Assembly: GCA_027459505.1 (NCBI GenBank)
Contig: DAIDIE010000006.1
Span: forward strand, 1-64,000
Direction of reading: 5' to 3'
Length of the DNA stretch: 64,000 bases
Origin: Acidobacteriota bacterium
GTDB taxonomy: Bacteria > Acidobacteriota > Terriglobia > Terriglobales > SCQP01
Shown: positions 1 through 64,000 of the stretch, piece after piece
How positions within the stretch are numbered: position 1 is the stretch's first letter
Layout of the letters: each line of letters begins with the position of its first letter
The notes under the pieces: generated by a model
Database searches by the model: none
What the model was told of the DNA's origin: nothing
Seen by the model: the letters and a program-made list of their open reading frames with translations, nothing else
Made by a program: the position numbers and the translations under genes

Positions 1-1213
1 CCGCTGCGGTGGAGTCAGGAACCGACGCCGTTACCGGGGCCGATGCCGGGGCGGTTGCCGGGCCCGCTGCCGCGCCGGCGGCGGCTGAGGCGGCCTGGGT
101 GTTAGGCGCGGGCGCGGTTACCGGGGCCGCTGCCTGGGAGGCCTGCTGCCGGGCGTCGGCTTCCAGAGCTTGGACTTCATACGACAGCTGCGCATCACGC
201 GAAACGTGCGCATCACGCGAAACTTGCGCTTCACGCGATGCGTGCGCTTCACGGGACACGTGCGCTTCGCGCGAGACTTGCGCTCCACGGGACATGTGCG
301 CTTCGCGCTGTGACTTCGCTGAAGGGTCCGCTAATGCTTCCGCTTCCCGCTGGGCGTCCGCTTCCTGCTGGGCTTGCTGCGAGGCCTCGGCCTGGCGGAG
401 CTCTTCTTTCTGCAGCTCTTCTTCCTGGAGCGCAAGTTCCTCTTCAATAAAGCCGAAGCGGGTGGGCTGGTGCCCATTGCGTTGCGCGTATTCAGGCTGG
501 GCGGATTCGGACTGGGCGGATTCGGGCTGGGCAAAATCCGGACGGGCGTGATTCCCGCGCGCGGATTCGGCGGTGTGGCCGTTCGCGTCGGTATCTTGGA
601 CTTGCGTGCCCTGGGCCTGCATGCCGCGGGCCTGCGCCTTGCTGCGCATACGGCTCTCGTGTTTCAGGCGCAGGTCGTTGATGAGGGCTTCGCGGCGACG
701 GCGGGCGGCCTCGATGTTAGTCTCCTCGGCGGCGAGTTCATCGGCTTCCATGGCCTGGGCGTGGGCCTGCTCCTGGGCGAGGCGGACGCATTCGCGCTCG
801 TACTCCTCGTCTTCCATGCGGCACTGCTTCTCGTAGTCGAGCGGGTCGTGGGCGTTGGCGGTTCGGATGAGAAGGTTGACGTTTTCATACATCTGCTTGC
901 CGAGGCGGCCTCCGCAGATGTTCATGGTGATCTTGGAGGATTCCTTGTGGCCGGTGAGGGCGCGATTGAGCGAGCGCGTCATGAGCAGGCCGCCGTAGCG
1001 CAGCACGCGGTGGAAGGAGCGCTCGGCGAACCAGGCCTGGAAGGCGAAGTCGAACTCCATCCAGCGATAGAAGGTGGAGCGGGAGATGTGCGCCTTTTTG
1101 CAGAGCGCGGAGATAGAGAGGTCGTCTTCGTCGGCTTCGACGATGAGGACAAAACGGAATTGCGCGGGCGTCGGTTTGAAGTTCGCGTAAGCGAATTGTG
1201 GAGACGCAGACAT
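1..1213 (-). CDS. HTH-containing protein with E/A-rich coiled coil and hexapeptide repeats (3'-partial)
   Basis: The frame is open from an ATG at 1213 to the window edge, giving 404 codons with no stop. Residues 34-52 (SALCKKAHISRSTFYRWME) look like a helix-turn-helix of the kind found in phage terminase-small-subunit-like or TetR-like proteins. Residues ~140-300 are Glu/Ala/Gln-rich and probably helical or coiled coil. They include a short PESAQ-type pentapeptide repeat and, at about residues 300-341, SREAHV-type hexapeptides encoded by an 18-bp minisatellite. The tail to the edge is Ala/Pro/Thr-rich low complexity. I do not recognise the family. A DNA-binding head on a long disordered or coiled tail is what can be seen; the function is unknown. 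The plus-strand frame over the same DNA is a shadow. Confidence 0.7.
   Translation of the reverse strand, partial: MSASPQFAYANFKPTPAQFRFVLIVEADEDDLSISALCKKAHISRSTFYRWMEFDFAFQAWFAERSFHRVLRYGGLLMTRSLNRALTGHKESSKITMNICGGRLGKQMYENVNLLIRTANAHDPLDYEKQCRMEDEEYERECVRLAQEQAHAQAMEADELAAEETNIEAARRRREALINDLRLKHESRMRSKAQARGMQAQGTQVQDTDANGHTAESARGNHARPDFAQPESAQSESAQPEYAQRNGHQPTRFGFIEEELALQEEELQKEELRQAEASQQAQQEADAQREAEALADPSAKSQREAHMSRGAQVSREAHVSREAHASREAQVSRDAHVSRDAQLSYEVQALEADARQQASQAAAPVTAPAPNTQAASAAAGAAAGPATAPASAPVTASVPDSTAA
190..316. repeat. 18-bp minisatellite inside the HTH protein gene
   Basis: About seven head-to-tail copies of an 18-bp unit with the plus-strand core GCGCTTCACGCGA. They keep the minus-strand frame open and encode six-residue repeats (SREAHV, SREAHA, SREAQV, SRDAHV). 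The units differ by scattered substitutions, so the array is not brand new. Confidence 0.85.
495..545. repeat. 15-bp repeat inside the HTH protein gene
   Basis: About three copies of a 15-bp unit (core GGCGGATTCGG on the plus strand) encode PESAQ, SESAQ, PEYAQ on the minus strand. This is a second, independent short tandem array within the same gene. Confidence 0.7.
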
Positions 1214-1620
1214 GGATGTACCTCAGGGAGCAGGCTGCTCCGGGTACCAGTTATGGCAGGCGATTGTTGCGGAATGATGACGGAATTGTGGTTTTTTTGT
1301 GAACAATTGTTACAAGAAGTTGACGGTTCAGGGTTGCCGGTTCGTGGTTACGGCTGGGCGGAACTGTTAGCGGGGCGGGCGGATTGGCAGGAGCCGCAGG
1401 TGGTTGTGTGATGCGGCGCACGAGCAGGCTCGTTGCCGAATTGCAGCGGCTTTCCTTGGAGTGGGTGGCCATGAGGCGCTGTAGCTCGAAGGGTGCGGTT
1501 TAGGCTGCCTCTGCTTCTTCTGGGATCGGGTGGTATCAGTGTCGCTGCGACTTTTCCTGTTGAGAAAAGCCGCACTCTTCTCCGCCCCAACACTCGCCTG
1601 GTGACGAACTCGGGCGTCGC
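1214..1620. other. Intergenic region upstream of the HTH protein gene
   Basis: No gene seen. It holds a palindrome GGAGCAGGCTGCTCC at 1227-1241, just ahead of the minus-strand start at 1213, and AACAATTGTT at 1302-1311; either could be an operator, though there is no direct evidence. A hairpin at about 1550-1576 has near-complementary arms GACTTTTC and GAAAAGCCGC. It resembles the hairpin at 3113-3142. Confidence 0.5.
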
Positions 1621-1623
1621 CTG

Positions 1624-1695
1624 CGGTGCGGGACCTAAGCGGCAACCCCGGACCTTGGCTACGACTTCGGCCTGCGATCTCGAACTCGAAAGCAG
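1624..1695. repeat. Family B dispersed repeat, copy 1
   Basis: Shares GGTGCGGGACCTAA, GACCTTGGCTA and CGATCTCGAACTCGAAAGCA with copies at 37919-38010 and (shorter) 17941-17995. Here it joins directly onto a Family A repeat, so the two families may be modules of a larger element. Confidence 0.8.
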
Positions 1696-2003
1696 GAGGC
1701 ACGGCTTCGTCTGCTGAGCGCCCGCCGGCATTGCTTGCTGGCGGGTCGCTGGCGCGTTCTCCAGTGAGACCGTGAAGCCGCCGAGGCCGGGCCCCTCTGC
1801 CGCGCGAGCCACACAACGAAGCCAGACCTTCGATGCCAGCGGGGCTTCGCGGGGCCCCGGCGGGGGGGGCCTTCCCACCCCGACAAAGCAAACTGCGCTT
1901 TGTTGGAGGCCCTCGGGAGAATTTCGCGGCCCTCCACTGGGGATTTCCTCCGGCGAACTCTCCGGCTATTTCTACCAAGGGGAGGACTCGGTGGCTCGCT
2001 TCT
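1693..2003 (+). repeat. Family A dispersed repeat, copy 1 (long form)
   Basis: About 310 bp. It runs from GGCACGGCTTCGTCTGCTGA to the right end GGACTCGGTGGCTCGCTTCT. It carries the extra middle block (GAAGCCAGACCTTCGATGCC, then an AACTGCGCTTTGTTGG segment) that is otherwise seen only in the copy at 47782-48082. Confidence 0.85.
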
Positions 2004-2089
2004 AAGGAAGGGCTACGTGAGAGGGGTGGGGAGGGAGCTCCTGCCGCCTGGAGGTCTGAGCTGGTTCGACGGTAGGGCCAGTTGCCGCC

Positions 2090-2866
2090 TCATGGGAGCC
2101 AGCGGAGGTCCAGCGTACCAATCATTGGCCACATGGGAGCTCCGCTGGTCTGAAGGCGTTTGCCCCATACGTCTTGCGGGACCAGCCCTTGGGTGTGGTC
2201 CCGGACGAAGCGCTCCCAGTCGCGGGCGGAGCCGAATGGTTGGCCACAATGCCGCATCTCCTCCGCGTTCAAGAATCCCAGATAGATAAGAACCACCGGG
2301 ATACCCAAGCTGGCGATTTTCCAGGCCCATGCGAAGCGATTCGATAGTTGGTAATGAGAATCCCTGCTTATTGACCAACCCGGGCAAATGGCGTTCAGAC
2401 CCTGGTTGGCTTCGCGGATTGCTTTGCCGATCTGCTCGTGGTTCGGCGACGGCGGATTGCCGCGGCGTTTGCCTTCACGGCCGGCTTCCTTGTCATGGGC
2501 CTTGGCCTCGACTAAAAGGAGACCGTCGCGGCCTGCCACGGTACAAGTGCTGGCGATGTCCCAGTTAGGGGTATTCGCACCGCGCCGCTTTACCAGCCAC
2601 CAGGAACTTAGTTTCTTGCCGAGGCCGGCTGGAATGAGGGCATCGATATTGTGGAGCTTGGCCTCGACAGGGTCAACAAATCCCCTGGGCATCCATGAGT
2701 GCTTGCCGGCATCTACGCGCGCCAGGGGCGAGATCAGGGAGGTCAAGGTGGCCGCGACCTGTACATCAGCGAGGGAGGTGAGCATCAGGCAGCGGAGCTT
2801 GCTTCCGGCCAGATCCTTTTTTGGCAGAACCACCGAATTGCGAGCAGTCAAGGTGTTATCCCCCAT
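2090..2866 (-). CDS. Putative PD-(D/E)XK-like nuclease
   Basis: 258 residues from the ATG at 2866. The frame stays open up to 3025, but the extra 53 residues are partly Family A repeat, so the shorter start is preferred. D103 in NWDIAS and E120-A-K122 in LLLVEAKAH are arranged like the D...ExK core of the PD-(D/E)XK nuclease fold. A later conserved-looking block (SNRFAWAWKIASLGIPVVLI) is probably a core helix-strand pair. No methyltransferase or specificity subunit lies nearby, so it is not an obvious restriction system. It could be a stand-alone restriction-like or repair nuclease, or a catalytically dead homologue. It has no operon partner: repeats lie on both sides. Confidence 0.55.
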   Translation of the reverse strand: MGDNTLTARNSVVLPKKDLAGSKLRCLMLTSLADVQVAATLTSLISPLARVDAGKHSWMPRGFVDPVEAKLHNIDALIPAGLGKKLSSWWLVKRRGANTPNWDIASTCTVAGRDGLLLVEAKAHDKEAGREGKRRGNPPSPNHEQIGKAIREANQGLNAICPGWSISRDSHYQLSNRFAWAWKIASLGIPVVLIYLGFLNAEEMRHCGQPFGSARDWERFVRDHTQGLVPQDVWGKRLQTSGAPMWPMIGTLDLRWLP

Positions 2867-2961
2867 GCTGTGATGGCCTTCGAAAACGGCTTCGCCGTCT
2901 GTAATGAGGAGATGGACAGAGTCGAGTGTGAGTATACAGGAGACAGGCGGTGCGGTAAGCC

Positions 2962-3025
2962 GGGAGGCACCGCCTCGTCTCCTGGGCGCCCGCCGGCGTT
3001 GGTTTCTGGCGGGTCGCTGGCACAT
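2962..3025 (+). repeat. Family A dispersed repeat, copy 2 (left part only)
   Basis: Matches the left ~65 bp of Family A (GCCTCGTCTCCTGGGCGCCC, then GCGGGTCGCTGGCACA). It sits just upstream of the nuclease gene and creates a spurious upstream ATG at 3025 in that frame. Confidence 0.8.
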
Positions 3026-3068
3026 TTGTTCGCAGGTTGACCCCGCATCGGCCCGCTTCGCTTGCTAT

Positions 3069-3186
3069 GGCCCTGGGTTCGTCACCCGGGCGGCACGTTG
3101 GGTCCATTTGGCATGCGGCTTTTCCTGCAAGAAAAGCCGCATCCTGCCCTGGGGTGAGGGCGCGTGGGTGTGACGAACCCAGGGCT
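3069..3186. repeat. Long inverted repeat enclosing a hairpin
   Basis: CCCTGGGTTCGTCAC on the left is answered by GTGACGAACCCAGGG on the right. Between them lies a strong hairpin, ATGCGGCTTTTC / GAAAAGCCGCAT with a 6-base loop. No coding potential. It could be a transcribed structure or the remnant of a small non-autonomous element. Confidence 0.6.
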
Positions 3187-4022
3187 GCCGGGCTAGTCTT
3201 GCCCGGCGCCGGGCGGTGTCTATGTCCTTGGCGTGCTGGGCAGGCGGGCGAGCTGGGACGGGGTAGTGCATTGGTTGGCGGGTTGAGGAGTGCTTGGCGA
3301 TTTATTCCTTTCTCTTTTTTCTTTCCGTCGACGGGACTCGGCGGATCATTCCCTTTGATCCACCTGGCTGCTTGCACGGAACATTCGAATATCGTTTCTC
3401 GCAAACACGCGGGGCGTCCGTCGGCGCTCGCCGGCTGGCGCCGGGGCCCCGTCCCGCCTGGGATGGAAGTTTGCTTTGGCTGCGAGGCGGGACGGGGCAT
3501 GGAGCGCTTCGCGGTTTTCATTTTTTGATTCGCGGCTTCGAGCAGACCCGGCATACGCGCTTCGCGCTATGCCGGGCTAGTCTTGCCCGGCGCCGGGCGG
3601 TGTCTCGGTCCTTGGCGCGGTGGCAGGCGCGCGGGCTGGGACGCAGTACTGCATTGGTTGGCGGCTTGGCGGGGCTGGGGGATGGGAGTCGGGTGGCGGG
3701 TTGGAGGCGGATTCTACGGTCCGCCGTTTACAGTGCGCGACGGGTTTCCATTTGTTTACCCTTCACAGTTCACAGTTCACCGTGGGGCGTTGCTGGGGAT
3801 TGGCGGCGCGGTTGACCTTGGCGGTTTCCCACTCAACAAAAAACGTTGAGGGGCACCCTGGAAGTCACTCCCCCTCACGGTATCCCAATCTCAAAGGTAT
3901 AGGGGCAGCCGGCTTGGGCCGGCGCTCGCTCCTGGGGGCTCGCTGCTGCCCTTCCCAGCGACTTTGTCGCTGGCCACTTTCCCCGGGGGCGTGGCTCCGC
4001 CACGCTCTCCTGGGGATTCCAT
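3181..4022. repeat. Composite repeat array downstream of queC
   Basis: Non-coding. In order: a Family C fragment (3184-3285) with the palindrome GCCCGGCGCCGGGC; a 14-bp perfect-stem hairpin GCCCCGTCCCGCCT / AGGCGGGACGGGGC (3446-3498); a fuller Family C copy (3540-3735) with the CCCGGCATA / TATGCCGGG stem; Family D (3757-3850), with CAGTTCA heptamers and the CTCAAC...GTTGAG hairpin; and Family E (3851-4022). E contains CCAGCGACTTTGTCGCTGG (3955-3973) and GCGTGGCTCCGCCACGC (3989-4005). The array ends at the queC stop codon, so queC transcripts probably terminate in or run into these hairpins. Confidence 0.8.
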
Positions 4023-4025
4023 TGT

Positions 4026-4913
4026 TTAGCGTTTGATGGCGTAGGGGAGGGGGTCGGGGAGGCCAGCTTGTTCAAAGGCACGCAGGCGGAGGCGGCAGCT
4101 GTCGCAGAGGCCGCAGGCCTGCTCGGAGTTCTGGTAACACGACCAGGAGAGTTCCAGCGGGGCGCCCAGCTTCGTTCCCAAGCGGATGATCTCCGCCTTG
4201 TTCATGGCGATCAGGGGCGTCTCCACGCGGATGGTTCCCTCTTTCGTTCCCACCGCAATCAGCTCGTTGAACACTTCGTAGTAGCGCGGGCGGCAGTCGG
4301 GGTAGCCGGAGCTATCCTGCTCGACGGCGCCAATGATAATGCGCGTGGCCCCGATTACCTCCGCCCAGGAGACTGCCGCGGACAGAAAATGGGCGTTGCG
4401 AAAGGGGACGTAGGTGATGGGGATTTCGTCTCCACGACGTACGTCTTCACGGGGGCCGTGCTCGCGGGGGTCGCCTTTACGGGCACCCTCTGCGGGGAGG
4501 CCGCCTTCACGGTGGGCATCTTCACGGGAACCGGCTTCACGGAGGCTGCTTTCGCGAAGGCTACCTTCACTGAGATCGCCTGCGCGGGGAACGCTTTCCT
4601 GGGGGCGATCTTGGGGGAGGCCGCCAATTGGGACGGGCAGCGACTCGTCGGTCAATGCCGAGCCGCCGATCTGGCGGAAGACGCCGCTGTGGATCTGCAG
4701 GCGGCGGCGTACGCCATAGTGATTCGCAATGGCCTCGAAGGCCTGGCGCTCGCGGGCCTCGGTGCGCTGTCCGTAATCCACATGCAAAAAGGCGGGCTCG
4801 TAGTCGCGCGCCGCCAGAGCGGCACAGACACAGCTATCCATGCCGCCGCTGACCAGGACGACGGCGAGGGGGCGGTTCGCGGAGACGTGATCCGTTGCTG
4901 AGCTAGACGCCAT
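4026..4913 (-). CDS. queC: 7-cyano-7-deazaguanine synthase QueC with repeat insertion
   Basis: Converts 7-carboxy-7-deazaguanine plus ammonia and ATP to preQ0, in the queuosine tRNA-modification pathway (cytoplasmic). The PP-loop ATPase motif SGGMDS is at residues 22-27. The C-terminal zinc ligands are C259, C267, C270 and C273. Start chosen at 4913: it overlaps the queE stop by 11 bp, and the sequence downstream matches the family; the frame further upstream is a queE shadow. The product has 295 residues against the usual ~220-235. The excess is residues ~99-162, a hydrophilic RExxx pentapeptide repeat inserted in the loop before IPITYVPFRN. All catalytic motifs flank it intact, so the enzyme is probably active. 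Confidence 0.95.
   Translation of the reverse strand: MASSSATDHVSANRPLAVVLVSGGMDSCVCAALAARDYEPAFLHVDYGQRTEARERQAFEAIANHYGVRRRLQIHSGVFRQIGGSALTDESLPVPIGGLPQDRPQESVPRAGDLSEGSLRESSLREAGSREDAHREGGLPAEGARKGDPREHGPREDVRRGDEIPITYVPFRNAHFLSAAVSWAEVIGATRIIIGAVEQDSSGYPDCRPRYYEVFNELIAVGTKEGTIRVETPLIAMNKAEIIRLGTKLGAPLELSWSCYQNSEQACGLCDSCRLRLRAFEQAGLPDPLPYAIKR
4428..4640. repeat. 15-bp minisatellite inside queC
   Basis: About 12-13 degenerate 15-bp units (plus-strand core CTTCACGGGGGC) keep the queC frame open and encode units such as REAGS, REDAH, REGGL and REHGP on the minus strand. A unit length divisible by three allows expansion without frameshift. Confidence 0.85.
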
Positions 4914-5622
4914 GATCAGAGGGGTCCCAGATGAATTTGTGCATTTGCAGGGCGAGCCGCACCGGGAGTCCGTCGGCCAAGACCCATTCCGCCAGCAGGC
5001 GGGGATCGAGTTCGCAGTTGGCGGCGTCGCGGCGGCCACGCGCGTCCTTGAAAAATGCCGGGGAAAACAGCACCTGTCCAGCGCGCCGCGCCAGGTCATG
5101 GCGGCGCATGAAGTCGCGCGCGAATTCATAGTCGGCGCGATCGCGCAGCACGAACTTAACCTCATCTCCACTGGTCAGGAGGTCGATGTTCTCCATGCGG
5201 AAACGGCCGCTCTCGCCGCTGCCGGGGCACTTCACATCCATAATGCGGACCACGCCGGGGGGCAGCACGGAGATGTCGCGCTCGCCGCTGGTTTCCACCA
5301 ACACAGTGTATCTGGCGCGCAGCAGCTCGCGCGCGAGGGCGGCCAGGGCGGGGGCCTGCAGCAGCGGCTCTCCGCCGGTCAGCTCGACCAGAGAGGCGGG
5401 ATGACGGCGCACCTCCTCCAGCACGGCGCTGAGGGACATACGGCGGCCGCCGTGAAAGGAGTACTCGGTATCGCACCAGGAACAGCGCAGGTTGCAGCCG
5501 GTCAGGCGGACAAAGACGCAGGGGAGGCCTGCCCAGCTCGACTCGCCCTGGATGGAGAAGAAGATCTCGGTGATCTGCAGCGCCGTCTCCGCGGCGGGCT
5601 GGAAAGAGGAGGTCATGGACAA
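4903..5622 (-). CDS. queE: 7-carboxy-7-deazaguanine synthase QueE
   Basis: Radical SAM enzyme converting 6-carboxytetrahydropterin to 7-carboxy-7-deazaguanine, the step before QueC. The cluster-binding CX3CX2C is C43, C47, C50 (CNLRCSWC), and the GGEP motif follows near residue 80. 239 residues is a normal length for this subgroup. It is the middle gene of queD-queE-queC: queD lies 42 bp upstream and queC overlaps its 3' end by 11 bp, which suggests translational coupling. No repeat insertion is seen in this member. Confidence 0.95.
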   Translation of the reverse strand: MSMTSSFQPAAETALQITEIFFSIQGESSWAGLPCVFVRLTGCNLRCSWCDTEYSFHGGRRMSLSAVLEEVRRHPASLVELTGGEPLLQAPALAALARELLRARYTVLVETSGERDISVLPPGVVRIMDVKCPGSGESGRFRMENIDLLTSGDEVKFVLRDRADYEFARDFMRRHDLARRAGQVLFSPAFFKDARGRRDAANCELDPRLLAEWVLADGLPVRLALQMHKFIWDPSDHGV

Positions 5623-5664
5623 CTGCGTTCCCGCGCCGGCGGCAGGGCCGCCTTTACGGGCGGC

Positions 5665-6039
5665 TCATTCAGAGTAGACGGCCGCCGTGGTGTCGGTCTC
5701 GTAGACGGTAACCGCGCTGACCCGCACACGGCCGGCATGCTGCGCCAGGCCCGCTTTCATCTCCTGATAGAAGTAGCGCGCCATGTTTTCCGCGGAGGGG
5801 TTCAGGGTACGGAAAGGGTCAAGGTCGTTCAGATACTGGTGATCGAGTTTGGCGATAATGGCGCGCATGGCGCCCTTGACGTCTTTGAAGTCGATGAGCA
5901 GGCCGATATCGTCGAGTTCCGCACCCTCCACGTGAACACGGATCTTGTAGTTGTGCCCATGCGGGTTCTCGCACTTGCCGCGGTAGCCGCGCAGGGCATG
6001 GCCGGCGGCAAATGTCTCGTCAACGGTGATCTGAAACAT
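5665..6039 (-). CDS. queD: 6-carboxy-5,6,7,8-tetrahydropterin synthase QueD
   Basis: First committed step of queuosine precursor synthesis, from 7,8-dihydroneopterin triphosphate. Member of the PTPS fold: zinc ligands H14, H27 and H29 (the latter two in ENPHGHNY), catalytic C23, and H67 and E114 in family positions. 124 residues is normal length. The ATG at 6039 is preceded by AAGGAG. First gene of the queDEC operon; queF was not found in this window. Confidence 0.95.
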   Translation of the reverse strand: MFQITVDETFAAGHALRGYRGKCENPHGHNYKIRVHVEGAELDDIGLLIDFKDVKGAMRAIIAKLDHQYLNDLDPFRTLNPSAENMARYFYQEMKAGLAQHAGRVRVSAVTVYETDTTAAVYSE

Positions 6040-6055
6040 GTCTCCTTAATTATAA
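6040..6055 (-). promoter_or_regulatory. queD ribosome binding site and possible -10 box
   Basis: On the minus strand TATAAT (6054-6049) is followed by AAGGAG and the queD ATG at 6039. If TATAAT is the -10 element, the transcript would have almost no leader. A promoter further upstream in the repeat array is equally possible. Confidence 0.35.
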
Positions 6056-6083
6056 GGGGGGAGGGGATGGGGGCGGCGAACAG

Positions 6084-7108
6084 TGCACGGTTTACAGTTT
6101 ACAGTTCACAGTTCACCGTGGGGCGTTGCTGGGGGTTGGCGGCGCGGTTGACCTTGGCGGTTTTCCCACTCAACAAAAAACGTTGAGGCTCACCCGGAAG
6201 GGAGTGGGGTATGAGGGATGGGAGATAAGGTGGAGACAATTGTCCGGAGGGGTGTGGCCGCGGCAGGCCGGCTGGCGCCGGGGCCCCGTCCCGCCTGGAG
6301 TGGATGTGCTGCTTAGCTTCGCGGCGGGACGGGGCTTGGAGGCTGCGCGACATTTTGTTTGTTTTGATATCTGGCGACAGGCTGACCCGGCATACGCTCG
6401 CTTCGCTCGACTATGCCGGGCTAGTCTTGCCCGTCGCCGAGCGGCGTTTCCGTGGCCGGCATGCTGGCAGGCGCGCGGGCTGGGACGCAGTAACGCATTG
6501 GTTGGCGGCTTGGCGGGGCTTGGGGATGGGAGTCCGGGTGGCGGGTTGGAGGCGGATTCTACGGTCCGCCGTTTACGGTGCGCGACGGGTTACCGCGGTT
6601 GATCTTGGCGGTTTTCCCATTCAACAAAAAACGTTGAGGGTCACCCGGAAGGGAGTGGGGTATGAGGGATGGGAGATGAGGTGGAGACAATCGTCCGGGG
6701 GTGGGTCGTGGCCGCGGCAGGCCGGCTGGCGCCGGGGCCCCGTCCCGCCTGGAGTGGATGCGCTGCTTAGCTTCGCGGCGGGACGGGGCTTGGAGGCTGC
6801 GCGACGTTTGTTTGTTTTGATAGCTGGCGACAGGCTGACCCGGCATACGCTCGCTTCGCTCGACTATGCCGGGCTAGTCTTGCCCGGCGCCGGGCGGCGT
6901 TTCCGTGGCCGGCATGCTGGCAGGCGCGCGGGCTGGGACGCAGTAACGCATTGGTTGGCGGCTTGGCGGGGCTTGGGGATGGGAGTCCGGGGACGGATTC
7001 TACGGTCCACAGTTTAGGGTGCGCGACGGGTTTCCATTTGTTTACCGTTCACAGTTCCGCGGCGCGGTTGACCTTGGCGGTTTTCCCACTCAACAAAAAA
7101 CGTTGAGT
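6084..7108. repeat. Composite repeat array upstream of queD with a ~450-bp tandem duplication
   Basis: Non-coding. It opens with Family D (6084-6187): heptamers of the GTTTACA/GTTCACA type, GTGGGGCGTTGCTGGGG, then CTCAACAAAAAACGTTGAG. Two near-identical units follow, 6181-6631 (451 bp) and 6632-7100 (469 bp). Each has the GCCCCGTCCCGCC / GGCGGGACGGGGC hairpin (6283-6334; 6738-6789), then Family C with the CCCGGCATA / TATGCCGGG stem, then a closing Family D core. The same modules, in similar order, lie downstream of queC. Confidence 0.85.
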
Positions 7109-7285
7109 GGCACCCTGGAAGTCACTCCCCCAAACGGTATCCCAACCTCAAAGGTATAGGGGCACCCGACTGCGCTCGCTTTACGGGACTCACTTCTTTG
7201 CGCTCTTTCCAGCGACATTGTCGCTGGCTACTTTCCCGGGGCGTGGCTCCGCCACGCTTGCCGGGCATTGCGGGGAGTTCCATCG
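7101..7285. repeat. Family E repeat, direct-repeat partner of 3844-4022
   Basis: Near-identical in its first ~60 bp and in its hairpins to the block just downstream of queC: CACCCTGGAAGTCACTCCCC, CAAAGGTATAGGGGCA, then CCAGCGACATTGTCGCTGG and GCGTGGCTCCGCCACGC. Same orientation as the other copy, so the two bracket the ~2-kb queDEC operon as direct repeats. Confidence 0.85.
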
Positions 7286-7289
7286 GCCC

Positions 7290-7375
7290 GCTAGCGGCGG
7301 CCCGCTCACGGTGGAAGGCTATTCGCGGGAGGCTAGTTGCGGGACGCTAGTCGCGGAAAGCTAGCGGCGGGACGC
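7290..7375. repeat. 14-bp minisatellite over the end of the GT39 gene
   Basis: Six degenerate units of 14 bp (GCTAGTTGCGGGAC, GCTAGTCGCGGAAA, GCTAGCGGCGGGAC and relatives). The GT39 stop codon TAG (7363-7361) and its last residues (VASRR) are encoded by the array. Confidence 0.85.
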
Positions 7376-9160
7376 TACTATTGCCCACTGACCATCTTTG
7401 GTTGCGCTGAATTGATGGCGCAGGCGCAGAGTGCGCAGCAGGGCCGGGCCCTTGAGGGGCGGCTGGTGCTGGAAGAGTTTGTCGCCTACACGCTGCCACC
7501 AGGGGAACAGACGGGCGAGGTTGTGCGCGGGCTGGTATTCGCGGGAATACAAGAGGGCGCTGTTCCAGGCGGATTGTGCCGAGGCGGGCGAGGCTGCGAC
7601 GCCTTGCAGCGGTACGGCCACGTCTCCTGAGCCGCCCGCCGGCCCCGTCCCAACCGTGAACCTGGTGGCTCGCTTCTGTGGCGGCGCTGCGGGGCCTTGC
7701 AGCGGCTGGTCATCGGTGGTGCGCAGGGGCAGCGTGAAGTTCTCCAGACGGACTACGCGCAGCGGACGGCGGACATAGCCCAGGTCCGGGTTGCTGAGTT
7801 CGTCCGTGGCAGGCCAGGCGGAAAGGACCGGCTGCAGTTGGCGATGCGCCTCCAGATCAGCGGCGGCGCGCTGCTGCAACTGTATAAAGCTGGCGTAGGC
7901 CAGGTTGTCTTCATAAGGGAACGGGTAGGGCGGGTTCCAGAACCAGTTCGCCACCAAAACCGCCACGCAGAGCGCCACTACCTCCCACGCCCAGCGCAGG
8001 CGCAGCAGCTGTCGCGCGCACAACACGAAATAGAGTGCCGCAACCGGCAGCAGGTAGCGGGCCAAGACCGCGCCGCCCACGGCGGCATGAAACAGCAGCG
8101 AAACCGCGATCAGCAGCGCGAATTCCCCGGCCATGCGCCGCGTGGTCTCTTCTGTGGCCGGCGCGGGCGCGTGTGGGGCCGATCGCTGGTCCGCTACTCG
8201 CTTCCGCAGTCGCGGCCAAAGAGCGGCCGCAGCGGCCAGCACGGTTACCGGCAAGACGCCCTGGTATCCGGCAAGTTGCCAGACGCGGCGCGCGAGGGCC
8301 ATCAGCATGCGCGGCAGTGAGGCGGCTTGTTGCACGTTGTAGCTGAGGTATTGCGGATTGCCAACCCAGAACCCGGTGACGTGGTGGTAATAGGCAAACC
8401 AGCAGAGCAGCGCCAAGGCGGGGGCGAAATGTGGGGCGAGCCGGCGCAACGAGACTGATGCCGGGAGCTTTGCGCGCCAGCAACGGCCAAGGTCCAGGAC
8501 GCCCAGCGCAAAGGGCAGGATGATGAGGGTGTCTTTGCTTAAGCAGCCCGCGGCCGCGCATACGGCATAGGCGAGAGGCCGGTCGCGGTAGCGGAACACC
8601 AGCGCCCAGATCCAGAAGCAGGCCGCCGCGAGATCGAGTTGCGCCAGGGTGGCCTGGGCAAAGGCGATGGGCCAGCAGGCCAGCAGCAGGGCGGTAACGA
8701 TTCCCAGGCGGCGGCCGCCGAAGCGTTCACCGAGACGGAAGGCGCCCCACAGCAGCAGGGCATAAAAGACCAGCATGCCGCCGCGGGTGACGAGAGGAGC
8801 GAAGCCAAACGTTTTCCAGAGCAGCGCCAGCCAGGCCATCACCAGCGGTGGATGTCCGTTGGGCGGGGTGGTGCGGGAGACCCACCAGCCATGGCGCAGC
8901 AGATCGAGTGAAGCGGGAACGAAGTAGCCCGCCTCATCCCAGAAATAGGGCAGCTTCAGCAGCGGGGCATGCAGCAGCAGCGCGAGGGCATAGATGGAGG
9001 GAACGGCAAGCAGAGGCGCTCTCCAAGCGGAGCGCCGCGGGCCGGAGGCGGGGGGCACAGCCTCGTCTCCTTCAGGCCGCCCGCTCCCGTGGGCCAGAGG
9101 CACGGAGCTGCCTCGCCCGGCGGGCTGGGCTCCGGCGGGCGTCGCTGCATTGGGCGTCAC
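7361..9160 (-). CDS. GT39-family (ArnT/PMT-like) membrane glycosyltransferase with two repeat insertions
   Basis: 599 residues. Predicted integral membrane protein with many hydrophobic segments between ~48 and 430 and the family's acidic pair D75-E76 in the first periplasmic loop (PYFWDEAGYF). Such enzymes move a sugar from a polyprenyl phosphate donor to protein or lipid at the outer face of the inner membrane. The GTG start overlaps the DUF3467 stop by 4 bp (GTGA). Odd points: residues ~5-40 and ~495-516 are translated Family A repeat (PAG...GDEAVPP and GPAGGSGDVAVP), and the extreme C-terminus is minisatellite. The insertions are in frame and outside the membrane core, so the enzyme may still work. 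Acceptor unknown. Confidence 0.8.
   Translation of the reverse strand: MTPNAATPAGAQPAGRGSSVPLAHGSGRPEGDEAVPPASGPRRSAWRAPLLAVPSIYALALLLHAPLLKLPYFWDEAGYFVPASLDLLRHGWWVSRTTPPNGHPPLVMAWLALLWKTFGFAPLVTRGGMLVFYALLLWGAFRLGERFGGRRLGIVTALLLACWPIAFAQATLAQLDLAAACFWIWALVFRYRDRPLAYAVCAAAGCLSKDTLIILPFALGVLDLGRCWRAKLPASVSLRRLAPHFAPALALLCWFAYYHHVTGFWVGNPQYLSYNVQQAASLPRMLMALARRVWQLAGYQGVLPVTVLAAAAALWPRLRKRVADQRSAPHAPAPATEETTRRMAGEFALLIAVSLLFHAAVGGAVLARYLLPVAALYFVLCARQLLRLRWAWEVVALCVAVLVANWFWNPPYPFPYEDNLAYASFIQLQQRAAADLEAHRQLQPVLSAWPATDELSNPDLGYVRRPLRVVRLENFTLPLRTTDDQPLQGPAAPPQKRATRFTVGTGPAGGSGDVAVPLQGVAASPASAQSAWNSALLYSREYQPAHNLARLFPWWQRVGDKLFQHQPPLKGPALLRTLRLRHQFSATKDGQWAIVASRR
7612..7677 (+). repeat. Family A dispersed repeat, copy 3 (inside GT39 coding sequence)
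   Basis: Carries both the left end (CGTCTCCTGAGCCGCCCGCC) and the right end (GGTGGCTCGCTTCT) of Family A with most of the middle missing, within an open reading frame. This looks like insertion followed by internal deletion. Confidence 0.75.
9044..9104 (+). repeat. Family A dispersed repeat, copy 4 (inside GT39 N-terminus)
   Basis: A degenerate left part of Family A (GCACAGCCTCGTCTCC, then GGCCGCCCGCTCCCG) in the region encoding GT39 residues ~18-39. The peptide GDEAVPP matches what Family A encodes in the same frame elsewhere. Confidence 0.6.
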
Positions 9161-9453
9161 TGCACTGGGCCGCCGGCGCCCGGCAAAGGGGTCAACTGAA
9201 TTTCACCAAAGGCCTTCTCGTAACCCGCCACGTGATTCTGCAGCAGGGCCAGCACGGCCTTGGCCTGCTGCGGGCTGAGGTAGATGCCCTGAAACATCCG
9301 CACCTCGACCTCTTCCGGAACGGTCTGTTCCATCACGCCGAACTGCAGGAAGAAGTCCCAGGTGCTGGGGCGGACCTGCACGGAGTTGGCGTAGTTTTCC
9401 CGGTAGTCGGGGCGCTGGGTGAGTTTAATGCGAGGCTGGTTGGGAGGGTTCAT
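9157..9453 (-). CDS. DUF3467 family protein
   Basis: 98 residues. The pattern RPDYRENYANSVQVRPSTWD, followed by VEVRMFQGIYLSPQQAKAVL and a FGEI near the end, is the DUF3467 signature. The family is small, cytoplasmic and of unknown function. Its stop overlaps the GTG of the downstream glycosyltransferase by 4 bp, so the two are co-translated. The ATG at 9453 has no competitor in frame. Confidence 0.85.
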   Translation of the reverse strand: MNPPNQPRIKLTQRPDYRENYANSVQVRPSTWDFFLQFGVMEQTVPEEVEVRMFQGIYLSPQQAKAVLALLQNHVAGYEKAFGEIQLTPLPGAGGPVQ

Positions 9454-9568
9454 GGCCGGTATGGTTCCTGTCCGGGCGAGCGGGGCTCAAGCCCTGTGTT
9501 GGTTTCGTGGCGCTGATTGCGAAAGTCCGAAGAGCCGCCGCGGGCGATGATGCTACTAGACAGTGCCG

Positions 9569-9844
9569 TTAGATGCCGAGTTTTTTCAGCTCTTCCTGGT
9601 AGTACTTGCGGTACAGAATGTCCCACTCGTCGGAGCCTTCCAGGATGGAGCGCTTCTGGCTCTCGATCTTGTGGCGCACTTCCGCATCCATTTTGTCCTG
9701 CTGGGCCAGCAGTTTTTCCAGAATCTTGCGTACTTCCAGGCGGATGGAGTTGCGGTCTTCAATGAAGTCGATTTCCGAATGCTGCGCGAGGTGGTCGACG
9801 ACCACGTGGGAGAGCTTGTTGATTTTTTCGCGCGAGACCTTCAT
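9569..9844 (-). CDS. DUF507 family protein, second of a tandem pair
   Basis: 91 residues, charged and probably mostly helical (MKVSREKINKLSHVVVDHL...), ending in the DEWDILYRKYYQEELKKLG block typical of DUF507. Function unknown. Its ATG (9844) overlaps the last base of the upstream paralogue's TGA. It is clearly related to that neighbour but diverged, so this is an old duplication. Confidence 0.85.
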   Translation of the reverse strand: MKVSREKINKLSHVVVDHLAQHSEIDFIEDRNSIRLEVRKILEKLLAQQDKMDAEVRHKIESQKRSILEGSDEWDILYRKYYQEELKKLGI

Positions 9845-10122
9845 CAGAGCACCGCCTTGTGCTTGCGGACCAGTTCCGCCTTGATCTTTTTGAAGGCCTC
9901 GCCATAGGAGGCGCCGAGGCGCCGCATTTCCCCCTCGTGCTGGGAGAGGATGGCGCGGGCCTCTTCATTGATGCGGTCTTCCACGCCAAACTCGCCGGCC
10001 ATGGCCTGGCGGACGAGTTCGGCGGCGGCGTTCACATCGCGCGCCCCAATCATCTGTTCGGCAATGAGGCGCTGGGTGACTTCACGCGCCAAGTATCCAA
10101 TGTATTCGCGAGGAATCTGCAT
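9844..10122 (-). CDS. DUF507 family protein, first of a tandem pair
   Basis: 92 residues (MQIPREYIGYLAREVTQRLI...), with the same overall layout as the downstream DUF507 gene: N-terminal helix, acidic centre, and a GEMRRLGASYGEAFKKIK tail. Translational coupling through TGATG suggests the two products act together, perhaps as a heterodimer (inference). Function unknown. Confidence 0.85.
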   Translation of the reverse strand: MQIPREYIGYLAREVTQRLIAEQMIGARDVNAAAELVRQAMAGEFGVEDRINEEARAILSQHEGEMRRLGASYGEAFKKIKAELVRKHKAVL

Positions 10123-10270
10123 AGCACGCGCGGCGACGCCGCATTGTCTAGTGTATCAACGCCGCGCGGAGTTTGGGGGATTGGCAGCGGCCTCGTCTTG
10201 CAAACCGGCCGCGCAAGCGGGCCGCAGCCAAACAAGCCGCGGGCAAGGCGGCAGCGGCGTTGTTCGCCGG

Positions 10271-10693
10271 TCAGCCGGGGAGTTCGCCGAGGCGGGCCAG
10301 AGCGGCGACGATGGGGCGGTCGGCATCGAGGAAATCAAAGTCTGCCAACTCCTGGGGACGCACCCAGCGGATCTGCTCAAAGACCTGGTTTTGAGGTTCA
10401 CCGCGAAAGGCGGTGACCCAATAGAAGGAAAGCTGCAGTTCCCCGGTCTCCTGGTAGCGGTGGCGGATGCGCTGAAAGAGGGGTCCAACGTCGCTTTCCA
10501 CGGCCAACTCTTCCACCAGTTCGCGGCGCAGGGCCTGCTCGCTGGTCTCGCCGGGCTCGACCTTGCCGCCGGGAAACTCCCATTTCAAGGCATGGCGCTG
10601 GGTGCGAGCGCGCTGCGCAATCAGGATGTGACCGTCGCGGCACAGCAGGCCCGCGACAATGCTTTTAAAGCGGTTCTGCGCTGCAGGCTTCAG
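10271..10693 (-). CDS. Nudix (MutT-like) hydrolase, probable CTG start
   Basis: The Nudix box is complete: G43-x5-E49-x7-REL(57-59)-x-EE(61-62), numbering from the proposed start. Likely role is hydrolysis of damaged (d)NTPs such as 8-oxo-dGTP, or a related housecleaning reaction. The only in-frame ATG lies at 10771, deep inside the upstream aminotransferase, and would add a low-quality tail. A CTG at 10693, six bases after GGGGGAGGG and overlapping the aminotransferase stop, gives the expected 140-residue protein. Start choice is inference. Confidence 0.8.
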   Translation of the reverse strand: MKPAAQNRFKSIVAGLLCRDGHILIAQRARTQRHALKWEFPGGKVEPGETSEQALRRELVEELAVESDVGPLFQRIRHRYQETGELQLSFYWVTAFRGEPQNQVFEQIRWVRPQELADFDFLDADRPIVAALARLGELPG

Positions 10694-12045
10694 CTTGTTC
10701 CCTCCCCCTCGCAGGCGCTGACACACTCCTCGAGAAGGGTCAGCGCCACCTCCGCGTCCTCGCGTGTACACACCAGAGGTGGCATGAGCCGAATACTATT
10801 CGGGCCGCAGCCGAGAAGCAACAGGCCTTTGCGGAAGGCCAGTTCGACAATGCGGTCGCGGCGAGCTGGATCGCGCTGCCGGGAGGCCTGGTCCGTGACG
10901 ATTTCAATGCCAATCATCAGACCCAGGCCGCGCACCTGGCCCACGCAGGGATGGCGGGACGGCCAATCGGCGAGACGGTGCATGATCCAGGCGCCCACCT
11001 CGCGAGCGTTGGCGATCAGCTCCGACTCCAGCAACTGCAAGGTGGCCTGGGCGGCGGCCAGCGCCACGGGATTGCCGGCGAAGGTGGAGGCATGCGCGCC
11101 CGGGGTCCAATCCATCACGTCCGCGCGCGCCAGCATGACGCCCAGGGGAAGGCCGCTGGCGATGCCCTTGGCGGCGCAAACAATGTCGGGTTCGACACCG
11201 TGATGCTCGATGGCCCACATTTTGCCGGTGCGTCCGCAACCGGACTGCACCTCATCGACGACCAGCAGGATGCCGTTTTCGCGGGTGATGCGCCGCAACT
11301 CGCGCAGGAACTCCGAAGGCGGCACGATGTAGCCGCCTTCGCCCTGCACGGGCTCGACGACGATGGCCGCCGTCTCGGCGGCGGGGCAGGTGGTGCGGAA
11401 GAGCCGGTCGAGATCTTCCAGGCAGGCGGCGACCACGTCCGCACAGCCGTGCAGCGGGCGGTAAGGATCGGGATAAGGGATATGGAACACTCCCGGCAGG
11501 AGAGGCGCAAAACGCGCGCGCTGAGTGATGCGGCTGCTGGTTAACGACAACGCGCCCATGGTGCGTCCATGGAAGGCGTTGTAACAGGCAATCAGGTTGG
11601 GGCGCCCGGTATGGTAGCGGGCCAGCTTGAGCGCCGCCTCAATGGCCTCGGCGCCGGAGTTGCCGTAGTAAACGCGGTGCGGGCCGGACATGGGCGCCAA
11701 CCTGGAAAGGCGCTCAGCCACTTCCACCAGCAGCGGGTAGTAGAAGTCCGTGCCGGACATGTGCAGCAGTTCGCGCGCCTGGCGCTCGATGGCCTCGACG
11801 ACCAGCGGATGGCAGTGGCCGGTAGAACAGACGGCAATGCCGGCAGTGAAGTCGAGGAACTCGTTGCCATCAACATCTTCAACGAACATGCCGCGTCCAC
11901 GCGCAACCACCAAAGGGTAGCCGCGGGTATAGGAGGGGGAGAGCAAACGCGCGTCCCGCTGCAGGATGCGTTGCGCCTCAGGCCCGGGTAAAGGGGTGCG
12001 CAGGACGGGACGGCGGGCGCCAGAAAAGGTGGGTTGAGCCGACAT
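10690..12045 (-). CDS. Class III (acetylornithine/GABA-type) PLP aminotransferase
   Basis: 451 residues. PLP lysine K293 (CAAKGIASG), the phosphate-binding NSGAEA at 129-134, and VVDEVQSGCGRTGK around 262-275 place it in the class III ω-aminotransferases (4-aminobutyrate or acetylornithine type). The substrate cannot be fixed from sequence; there are no arg or gab genes nearby. Start at 12045 chosen for the AGGGAGG just upstream and because the family homology begins there. The frame remains open to 12213 without resembling the family. The nudix gene follows with overlap. Confidence 0.9.
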   Translation of the reverse strand: MSAQPTFSGARRPVLRTPLPGPEAQRILQRDARLLSPSYTRGYPLVVARGRGMFVEDVDGNEFLDFTAGIAVCSTGHCHPLVVEAIERQARELLHMSGTDFYYPLLVEVAERLSRLAPMSGPHRVYYGNSGAEAIEAALKLARYHTGRPNLIACYNAFHGRTMGALSLTSSRITQRARFAPLLPGVFHIPYPDPYRPLHGCADVVAACLEDLDRLFRTTCPAAETAAIVVEPVQGEGGYIVPPSEFLRELRRITRENGILLVVDEVQSGCGRTGKMWAIEHHGVEPDIVCAAKGIASGLPLGVMLARADVMDWTPGAHASTFAGNPVALAAAQATLQLLESELIANAREVGAWIMHRLADWPSRHPCVGQVRGLGLMIGIEIVTDQASRQRDPARRDRIVELAFRKGLLLLGCGPNSIRLMPPLVCTREDAEVALTLLEECVSACEGEGTS

Positions 12046-12301
12046 GGTTCCTCCCTGAAGGAGAACTGTTGGAGGTGGTCCCAAGAGTTCAGAGTTCCCG
12101 CGGCGAGCTTGGCTCTTTCCAGCCAGCGGCGCATTGCCGGCAGACTTGCGTGGCAAGCTGCTGGCGTTCGCGGGGACGATGGGCGGTGGCGCCGCGACTA
12201 ACGGGGATGTCAATCGGAACCGAAGAGGTTGGGGCGAAGCAGGGCGGGCAGAGCGGGGGCAATGGAGGCGATCCAGGGGCTCCGACGGACCGTTGCTGCA
12301 A

Positions 12302-13735
12302 CTACTTCCTGCGCCATCTCAGGCCACCGCCTTTGACGTCTTCGACGACTACGCCGGCGGCATCCAGCTGCCCGCGAATAGCGTCGGCACGGGCGAAATC
12401 ACGCTGCTGCCGGGCTTCGGTGCGCTGCCGGAGTAAGTCCTCGATCTCCGCATCCGAGGGGCCGGAGGCGGCGGCAGCTCCCAATAGCCCCATTTTCTCA
12501 CGATCCGCGTCTTCCAGCACGGCGAAGACCTGGTCGAAGCGGCGCAGGACATCCAGGAAGGCGTCGCGGTCGGCCTGCTTGACCTGATGCTGATCGAGGG
12601 CGATGTTGCCCAGGCGCACCAGCTCGAAGATCGCGGCCAGCGCCTCGGCGGAGTTGAGGTTATTGGCCAGGCTCGCGCGCATGTCATGAGTGGCCTTTTG
12701 AGCGGCCGAGAGGAGTTCCGGCGATTCGCCGGGCTGCAGTTCCGCGGTCCGCAAGCGGTCGCGAAAGGCTCGCAGACGTTCCACCGAGGCGGCCGCCTGC
12801 GTCAGACCCTCAAAAGTGAAGTTCAATTGGCGGCGGTAGGGCACCGAGGCCAGCAGGAAGCGGATCGAGCTGGGCTTGTGTCCCATGCCCACCAGGTCGC
12901 GGAGGGTGTAGAAGTTGCCCAGCGACTTCGACATCTTCTCGCCGTTGACCAGCAAAAACTCGCAATGGAACCAGGTGCGCACGAAGAGTTTACCGGTCAC
13001 TGCCTCCGACTGCGCAATCTCGTTTTCGTGGTGCGGGAACATCAGGTCGGTGCCGCCGGCGTGCAGGTCAAAGCTCTCGCCCAGCAGCTTCATCGACATC
13101 ACCGAGCACTCGATATGCCAGCCGGGACGGCCCGGGCCCCAGGGACTATCCCAACTCGGTTCGCCTTCTTTGTGGGCCTTCCAGAGCACAAAGTCGCGGG
13201 CCTCTTCCTTGTCGTACTTGTCGCTATCCACGCGGGCGCCACTGTGCAGACCGCCCAGATCTTTGCCGGAAAGACGGCCGTATTGCGGGAAGCTGCTGAC
13301 CCGGAAATAGACCGAGCCGTCCGACTCGTAGGCGTGCCCAGTGTCGATGAGGCGCTGAATCCAGCTCACCATGTCGGGGATGAAATCGGTTGCGCGCAGC
13401 AGGTGCGTGGGCATCTGGATGTCAAGCACCTTCAGGTCCTGCAAAAAGGCGTCGGTGTAGATGCGCGCATGCTCCTGCAAGGAGTGTCCCGCCTCGCGCG
13501 AGCGCTCGATCATTTTGTCGTCCACGTCGGTGATGTTGAGCACCGCTGTGACGTCCAGCCCCTCACTGCGGAGAAAGCGCTGCAGCACATCCACGGAGAC
13601 AAAGGTGCGGTAGTTGCCGATGTGGCCGTAATCGTAGACCGTCAGCCCGCAGGTGTACATGCGCAGGCGCCCGGGCTCGATCGGCTGCAGGAGGTCAATG
13701 CTCCTGGTGAGCGTGTTGTAGAGGCGGATGTCCAT
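12302..13735 (-). CDS. cysS: Cysteinyl-tRNA synthetase
   Basis: 477 residues, normal length. Class I signatures: HIGN (38-41) and KMSKS (267-271). Zinc ligands are C29, C210 and the H235/E239 region (PHHENE). Charges tRNA-Cys in the cytoplasm. It lies upstream of the aminotransferase with a 256-bp gap that contains no recognisable gene, so the two may be separately transcribed. Confidence 0.97.
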   Translation of the reverse strand: MDIRLYNTLTRSIDLLQPIEPGRLRMYTCGLTVYDYGHIGNYRTFVSVDVLQRFLRSEGLDVTAVLNITDVDDKMIERSREAGHSLQEHARIYTDAFLQDLKVLDIQMPTHLLRATDFIPDMVSWIQRLIDTGHAYESDGSVYFRVSSFPQYGRLSGKDLGGLHSGARVDSDKYDKEEARDFVLWKAHKEGEPSWDSPWGPGRPGWHIECSVMSMKLLGESFDLHAGGTDLMFPHHENEIAQSEAVTGKLFVRTWFHCEFLLVNGEKMSKSLGNFYTLRDLVGMGHKPSSIRFLLASVPYRRQLNFTFEGLTQAAASVERLRAFRDRLRTAELQPGESPELLSAAQKATHDMRASLANNLNSAEALAAIFELVRLGNIALDQHQVKQADRDAFLDVLRRFDQVFAVLEDADREKMGLLGAAAASGPSDAEIEDLLRQRTEARQQRDFARADAIRGQLDAAGVVVEDVKGGGLRWRRK

Positions 13736-14139
13736 AGGTAGGGGGAAAAGATGATTGTAACCGGGAGGGAGGGGGGGGAGGAGTTGACGGTTGTCAGTTG
13801 TCAGTTGTCAGTGGGGCAGTGCCGGGGTTTGGCGAACGGGCGGCCCTGGCGGGGACGGATAGCGGACTGTGAACGGTTTTCTACGGCGGACAGTTGACGG
13901 TTGTCAGTTGCCAGTTGTCGGTTGCCAGGGGGGCATTGCTGGGGGTTGGCGGCGCACATCAGCTTGGCGTGGCCTCCCGAACAAAATACCTTGGGGAGGC
14001 ACGCGGGGCATGCCGGTCCTTATCTATGGGCTCAAGCTGGGCTATGATGCCTGTGTTTACTTCAACCTCGCTTCGCTGGCAGCGCGCTGCTGCCGTTGAA
14101 GGGCGAGGCTGGTTCGGGCAGTACAGGGGGAAGATCACT
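13736..14139. repeat. Intergenic region with Family D heptanucleotide repeats (two copies)
   Basis: No gene. GTTGTCA heptamers at 13784-13812 run into GTGGGGCAGTGCCGGGG. A second block at 13888-13928 (GTTGTCA, GTTGCCA, GTTGTCG) runs into GGGGGCATTGCTGGGGGTTG and AGCTTGGCG. These match the Family D start seen beside queDEC. The promoter of the downstream plus-strand operon must lie in the last ~100 bp. Confidence 0.75.
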
Positions 14140-14520
14140 ATGCTCGTTACCACTACTGAAAACATTCCCGGTCATACCGTGCGCCAAACCCTGGGGCAGG
14201 TGTTTGGTGTGGTTGTGCGCAGCCGCGGCCTGCTGGGCAACATCACTGCCAGCCTGCGCTCGCTGGGCGGCGGAGAGATCACCGAGTACACCCGGCTGCT
14301 GGAAGATACGCGGCGGCACGCGGTGGACCGCATGGTCGAAAATGCGCGCCTCATGGGAGCCAACGCCATCGTGATGATGCGCTTCGATTCCTCCGAGATA
14401 GGTCAGATCATGGCGGAGGTGGTGGCCTACGGAACCGCGGTGCTCATCGAGGAACACGCAGGGGCGAATCCGGCGGCGAGCGGCGGCTCGAGCGCGGGAA
14501 CGACGCGGAGCCAGGGATGA
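14140..14520 (+). CDS. YbjQ-like heavy-metal-binding domain protein (DUF74)
   Basis: 126 residues. The block TENIPGHTVRQTLGQVFGVV, then RSLGGGEITEYTRLLEDTRR, MGANAIVMMRFDSSEI and a closing VVAYGTAV match the YbjQ/DUF74 fold, a pentameric small protein of uncertain role. Start at 14140 chosen for the CAGGGGG upstream and because homology begins there; the open frame further upstream runs through heptamer repeats. Its end overlaps the next gene by 4 bp (ATGA). Confidence 0.85.
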   Translation: MLVTTTENIPGHTVRQTLGQVFGVVVRSRGLLGNITASLRSLGGGEITEYTRLLEDTRRHAVDRMVENARLMGANAIVMMRFDSSEIGQIMAEVVAYGTAVLIEEHAGANPAASGGSSAGTTRSQG

Positions 14521-14732
14521 TCGGCGGAGCGGTGGCGTGGGTGGCGCCCGCGATCTTCATCAGCCTGGCGGTGGTTCTCTACTTCGCCTTTGACCGGCGG
14601 CGGTATTTGGGGCGGGGCTCCTCGCGGGCACGGCCCACGCAGGAGGTCTTTCGCGACCCCAAATCGGGAAAGCTGATGCGGGTGTGGGAAGATCCGGGGA
14701 CCGGGGAGCGCGAGTACCGGGAAGAGGACTGA
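14517..14732 (+). CDS. Small single-pass membrane protein
   Basis: 71 residues with one hydrophobic helix (residues ~4-24, VAWVAPAIFISLAVVLYFAF) followed by a positively charged cytoplasmic tail ending in EREYREED. Translationally coupled to the YbjQ-like gene through ATGA, so probably a membrane partner for it. Family not recognised. Confidence 0.65.
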   Translation: MIGGAVAWVAPAIFISLAVVLYFAFDRRRYLGRGSSRARPTQEVFRDPKSGKLMRVWEDPGTGEREYREED

Positions 14733-14742
14733 GGGCGGAGGA

Positions 14743-14800
14743 GGGTTGTCAGTTGTCAGTTGTCAGTTGTCGGTGGGGCGCTGGTTTTGGTTGGGGCGCG
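14743..14800. repeat. Family D heptanucleotide repeat, third non-queDEC copy
   Basis: Four heptamers (GTTGTCA x3, GTTGTCG) followed by GTGGGGCGCTGG. It separates the small membrane protein gene from the zinc-ribbon gene. Confidence 0.7.
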
Positions 14801-14928
14801 CATGACCCCGGCGGGGGCAGACGGCGGACCGTGGACGGTGCACAGGTCTGTGGTTTGCCGAGAAGCGGGGTTCCCTATTTGGTTAGGGCGACAACCTGCT
14901 TGTGGGGAGGCAGCATCTCACCACTACC

Positions 14929-15210
14929 ATGAGCTGGGGACACGGACTCACGTACACGTTGCAACTGATTCCGGAGTTGAGCGCCGAAGGGCCGCGGCGC
15001 GCGAAGGTGTGCTGTCCCAAAGATGGGCTGGAACTGAGCACCGACCTGACGGGGCGCTTTCTGGTCTGCCCCAAATGCATCCGGCCGATGCGCTTTTCCG
15101 ATCCGCAGCGGCTGTCGCAGTTGCTGGATGAACTGGGCTCACTGCGCCTGGAGGGCGCGCGGTTCATCGATGTCGAAGAGAGTGGCTTGCGGCTGCCAAT
15201 GAGCGCGTGA
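14929..15210 (+). CDS. Small zinc-ribbon-like protein
   Basis: 93 residues from ATG 14929. A GTG at 14902 is the alternative start and would add nine residues, but neither has an ideal ribosome site. Cysteine pairs in VCCPKDG and VCPKC, about 23 residues apart, suggest a zinc ribbon. The C-terminal half (FSDPQRLSQLLDELGSLRLE) is probably helical. Family not recognised. Same strand as the preceding pair, but 196 bp away and across a heptamer repeat. Confidence 0.6.
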   Translation: MSWGHGLTYTLQLIPELSAEGPRRAKVCCPKDGLELSTDLTGRFLVCPKCIRPMRFSDPQRLSQLLDELGSLRLEGARFIDVEESGLRLPMSA

Positions 15211-15214
15211 GTGA

Positions 15215-15331
15215 GAGGCCCGGCCTCGTCTCCTGAGCCGCCCGCCGGGCATTGCAAGCTGGCGGGTCGCGCGGCCCTCCACTTCTGCTCCGCCGGCTGG
15301 TTCCAAGGGGAAGACTCGGTGGCTCGCTCCT
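15215..15331 (+). repeat. Family A dispersed repeat, copy 5 (internally deleted)
   Basis: Left end GGCCTCGTCTCCTGAGCCGC, then GCTGGCGGGTCGCGCGGCCC, then the right end GAAGACTCGGTGGCTCGCTC. The GTGAAGCCGCCGATGCC block is missing. It lies between two plus-strand genes. Confidence 0.8.
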
Positions 15332-15456
15332 CAAGAAGTTCCTTTCCGAAGTACAATATATGGTTCGATAGGGGACGGCAGAGCGTCTGGCTGGGGTGAG
15401 TTCCTGAGGCCCTCGGCTCGCTGTAGTCCCTGGCGAACGACATCCTGGAGGAACAC

Positions 15457-16467
15457 TTGAAGATCACACCCGGCAAGCTCAAAGGAATGAATGCGGTCTC
15501 CGACTCCCGCGGCGTTATCGCCGCCGCCGCCATGGATCAGCGCGGCAGCCTGGAGAAGGCCCTCACCAAGGAAGGCGGCAAGCCCGCCACACGGCAGCAG
15601 ATGGAGGAGTTCAAGACCGCCGTCACCAGTCACCTGACGCGCTACGCCAGCGCGATTCTGCTCGATCCCGAGTACGGGCTGCCCGCCGCCGCGGCGCGCA
15701 GCAAAAACGCGGGTTTGCTGCTGGCTTACGAGAAGACCGGGTACGACAACGCGCGTCCGGGACGCCAAGCCGATCTGCTGTCGCACGAATCGGTGCGGCG
15801 CCTGAAAGAGGCCGGGGCGGACTGCATCAAGGTCCTCATCTACTACACGCCGTTTGAGAAGTCCGACATCAACGACGAGAAGCATGCCTTCGTGGAGCGG
15901 CTGGGTTCGGAGTGCAAGGGCGAGGACATGCCGCTGTTTCTGGAGTTTGTCGGCTACGATCCCAACGGCGGCGACGAGAAGGGGCTGGAGTACGCCAAGA
16001 AGAAGCCCGAGATTGTCACGCGCAGCATGGAGGAGTTCTCCAAGGACAAGTACGGTGTGGATGTGCTTAAAGTCGAGATGCCCATCAACATGAAGTTCGT
16101 GCAGGGCACCAAGGCGTTTGCGGGCGAAGCCGCCTACAACCGCGCCGACGCCATCCGCCTTTTCCAGGAGACCTCGAAGGCGGCAAAGAAGCCCTTCATC
16201 TATCTGAGCGCCGGCGTGAGCAACGCCGAGTTCAATGAGAGTCTCGCGCTGGCGGCGGAGTCGGGAGTGAAGTTCAATGGCGTGCTCTGCGGGCGCGCCA
16301 CCTGGAAAGACGGCATCGCCGTCTACGCCAAGCAAGGGCTGGGGGCGTTTGAGAAGTGGCTCTCCGAAGAGGGGCGCCGCAACATTGAAGCTGTGAATGA
16401 GAGCCTGAAGGCGGCGAGTCCCTGGTACGGCTTCTACGGCGCGCAAAGCGCCGCCGCACTGGCGTAA
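15457..16467 (+). CDS. Tagatose-1,6-bisphosphate aldolase-type class I aldolase
   Basis: 336 residues. The N-terminus (GVIAAAAMDQRGSLEKAL), the GLLLAYEKTGYD block, and VDVLKVEMPINMK with the likely Schiff-base lysine match the LacD/tagatose 1,6-diphosphate aldolase family, which cleaves the sugar bisphosphate to DHAP and glyceraldehyde-3-phosphate. In acidobacteria such enzymes may simply serve glycolysis or galactose/tagatose use. Start is TTG at 15457, with GGAGGAAC spaced correctly upstream; no in-frame ATG fits better. Followed by a strong terminator. Confidence 0.85.
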   Translation: MKITPGKLKGMNAVSDSRGVIAAAAMDQRGSLEKALTKEGGKPATRQQMEEFKTAVTSHLTRYASAILLDPEYGLPAAAARSKNAGLLLAYEKTGYDNARPGRQADLLSHESVRRLKEAGADCIKVLIYYTPFEKSDINDEKHAFVERLGSECKGEDMPLFLEFVGYDPNGGDEKGLEYAKKKPEIVTRSMEEFSKDKYGVDVLKVEMPINMKFVQGTKAFAGEAAYNRADAIRLFQETSKAAKKPFIYLSAGVSNAEFNESLALAAESGVKFNGVLCGRATWKDGIAVYAKQGLGAFEKWLSEEGRRNIEAVNESLKAASPWYGFYGAQSAAALA

Positions 16468-16496
16468 GCAGCAGCGGCGGCGAAGCCACGCAGGTG

Positions 16497-16551
16497 AGGC
16501 CAGGAGACGGGCGTTCCGGGAGTAGGCGCAACGTCCGTTCCTGGCCTTTTT
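16497..16551 (+). terminator. Intrinsic terminator after the aldolase gene
   Basis: A long stem (AGGCCAGGA...TCCTGGCCT with inner ACGGGCGTT / AACGTCCGT pairing) followed by a run of T. It ends the aldolase transcript; hemW starts 120 bp later. Confidence 0.75.
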
Positions 16552-16671
16552 GCATTTCCATTGCTGTTTTGCGTTTCCATTGCTGTAGCGTTCGCCGAGC
16601 GCCGCATCCCGGGGCTCACCAGCGTGAGCGCCGCAGCGTGCGGCACAGCCACTTTTCAAGCTTCCGTCCCT

Positions 16672-17910
16672 ATGTCACTGGGCCTGTACATTTCGGTTCC
16701 TTTCTGCCGCAGCAAGTGCACCTACTGCAACTTCGCCAGTGGGGTTTTCTCGCCGGGGGTGTATCCGGAGTATGTGGAGCTGCTGCGGCAAGAGATCCGG
16801 CAGACGCTGGCCTGGACGGCGCATCAGCGGATCGCGCTGGATGCGGTGGACTCGGTTTATTTTGGCGGCGGCACTCCCACCGTGCTCTCGCCGGCGCTGG
16901 TGCGGGCCATAGGGGAGGAGTTGCAGGCCCACTTCCTCTGGGAACGCGAGGTCGAGTTCACCGTGGAAGCGGCTCCCGGAACGCTTGACCCGGCCACCCT
17001 GGACGCCTTTCAGGAGCTGGGCATGAACCGCGTGAGCCTGGGCGTACAGTCGTTTGTGGAGCGTGAAACACGCTTCACCGGCCGCGCCTACGGTCCGGCG
17101 CAGGTCGCCAGCGACCTGCAACTGCTGCGGTCGCGCGGGATCGACAACATCAGCATTGACCTGATTGCCGGACTCGCGCACCAGGACGAAGAAAGCTGGC
17201 GGAGCAGCCTGCAAGGCGTGGCCGAAGCGGGCGTGCCGCACGCCTCGGTCTACATGCTCGAAATCGACGAGGATAGCCGGCTGGGCAACGAACTGATCGC
17301 CGGGGGCAGGCGCTACCACGCGCATCACGTTCCCTGCGAGGAGCTGGTAGTTCAGTTTTACGAGCAGGCCTGCGCCTTTCTTGCATGCCAGGGTTTACGG
17401 CAGTACGAGATTTCGAATTTCGCGCAACCGGGCCGCGAGAGCCTCCACAATGAGCGCTACTGGCGACGCGCCCCGTACCTGGGATTTGGCCTGGAGGCGC
17501 ACTCCATGCTGCTGGAACGAACGGCGGAGAATGCGCGGGAACAAGACGGCAAGCGCGCCAGCGGAACGTTTACGGGAGAGGCGCTCGAGTGGCGCTGGGG
17601 CAACAGCAGCGATCTGGAGCACTATATAGCCGCGCTGCGCAATGACGAGCCGGCACACAGCGGCATTGAACAAATCACTCCCGTGCAGCAACTGGAGGAG
17701 AGCTTGTTCCTGGGGCTGCGGCGCAATGCCGGGGTGGACCTCGGCGAGCTTTCGCGGGAGTTTGGCGCGCTGGCGGTAGCGCCACTGGCCAAACGGGTTG
17801 ACGAGCTGCGGGACGCGGAGTTGGTCACCCTGACTGGGGCCCAGCTTCAACTCACCAGCCGGGGACGCTTGCTCAGCAATGAGGTCTTCGAAAGACTGCT
17901 GTTGAGCTGA
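16672..17910 (+). CDS. hemW: Radical SAM heme chaperone HemW
   Basis: 412 residues. The CX3CX2C cluster motif is C12, C16, C19 (CRSKCTYCNF), followed by VYFGGGTPT and the EAAPGTLD and RVSLGVQSF motifs of the HemN/HemW family. The cysteine-rich extension of true HemN is absent, so the heme-chaperone HemW is the better call than an oxygen-independent coproporphyrinogen oxidase. Start at 16672 chosen because homology begins at MSLGLYISVPFC. Confidence 0.9.
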   Translation: MSLGLYISVPFCRSKCTYCNFASGVFSPGVYPEYVELLRQEIRQTLAWTAHQRIALDAVDSVYFGGGTPTVLSPALVRAIGEELQAHFLWEREVEFTVEAAPGTLDPATLDAFQELGMNRVSLGVQSFVERETRFTGRAYGPAQVASDLQLLRSRGIDNISIDLIAGLAHQDEESWRSSLQGVAEAGVPHASVYMLEIDEDSRLGNELIAGGRRYHAHHVPCEELVVQFYEQACAFLACQGLRQYEISNFAQPGRESLHNERYWRRAPYLGFGLEAHSMLLERTAENAREQDGKRASGTFTGEALEWRWGNSSDLEHYIAALRNDEPAHSGIEQITPVQQLEESLFLGLRRNAGVDLGELSREFGALAVAPLAKRVDELRDAELVTLTGAQLQLTSRGRLLSNEVFERLLLS

Positions 17911-17940
17911 GGGAACGGCTGCGGCCGGGACCGTTGCTGC

Positions 17941-17995
17941 TAGTTCGGCTTGCGATCTCGAACTCGAAAGCAGTTCGACTCGGCCCTGGCTCGTA
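17941..17995. repeat. Family B dispersed repeat, copy 2
   Basis: Contains CGATCTCGAACTCGAAAGCA followed by TTCGACTCGGCCCTGGCTCG, as in 37919-38010. It lies between hemW and the enoyl-CoA hydratase gene. Confidence 0.8.
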
Positions 17996-18103
17996 CTGTT
18001 TGACTCAGCCCCGGCTCATTTCGCCTGAGATTTTCGACCTCCACGCGGGCGTGACGGCGGGCGCTCCGGGAGGCTCTATCCTTATGATGAGGAGTTGGAC
18101 TGC

Positions 18104-18874
18104 ATGCAGACCCTCACGCTGACCCACGACGAGTTTGGTTCGACGATTACCTTCAGCCGTCCGGAGCGGCGCAACGCGCTTTCGCAGGAGATGATTCACG
18201 AACTGCGCGAGGCGTTGGCGGAATGCCGCCACCGGGTGAGCCGCACGCTGCTGCTGACCGGCTGCGGAACGGCTTTTTGCGCGGGCATGGATATCCAGGA
18301 ACTGCAACAAGCCCGGGAAACCGACCTGGAAGAATACCGGCGCAAGAGTGAGTCGCTGGCGTCTCTGTTCCGGGAACTTTATGAATTCCCCGCTCCCACC
18401 ATCGCCGCGGTGAACGGGGCCGCGGTGGGCGGCGGCTGCGGCATCGCACTGGTCTGCGATTTCACGCTGGCGGCGCCAGCGGCGAAGTTTGGGTTTCCGG
18501 AGGTGCGGTTGGGGTTTATTCCCGCCCTGGTCTCCGTTTTTCTGCGCCGACTGGTGGGGGAGAAACGCAGCCGCGACCTTTTGCTCACGGGGCGTCTGAT
18601 TGACGCTTCCACGGCGTTGAGCTGGGGGCTGATCACAGAGGTAGTGGAAGGCGACGAACTGCTCTCGCGGGCGCAGACGCTGGCCGCCGGTCTGCACGTG
18701 GCCAGCTACAACAGCCTGCGCGCCACCAAAGAGCTGCTCAACCTCAGCGCGGATGCGCCCCTGACCCAAGCGCTGGAACTCGCAAGTGAGGCCAATGCCC
18801 AGATTCGGCTGACCCACGACTTCCAGGAAGGACTGGCCGCGTTCCTGGAAAAGCGCAAAGCCAAATTCAGCTAG
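18104..18874 (+). CDS. Enoyl-CoA hydratase/isomerase family protein
   Basis: 256 residues. Crotonase-fold signatures: RPERRNALSQEMI, the first oxyanion-hole segment FCAGMDIQEL, and the second in NGAAVGGGCGIALVCDF. The residue usually acting as acid/base lies near FPEVRLGFIPALV. It probably hydrates or isomerises an acyl-CoA, but substrate is undetermined; some family members hydrolyse or decarboxylate instead. Start ATG at 18104 chosen 9 bases after GAGGAG; a TTG lies three codons earlier. No beta-oxidation partners adjacent. Confidence 0.85.
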   Translation: MQTLTLTHDEFGSTITFSRPERRNALSQEMIHELREALAECRHRVSRTLLLTGCGTAFCAGMDIQELQQARETDLEEYRRKSESLASLFRELYEFPAPTIAAVNGAAVGGGCGIALVCDFTLAAPAAKFGFPEVRLGFIPALVSVFLRRLVGEKRSRDLLLTGRLIDASTALSWGLITEVVEGDELLSRAQTLAAGLHVASYNSLRATKELLNLSADAPLTQALELASEANAQIRLTHDFQEGLAAFLEKRKAKFS

Positions 18875-18896
18875 GCGGAAGCAGGCGGGGCTGGAC

Positions 18897-19598
18897 TTAT
18901 TGGCGGAGTTTTAACTCCGCCGTGTCTTCGCTATGGACGGGGCCGCTGTTTTCCAGATAACGCAGCACATCGGCGCAGCTATTGAGCGGATGGTAGGCAA
19001 TGCCGTGCTGGTCACAATGCATAGCCAATCTGCGGCGCGCGAAGAGGATGTCAGCGACCTCGGCGCATTCCAAGTCGGTCAATCCATCCCCCATAAATAG
19101 GGTGCGCTGGCCGCGCACTTTGGCGGCGCGCAGCACCTCGGCCTTGCGGTGTCCATTGTCCGAATCGTCGCGATACTCGATGCGCAGCGCTACGCCGCCG
19201 TGGTCCTGTTGATCCTCGACCAGGCGATTGCAACGCACCGCCACCTCGCCACAGCCGGCGTGCTGCAACAGCGGAAGGATGAGGCGATCCATCCCGCTAC
19301 TGAGGATGGTGAACGCTACCCCGTGGCGCTGCGCCCAGCGCAACAGCTCCGGCAAGTGGGGGTCGACGGTGATGTGCTCCGCCATGAAAGCTTCCACCTG
19401 CTGCAGCGTCAGCCCTTGGCGCTGCGAGACGAGGGTGAACTCCTCACTCAAGGCGTCGCGGATGGAAATCTCGCCGGCCAGCAGGCGGCGGGTCATCTCC
19501 CGGCGATAGTCACTGCCAAGGAAATGTTCCACCAGGTGATCAATGGTGTCGCGATCGGTGAGGGTGCCGTCGAAGTCGGAAAAAATAGCCAGACTCAT
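18897..19598 (-). CDS. HAD-IB phosphatase, MtnX/SerB-like
   Basis: 233 residues. The HAD nucleophile motif DFDGTLTDRDT starts at residue 8, the LSSGMD motif II follows at mid-protein, and GDGLTDLECA is the acidic motif IV. The family includes phosphoserine phosphatase and the methionine-salvage MtnX phosphatase; sequence alone does not separate them. It converges with the enoyl-CoA hydratase gene, with a 22-bp gap. Confidence 0.8.
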   Translation of the reverse strand: MSLAIFSDFDGTLTDRDTIDHLVEHFLGSDYRREMTRRLLAGEISIRDALSEEFTLVSQRQGLTLQQVEAFMAEHITVDPHLPELLRWAQRHGVAFTILSSGMDRLILPLLQHAGCGEVAVRCNRLVEDQQDHGGVALRIEYRDDSDNGHRKAEVLRAAKVRGQRTLFMGDGLTDLECAEVADILFARRRLAMHCDQHGIAYHPLNSCADVLRYLENSGPVHSEDTAELKLRQ

Positions 19599-19755
19599 TG
19601 AAAACAGCCGCGCAGCGCTCCTGAAAGGCGTAGTTCAAGGATAACGGTACAGCCGTTTTTATGCCAGCCGCTTTGAAGCACGGGTCCGCCGAGCCATTTG
19701 CCGGCGTGCTTCTGTGGACTGGCATACTGGAGAAACCTTATTTGAGGAGATTGAA

Positions 19756-20703
19756 ATGGATCGGATGGGTCTGGTGGGCGCGACCGGAGCGATTGGCAAG
19801 AGCATCGCTCGCGTACTGGATACACAGCAGATCCCCTATCGCGTCATTGCACGCGACGAGGTGCAGCTACGAACGGCATTTCCCGCCCGGCAAGTGGATC
19901 TGAAGACTTGGAATCCGGCGGACCCCGCGTCTGTGCGCAGCGCTTTTCGCGGCATGGAGACGCTGTTTTACCTGGTCGGAGTTCCCTACAACCATTTCGA
20001 GCTGCATCCCACGCTGATGCGAACAGCGGTGGAAGCGGCAGTGGCCGAGGGCGTGCGGCGCATGGTGCTGATTGGGACCGTCTATCCATACGGAACGCCG
20101 CGGACCACGCCGGTGACAGAAGAGCACCCGCGCGAACCGCATACGTTCAAGGGACGCATGCGGAAAGAGCAGGAAGACATTCTTCTGGCCGCCGATGCCG
20201 CTGGGCATCTGCAGGGGACGATCCTGCGGGTGCCCGATTTCTACGGGCCTGAGGTGGGGGACAAGAGCCTGGTAGGCTCGCTGTTCAAAGCCGCGGTGAA
20301 GGGTGGCACGGCGGACCTGATTGGGCCAATCAACACACCGCACCAGTACGCATTTGTTGCCGATGTTGGCCCGATTGCGCTGGCGCTGGCGCAGCATCCG
20401 GGCGCTTACGGCAAGAGCTGGAGCTTCGCGGGTTCCGGAACAACAACGCAAGCCGAGCTCATTGCGTTGGCCAGCTCTTACATTGGCCATCGGATCAAGT
20501 ACCGCGTAATTGGCAAAACCGCATTGCGCTTGGTGGGGATTTTCAACCCCATCGTCCGTGAGCTGGTGGAAATGCATTACTTGCAGACCAGTCCGGTGCT
20601 GATGGACGACGCGGGGCTGAGGGGGCTGCTCGAGCAGCTTCCGCGAACCAGCTACGCCGAAGGCGTTCGCATGACGATCGAAGCACTGCGCGCCCAGGTG
20701 TGA
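19756..20703 (+). CDS. NAD(P)-dependent epimerase/dehydratase (extended/atypical SDR)
   Basis: 315 residues. Rossmann start MGLVGATGAIGKSIARVL (GxxGxxG). A nucleotide-sugar-epimerase-like central part (GVPYNHFELHP..., RMVLIGTVYPYG) and FAGSGTTTQAELIAL near the C-terminus are in keeping with NAD-dependent epimerase/dehydratase family members of unknown substrate. Start at 19756 follows GAGGAG; the extra 14 upstream codons are unsupported. Confidence 0.8.
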   Translation: MDRMGLVGATGAIGKSIARVLDTQQIPYRVIARDEVQLRTAFPARQVDLKTWNPADPASVRSAFRGMETLFYLVGVPYNHFELHPTLMRTAVEAAVAEGVRRMVLIGTVYPYGTPRTTPVTEEHPREPHTFKGRMRKEQEDILLAADAAGHLQGTILRVPDFYGPEVGDKSLVGSLFKAAVKGGTADLIGPINTPHQYAFVADVGPIALALAQHPGAYGKSWSFAGSGTTTQAELIALASSYIGHRIKYRVIGKTALRLVGIFNPIVRELVEMHYLQTSPVLMDDAGLRGLLEQLPRTSYAEGVRMTIEALRAQV

Positions 20704-20863
20704 GTTGCACTGCAAGCGCACGGGTGTAGCATCTACCCATACTTTCGAAGTATTGCCGCCCGCTGTCTCCCCTGCGTAGGCTGACATATCTGCCGACGCA
20801 GATCCTCAACAAGAGAACGCCGCAGCCGCGATCTCGTGTGGGAAGTTCAAGGAGACAGCGACT

Positions 20864-23800
20864 ATGTCCGGCACCCATGCGCGGATTTTCCGCCTCACAA
20901 CCGTCATTGCCTTAGCCGCTCTAGGCGGCATTCTGGGCTTCTCTAAAATGGCCGCAGCGCAGGAGGCGCCCTATGGGGGAACGCCCTGGGCGCTGCCCGG
21001 CAGCGTGCAGGCGGAAAACTTCGATACGGGCGGAGAGAGCGTCGGCTACTACACGCAGAACAACACCAATCAGGGCGGGCAATACCGCACCTCCGAGGGC
21101 GTCAGCATTGAGACGACCTCCGACACTGGAGGCGGATACGACGTTGGCTGGACGACGGCGGGGGAATGGCTGAACTTCACGGTGAATGTGGCCACCTCGG
21201 GCACCTACTCCATTCAAGCGCGTGTGGCTTGCAACGGAGCGGGCGGGACCTTTCACTTCAACGTTGACGGCGTTTCGGCAACATCTGAATTGACGGTGCC
21301 CAACACCGGCGGGTGGCAGACCTGGACCACCATTTCGACCAACATCAGTCTGACCGCCGGCCAGCACGTCATCCAGCTCTCTATGGACAGTGCGGGCGGC
21401 TCGGGTGCGGTGGGCAATTTCAACTGGTTTTCAGTGGTGAGCACAGAGGCGCCCTATGGTGGCACACCGTGGGCGCTGCCTGGCACCGTGCAGGCGGAGA
21501 ACTTCGACACCGGCGGCGAAAACATTGGCTACTACACGCAGAACAACACCAACCAGGGCGGGCAGTACCGCACCTCGGAGGGAGTCAGCATTGAGGCGAG
21601 CTCCGATACCGGAGGTGGCTACGATGTCGGCTGGACCACGGCGGGGGAATGGCTGAACTTCACGGTGAATGTGGCCACCTCGGGCACATACTCCATCCAG
21701 ACGCGTGTGGCTTGCAACGGAGCGGGCGGGACATTTCACTTCAACGTGGACGGGGTTTCGGCCACCTCCGAAGTCACGGTCCCCAATACCGGCGGCTGGC
21801 AGACTTGGACCACCGTCTCGACCAACATCAATCTGACCGCCGGCCAACACGTGGTTCAGCTCTTTATGGACAGTGTGGGGGCCTCGGGAAGCGTGGGCAA
21901 CTTCAATTGGTTTGAGGTGGTAAGCAGCGAGGGTCCCTACGGGGGAACGCCCTGGACATTGCCGGGCACGGTGCAGGCGGAAAACTTCGATACCGGCGGA
22001 GAAAACGTTGGCTACTACACGCAGAACAACACCAACCAGGGCGGGCAGTACCGCACCTCGGAGGGGGTCAGCATCGAGGCGACCTCCGATACCGGGGGTG
22101 GCTACGATGTGGGTTGGACCACGGCGGGGGAATGGCTGAACTACACCGTCAACGTCAGCGCGGCGGGCACGTACACGATGCAGGCGCGGGTCGCCAGTAA
22201 CGGCGCCGGCGGCACGTTCCACTTCAATGTGGATGGGGCAACGGCGACCTCGGAGCTGACTGTTCCCAATACCGGCGGCTGGCAAACCTGGACCACCGTA
22301 TCCGGCACGATCACCCTAAGCGCGGGACAGCACGTTCTGCAGCTTTTCATGGACAGCGTGGGCAGCACCGGCGGTGTGGGGAATTTCAACTGGGTTGCGG
22401 TGCAGAGTAGCAGCAACGGCGAAGGGCCGTATGGCGGAACGCCGTGGACGTTGCCCGGCACGGTACAGGCGGAAAACTTCGATACTGGCGGGGAAAACAT
22501 TGGCTACTACACGCAGAACAACACCAACCAGGGCGGGCAATACCGCACCTCGGAAGGTGTAAGTATCGAGACGAGTTCCGATACCGGAGGTGGCTATGAC
22601 GTTGGGTGGACCACGGCGGGGGAATGGCTCAACTACACCGTCGACGTCAGCGCGGCGGGAACGTACACCATCGCCGCGCGGGTGGCGTGTAATGGGGCGG
22701 GGGGGACGTTCCATTTCAACGTGGATGGAGCGTCCGCGACGGCGGAACTGACGACCCCGAATACCGGGGGTTGGCAAACCTGGACCACGGTGTCTACCAC
22801 GATCACGCTGAGCGCGGGGCAGCACATCATCCAGCTCTTTATGGACAGTGTGGGCAGTTCGGGGAGCGTGGGCAACTTCAATTGGTTTTCGGTCAGCGCG
22901 CCATCCAACGGCGCGCCGAACTTCGGCCCCAACGTTTTGATTTTCGACCCGTCGATGCCGTCGTCCACGATCCAGAGTCAGTTGGATAGCGTTTTCAATA
23001 ACCAGCAATCGAACCAGTTCGGAACGAGCCGCTACGCGCTGCTGTTCAAGCCGGGCACTTACAACAACACGGTTCGGGTCGGCTTCTACACCCAAGTGCT
23101 GGGACTGGGAATGTCGCCCGACGATGTCACTATCAATGGCGCGGTGCAGGCGGACGCGCAGTGGTTCAACGGCAACGCCACGCAAAACTTCTGGCGTGGG
23201 GCCGAGAACCTTGCCGTGGTGCCGTCGGGCGGGACGGACATGTGGGCGGTCTCGCAGTCCTGCCCGCTGCGGCGTGTCCACATCAAAGGCAACCTTATTC
23301 TGGACGATAACGGGGGCTGGTCGAGTGGCGGATTTCTTGCCGACTCGGTTATCGACAACCAGATCAATTCCGGGACGCAGCAGCAATGGTTATCGCGGAA
23401 CGATCAGTGGGGGAGCTGGACGGGGTCGAGCTTCAACATGGTATTTGTGGGCGACGTGAACGCGCCGGCGCAATCGTTTCCCAGTCCGGCGTACACGGTC
23501 GTGGGACAGACGCCGGAGGTGCGGGAAAAGCCGTTCCTGGTGATTGACGCTTCCGGCAACTATGGAGTTTTCGTTCCGGCTCTGACCAGCAACACGTCGG
23601 GGACCAGCTGGTCCAGCGGCGTGGCGCCGGGGACGACGATTCCGATCAGCCAGTTCTACATTGCTCAGGCCAGCACCGACACGGCGGCCAGCATCAACAA
23701 CGCGCTCAGCCAGGGGCTGAACCTGATTCTGACGCCGGGCGTTTACCAACTGAGCGAACCGATCAACGTAACCCGCGCCAATACCGTGGTGCTGGGGCTG

Positions 23801-24553
23801 GGAATTGCCACCCTGCAACCCACCAACGGCAACGCGGCGATGACGGTGTCCGATGTGGACGGCGTCATTCTCGCCGGCATCCTGTTTGACGCGGGGGCGA
23901 ACAACTCAGCGGTTCTGTTGCAGGTAGGGCCGCCGGGAAGCTCGGCCAGCCACAGCTCCGACCCCATCTCGTTGCATGATCTATTCTTCCGGGTAGGAGG
24001 AGCGGCGGCTGGCCAGGCCACGGAAAGCCTGGAGATCAACAGCAGCGACGTTATTGGCGACGACTTCTGGATCTGGCGCGCCGATCATAGCTACGGGGTT
24101 GGCTGGACTACCAACCCAGCCGCGAATGGGCTGGTGGTCAACGGCAACAATGTGACCGTCTACGGCCTGGCGGTGGAGCACTACCAGCAATACCAGACGC
24201 TTTGGAACGGCGACAACGGGCGCGTCTATTTTTATCAGAGTGAGGAGCCCTACGATGTACCCGACCAGAGCAGTTGGATGAACGGCAGCGAGGACGGCTA
24301 CGCCTCCTACAAAGTGGCGGACACGGTGACCAGTCACCAAGCGTGGGGCGTGGGTGTGTACTGCTACTTCTCCACCAACTCGAGTGTGGTTCTGCAGAAC
24401 GCCTTCGAAGCGCCCAACGTGAGCGGCGTGCAGTTCCACGATCTGCTGACCTGGTCGATTGGCGGCACCGGCACGATTGCCAACATCATCAACAATACGG
24501 GTGGGGCGGCGAACTCCACGAATAACACCGCGCATTTGACGCAATACCCATGA
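20864..24553 (+). CDS. Secreted protein with four CBM6 domains and a right-handed beta-helix
   Basis: 1229 residues. A signal peptide spans ~1-33 (ending AAAQ). Four near-identical CBM6-type domains follow, starting at residues 34, 195, 356 and 520; each is ~161-164 residues and carries YGGTPWALPG, EGVSIE..DTGGGYDVGWT and NFNWF. The C-terminal ~550 residues (from NFGPNVLIFDPSM) resemble a beta-helix region that databases sometimes label 'adenylyl cyclase' in actinomycetes, a label nothing here supports; a polysaccharide-active beta-helix is more likely (inference). CBM6 domains bind xylan or beta-glucans. The four copies are alike at DNA level, which suggests recent duplication. The gene ends in a strong terminator. 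Confidence 0.85.
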   Translation: MSGTHARIFRLTTVIALAALGGILGFSKMAAAQEAPYGGTPWALPGSVQAENFDTGGESVGYYTQNNTNQGGQYRTSEGVSIETTSDTGGGYDVGWTTAGEWLNFTVNVATSGTYSIQARVACNGAGGTFHFNVDGVSATSELTVPNTGGWQTWTTISTNISLTAGQHVIQLSMDSAGGSGAVGNFNWFSVVSTEAPYGGTPWALPGTVQAENFDTGGENIGYYTQNNTNQGGQYRTSEGVSIEASSDTGGGYDVGWTTAGEWLNFTVNVATSGTYSIQTRVACNGAGGTFHFNVDGVSATSEVTVPNTGGWQTWTTVSTNINLTAGQHVVQLFMDSVGASGSVGNFNWFEVVSSEGPYGGTPWTLPGTVQAENFDTGGENVGYYTQNNTNQGGQYRTSEGVSIEATSDTGGGYDVGWTTAGEWLNYTVNVSAAGTYTMQARVASNGAGGTFHFNVDGATATSELTVPNTGGWQTWTTVSGTITLSAGQHVLQLFMDSVGSTGGVGNFNWVAVQSSSNGEGPYGGTPWTLPGTVQAENFDTGGENIGYYTQNNTNQGGQYRTSEGVSIETSSDTGGGYDVGWTTAGEWLNYTVDVSAAGTYTIAARVACNGAGGTFHFNVDGASATAELTTPNTGGWQTWTTVSTTITLSAGQHIIQLFMDSVGSSGSVGNFNWFSVSAPSNGAPNFGPNVLIFDPSMPSSTIQSQLDSVFNNQQSNQFGTSRYALLFKPGTYNNTVRVGFYTQVLGLGMSPDDVTINGAVQADAQWFNGNATQNFWRGAENLAVVPSGGTDMWAVSQSCPLRRVHIKGNLILDDNGGWSSGGFLADSVIDNQINSGTQQQWLSRNDQWGSWTGSSFNMVFVGDVNAPAQSFPSPAYTVVGQTPEVREKPFLVIDASGNYGVFVPALTSNTSGTSWSSGVAPGTTIPISQFYIAQASTDTAASINNALSQGLNLILTPGVYQLSEPINVTRANTVVLGLGIATLQPTNGNAAMTVSDVDGVILAGILFDAGANNSAVLLQVGPPGSSASHSSDPISLHDLFFRVGGAAAGQATESLEINSSDVIGDDFWIWRADHSYGVGWTTNPAANGLVVNGNNVTVYGLAVEHYQQYQTLWNGDNGRVYFYQSEEPYDVPDQSSWMNGSEDGYASYKVADTVTSHQAWGVGVYCYFSTNSSVVLQNAFEAPNVSGVQFHDLLTWSIGGTGTIANIINNTGGAANSTNNTAHLTQYP
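20963..22912 (+). repeat. Four tandem ~483-bp CBM6 coding repeats
   Basis: Units start at 20963, 21446, 21929 and 22421. Nucleotide identity is high (for example CCCTATGGGGGAACGCCCTG is nearly shared), with the fewest differences in the central GGCGGGCAATACCGCACCTC area. This is a candidate substrate for slippage or recombination. Confidence 0.9.
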
Positions 24554-24585
24554 GGCACGGCCTACGCAGCAAGCCCTTGCGGGGC

Positions 24586-24618
24586 GAAAAAGGGGGGCGG
24601 GCAACCGCCCCCTTTTTT
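24586..24618. terminator. Bidirectional intrinsic terminator
   Basis: AAAAAGGGGGGCGG - GCAA - CCGCCCCCTTTTTT: a GC-rich stem with a 4-base loop, flanked by A and T runs. It serves the CBM6 protein gene on the plus strand and can serve the convergent minus-strand CBM20 remnant. Confidence 0.9.
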
Positions 24619-24679
24619 GGTGCCGAGCGGGAGGAGCGCGGAATGGGCGCCTCCCGCCCGGTAAAGCGTTCTCCCCCAA

Positions 24680-24940
24680 TTACCAGGTGTCGTTGACGTA
24701 CCCCGTACCGCTGCAGGGCACGTTGTAGTAGTGATTGCTCCCCGGCTCCCAGATCACGTTGCCATCGGACTGAATGTCGATGTACTTGTACTGGATGGTG
24801 GTGCAGGCGGGTACGGAGACGTTCAGGAACCAACTCGGGTAATTCGGCGCCAACATGGGCCCAACCGCGCTGCTGAAGGTTGTACCCCAGTTGCCCAACT
24901 CCACGGTGTTGCCGGTTACGTAAATGGCGGCCTCTCCCAC
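24680..24940 (-). pseudogene. CBM20 starch-binding domain remnant
   Basis: 86 residues that are almost exactly one CBM20 domain (VTGNTVELGNWG, APNYPSWFLNVSVPA, TTIQYKYI, VIWEPGSNHYYNVP). Such domains sit at the C-terminus of secreted amylases and related hydrolases, and no catalytic part or signal peptide is present. The GTG that opens the frame lies in the junction with the right end of a Family A repeat, so the 5' part of the gene was probably replaced or deleted there. Alternatively it was once the C-terminus of the GH30 gene 112 bp upstream. No function expected. Confidence 0.65.
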
Positions 24941-24965
24941 AGGGAGGACTCGGTGGCTCGCTCCT
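24932..24965 (+). repeat. Family A dispersed repeat, copy 6 (right end only)
   Basis: CTCTCCCACAGGGAGGACTC then GGTGGCTCGCTCCT, identical in layout to the right end of the copy at 47782-48082. It abuts the truncated CBM20 coding sequence. Confidence 0.8.
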
Positions 24966-24985
24966 CACGAGTCATGCTCGCCGGT

Positions 24986-25034
24986 GAAGAGCGGCGCGTT
25001 CACGTTTGTGAACAAACATGATTGACGCCGCTCA
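24986..25034. terminator. Inverted repeat after the GH30 gene
   Basis: GAGCGGCG and CGCCGCTC arms flank an inner TTCACGTTTGTGAA palindrome. It is placed to terminate the xylanase transcript, though no long U run follows. Confidence 0.5.
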
Positions 25035-25051
25035 TTATTGGCGACGCTCGT

Positions 25052-26731
25052 TTACGGTTCCTGTACCAGCGTGAACTGCTGGTTGGTGTTGGTGGAACTG
25101 CAGCTCCATTGCAGGAACTGCTGCCCCGCGGTGGTGGTATTGCCATTGTCAAGGCAGAGGCCGCTGTGCAGGTTTTTGAACTGCCATAGGCCGTTGCCCA
25201 GGCTGATGGCTTGCCATTCCTGATTGGCGTTGCCACTGCCATAGCTATAAAGCTGCACATAGGTGCCGTTGGATGTGCCGCCGGCAGTGTCGTCCCAGAC
25301 CAGGGAGGTGGCGTTGCGGTTGAAGACCGCGTAGTAGCCACTGGTGGCGGCAGGGCGGAACTGCCATTCCTGGTTGTACTGCTGGTTGCCGCAGGGCCAT
25401 TGATCGAGCTTGGTGCCGTTGGTGGTGGCCCAGTTGTAGTCGTCGGCGCAATCGCCGCTGGTTTTATCGATCACCTCGTACCAGGCGCTGGTATTGATCG
25501 ATCCGCCTCCGCTCGAACTACCCTGACCAACGAAGGTGGTGATGCTTTGAGCCGGAAGGTTGTAGGTGAAACTGTTGTTGGAGGTGTAGGCGGTGCTCAC
25601 CTGCTGCAAGGAGAGCGCGCTTCCCGTGGTCTGGTACGCGGCCAGCGACGCGATGCTCTGGTTCTGGATGGTGAAGGGCTGGTTCACGGCCGAGGTTCCG
25701 TTGTTGATGGCAACAATCACGTAGTTGCCATTGCCCTTGTAGGCGGTGAGGTAAACACCGCTATTGGGGTTGTAGGTGGCGTTGGAACGCACGTATCCAG
25801 GCCGCACGAAACGGGCGTATTGCGCCACTGCATAACCGGCCGGTTTGATGTTGCCATTGCTGTCGATCAGTCCGGTGTAGGAGTTATTTACCGTGGAGTC
25901 TTCGAACCACCACCAGACGTACATGCTGTAATCGCCAATCGCCATGGAATCGTTGATCTCCTTGGCCACGGCCAGGGCGTTGGAAATCCCGCTGCCGGAG
26001 AGGTAATGTTCGGTCATCCACACCTGCTTGCCATGGTTGAAAGCATTGGTGTAATAGGAGGGCGACGTGCCATAAATATGCCCGGCGATGGCGCCCACGT
26101 GGTTGACCGCGTTGGAATCGTTGAGGGTGGGATCGGAATAGCTGGTGTTGAAGCTTTCCGATTCCGGCATGTAGAGCCGTGTGGTGAGAACGCCGGAATT
26201 GTTGGCCACCCAGGTGTCCATTTGCGCGCCGGTCCAAAAACAGGATTCGTAGGTTACGTTGGCGTCGGGCTCGTTCTGCATGCTGATGGCATAGAGCGAG
26301 GCGCCGTTGTTGGCCATGTAGTTGACGTAGCTTTCGAGGTAGTTGGCATAAGCGCCGTACTGGGAGGTGCTGAGGTATCCGCCAACGGTGCTGTTGTTGG
26401 TCTTCATGGAGGCGGGCGGCGTCCAGGGAGTGGCGATAATCATGGCGCCATGGCTTTTCGCCAATTGGGCGTTGGCGAGTTCTGCGCCCCAGTTGGCTTG
26501 GCCGCCCGGATCGATGCGTACGCGCAGCACGTCGAGGCCGATCTGGCCGCTGCCGTCGCCGAACAACGTGCTCGCCTGGGAGCTATTGAGGGTGAGCCAG
26601 GCGCTGGCGGCGCCAAAGCCGACAATGTTTTGCACGGAGGAACCGAAGTCCACGTACGCGGTGCTTTGCGCCAGCAAGCAGGAGGCGCCGAGCAGGAACA
26701 AGGTGAAGGCAAGGGAGATTCTACGAATCAT
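25052..26731 (-). CDS. GH30 glucuronoxylanase-type glycosidase with ricin-B lectin domain
   Basis: 559 residues, secreted (signal peptide ~1-21, ending LLAQ). The catalytic (β/α)8 domain carries acid/base E154 (SMQNEPDAN) and nucleophile E241 (WMTEHYLSG), as in GH30 endoxylanases of subfamily 8. The subfamily assignment is inference. A Ser/Gly linker near 418 leads to a ricin-type beta-trefoil (CBM13-like) with repeated QxW-type motifs (NQEWQF, NQEWQA, NQQFTL). Probable role: endo-cleavage of glucuronoxylan. Upstream DNA holds two LacI-type palindromes. Its neighbours GH51 and CE1-like esterase suit arabinoxylan breakdown. Confidence 0.9.
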   Translation of the reverse strand: MIRRISLAFTLFLLGASCLLAQSTAYVDFGSSVQNIVGFGAASAWLTLNSSQASTLFGDGSGQIGLDVLRVRIDPGGQANWGAELANAQLAKSHGAMIIATPWTPPASMKTNNSTVGGYLSTSQYGAYANYLESYVNYMANNGASLYAISMQNEPDANVTYESCFWTGAQMDTWVANNSGVLTTRLYMPESESFNTSYSDPTLNDSNAVNHVGAIAGHIYGTSPSYYTNAFNHGKQVWMTEHYLSGSGISNALAVAKEINDSMAIGDYSMYVWWWFEDSTVNNSYTGLIDSNGNIKPAGYAVAQYARFVRPGYVRSNATYNPNSGVYLTAYKGNGNYVIVAINNGTSAVNQPFTIQNQSIASLAAYQTTGSALSLQQVSTAYTSNNSFTYNLPAQSITTFVGQGSSSGGGSINTSAWYEVIDKTSGDCADDYNWATTNGTKLDQWPCGNQQYNQEWQFRPAATSGYYAVFNRNATSLVWDDTAGGTSNGTYVQLYSYGSGNANQEWQAISLGNGLWQFKNLHSGLCLDNGNTTTAGQQFLQWSCSSTNTNQQFTLVQEP

Positions 26732-26770
26732 GCTGAGGAACTCCTTGGAGAGGATGGGCGGGGGAAGGGC

Positions 26771-26783
26771 AGAAAACGTTTAC
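26771..26783. promoter_or_regulatory. Possible LacI-family operator (proximal)
   Basis: GAAAACGTTTAC with the AAACGTTT core, centred on CG as in LacI/GalR operators, about 45 bp upstream of the GH30 start. The cognate regulator is not in this window. Confidence 0.35.
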
Positions 26784-26970
26784 TTTTCACGCCTAGCCGC
26801 CGCCGGAACGGCTGTGGCGAAAGAGAGCGCAGGCTTCGCAAGCGAGCGGGAGCGTTCTGTCCGCCAACGCCACAGCGAAATGCTATAGCGTTACAGCAAC
26901 GGTATGTCATCGCGGCGGGAAGTCAACGCTTTTCTCTCAGAAAAGACAAATAAACTCTTTCGCAAGCTGC

Positions 26971-26982
26971 GCAAGCGCTTGC
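26971..26982. promoter_or_regulatory. Possible LacI-family operator (distal)
   Basis: GCAAGCGCTTGC is a perfect 12-bp palindrome with the central AAGCGCTT of CcpA/LacI-type sites, ~240 bp upstream of the GH30 start. Could act with the proximal site. Confidence 0.4.
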
Positions 26983-27097
26983 TACCGCGCCGCGCGGAGA
27001 TACTCGCGATGATTCACGTGGAGAGGGGATAACAGGCAGTAAGCCGGACAGGGCATGCTGATGCAGGGGAGGAATATCCGACCTGCATCAGCAACGC

Positions 27098-27289
27098 GGG
27101 AGGCACGGCCTCGTCTCCTGAGCCGCCCGCTGGCATTGCTTTCCGTTGGGTCGCTGGCACGTTCCCCAGTGAGAACGTGAAGCCGCCGATGCCGGGCTCC
27201 TCTCCCGCGCGAGAGGGCCGCCCTTCGGAATTTCGCGGCCCTCCACCTGAGATCTCCTCCCGCAGGGAGGACTCGGTGGCTCGCTCCTA
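27098..27289 (+). repeat. Family A dispersed repeat, copy 7 (short complete form)
   Basis: Left end GGCACGGCCTCGTCTCCTGA, middle GTGAAGCCGCCGATGCCGGG, then GGAATTTCGCGGCCCTCCAC, right end GGACTCGGTGGCTCGCTCCT. This and 37648-37837 are the best models for the ~190-bp form. Confidence 0.9.
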
Positions 27290-27305
27290 GAGGAGGCGAG
27301 CCAGT

Positions 27306-28445
27306 CTATTTACAATCCTGAGAGAAGCACAGGTGCTGACTGAAAAACGGCATGACGTGGTATTGAAAGCGCATGGCCACGGCGCTGGTGTGGGTGCCGT
27401 GGTAGATCTGGAAGCTGTGTTGAATCCCGTACTTGTCCAGGATTTGACTCAGCTTGATGGTGTCAAAGCGCAGTCCGTCCAGATCACCCACGTCGATGGC
27501 GATGGCGCGGTAGCGGCGCAAGTTATCGATGTACTGATCGATAAAGGCGAGCGGCGAGTTGGCCGTCCAGCGCGCCATGACGCTGGGGTGGGCAACGCCG
27601 TTTTCCACCGGCAGGTCCAGGTAGAGTGGTGGTTTGTGAGGGTCGGGCGACCAGGCGGCGGCGGAGGCCAACATCGCACGCGGAAAGAAGCCGAGCTTGG
27701 CCGAGTCAGCGGGAGACTTGAGGCCTGCGATGGTCTGCTCGAAAGCCTTTTCCTGCGGGGAATTGGGCGAGCCGAGAGGATGCGGCGCCAGGCAGCAGGG
27801 ACTCATGATGTATAAGACGCCAAACACATCGGGATGCTTCATGCCGATCCGAGTGGCGCCGTAACCGCCCATAGAGTGTCCCACCAGGCCGCGGCTGAGC
27901 CGGTTGGGGAGTGTGCGGTAATGCGCATCGATGTAGGAAACCAAGTCGTGGGAGATAAAGCGCTCGTAGTCGCCGGTGGTCACCGAACTGGAGTACATGG
28001 AACCGCCGTAAACGGTTTTTGAGTCGGGCAGAACCACAATCATCCGCTTGGCGCCCTGCGCATAGGCACCCTCGATGGTCTGGGGGACGTGGATTTCGTG
28101 AGTCCACTGCTCGGCGCCAATGGAATAGCCGTGGAGCGCGTAGAGCACCGGGTAACGGCGATGCTTGTGTGTGTAATAGCCGGGCGGCAGGAAGACAAGC
28201 ACGTCCCGGTCGGCCGGGTCGTGTTCGAGGTTTCCCTCGAGCGAGGCGCCATGCACTTTGATGTGCTGGACGATCACCTTAGGAGCGCCGGGCACCGGGG
28301 GAGGGACTTCCGTTTTCACCTGCGCCAAAGCGGCGCCGGGCAGAACGAAGACGATACCCAGGAGGAGCAGACCGAGGTTCTTTATGGGAGACAGTTCCCT
28401 GCCCCGCTTGTTACGGCCAGCAAAAGTGATTGAGTGATTTTTCAT
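27306..28445 (-). CDS. Secreted alpha/beta-hydrolase esterase (CE1/FrmB-like)
   Basis: 379 residues. Signal peptide with hydrophobic core LLLLGIVFVLPGAALAQ. The esterase D/CE1 fold shows LFALHGY-like YALHGYSIG, the nucleophile elbow GHSMGGYGA and a C-terminal HGTH with the likely catalytic histidine. The CE1 group includes feruloyl and acetyl-xylan esterases, a role that suits the GH51 gene just upstream (inference). The ATG (28445) overlaps the GH51 stop by one base (TAATG), so they are co-translated. The frame further upstream is GH51 shadow. Confidence 0.85.
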   Translation of the reverse strand: MKNHSITFAGRNKRGRELSPIKNLGLLLLGIVFVLPGAALAQVKTEVPPPVPGAPKVIVQHIKVHGASLEGNLEHDPADRDVLVFLPPGYYTHKHRRYPVLYALHGYSIGAEQWTHEIHVPQTIEGAYAQGAKRMIVVLPDSKTVYGGSMYSSSVTTGDYERFISHDLVSYIDAHYRTLPNRLSRGLVGHSMGGYGATRIGMKHPDVFGVLYIMSPCCLAPHPLGSPNSPQEKAFEQTIAGLKSPADSAKLGFFPRAMLASAAAWSPDPHKPPLYLDLPVENGVAHPSVMARWTANSPLAFIDQYIDNLRRYRAIAIDVGDLDGLRFDTIKLSQILDKYGIQHSFQIYHGTHTSAVAMRFQYHVMPFFSQHLCFSQDCK

Positions 28446-30604
28446 TACTGTGCCTCGCTGACGGGAAAGCGGAAAATATCGACGCTGATGGGCGCCACGG
28501 AGATGTTTTGCGCGGATGAACTCACGGGAAGGCGTTGAATCGCGACCTGGGGCGACTGGCCGACGTGGTTGGCCGAATCCAGGCCGGGGCCGCTCAATCG
28601 CCACACCACCGGCGTGCCTTGCAGAGTGGCGCCGGCCAGGTTCAGGTGGAACTGCTGCGCAGTTCTGGTGGCATTTACGACAGCGACGGTGAGGAATTTA
28701 TGGTCCGCCGTCAGGGCGGCGACCATATCGAGGGGATAGGTGGGGCTGCCGGCATTTTTGCGCGGCTGGTCGCCGCCTGGCGGATACATGGGAGCGGGTT
28801 GGGGAGAATTGCCGCTCAAGGCCACGGGAACGGTACCAAAGTGGTCGCCGTAGAGCTTGAAGAGCAGCCCGTTGGCATTGAACACCGCGGCGGTCTGGTT
28901 GAAGTCCAAGGTGGAGACTCCCATGGTGAAGGCCGACATGCGGAGAAAATCGGTATGCCGCAGCATTTCGTTGAACACCATGCCATAGGCCAGCGCGCTC
29001 TTTAAATCAGGTTGCGCACCGGTGTAAGCATATTCATCGATCGATAAAAAGATGTGCTTTTTCAGCATGGCCGGGAAGCGGTGCTCGTATTCGTGCCATT
29101 CCTCGGCTTTGAGTTGAACGCGATTGGAGGGGTGGCGCACCCATTGCAACAGGCTCTCTTTGGCGGGCACGTAACCCGGTTCGATTCCGGGGTGGACGGG
29201 CGGCAGGTTGGCGCGCGCGACGACGAAACGATAACCAGCGCGCGAGTACCAGTGTTCGGTGAGGCCGTCGAAGTTGCCCCAGCAGTGGGCCAGCAGGCCT
29301 CCAGTCCAATCCGCTGGGGAGCCGAATTGCGCCTGCAGGTTCTTCAGGTGCATGGCGCGCGTCATTCCCTCAATGGTCATTTCGTCGGGCATGGCTCCGG
29401 AGGCAAGCAGGGTAATGGAGGGATCGGCCTTGCGCATCGCCTTGGCGAACTCATTGTGCTTGAGGACGTAGTACTTCAAATCAGTGTGGCCGAGCTGCCA
29501 GGTGCCATAGGGTTCATTGCCGATATCCCAGAATTTGACGTGGTAGGGGGCGGGATGACCATTGTGGGCGCGCAGAGCCCCGAGGCGGGTGGTCACGGGC
29601 GCGTTCATGTACTCAACCTCTTCGGCGGCGGAATGGGCGTCACCGAAACCGGCGTTGACGGTGATATAGGGCTGGACGCCGAGCAGCCGGCATAGAGTCA
29701 TGAACTCATCCATTCCCACGTCATTGGGTTGGGCGGTGTGCCAGGCGTAATCCATGACCGGCGGCCGGCGATCACGATTTCCGATGGAGTCATACCAGTT
29801 GAAATCGGAAATGAAGTTGCCGCCTGGTAAACGCCAGAAGCCGGAATGGAGTTGGCGGAGGAGGGAGATGGTGTCGCGCCGGAAGCCGTCGATGTTGTCG
29901 GCGGGCATGAGGGACAAGGTTCCGATATGGAAATTCCCCGTGCCGGTGCCGGTGACCAGCAGCGCGGCATGGGTGGTGCTGGCACCGGCGGTAAATCGTA
30001 AAGGGAACTTGCGATAGGCGTGCGTGAGGTGGCTCAGCGTCAACGACTGGCGCTCGTTCGCTCCGGGTCCCCAACTCAGCGTGACCTTTACGGCTACGCC
30101 TGGTGTGGCGCGGAGGTAGATGCGCCCGGTGTAGAGCTTGCCCTTGACCAATGCCAGACCCTGCTGGCGAATGCCTCGCGGGGCGGAGCCAGCCAGTTGA
30201 ATGCGCGGGCTATGTGCGCCCACGAAGGGGTGAGCGGGGTCCAAGGTTACGGCACTATCCGGGCCAACGGGCGTCCAGCGGCGGGGCTGCAGCATGCGGA
30301 AAAAGCCCGGGCCGGCGGGATGCGCGGGAGGCGTTGAGGTGATGGGGTAATAGAACTTGCGGTCATCGAGCATCTCAGCCCACAAGCTGCGGTACACCAG
30401 AAGCCCGAGGTGCTCAATGAACATGCCGTGTTCGTAGGGAGAAACCGGGGTAAAGGTCTGGCGGGCATCGATGTTGACGACCAGCGGTTGGGAAGAGCTG
30501 GCTTGAGCGGAGGAGGATGCCGCCGTTAGGGCGGATTGCTGCGCTGGAAGTGCGGAGCAGGCGGCGCCCAGCAGCAGCGCGAGCAGGGCAATCGGCTTGT
30601 TCAT
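28445..30604 (-). CDS. Alpha-L-arabinofuranosidase, GH51
   Basis: 719 residues with signal peptide (LLALLLGAACSALPAQQ). The GH51 acid/base E364 lies in FWDIGNEPYG and the nucleophile E524 in LSIDEYAYTG. The N-terminal part contains a carbohydrate-binding-like jelly roll before the catalytic barrel. Releases arabinose side chains from arabinoxylan or arabinan. First gene of a two-gene unit with the esterase and divergent from a LysR-type regulator that may control it. The longer frame above 30604 lacks support. Confidence 0.9.
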   Translation of the reverse strand: MNKPIALLALLLGAACSALPAQQSALTAASSSAQASSSQPLVVNIDARQTFTPVSPYEHGMFIEHLGLLVYRSLWAEMLDDRKFYYPITSTPPAHPAGPGFFRMLQPRRWTPVGPDSAVTLDPAHPFVGAHSPRIQLAGSAPRGIRQQGLALVKGKLYTGRIYLRATPGVAVKVTLSWGPGANERQSLTLSHLTHAYRKFPLRFTAGASTTHAALLVTGTGTGNFHIGTLSLMPADNIDGFRRDTISLLRQLHSGFWRLPGGNFISDFNWYDSIGNRDRRPPVMDYAWHTAQPNDVGMDEFMTLCRLLGVQPYITVNAGFGDAHSAAEEVEYMNAPVTTRLGALRAHNGHPAPYHVKFWDIGNEPYGTWQLGHTDLKYYVLKHNEFAKAMRKADPSITLLASGAMPDEMTIEGMTRAMHLKNLQAQFGSPADWTGGLLAHCWGNFDGLTEHWYSRAGYRFVVARANLPPVHPGIEPGYVPAKESLLQWVRHPSNRVQLKAEEWHEYEHRFPAMLKKHIFLSIDEYAYTGAQPDLKSALAYGMVFNEMLRHTDFLRMSAFTMGVSTLDFNQTAAVFNANGLLFKLYGDHFGTVPVALSGNSPQPAPMYPPGGDQPRKNAGSPTYPLDMVAALTADHKFLTVAVVNATRTAQQFHLNLAGATLQGTPVVWRLSGPGLDSANHVGQSPQVAIQRLPVSSSAQNISVAPISVDIFRFPVSEAQ

Positions 30605-30758
30605 GAGTAGGTCCTGGGGCCGCGTCGAGGCGGATTTTGACGCCGCAATACTGTACCGGTATAGACGGGCTCTGCAGTCACTGTAGCCCCGAAAATCTCG
30701 AAGGAAAAGACGCATTTCTGCCTGTAATCGATCCACTTTCTCGATGTATCCTTCCACC
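30605..30758. promoter_or_regulatory. Divergent promoter region, GH51 / LysR gene
   Basis: 154 bp between oppositely directed genes, the usual arrangement for a LysR-type target. ATCGATCCACTTTCTCGAT near 30728-30746 has ATCGA/TCGAT arms in the T-N11-A style of LysR operators. Inference only. Confidence 0.4.
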
Positions 30759-31646
30759 ATGAACAGCACCCTGGAAGAGTGGGAAATTCTGCAGGCGGTG
30801 GTGCAGGCGGGGGGCTTTGCCGCCGCCGCGGTGCAGTTGAACCGCTCGCAATCCACCATCAGCTATGCCATTCGCCGGTTGCAGGAGCAACTTGGCGTGG
30901 CTCTGTTTGAGATGAAAGGGCGCAAGGCGCAACTGACCGAGACCGGCCGGGTGCTGCTGGCGGACGCGGAACCACATTTGGCCGGCTTCCGCCAATTGGA
31001 GCAGCGCGCGCGCTCGCTGGCCTCGGGAGGCATTTCGGAAATTCGCCTTTCCGTGGACAGCCTCTTTCCCCAGCAGCGCCTGTTTGCCGCGCTGGCGGCG
31101 TTTACGCGGCAGTTCCCTTACACCCACCCCAGGATCCGGCTGGCGACATTTTTGTCTCCCGATAACGAGTTTGCCGTGCATCGCGCCCACTTCTGCATCG
31201 CGGGGCTGCCGTCGCGGGAGTACTTTGTAACACCCGTTGCGGAAATTGTGCTGGTAGCGGTGGCGCGGCGCGATCATCCCCTGCAGGCCATCGCACGACC
31301 GTTGTCACGCAGCGACCTGGCGCGCCACACCATGGTCAGCATAGAGGGCGTGGCGGCACAGGGCGGCCGGCACCAGCCGCGGAGCGCGGCACAGCGGCAC
31401 GTTTCTGTTTCCAGCATTGAAGCCGCTATCGAGGCGGTGCGCAGTGGCCTGTGTTTTGGCTGGCTGCCGCGCTATCGCATGGAGGCGCACTTGAAGAATG
31501 GTGAACTGGCGCCCTTGCGTCTGCCCAGCGGCGGAACGCGAAACGTCCACTTGCATCTGGTTTATCGCGATCTTGGATCTGGGGAGCGCGAATTGGCCGC
31601 GTTGGCCGAGTTGCTGGGCGTGCACCGCGAGCCGGAACTGGTCTAG
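30759..31646 (+). CDS. LysR-family transcriptional regulator
   Basis: 295 residues. N-terminal winged HTH (EEWEILQAVVQAGGFAAAAV, then QSTISYAIRRLQEQLGVALF) typical of LTTRs, with a dimerising linker helix around 60-90 and an effector-binding domain after it. Transcribed divergently from GH51, so control of arabinoside degradation is likely (inference). The inducer is unknown. Start at 30759 preferred over 30744 because the HTH begins 10 residues later. Confidence 0.9.
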   Translation: MNSTLEEWEILQAVVQAGGFAAAAVQLNRSQSTISYAIRRLQEQLGVALFEMKGRKAQLTETGRVLLADAEPHLAGFRQLEQRARSLASGGISEIRLSVDSLFPQQRLFAALAAFTRQFPYTHPRIRLATFLSPDNEFAVHRAHFCIAGLPSREYFVTPVAEIVLVAVARRDHPLQAIARPLSRSDLARHTMVSIEGVAAQGGRHQPRSAAQRHVSVSSIEAAIEAVRSGLCFGWLPRYRMEAHLKNGELAPLRLPSGGTRNVHLHLVYRDLGSGERELAALAELLGVHREPELV

Positions 31647-31674
31647 GGTGGGGGCCCCCAGGAGGGGGCCACCC
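31646..31674. terminator. Convergent-gene hairpin
   Basis: GGGTGGGGGCCCCC - AGGA - GGGGGCCACCC, a 13-bp stem with one bulge between the LysR gene (plus) and the aldo/keto reductase gene (minus). No T run, so termination strength is uncertain. Confidence 0.55.
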
Positions 31675-31688
31675 ACACAGAGGCGAGC

Positions 31689-32744
31689 TCAGCCGGGAAT
31701 CTCCTGCAGTTCCGAAGAACTGTTCCAGATGTTAATACCGCCCTCCCGGGCGTACTGATCGATTTCCGCCAGTTCCTGCGGGGAGAAGTCGAGTTTGTTG
31801 AGGCTGGCCAGGCTGTCCTTGAGTTGCTCGACGGTACGTGCGCCGATGAGTGCCGAGGTCACGCGCGAGGTGCGCAACACCCAGGCGATAGCCATCTGGG
31901 CCAGGGTCTGGCCGCGCCGTTCCGCAATTGCGTTGAGGTGGCGAATGCGGTCCAGGTTTTGGGCGGTGACCAACGCCGGGTTGAAGGAGCCCGGCCTGGA
32001 GGCGCGCGCATCGTCGGGAATTCCGTTCAGATATTTGCGCGTGAGCAATCCCTGCGCCAAGGGGGAGAAGGCGATGCAGCCCACGCCAAGTTCTTCCAAA
32101 GTGTCGAGCAGTTCGTCTTCAATCCAGCGGTTCAGCATGGAATAGGCGGGCTGGTGAATCAGCAGGGGCACGCCTTCGGCTTTCAGGATGGCGGCGGCCT
32201 GACGGGTCAGGCGGGGCGAGTAGGAGGAGATGCCCACATAAAGCGCCTTACCCTGGCGGTGCAAGGTGGCCAGCGCGCCCATGGTCTCTTCCAAGGGAGT
32301 CTCCGGATCGACGCGATGAGAATAAAAGATGTCTACGTAATCCAAGCCCATACGCTTGAGGCTCTGGTCGCAGGAGGCGATGAGGTACTTGCGCGAGCCG
32401 CCAACGTCGCCGTAAGGACCAGGCCACATGTCCCAGCCGGCTTTGGTGGAGATCACCAGTTCGTCGCGATGGCTGTGGAAGTCCGTGGCCAAAACGCGAC
32501 CGAAATTCTCCTCGGCCGAGCCGTAGGGAGGGCCATAGTTGTTGGCCAGATCGAAATGCGTCACACCCGCGTCGAAGGCGTGGCGCAGAATAGCGCGTCC
32601 GGTCTCAAAGACATCTTCGCCGCCGAAGTTCTGCCAGAGGCCAAGCGAGATGGCGGGCAGCTTGAGGCCGGAACGGCCGCAACGGCGGTAGGGCATGGCA
32701 TCGTAGCGCGTGGGCGCGGCGGTGTAAGGAATAGGGAAAGCCAT
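31689..32744 (-). CDS. Aldo/keto reductase, L-glyceraldehyde 3-phosphate reductase-like
   Basis: 351 residues. AKR catalytic tetrad: D58-like in FDLANNYGPPYGSAEENFG with Y66, then K in STKAGWD and H in YSHRVDPETP. Closest in style to YghZ/GprA, which reduce methylglyoxal or L-glyceraldehyde-3-phosphate. NADPH-dependent, cytoplasmic. Sits beside the pentose-releasing GH51 cluster, but a direct link is not shown. Confidence 0.85.
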   Translation of the reverse strand: MAFPIPYTAAPTRYDAMPYRRCGRSGLKLPAISLGLWQNFGGEDVFETGRAILRHAFDAGVTHFDLANNYGPPYGSAEENFGRVLATDFHSHRDELVISTKAGWDMWPGPYGDVGGSRKYLIASCDQSLKRMGLDYVDIFYSHRVDPETPLEETMGALATLHRQGKALYVGISSYSPRLTRQAAAILKAEGVPLLIHQPAYSMLNRWIEDELLDTLEELGVGCIAFSPLAQGLLTRKYLNGIPDDARASRPGSFNPALVTAQNLDRIRHLNAIAERRGQTLAQMAIAWVLRTSRVTSALIGARTVEQLKDSLASLNKLDFSPQELAEIDQYAREGGINIWNSSSELQEIPG

Positions 32745-32791
32745 GTCTTTAATTTATGGCAGGGAACGGCAATTTTGGGGAGCCCGTGTGC

Positions 32792-32893
32792 GAGGCACGG
32801 CATCGTCTCCTGAGCCGCCCGCCGGCATTGCTTTCCGTTGAATCGCTGGCACGTTCTCCAGTGAGACCGTGAAGCCGCCGATGCCGGGCTCCT
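32792..32893 (+). repeat. Family A dispersed repeat, copy 8 (left part)
   Basis: GGCACGGCATCGTCTCCTGA through GTGAAGCCGCCGATGCCGGG, ending abruptly at 32893 where other copies continue. Same orientation as all others. Confidence 0.85.
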
Positions 32894-33080
32894 GTTCGCG
32901 ATGGCTTTGGCTAGTGAGGCGGACTACCTGGTGACCGGCGACCGCCGCTCTGGACTGCTTGAGCGCCGCCGTCCCGGTCGAACGCGCATCCTGTCCCCGG
33001 CAAGCTTCTGTGCCGAGGTGCTCTGAAGCGGAGGGTGGGAAGCCGCGGCCCATGCATCGCAAGTTGTTGCAAGGAGATGG

Positions 33081-33151
33081 CTGCCGGGCAGGGACTCGAA
33101 CCCCGATAGGCAGATCCAGAGTCTGCTGTCCTACCATTGAACGACCCGGCA
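33081..33151 (-). tRNA. tRNA-Gln(CUG)
   Basis: On the minus strand the acceptor stem TGCCGGG pairs with CCCGGCA. The anticodon stem GCAGA/TCTGC holds loop CTCTGGA with anticodon CUG (reads CAG), and the T arm GGGGTTCGAGTCCCT is intact. No CCA is encoded. 71 nt. Isolated gene between repeats. Confidence 0.9.
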
Positions 33152-33505
33152 GCATTGAGAAGGGGAAGCGCTCGCCTCGAACCGCGGCAAACGCCACTTG
33201 TTTGAGTATACAGCAGCTCCTGTACAGCCGCCAGCCCACAGCGCGGCCCACAGCGCGGCGATGACTGGCTGTGCTCCAGGGTCAAGCACTGCGCATCTGC
33301 CAGTCCTGCGCAGGTCCTCCGTGGTTGTGACGTTTCTGATGACGTGATCTGTGGGCGGTGCGGAGGCAGTGCCGAAGCTGCCCTGAGCGACGCCCCTTGC
33401 CGGGAGGCTTGCCGATGAGAGGAGTCTTCATGGCGCCGTGCCGGAGCGCGCGGCTAAGATGGGTGAGTAGCGCTGCTTAATGCCCCACAGTGGGAGGACA
33501 TCCTT
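33152..33505. other. Intergenic region between tRNA-Gln and the M1 peptidase gene
   Basis: No gene. It holds a 12-bp duplication (CCCACAGCGCGG twice near 33235-33258) and, at its end, the peptidase ribosome site GGGAGGA before ATG 33506. Confidence 0.5.
33205..33210 (-). promoter_or_regulatory. Possible -10 box of the tRNA-Gln gene
   Basis: TATACT on the minus strand, about 50 nt upstream of the tRNA 5' end. The -35 element is unclear. Confidence 0.35.
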
Positions 33506-36172
33506 ATGCGCGTCCGTGCGGCTCTCCGGCTCGCTTTCGTCTGTTTAGCCCTGTTGGCGACGGTCGCCTCGGCCCAGCAACTTCGTGTGCTGGATGAAGG
33601 CCTGCCTCCGATTACACGGCATGCGTTCGGCAACCCGTTGGTGACGCACTATGCGCGTTCCCGGACCTATCATGTCGTGCACTATCGTCTGGGTCTGCAC
33701 TTTGACCAGGGCAAGGGTGAAGTGTTCGGCGATGAGGTCGTGACGGTAGAGCCCTTTCGCAATCACTTCCGCGAACTTGAGCTGGACAGCTCCGGTCTGG
33801 TGATTGATTCCGCTGCGCTGTGGACCGGAAGCGGCAGTCAAACGCCGCTGCGCTTTTCCCTCCACGACCCGCATCTGGACATTGATTTAGGCCGTGATTT
33901 CAGCGCCGGATCGAGCATCGCCGTCCACATCGTCTATCACGGCACGCCGGAGACGGGGCTGTTTTTCATAAATCCCGACAAGAACTATCCCAACGCTCCC
34001 GCTGAGATCTGGTCGCAGGGGGAAGAGGAGTATAACCACTACTGGTTTCCCTGTTATGACTATCCCAATGACAAGGCGACATCGGAGATGTTCATCACCG
34101 TGCCTTCCAACGAGGTGGCCATCTCCAACGGCGCGCTGGTAAGGGTGAGGCGCGCTCACGGCAGGTCGACATTTCATTGGGTGATGCGCGAGCCCATCAG
34201 CAGCTACCTGATTTCGGTGGTGGTGGGTCCTTTGGAAAAGGTGAGCGATCACTACAAGAAGCTTCCCGTGGACTACTACGTTCCGCCCGGCACCAGCCAG
34301 GGCCGGGCGCTGCGTTCTTTTCACCTCACGCCCGACATGATCGGATTTTTCGCCACAACGCTGCAGGTTTCCTATCCCTGGGCCAAGTACGACCAGTCCA
34401 TCGTCCACAACTTCACCGAGGGCGGGATGGAGAACGCCAGCGCCAGCACCGAAATGGAGTGGACGCTGCACAATGCGCAGGCCGATGCCGATTTTGCGAG
34501 CCGCAACCTGGTTTCGCACGAGCTGGCGCACCAGTGGTTTGGCGATCTGGTGACCACGCGCGACTGGGCCGATATCTGGCTCAACGAAGGGTTCGCCACC
34601 TTCATGGAAGCGCTCTACAACGAACACCACAAGGGCACCGACGCGTACCGGTTTGAGATGTGGCGGGACCAGCGTGAGGCGACTTTTGAAGACCGCAGCG
34701 ACTATCGGCGGCCAATTGTGGACGCGCATTACAACAGCAACAACGACATGTTCGACGAGACCACCTACCCGAAAGGGGCCGTGGTGCTGGACATGTTGCG
34801 CTCCATCCTGGGGGACAGGCTCTTTTTCCTTTCCTTGCACAACTACCTGGAGGCGCATCGCTACGGCAACGTGGATACCCACGACCTGGAGGAGGCCATC
34901 CGCGAAACCAGCGGACAGAACCTGGATTGGTTTTTTGATGAATGGGTTTACAAGGCCGGCTACCCGGAGTTCACCGTCAGCGATCATTACGACGCGGTCC
35001 AGAAGATGCTGGTTATCCAGATTCGCCAGACACAGCACGCCGGCAGTCTCACGCCGCTCTTCGACATGCCGGTGCAATTAGCCTTTTACGGGAGCGGGAA
35101 GGAGAGCAAACGCGTCCACATTCGCATTCATCGCCGCGAGCAGACGTTTTACATCGCGCTGGCTTTCCATCCTAATATTGTGGATTTCGATCCCAATGAT
35201 CGCGTTTACAAGCTGCTGACGTTCAAAAAATCCGTGCCGGAACTGATCGCGCAGGCGGAAGGGGATCCGGCGATGATGAGCCGCTTCTGGGCGGTGCGGC
35301 AGTTGGGACAAACGGGGGCGGCGACGGCGGCGGGGACGGCGGCGCTGATTCAGGTGCTGCGCACCGACCCGTTTTACGGCGTGCGGGCGCAGGCAGCATT
35401 GGCGCTGGGGAATGCCGCCAATTCCGCCGCTCAGGCGGCGCTGCTTGACGCCCTGCATGATGCGAGCAGCAAAGTGCGCGCAGCCGCCAACGAGGCGTTG
35501 GGCAAGTACAGGGGGAATCCAGCCGTGTCCCAGGCATTGGTGCAAGAACTCAATGAAGACCCCAGCTACCTCGCCCAGGGCGCGGCTGCCCGAGCGCTGG
35601 CCGCTTCCGGAAATCCCGCCGCCGTTCCCGTGCTGATCGCAAAAGAGCAGGGGCGAATGCGCCAGATGGTACCCAACCAGGTGATTACCGCTCTCGGGCT
35701 GACGCATGATCCCCGAGTATTGCCTGTTCTCTACCAGGCAGCGCTTCCCGGGGAACCGGAACGGGTGCGCATGGCGGCGCTACGCTCGCTGAGCATGTTT
35801 GGCGGCAAGATACCGCCCAAATCGCCCGAGTTGAACCGGGTGGTCTCCAGCGCCCTGGACGATTCGTTTGAGTTTGTGCAGGAGGATGGCATGGATCTGG
35901 CCGTCGCGCTGCAATTACACGCCTTTGAGCCAGAACTGGAGAAACTGGCGACCAGTATTCATGGGGAGAGCGAGCGCAGCCAGAACCGGGCGCGCCAGGC
36001 GCTGGCGGCCTTACGAGGGGCGGCCACCCAACCCGCGGCGGCAGCGATCCATTCAAATACCAGCATTCCCGCCAATAGCGGAACAGTCCAGCGGCTGCAG
36101 CAGCGTGTCCACGAACTGGAGCTCGAGGTCAAGCAGCTGCAACACGGGCAGCAGCCCCATGCAGCGCATTGA
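33506..36172 (+). CDS. M1-family aminopeptidase with HEAT-repeat C-terminus
   Basis: 888 residues, exported (signal peptide ~1-24, ending SAQQ). Zinc site HELAH (338-342) with E361 in LNEGFA, and the substrate-recognition GGMEN (~305) variant of GAMEN. After ~575 the protein becomes Ala/Leu-rich HEAT/ARM-like repeats (e.g. VLRTDPFYGVRAQAALALGN). The last ~35 residues (RLQQRVHELELEVKQLQH) form a coiled coil, an unusual end for the family that suggests oligomerisation. Probably removes N-terminal residues from peptides in the periplasm. Confidence 0.9.
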   Translation: MRVRAALRLAFVCLALLATVASAQQLRVLDEGLPPITRHAFGNPLVTHYARSRTYHVVHYRLGLHFDQGKGEVFGDEVVTVEPFRNHFRELELDSSGLVIDSAALWTGSGSQTPLRFSLHDPHLDIDLGRDFSAGSSIAVHIVYHGTPETGLFFINPDKNYPNAPAEIWSQGEEEYNHYWFPCYDYPNDKATSEMFITVPSNEVAISNGALVRVRRAHGRSTFHWVMREPISSYLISVVVGPLEKVSDHYKKLPVDYYVPPGTSQGRALRSFHLTPDMIGFFATTLQVSYPWAKYDQSIVHNFTEGGMENASASTEMEWTLHNAQADADFASRNLVSHELAHQWFGDLVTTRDWADIWLNEGFATFMEALYNEHHKGTDAYRFEMWRDQREATFEDRSDYRRPIVDAHYNSNNDMFDETTYPKGAVVLDMLRSILGDRLFFLSLHNYLEAHRYGNVDTHDLEEAIRETSGQNLDWFFDEWVYKAGYPEFTVSDHYDAVQKMLVIQIRQTQHAGSLTPLFDMPVQLAFYGSGKESKRVHIRIHRREQTFYIALAFHPNIVDFDPNDRVYKLLTFKKSVPELIAQAEGDPAMMSRFWAVRQLGQTGAATAAGTAALIQVLRTDPFYGVRAQAALALGNAANSAAQAALLDALHDASSKVRAAANEALGKYRGNPAVSQALVQELNEDPSYLAQGAAARALAASGNPAAVPVLIAKEQGRMRQMVPNQVITALGLTHDPRVLPVLYQAALPGEPERVRMAALRSLSMFGGKIPPKSPELNRVVSSALDDSFEFVQEDGMDLAVALQLHAFEPELEKLATSIHGESERSQNRARQALAALRGAATQPAAAAIHSNTSIPANSGTVQRLQQRVHELELEVKQLQHGQQPHAAH

Positions 36173-36203
36173 TTTCCCCAGGGGGTCCAACGGATTTCGG
36201 CCG

Positions 36204-36620
36204 CTAGCGCAGTCCGGACCAGGTTTCGCAGGCGATGATCGAATTACCGGGGTTGGCGGGGTCGTACTTCACGTCCGCCGGCGAGCCGGGGATGATGGCG
36301 CAGGGGTTCAGCCTGGCGGCAAACGGCAGCATGTCCTGCGAGGCCTCGTATTGCACGCCGCGCACTTCGTATTGATAGACAACGACGTGTAGAGCGGGAG
36401 CGCTGCTCTCGGGCGCGAAGACATCGACGATTTCGCCAGCCGCCAGCCTTCCCACGCCGTTGACCTGCAGCCGCCGCAGCCGTTCGATCTCCTGGGGATC
36501 CTTGGGGCGGCGCAGGATGCGGACGGTCATCAGCGTGGCGCCCAAGGTAATGCAACCGCCCAACGCCCAGGGCAAATAAGGGCTATAGCGGGTTTGGGGA
36601 AGCTGAATCGGCCAACTCAA
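36204..36620 (-). CDS. Small membrane protein, DUF3592-like
   Basis: 138 residues with one transmembrane segment at ~17-38 (YLPWALGGCITLGATLMTV). A soluble C-terminal domain follows, containing VVYQYEVRGVQYEASQDM and ending in a PADVKYDPANPGNSII block, which resembles DUF3592 proteins. Function unknown. Confidence 0.65.
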   Translation of the reverse strand: MSWPIQLPQTRYSPYLPWALGGCITLGATLMTVRILRRPKDPQEIERLRRLQVNGVGRLAAGEIVDVFAPESSAPALHVVVYQYEVRGVQYEASQDMLPFAARLNPCAIIPGSPADVKYDPANPGNSIIACETWSGLR

Positions 36621-36800
36621 GCCATGGACCTCGTTGCAGTCACGTTTTCTATAATCCTAACCTGTCCGCAACGGTTATGCGGTGTGTGAACCATATCGGA
36701 ATAACGGGCGTTTGGCTTCAGCGGGCGCCAGCCTCCCGCCGTAAACTTCGGACGGAAGCGCCTCCGCGCTGCCTTTGTGCGTGTAAAGAGGGCTGGGGAG

Positions 36801-37613
36801 TCAGGCCACTGGGTTTTCCAGTGTGCCAATGCCACTGATCGTGACCGAGACACGATCGCCGTGCTGCAGCCGACCCACCCCGGCGGGTGTGCCGGTCAGC
36901 ACCACGTCACCCGGCTCCAGCGTCATGCAAGCCGAAATGGCGCGCAGCAGCACATCTACTGGAAAAATCATGTCATCGGTATTGCCCTGCTGGCGGAGTT
37001 CATCGTTGACGCGTGTCTCCAGCCGGAGACCGCGCCAAGGCTGCCGGTTACCGGGTTCGGGAGGCACGATCCAGGGGCCCAGCGGACAAAAGGTATCGAA
37101 GCCTTTGGCGCGCGACCACTGCCCGTCACTCTTTTGCAGATCGCGAGCGGTGACGTCGTTGGCGCAGGTAAAGCCGAAAATGTAGGGGAGCACATCTTCG
37201 CTGGCGCCAAGCCGGCGGCAACGGCGTCCGATGACCACCGCCAATTCCCCTTCGTAATCGACCTGTTGCGATTCCGGTGGCAGTTCGATCGGACGGTTAT
37301 GGGCCAGCAGGGAGGAACTCGGCTTTAAAAACAGCAACGGCTGCTTCGGGACTTCATTGCCGAGTTCATGGGCGTGTTCTCGATAGTTCCGCCCGACGCA
37401 GATGATCTTACTTGGAGTGCAGGGGGGGAGCAGGCAGGTATCGCACAACGTCAGCCGCTCCTGCGTATCGTGATGGATAGGGTCAAAGGGCGAGCCGGAG
37501 CGAATGATGATGAGCCCGTTCTCGGCCCGCCCCCACACGGGCACGCCATCCTGATCACAACGCACCCATTGCGGGTGAACCGTGGAGGTGGTGGAGTTTT
37601 GCTGATCGATCAT
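36801..37613 (-). CDS. Fumarylacetoacetate hydrolase-family protein
   Basis: 270 residues. FAH-fold metal site in DYEGELAVVIGRR, then FGFTCANDVTARDLQ, with the catalytic cleft motifs IICVGRNYREHAHEL and VVLTGTPAGVG. Family members hydrolyse or isomerise beta-keto acids in aromatic catabolism; the substrate here is undefined. Start at 37613; the frame is open a further 77 codons through a Family A repeat (encoding GGFTFSLENVPATQRKAMPA), which is not part of the gene. Confidence 0.85.
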   Translation of the reverse strand: MIDQQNSTTSTVHPQWVRCDQDGVPVWGRAENGLIIIRSGSPFDPIHHDTQERLTLCDTCLLPPCTPSKIICVGRNYREHAHELGNEVPKQPLLFLKPSSSLLAHNRPIELPPESQQVDYEGELAVVIGRRCRRLGASEDVLPYIFGFTCANDVTARDLQKSDGQWSRAKGFDTFCPLGPWIVPPEPGNRQPWRGLRLETRVNDELRQQGNTDDMIFPVDVLLRAISACMTLEPGDVVLTGTPAGVGRLQHGDRVSVTISGIGTLENPVA

Positions 37614-37647
37614 GGTGCGAAATCCTCCGCAGTCAAAGGTGACGAGA

Positions 37648-37837
37648 GGAGGCACGGCCTCGTCTCCTGAGCCGCACGCTGGCATTGCTTTCCGTTGGGT
37701 CGCTGGCACGTTCTCCAGTGAGAACGTGAAGCCGCCGATGCCGGGCTCCTCGCCCCCGCGAGGGAGCCGCCCTTCGGAATTTCGCGGCCCTCCACCTGCG
37801 ATCTCCTCCCGCCGGGAGGACTCGGTGGCTCGCTCCT
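37648..37837 (+). repeat. Family A dispersed repeat, copy 9 (short complete form)
   Basis: Nearly identical to copy 7 (27098-27289) across both ends and the GGAATTTCGCGGCCCTCCAC block. Directly upstream of the FAH gene start. Confidence 0.9.
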
Positions 37838-37918
37838 GCGGCACGGCCGCTTTTATTCCACCCGCTTCGGGGTCCGGCCGAAGCTGAAGGATAGTGGCCG
37901 CGCTTTACTAGTCGCCAG

Positions 37919-38010
37919 CGGTGCGGGACCTAACGGCAACCCCGGACCTTGGCTATCACTTCGGCCTGCGATCTCGAACTCGAAAGCAGTTCGACTCGGC
38001 CCTGGCTCGT
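37919..38010. repeat. Family B dispersed repeat, copy 3
   Basis: GGTGCGGGACCTAACGGCAA to GAAAGCAGTTCGACTCGGCC. About 80 bp downstream of a Family A copy, as at 1624-2003, though in the reverse order. Confidence 0.8.
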
Positions 38011-38070
38011 CTTGAGCCCCTTTTCAAGTTTGCACCCGATCCGGATCTGGCCGGGCCGGAAGGAACGTTT

Positions 38071-39093
38071 TTACTTGGGCGCCGGGGTGCTCCCTACCGG
38101 TTTGCCCACGATAATGCGCGAACTTACGCTGTAGCGCTTGTAGTTCTCGAAGTGCAAGACCATTTTTACCTTGTCCGGATCGAGGTAGGAGTTGGTGGAT
38201 GTAAAGACCGGAAACCAGTACAGGCCGTCGATGCGTTGCCGGTAGGTCGTAAAGGGCAGGAATGTGTTTTGCGGGTGCCCGTGCTTGTCATATTCGTTGG
38301 GAACCGCGCGGCCTGAACTCTTGACAATCTGCAGGTCGTGATCGTCGACCCAGATGGTCCCTTCAAAGTAGCGGTGCCCTTTGACGATTTGTTTAGGGCC
38401 GACACTGAACTCGTAGGCGGTCAGCTTGTCGAGCGGCACGTGGCCAATGTAGCGGATGTTGTATTGCGAAAGATCGTGCAGCGCAATGGTGTACATATCC
38501 ATGTTGAAGAAATCGTCGATGTCTTCCTGTGTCACCTCGATATCCTGCAGTGTGGGCTGCGGACAGTAGGTACAGACGATCTCGCGCTGCCCCTGATTAC
38601 TGAAAACAATGTCGTCAACCTGCTGGTAGGAGCCGCGCGGGTTGCCGTATTCGTCGGTGGTTTCGACGTCGATACTTTCTTTGTAGGTATAGTTGTGCTT
38701 CAGCAGGTTGCGCAACTGCTGCTCGTGTTCAGCGACGGACTGGATGATCTGCTGGATCCGCGCGGGGCTTGGATTGGAGAGCGCCACCGCCGGGCTTGCG
38801 GCGGCGCCAGGATTGGCCAGCCGGGGGGGCTGCGCGGAAGTATTGACCGGAGAAGCGCTGCCGTTGCCGGAACCACCGCCGGGGTCGCCAGCGCCAGGGT
38901 TGTTCGCCGGTGGAGGCTGGTTGCTGGGGGGAGAGAGAACAATGCCGGTATCGGGCACAGCCTGCACGGGCGCCGCTGGAGCGGCGGGGCTGGGATTGGG
39001 GCTGCTCGTGCCGGGCAACATCTGCGCGCCCGCCACCCCCAGCAGCAGAACCGGAACAGTAAACACTACGTGGACGAGGCTTCGGAAAGTCAT
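38071..39093 (-). CDS. Secreted protein with Pro/Ala-rich linker, unknown function
   Basis: 340 residues with a signal peptide (VVFTVPVLLLGVAGAQ). Residues ~25-100 are Pro/Ala/Gly-rich and probably disordered. The C-terminal ~240 (NLLKHNYTYKESIDVETTDE..., FFNMDMYTIALHDLSQYNI, HRYFEGTIWVDDHDLQIVKS) has the look of a LolA-like beta-sandwich. Not firmly recognised. Divergent from the DUF4097-like gene. Start at 39093 chosen because the signal peptide begins there. Confidence 0.65.
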   Translation of the reverse strand: MTFRSLVHVVFTVPVLLLGVAGAQMLPGTSSPNPSPAAPAAPVQAVPDTGIVLSPPSNQPPPANNPGAGDPGGGSGNGSASPVNTSAQPPRLANPGAAASPAVALSNPSPARIQQIIQSVAEHEQQLRNLLKHNYTYKESIDVETTDEYGNPRGSYQQVDDIVFSNQGQREIVCTYCPQPTLQDIEVTQEDIDDFFNMDMYTIALHDLSQYNIRYIGHVPLDKLTAYEFSVGPKQIVKGHRYFEGTIWVDDHDLQIVKSSGRAVPNEYDKHGHPQNTFLPFTTYRQRIDGLYWFPVFTSTNSYLDPDKVKMVLHFENYKRYSVSSRIIVGKPVGSTPAPK

Positions 39094-39187
39094 GGAACGC
39101 TCCACCAGCAAATCTATTCTAATTAGAGCAGGGCCAGCGCATTTCGGGTACAAACAGAGTGTGCGCGGCCATTCTCCAGGAGCACCC

Positions 39188-40096
39188 ATGCGCCGTCTAT
39201 TTGCCGCTTTTGTCCTGATTCCTCTTGCTTTTTGCGCCGCCGCGCAGGCGCGGGTCACCTACATCCGCCCGGTGGTCAAAGATGTGCCTCTCGCCGGGAT
39301 TGAAAACGTGGTGGTGCAAAATCTGGTGGGCCCCATTACGATCCGCACGGTGAGCTCCAGTGCTGCCCCAACCGCGCACCTGGAACTGCTGGTGCACTCC
39401 GGCGCCCTGGATCGCGGGTTCGCGCGCACCCTCGCCCAGCAGTTGACCTTTTCGGTGCAGCCGGAAGGCAACCAACTGCGCATTACGGCCAATTATCCGG
39501 TCAGCCACTTCACCGATTACGCCTATCCCAAGGTGAAGGATTTTTTGCATTTTTTTCACGGGACCGAAAAGAACGACTACCAGGGACACCACGTTTACGT
39601 GCATTCGCTGCGCGATAAACATGCCGTGGAGCTTTGGGCGGAAATCCGTCTTTCGCTGCCCTCCGGGTACAACGTTTACCTGCAGAACAACTACGGGGAC
39701 GTCACCATTGACAGCAGCGGCGCGGCGCCGGGCGGCGCCAATAGCGGATTGGTGCACGCCTTCACCGATTACGGTGATTTCCACGTGATCGCCCCCGCCT
39801 GGACCAACATGACCCTGATAACCAACTGGGGCAGCATACGCTTTCCCGACGGGCTGGGAAATCTGAAAGACGTTTCGCTGACCACCAGCTATGGGAGCTG
39901 CTGGCTGTATCTGCTGCCCGGCACCGCGGCTAAAATCTACGCCCACCGCGACCTTGGCTTTTTAAAAAACAAGTTCAACGACGCCAAGTTCAGCAAAGAG
40001 AAGGATGAGCACGTGATGACGCTGGGCGATGGCAATGGGCCGGTCATCCACATCAACATGGATTTAGGCAACCTGCACCTGCAGAAGGCAGCCTGA
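39188..40096 (+). CDS. Secreted beta-rich protein (DUF4097-like)
   Basis: 302 residues, signal peptide (AAFVLIPLAFCAAAQA). The body is a repetitive beta structure: ENVVVQNLVGPITIRTVSS, NVYLQNNYGDVTIDSSG, LITNWGSIRFPDGLGNLK, LTTSYGSCWLYLL, as in DUF4097 adhesin-like domains. Role unknown. It overlaps the frame of a longer ORF whose first part is a shadow; start at 39188 has a signal peptide directly after it. Confidence 0.7.
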   Translation: MRRLFAAFVLIPLAFCAAAQARVTYIRPVVKDVPLAGIENVVVQNLVGPITIRTVSSSAAPTAHLELLVHSGALDRGFARTLAQQLTFSVQPEGNQLRITANYPVSHFTDYAYPKVKDFLHFFHGTEKNDYQGHHVYVHSLRDKHAVELWAEIRLSLPSGYNVYLQNNYGDVTIDSSGAAPGGANSGLVHAFTDYGDFHVIAPAWTNMTLITNWGSIRFPDGLGNLKDVSLTTSYGSCWLYLLPGTAAKIYAHRDLGFLKNKFNDAKFSKEKDEHVMTLGDGNGPVIHINMDLGNLHLQKAA

Positions 40097-40098
40097 CT

Positions 40099-40683
40099 TC
40101 AGGAATCAATTCGACTCGGCTCGTTTAGGGCACCAGGGTAGCTGATCCGCTCGCCCTCCACCCTGGCGAAGGGGGTCAGGCGAGCTGGACGGGCGCTCCC
40201 GGCCAGGTCGCTTTCTTTTGCGCTGACAAACAGATGCCAGACCGTCCAGTGACGTGCCAGAAGGGCATCAGCCACGAGGGAACGATGACAACGCCAGGGG
40301 ACCGCCTCCGCGCACATGATGGCGGCGCGGCGCTGCTGCGCGGCGGCCATGAGTTTTTGCAGGCCAGCCTGAAATTCCTCCGTCTCCATGAAGTCGGCGT
40401 AGCCGCGAAAGGAACTATTCTTCCAGCCCGTATTGTGGGAATCGGGGCGTGGGCGGCGCAGGCCGCCCAGCTCTTTCAGATAGAGATGTTCGATACCCAG
40501 TTTAGCGAGCGCAGCGGGCAGCGTTTCCAGGTTGTACTGCGGGTTGGTACGCGAACGGGGAACGGTGCGGATATCGACCAGCAGACCAATGCGATGCGTT
40601 TTTAAAACCGCGGTAAAGCGCGGCAATGGCAGCGTGGAATGGCCAATGGTCCAAAGCTCCCGCTGGGGCATGGGTTGCCGCAT
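40099..40683 (-). CDS. DUF488 family protein
   Basis: 194 residues. TIGHSTLPLPRFTAVL, VDIRTVPRSRTNPQYN, LYLKELGG, and the closing CAEAVPWRCHRSLVADAL mark DUF488. The Cys/His set could bind metal. Function unknown. A longer frame runs upstream through the E2 gene in the antisense direction, and is not coding. Confidence 0.85.
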   Translation of the reverse strand: MRQPMPQRELWTIGHSTLPLPRFTAVLKTHRIGLLVDIRTVPRSRTNPQYNLETLPAALAKLGIEHLYLKELGGLRRPRPDSHNTGWKNSSFRGYADFMETEEFQAGLQKLMAAAQQRRAAIMCAEAVPWRCHRSLVADALLARHWTVWHLFVSAKESDLAGSARPARLTPFARVEGERISYPGALNEPSRIDS

Positions 40684-41016
40684 GGTTACCCTCAGTGTAG
40701 GCCGCTTCCGGCCGGAGGCGCGGTGGTTCACTCCTAAGGCGCACTGCAAAGCGTCGCGCTCCCCGTGCCACTGGCCGAGCAAGCCCGTTTCGTGGGACCA
40801 TAGTAGCTTCGAGGGTTGGCCGGCAACGAGCAAGCTTCTCCGGGCTGAGTTGCGCGCTTGCCGCCTGATCGAAGCAGCTCGATATCCGGACGCATCCGCC
40901 GCAGCCCCGCTCGCGCCAGGGAATCTGACTACTCCTGGGAAAAGGTGAACTCCCGTCGCGAAGCGGGCCACGTGCGCTTGATGATCCGGTTGCAAACGCC
41001 GTAAACGAGGAAGCTC

Positions 41017-42345
41017 ATGGCCATTGATGTCGTCATGCCCCAGATGGGCGAGTCTATTTTTGAAGGCACGGTCAGCCGTTGGCTGAAGAAGCCGGGTGAC
41101 AAGGTGCAGAGGGACGAGCCCCTGGTGGAGATCTCCACCGACAAGGTGGACGCGGAAGTACCCGCCCCCGCCGCCGGCGTTTTGAAAGAGATCAAGGTGC
41201 AGGCAGGGCAGACGGTGCAGGTCAACACCGTCCTGGCCACGCTGGATGCGGAAGGCGCCAGTGCCGCCGCGCCCGCTCCGCAAGCGGCGCAGCCGCAGGT
41301 CTCGGCCGCGGCGCCCGCGGAGACGGTGACCGCACCCGCCGCCGTCAGCAATGCCCCAAGTGCTCAAGCGCCGCGGGCGCAGAGCGCTCCCGCGCCAGCG
41401 GCACCGGCACCGGCGGCCACAGTGGCTGAGCCGGCGGCCAGCGGCGGCGCCACCGTGCGCTCCTCGCCGTTGGTGCGGCGTCTGGCCAAAGAAAACAACG
41501 TCGATCTCGCGCAGATCCCCGGCAGCGGAAGCAGTGGCCGCGTCTCCAAACGTGACCTGCTGCAGTTTGTGGAATCGCGGGGGCCAGGGGCGCCGGGCGC
41601 CAGCGCGGCCCCGCCGGCCGCTCCCGCAGCGCCCGCCGGACCCAGCTTTACCGGCCCGGTAGAAATTGTCCCCATGACGCTCATGCGCAAGCGCATTGCC
41701 GAGCACATGGTGGCCAGCAAGCGTACCTCGCCGCACGTCTATAGCGTTTTCCAGGTGGACGTCACCCGCATCAACTCGGTTCGCGAAAAGAACAAACGCG
41801 AATTCGAGGCCACCACGGGTGCGCGCCTGACCTTTATGCCGTTCTTCGCGCAGGCGACCGTCGAGGCGCTGAAGAAATTCCCCATCGTCAACTCTTCCGT
41901 GCAGGAAGACTCGATTGTGTACAAACGGGATGTGAACCTGGGCATCGCGGTGGCGCTGGACTGGGGCTTGATCGTTCCCGTTATCAAGCACGCCGATGAG
42001 AAGAACTTTTTGGGACTGCAGCGCGCCGTCAACGATCTGGCGGAGCGGGCGCGGGCCAAGAAGCTGTCGCCCGACGACATTCAGGACGGCACCTTCACGA
42101 TCAGCAATTACGGCATCTACGGTGGTCTGATTGGCATGCCGGTGATCAACCAGCCCCAGGTTGCCATCCTGGGAATCGGCGGGATTCACAAGACGCCGGT
42201 TGTGGTGAACGACGCCATCGCCATTCGTTCGCTGGTGCACTTGACGCTCAGTTTCGATCACCGCGTCATCGATGGATCCACCGCCGACCAATTTCTGGCC
42301 TTCATGAAAGAGCGGCTGGAAGGCTGGGATTCGCCGGTCCTCTAA
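41017..42345 (+). CDS. Dihydrolipoamide acyltransferase (E2) of a 2-oxoacid dehydrogenase complex
   Basis: 442 residues. N-terminal lipoyl domain with the modified lysine K43 (STDKVDAE), a long Ala/Pro linker (~80-145), the E1/E3-binding domain (SSPLVRRLAKENNVDLAQIP), and the catalytic domain with SFDHRVIDG near the end. Transfers the acyl group from lipoate to CoA. Whether pyruvate, 2-oxoglutarate or branched-chain cannot be told: no E1 or E3 gene is adjacent. Confidence 0.92.
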   Translation: MAIDVVMPQMGESIFEGTVSRWLKKPGDKVQRDEPLVEISTDKVDAEVPAPAAGVLKEIKVQAGQTVQVNTVLATLDAEGASAAAPAPQAAQPQVSAAAPAETVTAPAAVSNAPSAQAPRAQSAPAPAAPAPAATVAEPAASGGATVRSSPLVRRLAKENNVDLAQIPGSGSSGRVSKRDLLQFVESRGPGAPGASAAPPAAPAAPAGPSFTGPVEIVPMTLMRKRIAEHMVASKRTSPHVYSVFQVDVTRINSVREKNKREFEATTGARLTFMPFFAQATVEALKKFPIVNSSVQEDSIVYKRDVNLGIAVALDWGLIVPVIKHADEKNFLGLQRAVNDLAERARAKKLSPDDIQDGTFTISNYGIYGGLIGMPVINQPQVAILGIGGIHKTPVVVNDAIAIRSLVHLTLSFDHRVIDGSTADQFLAFMKERLEGWDSPVL

Positions 42346-42370
42346 TCGCTCTGCAGCACGTTTCGAGGAC

Positions 42371-42396
42371 AGGGGGCTCGCCGGGAGCCCCCTTTT
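42371..42396 (+). terminator. Intrinsic terminator after E2
   Basis: GGGGGCTCGCCGGGAGCCCC followed by CCTTTT: a compact stem with T run, 26 bp after the E2 stop. Confidence 0.8.
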
Positions 42397-42423
42397 CACT
42401 GTCTGAAAGAAAATAGGGCAGAC

Positions 42424-45048
42424 GTGAACGATCTCGCTACCTACCTCGCCGCCCTGGCCGACTCACAAGCCATTGCGCTCATCGAGGACGGCGTTTACCG
42501 CCGGCGTTCCTACAGCTATGCCGAGTTGCTGGGCAAAGCGTTTGCCTTGCGGGACGAGTTCAACCGGCGGGGGGTGGGAGCGGGGGACAAGATCATCATT
42601 TGGGGGGCGGCGGGCGCCTCCTGGGCGATTGCGTTCTACGCCTGCATCTTTGCGGGCGCGGTGGCAGTACCGGCGGAAGCCGGGTATTCGCAAGCGTTTA
42701 TTGAGCGCGTGCAGGCCAAGACCTCGGCGCGCCTGCTCTGCTGTCCCGCACAGCTTGCGGCGGCGCTGCCGGCGAGCGATCCCATCACTTTCGAGGCGAT
42801 TGAGAATTTGGCGCCGCTGCCTCCCCCGTATGAGGTGATCAGCGCCGCGCCGGAAGCGCTGCTGCAGATTGTCTTCACCTCGGGAACCACCTCCGATCCC
42901 AAAGGGGTGATGATCACGCACGGCAATCTGCTCGCCAACCTGCGCCCCATTCAGCACGAGGTAGCGAAGTACAAGCCGAAGGCGCGGCTGCTGCTGCCGC
43001 TGCGGTTCGTGCACCTGATTCCCCTCAGTCACCTGTTTGGGCAGGTGATGGGTCTGTTTATACCGACCCTGCTGGAGAGCGCGGTGGTATTTCCGGAGAG
43101 TCAGAGTCCGGCCGCCCTGGCCGCCTGCATCAAGCGCCACCGCGCTTCGGTGCTGGTGGCGGTGCCACAGCAGTTGGAGCTGTTTCTGGATTGGACGCGC
43201 CAGCAATTGGCCCGCAAGGGGAAGGCGCCGGGCAATGAAGAGATCATCGCCGCGTCGCAGGGAATGCGATTTCTCAAGCGCTGGTGGCATTGGCGCCGCC
43301 TGCATCGCCTGCTGGGCTGGAAGTTCTGGGCGTTCATTGTGGGCGCGGCCACCCTGCCCAGTACGCAGGAGGAGACCTGGAACGCTCTGGGGTATGCGGT
43401 TGTGCAGGGATACGGACTGACGGAAACCGCTCCCGCCGTGGCCATTACCCATCCTTTCAAGATCCGGCGCGGCGCAGTAGGCAAAAAGCTTGCTGGCGTT
43501 GAGATCAGGATCGCCCAAGACGGCGAGATCCTGGTGCGCGGACCGAACGTCTCGCCAGGGTACTTCGAGGACCCGGAAGCAACCGGCCAACGGTTTCAAG
43601 ACGGTTGGCTGCACACCGGCGATCTCGGCCGCCTGGATGAGCAGGGCAACCTGATCTTTCTCTCCCGCAAGAAAGATGTCATCGTCACCAGTGAAGGCTT
43701 GAATGTCTACCCCGACGAGGTGGAACGCGCTCTGGAGCAAGAACCGGAAATCGCCGAAGCCGCCGTGGTGAGCGCCGAGTCCGATGGCCAGCGCAGCACC
43801 GTTCACGCGGTTCTGGTGCCGCAGCATCGCGATTTGCCGCCCGAGCGCCAGCAGGAGGAGTTGAGCGCGGCGGTGGCGCGGGTCAATAGCCGATTGGAGC
43901 GCCACCAGCGTCTGCGCGGCTTCACGATCTGGCCGCAAGCGGCGTTGCCCCGCACCGCTGGCACGGCAAAATTGCAACGTGCCGCGGTGCGTGAGTGGGT
44001 GCGGAACGGCGCCAACGCCAGCGCGGCGCCATCCACTGCCGTCGCGGGAGACTGGCGCGCCATGCTTGCGGGAAAGCTGGGATTGCCGCTGGAGCGCCTG
44101 CGCGACGAGGCCCGCCTGGAGGAGTTGGGATTCTCCTCACTGGATCGAATCGAGCTACTGGTCTGGCTGGAAGCGCATTACGGTCAGCAACTTTCCGAGG
44201 CACAGCTTGCGCCCGCGGAGACGATTGGCCAACTGGCGGCGGTGCTGGACCCGCTGTGGAAGCCGGCGGTGGCATCCGCGGCAAATCAGGCCGAAACCGG
44301 GGCCAGGGCGAACTCGCGCGTCATGGCTCCGAAACTGGGCTCCGCGGATTCCGCGCCGGAGTCGCTGTATCCCGCGTGGCCACATGCTCCCACGGTGCGT
44401 ACGGCGCGGACGCTCGCGCGCGAAGCAGTGATGCTGCCGCTGCTGCGCACGGTGGCGCAGCTGGAGATTGAAGGGCGTGAGCATCTGCGCGGCCTGCGCC
44501 GCCCGCTGATGTTCGTCAGCAATCACCAGAGCCTTCTGGACGTGCCGGCGATCCTCAGAGCGCTGCCCTGGGAGTGGCGCCCGTGGCTGGCACCGATGAT
44601 GGGGGCGGAAACCTTTGCCGCCGCCTGGAGCGCACCCCATACGGCCGCCGCGCGGTTGGCGCGCCGACGCATCTGGCTGCTGCGCTCGTTCCTGAATACT
44701 TACCTGCTGGGTGGCGCGGCCGGAGTGCAGGGGGCGCTACGGCATTCGGGATGGCTGGTTGAGCGGGGCTATTGTCCGCTGCTGTTTCCGGAAGGCCGCC
44801 GCACCACCGATGGCGCGCTGCAGGCCTTTCGCCCGGGTGTCGGCGTGTTTGTCCACGCCCTGCGCCTGCCGGTGGTCCCCATCGTTCTCGACGGTCTCTA
44901 CGATATCCTGCCCACCGGCGCGGAACATGCGAAGCGTGGCCGCGCCCTTGTGCGCATTGCTCCCGCCTGGCAGTTTGAGACGGAGGGCCCCGAAGAGATC
45001 ACCGCCAAACTCCAGCAGTGGTATCAGCAGCAACCGGAGCTTCGCTGA
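42424..45048 (+). CDS. Fused acyl-adenylate ligase, acyl carrier and PlsC-type acyltransferase
   Basis: 874 residues in three parts. (1) ANL adenylating domain, ~1-540, with phosphate loop TSGTTSDPKG (152-161), GYGLTETAP and HTGDLG. (2) A carrier-protein domain ~545-625 with probable phosphopantetheine serine S572 in GFSSLDRIEL. (3) A PlsC/LPLAT domain ~680-874 with the H701-X4-D706 catalytic motif (NHQSLLD) and FPEGRRT. The protein could activate a fatty acid, load it on its own carrier and transfer it to a lysophospholipid, in effect a fused Aas-like system (inference). GTG start at 42424. Confidence 0.9.
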   Translation: MNDLATYLAALADSQAIALIEDGVYRRRSYSYAELLGKAFALRDEFNRRGVGAGDKIIIWGAAGASWAIAFYACIFAGAVAVPAEAGYSQAFIERVQAKTSARLLCCPAQLAAALPASDPITFEAIENLAPLPPPYEVISAAPEALLQIVFTSGTTSDPKGVMITHGNLLANLRPIQHEVAKYKPKARLLLPLRFVHLIPLSHLFGQVMGLFIPTLLESAVVFPESQSPAALAACIKRHRASVLVAVPQQLELFLDWTRQQLARKGKAPGNEEIIAASQGMRFLKRWWHWRRLHRLLGWKFWAFIVGAATLPSTQEETWNALGYAVVQGYGLTETAPAVAITHPFKIRRGAVGKKLAGVEIRIAQDGEILVRGPNVSPGYFEDPEATGQRFQDGWLHTGDLGRLDEQGNLIFLSRKKDVIVTSEGLNVYPDEVERALEQEPEIAEAAVVSAESDGQRSTVHAVLVPQHRDLPPERQQEELSAAVARVNSRLERHQRLRGFTIWPQAALPRTAGTAKLQRAAVREWVRNGANASAAPSTAVAGDWRAMLAGKLGLPLERLRDEARLEELGFSSLDRIELLVWLEAHYGQQLSEAQLAPAETIGQLAAVLDPLWKPAVASAANQAETGARANSRVMAPKLGSADSAPESLYPAWPHAPTVRTARTLAREAVMLPLLRTVAQLEIEGREHLRGLRRPLMFVSNHQSLLDVPAILRALPWEWRPWLAPMMGAETFAAAWSAPHTAAARLARRRIWLLRSFLNTYLLGGAAGVQGALRHSGWLVERGYCPLLFPEGRRTTDGALQAFRPGVGVFVHALRLPVVPIVLDGLYDILPTGAEHAKRGRALVRIAPAWQFETEGPEEITAKLQQWYQQQPELR

Positions 45049-45062
45049 GGAGACACTTCCCT

Positions 45063-45989
45063 TCAGCTCTGCAATCGCCAGGTTCGCATAGCGAGTACCA
45101 GCGTAGTGGCCAACAAGAGGGCGCCATTGGAAACGTGTGCGGCGGTGAGCAGCGCCATCAGGGGTCTGGGCCAGCCGGTGATGCCGGCATAGCGGGTGAT
45201 GTAGGCGCCAAAGCCGAGCCCAACCTGCAGCAGCAAGACGAACAAGATCAGGATAGCCGGGCGGCGTAGATCCATGACTGGGAGATGTTGATCAACAACG
45301 GGGGGCGCGGAGCTGAGCACGCGCACGGCGGTCCAGATCAGCAGCGAGCTGACCAGCCAGGCGAAGAGGAAGTGCGGCAGCAATCCAAAAGCGCCGTTGC
45401 GGAAGGCGGCGCCCAGAAAAAGCTGTAGTCCAACCGCGGCCACGCAACACACCGTCAGGCGCTGCAGGGAGTGGTGGGCGCCAGTTTGCGGCGATGGAGC
45501 ATGGGGAGGCGCTTCCAGCCAGCCGCGGCTGGTCATCACGGACGCGGCCACCGCCAGCCCGAAGAAGGTCTGCGCCAGCACCGCGTGACCGGTCACGATC
45601 CAGGGCGGCAGAAAGCGCAGCACGGTGATGCCGCCCAGCAGCGCCTGCAGCACGACAGCACCAAACATGTAGAGCACCAGCATGCGCAGGCTATGGCGCC
45701 GATCGCTTTTCCACGCCGCGACGCCAAAGGCAATCGTGAGCAGAATGACCACTCCAGCGATCATGCGGTGCCCATGCTCGTACAGCACTCCTCCGGTCAT
45801 GGCGGGCATGCGGAATGTGCCAAAGGAAGTGGGCCAATCCGGGACCGACAGTCCGGCTTGCATGGAGATGACCAGCGCGCCCACCGTCACCAGAACCCAT
45901 GTGAAGGCGGTGAGGGTAAGAGCCAGGCGATGGAGTCCGCGATGAAAGGCACAGACCGGAGTGGAGGAGATATGGGCAGGAGCACTCAT
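45063..45989 (-). CDS. ctaA: Heme A synthase, COX15/CtaA family
   Basis: 308 residues, about eight transmembrane helices. Conserved histidines sit in YEHGHRMIAG and TGHAVLAQ, plus two more in the second half (LLPHFLFAW, LLTAAHVSN). Oxidises heme O to heme A for cytochrome oxidase. No cytochrome oxidase genes are adjacent. Start at 45989 chosen because the first helix begins soon after; the longer frame to 46079 is not supported. Confidence 0.9.
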   Translation of the reverse strand: MSAPAHISSTPVCAFHRGLHRLALTLTAFTWVLVTVGALVISMQAGLSVPDWPTSFGTFRMPAMTGGVLYEHGHRMIAGVVILLTIAFGVAAWKSDRRHSLRMLVLYMFGAVVLQALLGGITVLRFLPPWIVTGHAVLAQTFFGLAVAASVMTSRGWLEAPPHAPSPQTGAHHSLQRLTVCCVAAVGLQLFLGAAFRNGAFGLLPHFLFAWLVSSLLIWTAVRVLSSAPPVVDQHLPVMDLRRPAILILFVLLLQVGLGFGAYITRYAGITGWPRPLMALLTAAHVSNGALLLATTLVLAMRTWRLQS

Positions 45990-46203
45990 GTCCTGTCTAT
46001 GCTGCCCGAGTGAGGGTCTGTCGCCAGTGATGCCCGGCACACGGCAGGCAGGTTTAGGGCTACGGACCAACGCGTTCACATTTCAACGAGACCCACATTT
46101 TCCACTCGGGACTGGTCGCCCTCTGTGGTCGCCCTTTGTAGGATTGCCGCATCCAAACAAGTGAGTGCGCCGCGAAAAAGAACGCTGTCAGGGGAAGAGG
46201 ATT

Positions 46204-47745
46204 ATGCTGCGAAATCGACTTGTCGTGCTTGGCCTGTTGTGTCCCTCGTTGCTGGTGATAACCGGGTGCGCGCCGGGGGCCAGTGGGTCCTCACTGGCGC
46301 CGCCGACGGCGACACAGATTGGGGCGCAGGGGCCGGTATTACCCAATCCCGGCAATCCGCCAATCAGCAAGCAGCAGCAAATTCAGGCGGGTTTGCAGGC
46401 GGCGCAACAGGTTTACCAGCAGATGCCGGTGCTGCCGGACTCCAGTCCCGTAACGCAGTACGTGCGGGCACTCGGGAACCGGCTGGCGGCCCAGATTCCG
46501 CAGCAATACTCCTGGCCCTTTCAATTCCACGTGGTCGCGGAAAAAGACATCAACGCCTTTGCTCTTCCGGGCGGGCAGATGTTCGTGAACCTGGGGGCCA
46601 TTACCGCGGCCGATAACGCGGCGGAACTGGCGGGGGTGATGGCGCACGAGATGTCGCACGTTTACCTGCAACACGCGGCGAAGATGGCGGTGCAGCAGCA
46701 ACAGACGCAGGGCATCGCGGCGGTGGGCGCGGGAATCCTGGGTGCGATTCTGGGGAACGGAGCGGCGGGCAACATCGCCAACGCCGCCATTGGGATCGGC
46801 GCCAACCTTTACGAGCTGCGCTATTCGCGCGGCGATGAGGCGCAGGCCGACGCGACCGGCGCCATCATCATGTACAAGGCGGGCTACAATCCGCGGGCTA
46901 TGGCGCAGTTTTTCCAAAAAATCGAACAGCAGGGCGGGCCGGGAGCGCCACAGTTTCTGAGCGATCACCCAAACCCGGGCAATCGCGTGGCGGCGGTGGA
47001 CCAGGAGGTTGCCGAATGGCCGGCCAAGAACTTCACCAATAACACCCAGAACTTTATAGCGGCGCGGCGGAATGCGCAGGGAGTGCGCGCCTATTCCGCA
47101 CAGCAGATCCAGCAGCAGGCGCAGTCGGGCTACTGGGCGCGGATGAACCAGCAAGATGGCGCGGTCTTCAACCCGAATGGGACGGGCGCGCCGACGGCCA
47201 CTCCGGCGGGCCAAGCGCCGAATCAGGCTGGGCCGTCCACCATGGGCAACATCAGTTATAGCCAAGTGGCGCCGCGCGGGGGAATGCAGAGCTTCCAGGG
47301 CAGCGTTTTCACATTGTCGTACCCGGCCAACTGGCAGGCCTCCAGCGACCAGAACGGGGGAGCGACCATCGCGCCGGCGGCGGGAGCGTCGGGCGGATCG
47401 GTGGCCTACGGAGTGGTCATAGGCGGCACGAGTCAAAACGTGGGCGCCCTTTCGCAGGCCACTCAATCGCTGGTGCAGAGCCTGCAGCAGTCCAACCCCG
47501 GCATGAATGTGGCCTCGCAACCATCCTCGCTCAATGTGGCCGGGCAGCAGGGCGAGTCTCTCATGCTGCGCAGCAATTCACCGATCACACTCAACGGACA
47601 GCCGCTGGCGGAAACAGACTGGCTGGTGACCGTAGCGCGTCCGCAGGGCGGGCTGCTGTATATGATCTTCATCGCTCCGCAACGCGATTTCGGGCGGCTG
47701 CGCTCGACTTATCAGACGATGCTGAACAGCCTGCAGGTGCGGTAG
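46204..47745 (+). CDS. M48-family zinc metallopeptidase lipoprotein
   Basis: 513 residues. Lipobox LVITGC with C22, so probably anchored to the outer membrane as BepA-type peptidases are. Zinc site HEMSH (148-152) with the downstream glutamate in RGDEAQADATG. Residues ~250-330 are Gln-rich, and the C-terminal ~180 residues (from FTLSYPANWQ) form a separate domain of unknown fold. Likely role in outer-membrane protein quality control (inference). Start 46204 follows GGGGAAGAGG. Confidence 0.88.
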   Translation: MLRNRLVVLGLLCPSLLVITGCAPGASGSSLAPPTATQIGAQGPVLPNPGNPPISKQQQIQAGLQAAQQVYQQMPVLPDSSPVTQYVRALGNRLAAQIPQQYSWPFQFHVVAEKDINAFALPGGQMFVNLGAITAADNAAELAGVMAHEMSHVYLQHAAKMAVQQQQTQGIAAVGAGILGAILGNGAAGNIANAAIGIGANLYELRYSRGDEAQADATGAIIMYKAGYNPRAMAQFFQKIEQQGGPGAPQFLSDHPNPGNRVAAVDQEVAEWPAKNFTNNTQNFIAARRNAQGVRAYSAQQIQQQAQSGYWARMNQQDGAVFNPNGTGAPTATPAGQAPNQAGPSTMGNISYSQVAPRGGMQSFQGSVFTLSYPANWQASSDQNGGATIAPAAGASGGSVAYGVVIGGTSQNVGALSQATQSLVQSLQQSNPGMNVASQPSSLNVAGQQGESLMLRSNSPITLNGQPLAETDWLVTVARPQGGLLYMIFIAPQRDFGRLRSTYQTMLNSLQVR

Positions 47746-47781
47746 GAGGGTGGCGGCACGGCAGTGACTACCGAAGACCGA

Positions 47782-48082
47782 AGCACGGTCTCGTCTCCTG
47801 AGCCGCCCGCCGGCATTGCACCATCGTTGGGTCGCTGGCACGTTCTTCGGTGAGACCGTGACGCCACCGATGCCGGGTCCTTTCCCGCGCGAGCCACATA
47901 ACGAAGCCAGACCTTCAACGCCAACGAGGCTTCGCGGGGGGCCCCGGCGGGAGCGGGCCGCCCTTCTTAGCCCAACAAAGCAAGCTGCGCTTTGTTGGGG
48001 ACCCTTGGAGAATTTCGCGGCCCTCCCCTGGCGATCTCCTCCGGCGATCTCTCCCACAGGGAGGACTCGGTGGCTGGCTCCT
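47782..48082 (+). repeat. Family A dispersed repeat, copy 10 (long form)
   Basis: Full-length ~300 bp copy with the extra block (GAAGCCAGACCTTC through GCTGCGCTTTGTTGGG), matching 1693-2003 in order. Right end reads GGTGGCTGGCTCC, one change from consensus. It fills most of the gap between the M48 gene and the next gene. Confidence 0.9.
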
Positions 48083-48191
48083 TTGGGCGGGGTTTCAGTA
48101 TGATGTGATTCGACCTGGACTTTTCTCGTGCTGAAAAGGGCTCGGGATATGAAGCACGAGAGAGCGTCCAACCTATTGTCACTGGAGTAGC

Positions 48192-49178
48192 ATGTCGAAC
48201 TCGGCATCAACGCAGACCGGCACACTTCAATCAAGCGCATCACTGTTGCGCGGCAAGGGCCATCACCATGACGTCCGCCAACTGAGTGGCCTACTGCTGT
48301 TGGGAGCGCTGTTCCGCGGCTGCCCCGCTTCTTACGCGCTGGCGCAGCAGACGGGGGCAGCGGCGGCGGCGACAGCGGCTCCAAAGCCGGCGCCACTGAC
48401 CAATCGCGATGTACTCAAGATGCTCAGGGCGGGTATTCCGCAAAAGGTCATCGTTGTCGATTTGCATGAAGGGGGACTGTCGCGGATTGACGCGTCCACC
48501 GACGCGCTGGTGGCGCTGCGTCACGCCGGCGCCACTGACCGGCTGCTTGCGGCGGTGCTGGGAGATTGGCAGCACGCGTTGCCGCAAGAACTCCCCCCAC
48601 TTCCCCCGGTCAGCGTGGACACATCCGCAAGCGCCTCCACCGGGACGGGCGCGCCTCCAGAAGACTCCCAAACCGCCACGCAGGACGACTACCCGGATCA
48701 GCCCGGCTTTTACTACAAGGGCCCGGATGGCTATCAGGCTATGATCTCGCAAACGGGGACACAGAAGGCCCACGGCTTTTTTGCGGCGACGATGACCGAG
48801 GGGCTCGCGCCGGTAAAGTCAGTCATCGAACTGCGGGGCCGGCACGCCGAACTGCGGTTGAACGCCACTCTGCCGGCTTTCTACCTGGTCCGGATTGTCA
48901 ATGTTGATCCAGAGGAGATCTCTTTTCTCCGCTTACGCGAGAAAAAGCATAGCCGGGAGTTTGAAATCGGCCGCACCAAGATGGCCGGCTTCAAGGCGAA
49001 AGTGGCCTACGATCCCAAACAGCTGGTGCGGGCTAAAGTGACTACCGAGGCGCCTTATATTTTCCGTATCGTTCCAGCCCAGCCGCTCACCCCGGGCGAG
49101 TACGCCATTGTCTTATCCACGGATACGCCCACGGTGGGGGCCTACCCATTTGGCGTGCGGGGCGGTGGGAGCCACTGA
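48192..49178 (+). CDS. Exported protein of unknown function
   Basis: 328 residues. A hydrophobic stretch at ~33-51 (LSGLLLLGALFRGCPASYALAQ) looks like a signal peptide following an unusually long charged N-terminus. The middle contains LTNRDVLKMLRAGIPQKVIVVDL, a pattern also seen in other acidobacterial exported proteins. The C-terminal part is beta-rich. No family recognised. It converges on the RND gene. Confidence 0.65.
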   Translation: MSNSASTQTGTLQSSASLLRGKGHHHDVRQLSGLLLLGALFRGCPASYALAQQTGAAAAATAAPKPAPLTNRDVLKMLRAGIPQKVIVVDLHEGGLSRIDASTDALVALRHAGATDRLLAAVLGDWQHALPQELPPLPPVSVDTSASASTGTGAPPEDSQTATQDDYPDQPGFYYKGPDGYQAMISQTGTQKAHGFFAATMTEGLAPVKSVIELRGRHAELRLNATLPAFYLVRIVNVDPEEISFLRLREKKHSREFEIGRTKMAGFKAKVAYDPKQLVRAKVTTEAPYIFRIVPAQPLTPGEYAIVLSTDTPTVGAYPFGVRGGGSH

Positions 49179-49192
49179 AGGGCGTCTCTCTC

Positions 49193-52100
49193 TTATTGCC
49201 GCACCAGCTGTGCCGGGGCCTTGGCAAAGCGCAGGTAAAGCGTTGGCATGACCAGCAGGTTGAGCGCGGTTGAAGTGAGCAAGCCACCGGCGATCACCAG
49301 GGCCATGGGAAACTCCAGTTCCCTGCCGGGCTGCTGGCCACCGAGCAGGATAGGCAGCAGCGCCAAACCGGTCGCGCAGGCGGTCATCAGAATCGGCAGC
49401 AACCGTTCCTCAGCGCCCCGCAGCACCAGAGACGCTCCGAACGCCTCACCTTCGCTGTCTTCCAAATGGCGATAATGCGAAACCAGCATGATGCCATTGC
49501 GGGCGGTGATCCCCAACAGGGTAATGAAACCGATCAGGGTGGCGACGGAAATGTTGCCGCGGCTGATGAGTACCGCCGCCACGCCGCCGACAAACGCCAT
49601 GGGAAGGGTGAACAACACCAGGGAGGCGGCGCGCACCGCCTCCGAGGGAGGCGTGTGCTGCCGCTGAAAAGCCAACAGCAGGAGCACAATCACCAGCGCC
49701 AGCGCCGCCGCTCCCAGGCCCAACAACAGGCGTCCCGCGGCGGTGCGGCTCTCATAGGCGCCGGCATAACGGAGGTAATATCCCGGCGGCAAGTGAACAT
49801 CACGGTTGATCTCGTATTGCACGCGGTGCACGAACCCGGTCAGGTTACCGCCACTCACATTGCAACTCACGGTCATCATGCGCGAGCCGTTTTCACGCGT
49901 GATGGTGTCGGGCGCGGGAGCAATCGAGATGTTGGCGACGTCGCTCAACGGAATGGGGGGCCCGGCTGGGGTATTGATCATGGCGCTGGAAATGGCCGCC
50001 AGATTTTCCTTGGCGCCGCGCGGCAGCCGCACCACGAGTGCGAAACGCCGTTCTCCCTCGTAAATCTCGCCCACCTGGGCGCCGAAAAACGCGGTGCGGA
50101 CGAAGTTGGTCACATCCCCGCTCCTCAGCCCATAGGCGGCGGCCGCGGCGCGGTTCAAGTCGACCTGGAGTTCTGGAACCTGCGTCTGGCGCTGCAGGCT
50201 CACATCGAGGGCGCCGGGAGTGTGGTTCAGTTCATTGCTGATGGTGGCGGCAATGCGCTGCAACTGGTCGAGACTGGGTCCGTAAACCTGGACTGCGACG
50301 TCGGCGCGGCTGCCGGAGAGCACCTCGCTCATGCGCTCGCTGATGAACTGCTCAATATCCCACTGGAAAGCGGGGAAACGCTTCTTGAGCCGGCGGATGC
50401 GGTTCAGGGTGGCGCTGCGCGACGCGCCGGCGCGAAAGCGCACGTCGAACTCGCTGGAGTTCAGTCCCACGACATCTTCGCCCAGCGCGGCGCGGCCCGC
50501 CCGCTGGTCCATGGAGACGACGCCGGGGATGCGCAGGACAGCCTTTTCCAAGCGCTCACCGACCTGGAGATTTTCGCGCAGTGAAGTCCCCGGAAGACTG
50601 GTCATGTGGACGATGGCATTGCCTTCGTTGAATGCGGGCAAAAAACTGCCGCCCAGAAACGGTACGGCTACCAGCGCCAGGGCCGCGGCGCTTAAGGAGA
50701 CGACAGCGGCGGCGCGCGGATGCGGCATCGTTCGCGCGAGCAGCCCGCGGTAGCGCGCATGCAAGGCGGCGACCAGGCGATTCTCGCCACTCGTTTCCGC
50801 AACCCTGGGCAGCCACCAATAGGCCAGCACCGGAGTGACGGTCAGGGCGACCAGCAGAGAGGCCGCAGTGGATAGCACATAGACCTCGGCCAGCGGCCGG
50901 AAGATGCGCCCCTCCACGCCATGCAGGAAAAACACTGGGCCAAAGACCACCATGACGATGAGGGTGGCGAAGACCACCGAGCCGCGCACTTCGCGGGAAG
51001 CTTCGTAGACCAGCGTCCGTAAGGGCACACCCGTGACGACCCGCCCGGCGGACGCAACCTGTTGCCGCAGACGGCGCAGAATGTTCTCCACATCAATGAT
51101 GGCGTCGTCGACCACCTCGCCCAGCGCCAGGACCAGACCGCCGAGGGTCATGGTATTGATGGAAGCGCCAAACTCCACCAGGATGAACACCGCCACCGCC
51201 AGCGACAGCGGAATCGCGATCAGGCTAATGGCGGCGGCCCGGCCACTGCGCAGAAACAGCAGCAGTACAAAAACCACCAGCAGGCCGCCTTCCAGCATGG
51301 CGAGACGGAGCTCATGCTGGGAGCTATTGATGAAGGAAGCCTGCGAAAACAAATCGGGATAGATCCGCAAGCCGCGGGGCAAACCGGGCCGCAATCCCTG
51401 CAAGGCGGCCTGCACGGCCTGGGTCAGCGGCACCGTGTCCGCCCAGGGCTGCTTGAAGACTTGCAGAACTACACCGGGACCTCCGTTGATCGAAGCGCCG
51501 CCAATGGGAGGAGCTTGCCCCAGACGGACATCCGCCACCTCGCCAAGCGTGAGCGGCACTCCTTGCCGCACCGCCACCACCGACTGGCGGAGCTGATCCA
51601 CAGAAGTTGCCAGCCCATTAGCGTGAATCACGAGGTCCTGACCAGGGCCATGGTAAAAGCCGCCGGAGCTCAAAGTGCTCACCTCGGCGGTGGCGCGCAA
51701 CACGTCACTTAGGGTCAATCCGTAACTGGCCAGGCGCGCTGGGGACACGCGCACCTGATATTGCTTGACCTCGCCCCCGTAAACCGTCACGCCAGCCACA
51801 CCCGGAACCGCCAGCAGACGGCGCCGCACCAGCCAATCGGCCAGGGTGCGGAGCTGATAAGGCGTTTTGGGATGCGCTTCCGTCATCCCGATATCCATGA
51901 TCAAGCCGATCGCGGAGGTCACCGGAACCATGCGCGGCCGGATGCCCGCGGGCAGATTCCGCGCCGCGCTCAGGGCCTCGCTCACCAACTGCCGGTCGCG
52001 CCAGATGTTGGTGTTGTCCTGAAAGATCACCGTGACCGCCGAGGCTCCGGCAATCGAAGTCGAGCGCACATCCTGCACGCCGCTCAAGCCCAGCAGCGCG

Positions 52101-52312
52101 TTTTCCAGCGGAAACGTCACCTGCTGTTCCACATCGTGAGGGGCAAAGCCCGGCGCCTCGGTCTGAATGAAAACTTCCGGTGGGGCGAAGTTCGGGAACA
52201 CATCCACCGGGGCGCGGTGCGCGTTGTAAAGTCCCAGAGCCAGCAGCAAAACCGCCGCGCTCAACACCAGCAGGCGGTTGGAAAGCGCACCTCGAATGAT
52301 GGCGTCGAGCAT
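49193..52312 (-). CDS. RND efflux permease, CzcA/CusA heavy-metal type
   Basis: 1039 residues, usual size. Twelve predicted membrane helices in two sets with two large periplasmic loops. The fourth-helix motif LALGEVVDDAIIDVENILRRL is the signature of the HME-RND family. Proton-driven export of divalent metals (Cu/Ag, or Co/Zn/Cd) across the envelope. Last gene of tolC-hlyD-rnd: six bases separate it from the adaptor stop. Confidence 0.92.
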   Translation of the reverse strand: MLDAIIRGALSNRLLVLSAAVLLLALGLYNAHRAPVDVFPNFAPPEVFIQTEAPGFAPHDVEQQVTFPLENALLGLSGVQDVRSTSIAGASAVTVIFQDNTNIWRDRQLVSEALSAARNLPAGIRPRMVPVTSAIGLIMDIGMTEAHPKTPYQLRTLADWLVRRRLLAVPGVAGVTVYGGEVKQYQVRVSPARLASYGLTLSDVLRATAEVSTLSSGGFYHGPGQDLVIHANGLATSVDQLRQSVVAVRQGVPLTLGEVADVRLGQAPPIGGASINGGPGVVLQVFKQPWADTVPLTQAVQAALQGLRPGLPRGLRIYPDLFSQASFINSSQHELRLAMLEGGLLVVFVLLLFLRSGRAAAISLIAIPLSLAVAVFILVEFGASINTMTLGGLVLALGEVVDDAIIDVENILRRLRQQVASAGRVVTGVPLRTLVYEASREVRGSVVFATLIVMVVFGPVFFLHGVEGRIFRPLAEVYVLSTAASLLVALTVTPVLAYWWLPRVAETSGENRLVAALHARYRGLLARTMPHPRAAAVVSLSAAALALVAVPFLGGSFLPAFNEGNAIVHMTSLPGTSLRENLQVGERLEKAVLRIPGVVSMDQRAGRAALGEDVVGLNSSEFDVRFRAGASRSATLNRIRRLKKRFPAFQWDIEQFISERMSEVLSGSRADVAVQVYGPSLDQLQRIAATISNELNHTPGALDVSLQRQTQVPELQVDLNRAAAAAYGLRSGDVTNFVRTAFFGAQVGEIYEGERRFALVVRLPRGAKENLAAISSAMINTPAGPPIPLSDVANISIAPAPDTITRENGSRMMTVSCNVSGGNLTGFVHRVQYEINRDVHLPPGYYLRYAGAYESRTAAGRLLLGLGAAALALVIVLLLLAFQRQHTPPSEAVRAASLVLFTLPMAFVGGVAAVLISRGNISVATLIGFITLLGITARNGIMLVSHYRHLEDSEGEAFGASLVLRGAEERLLPILMTACATGLALLPILLGGQQPGRELEFPMALVIAGGLLTSTALNLLVMPTLYLRFAKAPAQLVRQ

Positions 52313-52318
52313 TGATTT

Positions 52319-53527
52319 CTAATCCGCACCCTGGATTTGTTGGCGCTGCAGCGTACTCTCCAGCAGCGCCGCTCCACGCACCGCAATCGAAGTTCCCGGC
52401 GCCGGCCCCTGCGCTAGTACCGCTGTGTCGCCGCTACTGTATTTCACCTGGACAGGAAGCTGCTGAAACAGGCCGCCGGACTGGGCGGTAAAGAGAAATG
52501 TCTGCGTTCCCTGACTTACCAGGGCCTGGCTGGGGACGGAGGCGGCCGCCGTGCTGCCTTCGCCTTCAATGCGCGCCATGGCGGTCATCCCGGGACGCAG
52601 CTTCCCAGCCGAGTTGGCAACGGCAAATAACATCGAGAGGGTGTGCGTGGCCGGGTCAATCACGGCCGCGCTGGCCACGCGGCGCATGGCAAAGCGCTTG
52701 CCGGGAAATGCGCTGGTCGTCAACACGCCTGCGCGAGCCTTCTCAAATTGCCCCAGTTCCTGCTGCGGCAGCGGCACCTGCACCCAGATTGGATCCAGCC
52801 GCACCACGGTGGCGATGACCTGCCCCGCGTTGATCAGCGCCCCGGGGGCCAGTTGCAGGCTGCTCAACACACCGCTGATGGGCGCGCGTAAAGCGAAGCG
52901 GCCGGGGTTGGAGGGCTGCGCGCGCTGCGAGGCTGCCGCCTGATAGGCCGCCGCCCGGCTACGCGCCGCCTCCAGTGCGGCTTGCGCCTGAACCAACTGA
53001 GCCTGCGCCTGCTGTACCTGTTTCAGAGGCGCGATGTTGTCGCGGTAGAGCTTCTGGTAGCGCTCCACATCCGCCTGTGCCAACTTTACCTGCGCTTGCG
53101 CCGCAGCCACTTCGGTATCAGCCTGGCGGGCATTGATCTGAATCCGCACACGCTGCGAGCTGCTGTAGACCTGTTGCAGGCTGGCCAGCAATTCCCCCGC
53201 ATGGACATGCATACCAGGCGCCAGGTTCCCGCGCATGTCCTCGACGTAGCCGCTCACCGGAGCGGTCACCGGCGCCTGGTGGGCGGGCGGCACGGTCAGG
53301 GTAGCGGCGATGGTAAAGCTGGGTGGGACGTTGGCCAGCCGTACTTGACCTACTTGCACCCCGAGGTCGCTCTGCTGTTGAGTGGTCAGCCGCAGCGCGC
53401 CCGGCGGTAAGGCCTGATGCGGCGCCTTGGCGGGCTGATCGTCGGGGTCGTACTGCTGGGCGCAGGCGCAGAGAAACACCAGCGCCGCCAGAACCCAAAT
53501 CAAGTTGCGCTTGAGGCCATTGTTCAC
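52319..53527 (-). CDS. RND periplasmic adaptor (HlyD/CusB-like) lipoprotein
   Basis: 402 residues. GTG start overlapping the TolC-gene terminal TGA by 4 bp. Probable lipobox FLCAC (C22). Barrel-sandwich (biotinyl-like) and coiled-coil hairpin regions (EVAAAQAQVKLAQADVERYQ) with a beta-barrel C-terminus, as in membrane-fusion proteins. Links the RND pump to its outer-membrane channel. Confidence 0.9.
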   Translation of the reverse strand: MNNGLKRNLIWVLAALVFLCACAQQYDPDDQPAKAPHQALPPGALRLTTQQQSDLGVQVGQVRLANVPPSFTIAATLTVPPAHQAPVTAPVSGYVEDMRGNLAPGMHVHAGELLASLQQVYSSSQRVRIQINARQADTEVAAAQAQVKLAQADVERYQKLYRDNIAPLKQVQQAQAQLVQAQAALEAARSRAAAYQAAASQRAQPSNPGRFALRAPISGVLSSLQLAPGALINAGQVIATVVRLDPIWVQVPLPQQELGQFEKARAGVLTTSAFPGKRFAMRRVASAAVIDPATHTLSMLFAVANSAGKLRPGMTAMARIEGEGSTAAASVPSQALVSQGTQTFLFTAQSGGLFQQLPVQVKYSSGDTAVLAQGPAPGTSIAVRGAALLESTLQRQQIQGAD

Positions 53528-54762
53528 TGTGTCCGCCCCTCGGCGCGCAGCAAGGCGGCTATGGCCGCCTGCCGGTCGTAGAGCGCCTGTTCATATTGTT
53601 GACGCACCTGCAGCGCCGCCCGTTGCGAATCCAGCACGGTAAGGATGCCGGTTTCGCCATTGCGATAGCTTTCCTAGGCCGCGGTCAGTTGTTGTTGCGC
53701 CTGCTTCAGCAAGCCCGCTTGGTAAAGGGCGACCTGGCTCTGCGCCGTCTTCCATTGCTCAAAGGCGGCGGCCAGAGCCTGGGCAAGGGAAATACACAGC
53801 GATTGCCGCTGTGCTTGCGCGCCCAACTCCGCAGCCTGCGCCTGCGCAATGGCGCCATGTACCGCTCCCGGCATGGGGATGGTTACGGCGGCGTTAAACC
53901 CGGGCGTGCGCTCGCCATCCTCGGTGCCATAACTGGCGCCCAGAGCGAAGCGGGGGATGGCGGCGCGACGGGCGAGGGCCAACTCGCGGCGCCGTTCCCG
54001 CACCAGCGCCTGGGCAGCCCGCCACTGGGGCTGCCGCGGCAGGGTCGTGCTCAACAAGTCCGCTAACGATAGAGGCGCCGGGGTGGGGAGTTGGGAGAGC
54101 TTGCCGTTCAATTGCAGGGGGGCAGTCGCCGCCCGGCCCAGCAACAGATTGAGTTTGAGGCCGGCCACATGAAGTTGCCCCTGCGCCACGCTGACGCTGC
54201 GCTGGGCGATAGCACTCCGTACGTTCGCCTGCATGACTTCCAGTCCCGCCACATCGCCGGCCTGGAAACGCTTGCTGGCCGCCTGCTCGATGTGCTGCGC
54301 GGCTCGCAGGCTCTGCCGGGCTGCCTGCAACTGCCGTTGGGCCAGCAGTACCGCGAAAAACGCCGTGCGCGCCTGATAAGCGAGGTCAACGCGGGCCAGT
54401 TGCAAAGCCTCTAGCGCCTGCTCCACCTGAGCCTGCGCCACCTGGCGCCGCAGGCTCAGGGTTCCCGGCAGTGGGACCTGCTCGCTGATGCCACCGCGGT
54501 CGGTCACCTTGCTCAGGGAATAGGACAATACCGGCGACGGCAAGGCGCCAGCGACCGTTAAGCCACCACGAGCAGCGCGCACCTGGGCCTCGGCGGCCTG
54601 AACCGCCGGGTTGTGGGCCAACACGAACTCCAGGGTTTGTTGCAGCGAAACCGGCTGTTGCGCCAGCAGCCCCGGCGCCAGCAGCAGCAAGCATGGGCAA
54701 AGGCGCGACCACGTCGCGGTCACGCGCGCTGCCGGCCCTCGACTAAGCCGAACCACCAACAT
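53524..54762 (-). CDS. TolC-family outer-membrane channel with in-frame TAG stop
   Basis: 362 residues to a TAG at 53676-53674, then 49 codons open in the same frame to TGA at 53526-53524. The downstream codons encode ESYRNGETGILTVLDSQRAA, a clear TolC-family C-terminal helix, so the TAG interrupts a normal ~412-residue protein near its end. Signal peptide and the first alpha/beta repeats (SLQQTLEFVLAHNPAVQAAE) are intact. Possible meanings: a nonsense mutation, a sequencing error, or read-through. The adaptor's GTG overlaps the distal TGA, which supports the long form as ancestral. Confidence 0.85.
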
Positions 54763-54937
54763 GGAAGAGCTCCCGGATGGAATTGTGCTTCCCGCGCCGA
54801 AGCGTGCGTCGCGGTGCGGATGCGGGCTAAACGCCTGAAGCCATTTCCCGCGCCTTGCAACCGAGCACCACTACGCACTCCCGCCGGGGGACGGCTGCGA
54901 ACCTGGTGAGGTTGCCAATACCTATTTTCCTATTTCT

Positions 54938-57004
54938 TCAATGCTGTCCCTGCGAGGTTGCGGGGAGCGGATAGTTCGGCGCCGGGCGCATATATTGTCC
55001 GGGCGGCTGGGGCGGCGGTGGATGGTACTGATGTGAAGGACCATAGGGCATACCGGGGCGGCTGGTCGGATACTGCCGCTGCTGCTGCGCCCGCATTTGC
55101 TGCATGTAGTTGTTGGGCTGGTACGTAAAGCTGCTGCCGGGGCTGCTGAACACGTCGGGCGGGTACCACAAGGCGCGCGCCTCCTGGGTCCGCTCGCCCA
55201 GCCGGTAGGGGGTGATCACCAGGCTCAGGCGTTGCGTCGCATGCTGCGTGCCGGCGGTGGAAAACAGCCGGCCCAAGGCGGGAATCGCCGACAAGCCGGG
55301 CAATCCCACCAGGCTCTCCACCTCCTGGGTAGTCAAGGCGCCCATCACCAGAACCGGTTCCCCGAATTGCAGGTCAGCGGTGCTTTGAAATTCGCGCGTA
55401 TCAATGATCGGATTCGCCCCCAGGATCTGGTTCGACAAGGTCAGCACTTTGATATGCACAGCGGTGACGATATGGTCGCCGTCGATTTCCGCCGGCTTCA
55501 ACTTGAGATCCAGGCCGAGATCCTGGTACTGGAACATCGGGATCGCCTGGGAGGCGCTGGAGGGCAAATTCTGTCCGGTCGAAGAGAACAGGATCGGAGT
55601 CGAAGTGCCGGCCACGATGGGGTACTTTTCCCCGTCTTTCAGTTCCGCCGGCGTGGTCGGGGTGGAACGCAGCCAGACGGTCTGCAGGACGCGCGTCAGC
55701 GAGTGCGACTCGCCAAAATTGACGCTCGTATTGGGGATGGTGAGCGCGCTCAGGGTCGTGCCGCCGCCCACCAGGACAAAAGGATTGTTCAGCAGTGGCG
55801 CAAGTTGCGACTGCATCTGCTGCAACTGGCTCATGAGCTGCTGGTTGTTGAGGAGATTGGTAATAAGGCTCGGATTCTGCAAAATCGCCAGCGCCTGAGA
55901 AATGTTTGAAACGCCCAGTTGCGAAAGCAGCGGCGCCAATGGCAGTAATTGGAACTGGCCGGGAGGGGTCACGCCCAGGCTGCGGCTGAAGTCGCCATCG
56001 GTTTCGACAAACTGCACCTTGAACATGACGTCGCCGGGTGAATCCTCCAGTTGGTGCAGCAGCGCCTGGGCGGCATCGAGTTGCTGTGGCAGGCCGCGCA
56101 CCACGAGCGCGTCTTCATGGCTATTGATCTGTACCTGCTGCAGGTTGAGGACAACGCGCAAAACCTGGGAAATGTCGACCAGTTGGGGCCGGGTAACGCT
56201 GCCCACGGGATACAGCGTCCGCTGGACGACATGGCGGAATTTTTCGGCGTCCTTTAACTGGCCTATATAAAGGACGTTAGCGCTCAAGGGTGTCCAGGTG
56301 ACTCCGAGGGCGTCATCGACGGCTTGCAGTGCCTGCTGGAAGTCGAGATCCGTCACGTCAAAGCGGACGTTGCGGTCGGGGACTGCATCCTCAATGTAGA
56401 ACTTCATTCCGTAAGCGGTGGCGATCTGCCGCAGCAACTCGCGCGCTCCGCCGCGGAAATGAAAGCTGTGGCGCCCGCTGGCGGCCTGCTCAAGCGGCAA
56501 ACCCTCGGCGCGCCGCATGAGGTCACCACTGTAGGTCGGCTGTTGCTGGGTTCGCGGCTCGGCAAACAAGGTGTCGAGCGCCTGGATGGCCGCCTGGTCG
56601 CGCGGATCCAGAGTCAAGGCCATGCGAAACTCCGCTCCGGCCGCCATCTTGTCGCCGGCGCGCTGCTCGATGTAGCCCTGACTCAAATGGTGCAAGAGAG
56701 CGGCGTTATAAAAGGCGTTGACGTCGTTGCGCAGGATGAGGTTGTGCGGCGCCAGCCGTAGCGCCTGCTGACCGAGAAACAGAGCGACATCATATTTTTG
56801 GCGCGCCTCGGCTTTCAAGGCGCGGTTCAGCGTCTTGCGCGCACGGGAGGGCATGAGGGGGGAAGAAGGGGCGGGCCCAGCCGGAGCTTTCCGCCCGCCC
56901 CGGCCAGCCGGGGAGAGGTCAGGCTGTCCCTTTGCCGCCTTTGCCGTGGAGACCAACAGGATTGCGGACAGCAAGCTGATGCCTGCGCGCTGCCATTTCC
57001 GCAT
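54938..57004 (-). CDS. Secretin-family outer-membrane protein with TPR-like N-terminus
   Basis: 688 residues with signal peptide. Residues ~60-150 are helical and TPR-like (LGQQALRLAPHNLILRNDVN). Next comes a FHFRGGARELLRQIATAYG secretin/TonB short N-terminal domain, N-domains, and the beta-barrel secretin core (~400-620) ending in the S-domain-like region ITPYRLGERT. Pro/Gln-rich tail. Could belong to a type II or type IV pilus-like system; no ATPase, pseudopilin or other pilus gene lies in this window. Confidence 0.85.
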   Translation of the reverse strand: MRKWQRAGISLLSAILLVSTAKAAKGQPDLSPAGRGGRKAPAGPAPSSPLMPSRARKTLNRALKAEARQKYDVALFLGQQALRLAPHNLILRNDVNAFYNAALLHHLSQGYIEQRAGDKMAAGAEFRMALTLDPRDQAAIQALDTLFAEPRTQQQPTYSGDLMRRAEGLPLEQAASGRHSFHFRGGARELLRQIATAYGMKFYIEDAVPDRNVRFDVTDLDFQQALQAVDDALGVTWTPLSANVLYIGQLKDAEKFRHVVQRTLYPVGSVTRPQLVDISQVLRVVLNLQQVQINSHEDALVVRGLPQQLDAAQALLHQLEDSPGDVMFKVQFVETDGDFSRSLGVTPPGQFQLLPLAPLLSQLGVSNISQALAILQNPSLITNLLNNQQLMSQLQQMQSQLAPLLNNPFVLVGGGTTLSALTIPNTSVNFGESHSLTRVLQTVWLRSTPTTPAELKDGEKYPIVAGTSTPILFSSTGQNLPSSASQAIPMFQYQDLGLDLKLKPAEIDGDHIVTAVHIKVLTLSNQILGANPIIDTREFQSTADLQFGEPVLVMGALTTQEVESLVGLPGLSAIPALGRLFSTAGTQHATQRLSLVITPYRLGERTQEARALWYPPDVFSSPGSSFTYQPNNYMQQMRAQQQRQYPTSRPGMPYGPSHQYHPPPPQPPGQYMRPAPNYPLPATSQGQH

Positions 57005-57100
57005 ACCTCAGTGTAACAGGCGCGAGGAGGGCGCTCCCGGAGAAGCTATCGAGGCAGGCAGCGGAAGAGTGCCGGTCACGGCCCTCGCCGCGCGGTTATC

Positions 57101-59344
57101 ATGGAGCGACCGACGGCTCTCCAATTCTCCATGTCCGCCGACGCGCCCAAATCGACTCGCACGGCCGCCGCACCTCGTCGTGCCGCCCCGCCGCTGACGC
57201 TGGAAACCCAGCTCAAGTTTCTCAAGGGCGTTGGTCCCCGGCTGGGCGAACTGCTGGCGCAGCGGGGCCTGCAGACGGTTGAAGACCTGCTCTACTACCT
57301 GCCGTTCCGCTACGAAGACCGCAGCCATCTGAAAACCATCCAAATGCTTGCCCCTGGCGAAACCGCCACGGTGATGGCGGAGATTCGCCTGGTGAACCGC
57401 ATGCGCACCCGGCGGGGCATGAGCCTGCTGCAGGCTACGGCCTTCGATGGCAGCGGCACCCTGCACTGCACCTGGTTCCACGCGGACTACCTCAAAGACA
57501 AACTCAAGAGCGGACAGAAGGTCGCCCTCTACGGGCGCGTGGAACGCGAGCGCGGCGCGCTGGCCATGCGCCAACCGGAAATTGAATGGATGCAGGAAGG
57601 CGAGGCGGATGAAGAGCTGCAATCGCTCAAACTGGGCCGCGTGGTTCCGGTGTATGAGGCACTGGGGATGCTCACGTCGGGCCGTATCCGGTTGATGGTG
57701 GCGCGAGCGTTGGAAAACCTGCCGTCGCGCCTGCCAGACGTGCTTCCCGCCCGGGTGGCTGCCGCACTGGGTTTACCGGACCGCCGCTTCGCCTTTGAGC
57801 AGGCGCATTTTCCGGGTGGCGACGTCTCGATGGCGCATCTGATGGAGCGCCGCACGCCCGCGCAAATCCGGCTGATCATGGAAGAACTCTTCTTCCTGCA
57901 GGCCGGTCTGGAAATCAAGCGGCGCAAGGCGCTGCGCCAACAGGGGCTGGTACTGGAAGTCAACGCGCACATTCGCAACCGCCTCAAGCAGATCCTGCCG
58001 TTCCATCCCACCGGGGATCAGAAGAGCGCCTTGCGCGAGATCGTCGACGACCTGCGCAGTGGGCATCCCATGCGACGTCTGCTGCAGGGAGACGTGGGCA
58101 GCGGCAAAACCATCGTCGCGCTGGAAGCCGCTGTTATCGCCATAGAGAATGGATTTCAGGTGGCGCTGATGGCGCCGACCCAGATCCTGGCCGAGCAGCA
58201 CTTTTTTTCCGCACGGCAGAGCCTGCCGCAATACCGGCTTGCGCTGGTCACCTCGGCGACCCGGCAGAGCCGAAAGCGCAGCCTGTCGCCCGATCTTGCG
58301 CCGCCGCTGCTATCCGCCCCGGGCCTGCCCAGCAGCGAGCCACAACTGGCGATCGGCACACAGGCACTTCTGGAAGGTTCATTTCAGTTCAGCAATCTGG
58401 GTTTGGTCATCGTTGACGAACAGCACCGTTTCGGCGTCCTGCAGCGCCTGCAGCTCATGCAGAAAGGCGGCTTGCCCGCGCATGTTCTGGTGATGACCGC
58501 CACTCCGATTCCCCGCACGCTCGCGCTCTCGCTCTATGGCGATCTCGACGTCAGCGTCATTCACGAGCGTCCCCCCGGACGGCAGCCCATCACCACTCGC
58601 GTCCTGCCCGAAAACCGCTCCAGCGAGCTGTATGAGTTCGTTCGCAAACAGCTCCGGCTGGGTCGCCAGGCCTATTTCGTCTACCCGCTGGTGGAGGAGT
58701 CGGAGGTGCTCGACCTCAAGCCCGCGCTCAAAATGGCCGCCATCCTCAAATCCATTTTTCAGGAATTCGAGGTTGGCCTGCTGCACGGGCGCCTGTCCGC
58801 GGATGAGAAGTCCGCGATTATGTCCCGCTTCCGCGAGAACAAGATTCAGGTGCTGGTTTCGACCACGGTGATTGAAGTCGGCATGGATGTTCCCAACGCC
58901 AGCACCATGGTGATTGAAGAAGCTGAGCGCTTTGGCATTGCCCAACTGCATCAATTGCGCGGGCGCGTTGGGCGTCCGCGGCCGTCTCGCCCCGGCGATC
59001 CCAGGAATATGCCGCAACGTTCCTACTGTTTCCTGGTGCATGGCGCCGAAGTGTCCGATCTGGCGCGGCGGCGGCTGGAAGCTCTCGAAAAGACCGAAAA
59101 CGGCTTTGAACTGGCGGAGTTGGATTTGCGCCTGCGCGGCCCCGGTGAATTCTTCGGCACGCGCCAGAGCGGCATGCCCACCTTGCAGGTTGCCGATCCG
59201 ATCCGCGACCAGGAGCTGATGGAGGTGGCCCGCCAGCAGGCGCGCGACTTCCTCGACCAAGCGAATGCGCGGGAGAACTTCGACTTGGTGAAACATCTGC
59301 AAGCGCGCTGGCAGCGCCGCTATGGGCTGGTGGAAGTAGGTTAA
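57101..59344 (+). CDS. recG: ATP-dependent DNA helicase RecG
   Basis: 747 residues. N-terminal wedge/OB region (LKFLKGVGPRLGELLAQRG), Walker A GDVGSGKT, the DEQH box, the motif TATPIPRTL, and the closing QLHQLRGRVGR. Remodels stalled replication forks and recombination intermediates. Start 57101 given; an ATG ten codons later is an alternative. It is transcribed divergently from the secretin gene, with 96 bp between starts. Confidence 0.97.
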   Translation: MERPTALQFSMSADAPKSTRTAAAPRRAAPPLTLETQLKFLKGVGPRLGELLAQRGLQTVEDLLYYLPFRYEDRSHLKTIQMLAPGETATVMAEIRLVNRMRTRRGMSLLQATAFDGSGTLHCTWFHADYLKDKLKSGQKVALYGRVERERGALAMRQPEIEWMQEGEADEELQSLKLGRVVPVYEALGMLTSGRIRLMVARALENLPSRLPDVLPARVAAALGLPDRRFAFEQAHFPGGDVSMAHLMERRTPAQIRLIMEELFFLQAGLEIKRRKALRQQGLVLEVNAHIRNRLKQILPFHPTGDQKSALREIVDDLRSGHPMRRLLQGDVGSGKTIVALEAAVIAIENGFQVALMAPTQILAEQHFFSARQSLPQYRLALVTSATRQSRKRSLSPDLAPPLLSAPGLPSSEPQLAIGTQALLEGSFQFSNLGLVIVDEQHRFGVLQRLQLMQKGGLPAHVLVMTATPIPRTLALSLYGDLDVSVIHERPPGRQPITTRVLPENRSSELYEFVRKQLRLGRQAYFVYPLVEESEVLDLKPALKMAAILKSIFQEFEVGLLHGRLSADEKSAIMSRFRENKIQVLVSTTVIEVGMDVPNASTMVIEEAERFGIAQLHQLRGRVGRPRPSRPGDPRNMPQRSYCFLVHGAEVSDLARRRLEALEKTENGFELAELDLRLRGPGEFFGTRQSGMPTLQVADPIRDQELMEVARQQARDFLDQANARENFDLVKHLQARWQRRYGLVEVG

Positions 59345-59371
59345 AGGCGTGTTGCAGCGCTGATTGGTAAC

Positions 59372-59454
59372 AGAGGCACGGCCTCGTGTCTGAGCCGCCC
59401 GCCGGCATTGATTTCTGGCGGGTCGCTGGCACGTTCTCCGGTGAGGCCGTGAAG
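59372..59454 (+). repeat. Family A dispersed repeat, copy 11 (left part)
   Basis: GGCACGGCCTCGTGTCTGAG through GGTGAGGCCGTGAAG, cut off before the right end. Located between recG and the TonB receptor gene. Confidence 0.8.
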
Positions 59455-59525
59455 CTGAGGCGGCGCGAATCAGCATCTTAGCGCCGCAGATCCACCGGGG
59501 CTGCGGCAACGGGACGAAACACTCT

Positions 59526-61856
<2,331 letters not shown>

Positions 61857-61958
61857 AACCTCAAACAAGTCCAGCGGCTTGTGACTCCCCCGGTTTGGCG
61901 CCGCTCCACGGCCGCCGCGGCATGGCGTCGAGTAGAATCAACTTCACCGCCGCCACTT

Positions 61959-62807
61959 ATGTTGACCAACGAACCCAGCCGCACCGCGCTTCGAGCCGCA
62001 CTGCGCCGCGCCGCGCACCAGGTGATGGACGAGCCGTTGGTGTTTGAGGACCCCCTGGCGCTGCCGATTGCCGGGGTTGACGACGTGCGGCGCTTTCGAC
62101 AAAACCTGCTGCGTGGGGAAAACGAAAGCTACCGCGCGTTGCGTGCCTTCCTGGTGGCACGCAGCCGCTTCGCGCAGGACAAGCTCACCGCCGCGCTGGA
62201 CGCGGGTCTGCGGCAATACGTGCTACTGGGGGCGGGCTTTGACACTTCCGCCTACCGTCTGCCCGCGCTTGACGGGCTGCGCAGTTTTGAAGTCGATCAC
62301 CCCGCCACGCAGGAGGCCAAGCGACAGCGTCTGCATGCGGCGGGAATCGACTCCCCCTCCCACCTGACGTTTGTCCCGGTGGATTTTGAAAACGAATCCG
62401 CCGCCAGCGCGCTTGCCGGGGCAGGTTTCAACGGCGCCGAGCCGGCGCTGTTTTGCTGGCTGGGAGTGGTTCCCTACCTGCGTGAAGCAGCCATCTTCAA
62501 GACCTTGGGTTGGATCGCCAGTCTGGTGGAAGGGACCGCGGTCATTTTCGATTACGGCGAGGATCCCAACTCGTTGCCGGGTCCCCTACGAGCCCGCTTC
62601 AACGTGCTCTCCGCGCGCGTGGCCGCGATCGGCGAACCCTGGCTGAGCTTTTTCGAACCGGCGGAACTGGAGCGGCGCCTGCGCGGTCTGGGGTTCACGG
62701 CGATCGAAGACCTTTCCTCCGTGGAAATCAACGGCCTCTACTTCCGTGATCGCCATGATCGCCTCCGCACCGCGGGTATAGGCCACTTGATATACGCGCA
62801 GCGCTGA
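61959..62807 (+). CDS. SAM-dependent methyltransferase, TIGR00027/LCMT-like family
   Basis: 282 residues. The pattern SRTALRAALRRAAHQ, then RSRFAQDKLTAALDAGLRQYVLLGAGFDTSAYR (SAM site) and FCWLGVVPYLRE match the TIGR00027 group. Substrate unknown. Start 61959; the frame above it is non-coding in character. Followed by a perfect bidirectional terminator. Confidence 0.85.
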   Translation: MLTNEPSRTALRAALRRAAHQVMDEPLVFEDPLALPIAGVDDVRRFRQNLLRGENESYRALRAFLVARSRFAQDKLTAALDAGLRQYVLLGAGFDTSAYRLPALDGLRSFEVDHPATQEAKRQRLHAAGIDSPSHLTFVPVDFENESAASALAGAGFNGAEPALFCWLGVVPYLREAAIFKTLGWIASLVEGTAVIFDYGEDPNSLPGPLRARFNVLSARVAAIGEPWLSFFEPAELERRLRGLGFTAIEDLSSVEINGLYFRDRHDRLRTAGIGHLIYAQR

Positions 62808-62811
62808 CGCA

Positions 62812-62846
62812 AAACGGCCGGAGAGCGATGCTCTCCGGCCGTTTTC
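62812..62846. terminator. Bidirectional intrinsic terminator
   Basis: AAAACGGCCGGAGAGC - GAT - GCTCTCCGGCCGTTTT: 16-bp perfect stem, loop of three, with A and T ends usable from both strands. Separates the methyltransferase gene from rpmE. Confidence 0.95.
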
Positions 62847-62867
62847 ACAAAGGGATGGCTATCGCCG

Positions 62868-63074
62868 TTAGGCCTTTTTGCCGTACTTGCGTTGGAAGCG
62901 CTCGACGCGGCCAGCCGTATCCACCAGCTTCTGCTTGCCGGTAAAGAAGGGGTGGCACTGGGAGCAGATTTCCACGTGGATATCGCCGTGATGGGTGGTG
63001 CGGGTGGAGAAGCTGTTTCCGCAGGCGCACACCACGCGGGCTTCCTGGTAGACGGGGTGAATGTTTTCCTTCAT
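62868..63074 (-). CDS. rpmE: 50S ribosomal protein L31 (zinc form)
   Basis: 68 residues from ATG 63074; starts [12 protein letters not shown]. Cysteines C16, C18, C37 and C40 give the zinc-binding C+ form. The open frame to 63119 adds residues not found in the family. Part of the large ribosomal subunit. Confidence 0.97.
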
Positions 63075-63245
63075 GGCTGCTGAGAAAAGATCCTTGGCGG
63101 TAAAAGGTAATTGTAGCACGGGGAAGCGGCTAAACCTGAATGGGCGCCGACCCGCCTGCCCAGGTAGTTTCGCGGATTAAAACGTTTGCGCAATCCGGGG
63201 CTTTATTTGCGGACACGTCAAAAGCGCGTCTATCATGGGGGCGCC

Positions 63246-64000
63246 ATGTCCACTATGAAACGACGCGATCTGCTCCGCTCCGGGCTTGCCGCTTCCCTGA
63301 CCTCGTTGCTTCCGGCCCCGGCTTTGGCCAGAGTGCACAACCTACTGCGCTCCTATCCCTCGGCGCCCTCGGCGGAGGCGCTTGCCGCAGTGGCGCCGCG
63401 CGAGCGGCTGTTGATGGACTTCGACTGGAAATTCTTCCAGGGGAATGACGCCGACCCGGCGCGTGACCTCAATTTTGGCCACGACCAGGGCGACTTCTCC
63501 AAAACCGGCACCTTTGCGTTTGCCACCGCAAAATTTGACGACAGCAAGTGGCGCAGCCTCGACCTGCCGCACGACTGGGCGGTCGAACTGCCCTTCGTCT
63601 ACGACAACACGCTGCAGAGCCATGGCTATAAACCACTGGGGCGCCGCTACCCGGAAACCAGCGTGGGTTGGTATCGCCGCGTCTTCAACATTCCCGCCCA
63701 GGACGCCGGGCGGCGCATCGTGCTGGAGTTTGATGGCGTGTTCCGCGACGCGCTGGTGTTTCTCAACGGCTGCTTCATTGGGCGCAATGACAACGGTTAC
63801 GCGCCCTTCTCGTTTGATGTTTCCGACTTCCTCAACTACGGGGGCGCCAACTATCTTGTGCTGCGGGTGGATGCCAGTTTTGGCGACGGGTGGTTTTACG
63901 AAGGCGCCGGCATCTACCGCCATGTTTGGCTCACCAAGACCAGCTTGTTGCACCTGGGGCAGTGGGAGAGCTATGTGCGCAGCGACATCGAGGGGCATGA
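63246..64000 (+). CDS. GH2-family glycoside hydrolase (3'-partial)
   Basis: 251 codons to the window edge. Tat-like export signal (KRRDLLRSGLAASLTSLLPAPALA). Then a GH2 N-terminal sugar-binding jelly roll (KWRSLDLPHDWAVELPFVYD, VGWYRRVFNIP, VFLNGCFIGRNDNGYAPFSF). The catalytic barrel lies beyond the window, so the specificity (beta-galactosidase type likely) cannot be confirmed. Confidence 0.85.
   Translation, partial: MSTMKRRDLLRSGLAASLTSLLPAPALARVHNLLRSYPSAPSAEALAAVAPRERLLMDFDWKFFQGNDADPARDLNFGHDQGDFSKTGTFAFATAKFDDSKWRSLDLPHDWAVELPFVYDNTLQSHGYKPLGRRYPETSVGWYRRVFNIPAQDAGRRIVLEFDGVFRDALVFLNGCFIGRNDNGYAPFSFDVSDFLNYGGANYLVLRVDASFGDGWFYEGAGIYRHVWLTKTSLLHLGQWESYVRSDIEGH

Follow-up and report, generated by a model that had tools for sequence, protein, structure and literature searches.

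The open reading frame of a membrane glycosyltransferase in a soil Acidobacteriota bacterium carries two short pieces resembling an interspersed repeat of the same genome, which raises the question of whether a small repeat has entered a protein-coding gene in frame, and by which route. The host of the window, by which we mean the whole 64,000-nt stretch of DNA analyzed here, belongs to the Terriglobales and is represented by a 4.06-Mb draft genome in 45 contigs. A sequence-only reading of the window had assigned both pieces to one repeat, designated Family A, and this assignment was borne out by matches to the element ends and by the E-values of the alignments.

Family A is an interspersed repeat of ~190 nt with sharp ends that occurs at more than 130 sites of the genome. 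Using a 202-base query, we recovered ~41 near-full copies with 87–97% identity. Pattern searches yielded 71 genome matches for the main 5' end, 45 for a 5' end variant containing TTCAGG and at least 115 for the 3' end, and reversed control patterns gave no match genome-wide. The total is a lower bound, with several contigs starting within an element. Full copies mostly measure 170–190 nt, with larger classes near 220–240 and 300 nt, and modular variants span 120–310 nt (Table 1). The element has a predicted minimum free energy of -89.6 kcal/mol and folds modestly better than shuffled sequences (z-score -1.72); the consensus fold contains an imperfect sub-terminal pairing of 8–9 bp between TGAGCCGCC and GGTGGCTC, and a 5' end hairpin (GAGGC-ACG-GCCTC) followed by GTC forms a CGTC tag-like end. 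A comparison with Rfam gave no match to Family A, a tRNA being the sole known RNA in the window, and viral contigs contained no exact match to either element end. Related, diverged repeats with a common GGGCCGCCCTTCGGAATTTCGCGGCCC hairpin are present in relatives of the same family, and another genus of the family (genome G013) carries a related repeat with other ends, the same central hairpin and a GGAGGACTCGGTGGCT end.

Table 1 Features of the glycosyltransferase locus and Family A copies in the window and, where a contig is named, elsewhere in the genome
Feature	Position	Strand	Remark
PMT_2/GT39-like membrane glycosyltransferase	7361..9160	-	intact open frame, 599 aa from GTG 9160
DUF3467 gene	9157..9453	-	PF11950, E 1e-21; upstream in same operon, TGA overlaps GTG 9160
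Family A copy, internally deleted	7608..7679	+	antisense to glycosyltransferase
Genome-specific insertion, residues 479-516 (38 aa)	7613..7726	-	in frame; in 0/106 orthologues
Imperfect 26-bp direct repeat, left copy	7587..7612	.	
Imperfect 26-bp direct repeat, right copy	7680..7705	.	
Family A truncated copy, TTCAGG variant, 5' part only	9049..9104	+	between DUF3467 stop and conserved glycosyltransferase part
Possible ribosome-binding site AAGGAG (9072-9067) and GTG (9058-9056)	9056..9072	-	inside element; candidate alternative glycosyltransferase start
Family A full-length reference copy	27099..27288	+	190 nt, intergenic
Family A full-length copy	37648..37837	+	
Family A long variant	1695..2003	+	about 310 nt
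Family A long variant	47779..48082	+	about 304 nt
Family A short copy	15214..15331	+	both ends kept
Family A truncated copy	32791..32896	+	5' part
Family A truncated copy	59372..59457	+	5' part
Family A truncated copy	2963..3026	+	5' part
Family A truncated copy	24933..24965	+	3' end only
Two in-frame Family A copies in one 448-codon HTH-like frame	C39 21032-21221 and 21513-21701		gene C39 20631-21974 (-)
In-frame Family A copy in paralogous HTH-like gene	C31 75791-75971		

The host gene was assigned by a Pfam match to PMT_2 (PF13231, E 8e-8, 33.1 bits against a cut-off of 26.1), and the predicted structure is helical and GT-C-like. An AlphaFold model based on 29 sequences reached a mean pLDDT of 82.9. 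Orthologues were found in 56/60 relatives, and the named relatives of the glycosyltransferase come from Acidobacteriota of the Terriglobia/Acidobacteriales; in this comparison with genomes of other genera, the nearest orthologue is 56% identical over its best segment.

Within this gene, the copy at 7608–7679 lacks most of the interior of the consensus: the first ~36 nt are retained with a few changes and the last ~17 nt are present, with only a short remnant of internal sequence between them. Its 5' end (7615–7639) differs from Family A at one of 25 positions, a pattern whose reversed control had no match genome-wide, and its 3' end shares 14 nt with the variant 3' end GGTGGCTCGCTTCT. Both ends are thus retained within ~72 nt, as the earlier reading had claimed. 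When the protein is aligned with 106 distinct orthologues, residues 479–516 stand out as its sole long segment specific to this genome. The interval from the conserved F of ENFT to the conserved Y of YSREY comprises 62 residues here, in comparison to 0–30 in the orthologues, 79 of which have exactly 20. The segment falls into a low-complexity, proline-rich loop, for which AlphaFold gives a pLDDT below 50 (residues 479–527, between strands 469–472 and 534–538), whereas the other parts of the protein are modeled confidently. The element-derived peptide GPAGGSGDVAVP occupies residues 506–517 and reads as first proposed, with its position corrected from ~502–513. Other Family A copies would encode similar peptides in the same frame, another claim that held: GGSGDEAVPP-like peptides are encodable at ~134 Family A sites. 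The 7608 segment is derived from the element, lies in frame in a predicted disordered loop and is missing in all 106 orthologues, with continuous flanks.

How the segment arrived is a separate matter. The most probable explanation is that Family A is a non-autonomous structured repeat, which would have spread in this lineage mostly into intergenic DNA. One copy would have entered the surface loop of the C-terminal domain in antisense orientation, adding a net multiple of three without stop codons; it would subsequently have lost most of its interior and could persist as the loop tolerates extra residues. Rare insertions into genes would survive only if the frame is kept, stops are avoided and a tolerant loop is hit. 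We infer that the copy arrived by transposition rather than recombination, that it is neutral and that the internal deletion came later. As an alternative, the loop may have grown by local duplication or recombination, with a Family A fragment taken up as patch DNA. An imperfect 26-bp direct repeat indeed brackets the fragment (22/26 identical, 12 in a row exact); its offset of 93 nt corresponds to 31 codons, and it is the only such pair at that distance in the window. Moreover, the fragment reaches only a small part of the length of an intact copy. Family A accounts for about 24 of the ~40 extra residues, leaving about 16 outside the element, of which ~9 are attributable to the 26-bp duplication and the remainder is unexplained. 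However, both Family A ends are present at the fragment edges and a G stands four positions after its 3' end, as in 94% of copies, both of which fit insertion followed by internal loss, so that growth by local duplication appears unlikely. No flanking direct repeats like this pair were seen at other Family A copies, and the 7608 insertion may for this reason have arisen differently from them. It is hardly conceivable that the matches reflect chance similarity in GC-rich coding DNA encoding proline- and alanine-rich protein. The composition of the loop would be in line with it, but we rejected this explanation on the basis of the single mismatch in 25 with no control match, the joint presence of both ends, the E-value of 1e-13 for the second piece and the absence of the segment from orthologues.

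The second piece calls for a different reading. Over 51–64 nt, the copy at 9049–9104 aligns to variant Family A copies with 85–88% identity (E 1e-13 to 1e-15), and its 25-mer CGTCTCCTTCAGGCCGCCCGCTCCC recurs without mismatch at 33 other sites. If translated, it contributes GDEAVPP at residues 31–37, as had been read from the sequence. The first conserved glycosyltransferase residues follow the DUF3467 stop after 158 nt in this genome. Nearly all relatives have a spacer of about 50 to 300 nt, and a single outlier reaches 1354 nt. Because the length of this spacer varies greatly among relatives, the 9049 copy provides no evidence of a protein insertion; the expectation that orthologues would reveal both segments as inserts consequently held for the loop and failed for the N-terminal copy, which lies in a variable spacer or N-terminus. 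The AlphaFold model is disordered in this region too. Along with the insertion into the loop, a second copy would simply have landed in the spacer between the two genes.

Whether the piece is translated at all depends on which GTG serves as the start, and judging from the sequence, initiation at either GTG 9160 or GTG 9058 is plausible. We therefore considered whether the element itself supplies the ribosome-binding site and start codon of the glycosyltransferase (AAGGAG, 8 nt, GTG 9058). The spacing between the two is good, the beginning of a protein initiated at GTG 9058 resembles that of the orthologues and no Shine-Dalgarno sequence is recognizable upstream of GTG 9160. On the other hand, GTG 9160 overlaps the DUF3467 stop (GTGA), representing a usual coupled start, and the GTG frame is not favored over the other two across 122 Family A copies. 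A start provided by the element is consequently a tentative option and the less likely one. With this lack of a frame preference, Family A was also rejected as a general source of ribosome-binding sites and start codons.

As a next step, we investigated the placement of Family A across the genome. Stretches around pattern matches (3 mismatches allowed) were surveyed, resulting in 139 copies, and their flanks were scored by a codon model trained on long genes of the window, so that gene calls correspond to a simple codon score. No coding flank was detected within 150 nt for 102 of the 125 testable copies, as compared with 17% of random window positions, and only 4/125 had coding sequence on both sides, as compared with 40%. 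Family A strongly avoids genes: it is mainly intergenic, with few tolerated in-frame insertions. Copies located in frame within genes number 4/139 (about 3%), in three genes; all four are antisense, on the strand whose frames are open in the consensus. Eroded in-gene fragments such as the 7608 copy are underrepresented in this count by the seeding patterns. In the HTH-like gene on contig C39, paralogue alignment revealed a full-length element as a clean 63-residue insertion between YALLL and LNGLAFE, splitting a conserved domain, and this 63-codon insertion occurs at exactly one point of the alignment. In addition, the reading frame of an acyltransferase on contig C10 extends into a Family A element at its C-terminal end. 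The HTH-like genes carrying Family A are fast-evolving and could be decaying. A fast-evolving paralogous HTH-like family with repeat-rich tails is found at window 908–1180 (-) and about nine other sites; two members show a weak match to HTH_Tnp_1_2.

These counts bear on the suggestion that Family A behaves as a genuine counterpart of the Rickettsia palindromic elements (RPEs), colonizing genes by habit via an open frame. In its favor are the four in-frame copies in three genes, the GGSGDEAVPP-type peptides and a consensus whose antisense strand is free of stop codons in each of the three frames. Against it, the great majority of testable copies are without a coding flank, and the openness of the antisense frames is as expected from base composition: in 24% of shuffled sequences, one strand is likewise open in every frame. 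Coding selection on Family A itself was rejected on the same grounds. A habitual colonizer of genes is therefore quite improbable. The parallel drawn by the sequence-only reading stands for in-frame insertion into genes, which is shared, and falls for the intragenic habit (4/139 copies versus nearly half of RPEs; PMC10969869). Since the repeat is mainly intergenic, the copies within genes appear to be those that selection has spared, not the product of a habit.

The flanks of the elements were further inspected for traces of the insertion chemistry. Among 91 full copies, direct flanking k-mers were not in excess over shuffled pairs in any register, giving no sign of a target-site duplication. 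Among about 100 3' flanks, 94% have a G at the fourth position after the element, with little constraint on the bases before it; this fixed position is a putative insertion-site rule. A search for a cognate transposase, which covered the Y1 family, found none: neither of the two Y1 genes is flanked by Family A in the stretches examined, and both lie beside another palindrome, so that a RAYT (Y1) protein was rejected as the mobilizer of Family A. This other palindrome, CCCACTCAAC...GTTGAGTGGG, is located at window 3825–3914 and 7082–7171 and on both sides of the Y1 (RAYT-like) gene of contig C42, with which it probably forms a REP/RAYT pair.

In-frame insertion of small repeats is known from RPEs, enterobacterial RU elements and Correia elements (PMC10969869, PMC2229807). 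RPEs are 105–150 bp long and clearly palindromic (PMC10969869, PMC2229807). Judged by their description, Family A resembles them as a short repeat found in frame in genes, in tolerant loops and with an open peptide, and also in having no clear target-site duplication or transposase; it differs in its length of ~190 nt, its low intragenic share of about 3% and its fold z-score of only -1.7. RU-1 (ERIC), RU-2, RU-3 and the Neisseria Correia elements, which are miniature inverted-repeat elements (MITEs), are mostly intergenic with some in-frame gene fusions (PMC2229807, PMC2759123), and Family A shares this distribution. In contrast, the inverted repeats of those elements are defined and terminal, and target-site duplications accompany most of them; the inverted repeats of Family A are only sub-terminal and imperfect, and no duplication was detected. 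Finally, GTAG- and CGTC-tagged REPs are likewise high-copy, mostly extragenic and comparable in the CGTC tag-like end, and CGTC repeats are without a dedicated transposase (PMC3733652). However, REPs measure 20–40 bp, in contrast to the ~190-nt, multi-hairpin Family A, and the Y1 genes of this genome adjoin the other palindrome. We did not file Family A as an RPE or a MITE, because the frequent intragenic placement of the former and the target duplication of the latter were not found.

In-gene insertion is itself a known phenomenon, resembling events in other bacteria, and Family A is a new case of it. With this locus, the in-frame entry of small interspersed repeats into protein-coding genes is extended to Acidobacteriota, and the orthologue and paralogue alignments display the state before and after a Family A insertion. 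A further-reaching proposal is that Family A represents an undescribed class of small mobile elements in Acidobacteriota, characterized by the lack of duplication, the fixed G at +4 and occasional translated protein extensions (with two full copies in one gene); we regard this as rather improbable. Should the fixed flanking G without duplication reflect the chemistry of insertion, the set of ~100 intact copies would be well suited to a search for the enzyme.

Two further observations were made in the window. At 32791–32980, a Family A copy adjoins a truncated PIN-like reading frame on the + strand (DYLVTGDRR), which suggests that a gene of the toxin-antitoxin type was broken there by insertion or deletion. 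In addition, four tandem repeats of ~483 nt were identified at 20963–22720 within a 1229-aa frame (20864–24553, +).

Follow-up and report, generated by a model that had tools for sequence, protein, structure and literature searches.

A reductase-free variant of the ElbD arrangement, joining ligase, acyl carrier and PlsC-type acyltransferase in one chain, is conserved in many Acidobacteriota genomes

Results

Domain organization of the fused protein

The window, by which we mean the whole stretch of 64,000 nucleotides that was analysed (contig DAIDIE010000006.1 of an Acidobacteriota bacterium), contains at 42424-45048 on the forward strand a frame that begins with GTG, runs for 874 codons and ends at a stop codon. 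The gene, its parts and one feature in front of it are as follows, with the kind of evidence in brackets.

42372..42396, + strand: terminator-like hairpin with four consecutive T, in the gap that separates the E2 dehydrogenase gene from the gene under study (sequence, folding)
42424..45048, stop codon included, + strand: whole gene, 874 aa, ligase, carrier and PlsC-type acyltransferase in this order (open reading frame, Pfam, AlphaFold)
42466..43566, + strand: AMP-binding (ANL) N-terminal domain, residues 15-381, with TSGTTSDPKG (152-161) and GYGLTE (329-334) (Pfam, conservation, fold match)
43675..43971, + strand: AMP-binding C-terminal domain, Pfam residues 418-514, with Lys516 directly behind it in the motif PRTAGTAKLQR (Pfam, K in 45/45)
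44056..44244, + strand: acyl-carrier (PP-binding) domain, residues 545-607 (Pfam; the nearest solved sequences are acyl carrier proteins)
44137..44139, + strand: Ser572 in LGFSSL, predicted phosphopantetheine site (invariant in 21/21 and 45/45)
44269..44355, + strand: low-confidence linker between carrier and acyltransferase, residues 616-644 (pLDDT < 50)
44461..44889, + strand: PlsC-type acyltransferase, residues 680-822, with NHQSLLD (His701, Asp706) and FPEGRR (Glu790, Arg793) (Pfam, conservation, fold match to 5kym_A)
44695..44727, + strand: acyltransferase motif II region NTYLLGGAAGV, without the PlsC arginine (alignment)

By hmmscan against Pfam, the protein matches AMP-binding at residues 15-381 (E 1.1e-57), AMP-binding_C_3 at 418-514, PP-binding at 545-607 (E 1.6e-10) and PF01553 at 680-822 (E 2e-9), all above the gathering score, and an additional weak match to PF13193 falls slightly below its cut-off (24.1 against 24.5). 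These matches bear out an earlier sequence-only reading of this DNA, which had placed a ligase, an acyl carrier and a PlsC domain in one chain and the carrier serine at residue 572. The ligase also carries a WLHTGD motif, and we take the ligase motifs, Lys516 and LGFSSL with its Ser572 to be the catalytic motifs of their families. Both the HX4D and EG-R motifs and the fold of the PlsC/AGPAT superfamily are present in the acyltransferase. The same reading had held that the key motifs are kept in all three domains, which is true of the ligase, the carrier and the His/Asp pair and motif III of the acyltransferase, but not of its motif II. By sequence and fold, CoA ligases and their relatives are the nearest solved ligases, and among NCBIfam models the ligase matches a long-chain acyl-CoA ligase best, at 212.2 bits far below the cut-off of 476. 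Its N-terminal domain measures 367 residues against 375 positions of the Pfam profile, so that a long FAAL-type insertion is not evident.

Conservation and distribution

The window protein and its reductase-free relatives form a clade for which we coined the label S in this analysis. Conservation was assessed in 45 S members, the window protein included, chosen from a larger fetched set; four antisense frames picked up by the length rule were left out, and one locus, L048, gave only such a frame. AMP-binding and PF01553 were matched in 45/45 members and PP-binding in 43/45, indicating that the carrier is kept along with both enzymes. Fifteen residues spread over the three domains are identical in all 45: Gly154, Gly161, Thr333, Glu334, Gly399, Asp400, Arg415, Lys516 and Ser572 in the ligase and carrier, and Asn700, His701, Asp706, Pro789, Glu790 and Gly791 in the acyltransferase. 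Three more are nearly invariant, namely Thr156 (T in 44, S in one), Lys160 (K in 42, R in three) and Arg793 (R in 41). Such agreement of domain matches and residues across 45 relatives excludes a chance fusion. The three-domain architecture is therefore real, conserved and widespread, and S occurs in many Acidobacteriota genomes.

With the window protein as query, a match at E <= 1e-60 was found in 43 of 60 related genomes, its own included. Among 297 Acidobacteriota genomes, 229 have a match at E <= 1e-40, the lower end of which takes in free-standing ligases and ElbD types, and 78 have one at E <= 1e-95, the range of the S sequences that were examined (class assigned by E-value, with three candidates scored per genome). 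In Myxococcota, 59 of 112 genomes match at E <= 1e-40, and in 35 of the 112 the match extends at least as far as residue 600 and lies in a frame of 1298 aa or longer. The exceptions are G393, with a match past residue 600 in a 662-aa frame, and G388, with a 920-aa frame matching the ligase part only. Since almost all long matches there lie in frames of at least 1298 aa, no clear S type was seen among the 112 Myxococcota genomes searched. A tblastn search for plasmid copies gave three records, which match the ligase part only.

Two S-type loci deviate in their reading frames. At L066 (G305:C2:327831-330296) the copy is broken by a TAG stop between the ligase-carrier part and the acyltransferase, and it was excluded from the trees owing to this internal stop. 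At L059:1414-4836 the frame (1141 aa) carries about 330 added residues N-terminal to the ligase, without a Pfam match in that part.

Structure models

AlphaFold modelled the whole chain from a 45-row alignment with a pLDDT of 88.8 and a pTM of 0.89, and loose joints (pLDDT < 50) flank the carrier on both sides, at residues 535-539 and 616-644. The best VIA-align match of the ligase is MatB (4fut, Z 42.0, rmsd 3.0 over 390), and its top fold matches comprise MatB, MenE and other ligases; the MenE ternary complex 5x8f fits on the ligase alone at rmsd 4.2 (Foldseek). Foldseek further aligned 658 columns of the model to EntF in its thioester-forming state (5t3d, rmsd 5.3) and 644 columns to LgrA in its thiolation state (5es8, rmsd 5.7). 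As the ligase ends near residue 530, alignments of this length must extend into the carrier, and the model suggests that Ser572 may dock at the ligase site. However, the EntE-EntB fusions (3rg2), which rank above EntF and LgrA by E-value, fit only at rmsd 13-14, so that the resemblance to carrier-loading states varies with the template.

Whole-model VIA-align rows mostly cover residues 1-529, and the acyltransferase domain was therefore modelled and searched separately (pLDDT 93.2). It comes nearest to Thermotoga maritima PlsC (5kym_A; Z 19.9, rmsd 3.0, 197 residues), followed by glycerol-3-phosphate acyltransferases (Z 16.5), PatA (Z 12.0) and LpxM (Z 10.0).

Acceptor site of the acyltransferase

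In the window protein the catalytic His and Asp and the motif III Glu and Arg are retained, while the motif II arginine and the lysine of typical lysophosphatidate acyltransferases are absent; the stretch from Asp706 to Asn758 contains not a single lysine. When aligned with E. coli PlsC, the domain likewise showed neither part of the lysophosphatidate-specific signature, that is, the lysine before PxxG and the arginine of motif II. The motifs of such acyltransferases, including a conserved arginine in motif II of LPAATs, are described in the cited text of PMC6688108, which also relays the suggestion that two residues of T. maritima PlsC, K105 and R159, contact the LPA phosphate.

The distribution of these residues is uneven. 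Arginine occupies the motif II column in 13 of 56 S members, in all 17 ElbD types, in none of the seven proteins of a further group, M (described below), and not in E. coli Aas, which also lacks the lysine at the aligned columns. One position past motif II, at the column of residue 765, an arginine (PLPQR) occurs in 20/45 S members, the window protein not among them, and alignment may thus mask the motif II arginine in those members. The second lysine column holds lysine in 15 of 56 S members and in two of 17 ElbD types; loss of the lysine is therefore not a general property of S, nor is it confined to S. This genome encodes two free-standing PlsC-like proteins, one of which also has neither lysine aligned and a His at motif II; the lysine in its ARKGLF segment looks shifted, suggesting that the alignment columns are inexact. 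The missing motif II arginine and lysine imply that the acceptor may differ from lysophosphatidate. However, given the scattered Arg and Lys, the kept motif III arginine and the inexact columns, this is a weak argument for an acceptor other than lysophosphatidate.

Relation to ElbD types and to group M

For comparison we used ElbD types of Myxococcales MAGs and of Pyrinomonas, which stand in for ElbD of Myxococcus xanthus. Profiles of S and of the ElbD types align collinearly through ligase, carrier and acyltransferase (812 columns at an hhalign probability of 100), and the window protein is 28% identical to a Myxococcales ElbD-type protein. The reductase models PF07993 and PF03015 were matched in 7/7 Acidobacteriota ElbD types (1447-1475 aa), one of them from Pyrinomonas. 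In Myxococcota, a protein from a Myxococcales MAG and one from a further genome of the phylum also matched them, the second with PF03015 just below the cut-off. By contrast, none of the 45 S members matches a fatty acyl reductase model, and an ElbD query against the window's genome gave no match to any part of its first 570 residues.

In ligase trees S forms one side of a starred branch that excludes ElbD and M. The short and unresolved acyltransferase tree does not recover S as one clade: a long branch of six free-standing proteins lies within it, with poor support. That S, M and ElbD inherited the three-domain chain from one ancestor is neither shown nor rejected by these sequence comparisons, with a p-AU of 0.171 for the ligase and, for the acyltransferase, of 0.19, or 0.21 when M is omitted.

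Group M is a second ligase-carrier-acyltransferase set (L091:7892-10654, L092, L093, L094, L097, L098 and L198). Its seven proteins of 913-923 aa are too short for a reductase (Pfam was run on L091 only), have VPVDPD or a close variant as an Aas-like motif II and group together with ElbD in the ligase trees, with support of 87-88 and no star. In six Myxococcota genomes (G368, G388, G416, G422, G433 and G377) ElbD-type matches lie in frames of 2009-2257 aa, longer than ElbD itself.

Genomic surroundings

Upstream of the gene lies an E2 dehydrogenase gene on the same strand (41017-42345, +), and downstream, convergent, a CtaA-like gene (45063-46079, -). The hairpin at 42372-42396 folds with a z of -2.0, 8/200 shuffles folding equally well, and it is not among the calls of a terminator scan; it may allow separate transcription of the E2 gene and the gene under study. 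A promoter scan found nothing. An operon with the E2 gene is not supported, given this hairpin in the gap and the absence of E2 beside any of the 31 other loci examined, which include 17 S loci. At E 1e-4, the only one of eight window neighbours to turn up beside those 31 loci was an M48 peptidase, matched once, next to an ElbD type. Close relatives have neighbours in common, but no neighbour family is common to more than 3/17 S loci, and the neighbours thus indicate no pathway; in this analysis L074 and L088 were without a main hit under the gene-picking rule. Beside eight ElbD-type loci we found a HAD phosphatase (six loci), a lactate-racemase-like gene (five), a diacylglycerol-kinase-like gene (four) and an epimerase (three), whereas these four groups occur beside 0/17 S loci, with genes chosen by a crude length rule.

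The same genome encodes PlsY, two free-standing PlsC-like proteins and one Aas-type protein, the last matching PRK08633 at 946.7 bits, below the cut-off of 1221 and with the first 412 profile positions uncovered. It also has one phosphopantetheinyl-transferase match and five other carrier matches. Elsewhere in the window, 33506-36172 (+) encodes an M1-family aminopeptidase-like protein of 888 aa whose peptidase domain is followed by fused HEAT-type repeats, and at 40099-42399 (-) the C-terminal part of a 766-aa frame corresponds to a DUF488 gene, while the remainder, antisense to the E2 gene, is probably non-coding.

Discussion

We consider the window protein, with moderate rather than high confidence, to be a self-loading acyltransferase and a reductase-free relative of ElbD, which would probably make ester rather than ether lipids and whose acceptor would be a lysophospholipid or other lysolipid sooner than lysophosphatidate. 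Its family and intact motifs suggest that the ligase would turn a free fatty acid and ATP into acyl-AMP. The carrier, with phosphopantetheine on Ser572, would then be loaded in cis to give an acyl thioester, as the likeness of the model to carrier-loading states of peptide synthetases suggests. Flexibly tethered, the carrier could swing across to the PlsC-type domain, whose His701/Asp706 pair would O-acylate the lipid acceptor at a hydroxyl. The intact motifs, the loose joints, the likeness to EntF and LgrA, the collinearity with ElbD and the phosphopantetheinyl-transferase match in this genome are all consistent with self-loading. The route itself, to activate a fatty acid, hold it and pass it to a lipid, had been proposed in the sequence-only reading and is still the best reading of the anatomy.

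Other interpretations have to be weighed against it. The same chemistry might serve an acceptor that is not a glycerophospholipid but a glycolipid, a lipid A-like sugar or an amino lipid, which we regard as unlikely, though it is suggested by the PatA and LpxM matches of the acyltransferase model and by the absent PlsC acceptor residues; both PlsC and the glycerol-3-phosphate acyltransferases score above PatA and LpxM, and Glu790 and Arg793 of an EGTR-like motif are retained. It appears improbable that the protein is an ether-lipid enzyme, in effect a divided ElbD that acylates or loads a precursor while a separate reductase provides the alkyl chain. The collinear homology with ElbD types would fit such a role, as would the reports, in the cited passages, that ElbD is required for most of the ether lipid of M. 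xanthus (PMC9131029) and that Acidobacteria have ether and membrane-spanning lipids (PMC4644332, PMC13274423). However, no S member examined matches a reductase model, the ligase trees separate S from ElbD, the neighbour families of ElbD types are missing beside the 17 S loci, and the ElbD query, which covers reductases of the ElbD type, found no such part in the window's genome. Moreover, Pyrinomonas methylaliphatogenes, described in the cited sources as an ether-lipid maker, has a full ElbD besides its S copy.

Rather improbable, too, is a ligase that yields acyl-CoA for general use, with the carrier charged by fatty acid synthesis, so that the fusion would be a meeting point and not a closed chain. 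The CoA ligases among the nearest solved structures, and the long-chain acyl-CoA ligase model as best NCBIfam match, even at its score far below the cut-off, point in this direction. Against it, Ser572 is conserved as strictly as the ligase residues of the same chain, and the model is similar to solved structures of two proteins in carrier-loading states. We also mention, as very unlikely speculation, that S could be an ester-forming counterpart of ElbD, a route by which Acidobacteriota, in lineages where special long branched or membrane-spanning (iso-diabolic) acids are mostly ester-bound, activate and hold these acids on a single enzyme and load them onto lysolipids.

If the closed chain were demonstrated, the protein would be a compact example of a single enzyme that activates a fatty acid, loads a carrier and acylates a lipid. 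Its relation to ElbD also bears on surveys. Metagenome counts described in the cited part of PMC11868695 take elbD homologues as a sign of ether-lipid capacity (blastp, E < 1e-30, identity >= 30%). The window protein matches ElbD types at E far better than 1e-30 and at an identity of about 24 to 34%, depending on the alignment, so that some S proteins could be counted despite the missing reductase. The cultured ether-lipid maker Pyrinomonas methylaliphatogenes K22 (L126, L192), with its full ElbD and S-type protein, is a handy strain for separating the roles of the two.

Like E. coli Aas, the 2-acyl-GPE acyltransferase / acyl-ACP synthetase, the window protein has a ligase and a PlsC-type acyltransferase in one chain, with a motif II that lacks Arg in both. 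Unlike Aas, it has the reverse domain order and its own carrier. This contrast had been drawn correctly in the earlier reading, as Aas carries the acyltransferase first and the ligase second and has no carrier-profile match. Sequence similarity between the two is weak (102 and 39 bits), and membership in the Aas family was rejected on domain order and on the lack of a carrier in Aas. T. maritima PlsC (5kym) is nearest to the acyltransferase domain among solved structures in both fold and sequence; it is free-standing, and of its two suggested phosphate contacts the window domain keeps Arg only at the second site (R159) and not Lys at K105. Bacterial FAAL-like fusions with lysophospholipid acyltransferases are mentioned, without names, in the relevant text of PMC8460268, and besides ElbD no named ligase-carrier-PlsC protein was found in the literature searched.

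The closest known system is ElbD, which belongs to ether lipid biosynthesis in M. xanthus (Lorenzen et al. 2014, as relayed in PMC9131029, PMC9426513 and PMC10087280). As summarized in PMC9131029 after Lorenzen 2014, ElbD consists of a reductase, an acyl-CoA synthetase, a carrier and an AGPAT-like acyltransferase, and its ligase and carrier activities were confirmed in vitro; the same text reports that acyltransferase activity of isolated ElbD was not detected. The elbD homologues of sponge microbiomes, in the account of PMC9426513, have the identical four-domain set, while almost all ElbD-like homologues of other phyla are said to be without the reductase (PMC9131029, after Lorenzen 2014). 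Like ElbD, the window protein fuses a ligase, a carrier and a PlsC/AGPAT-like acyltransferase, in the same order, an arrangement that is common in the Acidobacteriota and Myxococcota genomes searched. The built-in carrier, which had been taken for the unusual part, is therefore not what sets the protein apart; its distinctive features are the missing reductase and the altered acceptor-site signature. Unlike ElbD, it has no N-terminal fatty acyl reductase (PF07993 and PF03015), nor has any other of the 45 S members; the elb-type neighbours (HAD phosphatase, epimerase and a third gene) are not beside S; and the motif II Arg carried by every ElbD type is missing from the window protein and is kept by a minority of S. 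Orthology with ElbD was accordingly rejected, on the lack of a reductase and of elb-type neighbours and on the separate clade in the ligase trees. Compared by their description in the cited text of PMC9131029, the ElbD-like homologues without FAR1 share with the window protein the ligase, the carrier, the acyltransferase and the absence of a reductase. Thus the S clade is a reductase-free variant of an arrangement whose built-in carrier was already known from ElbD.
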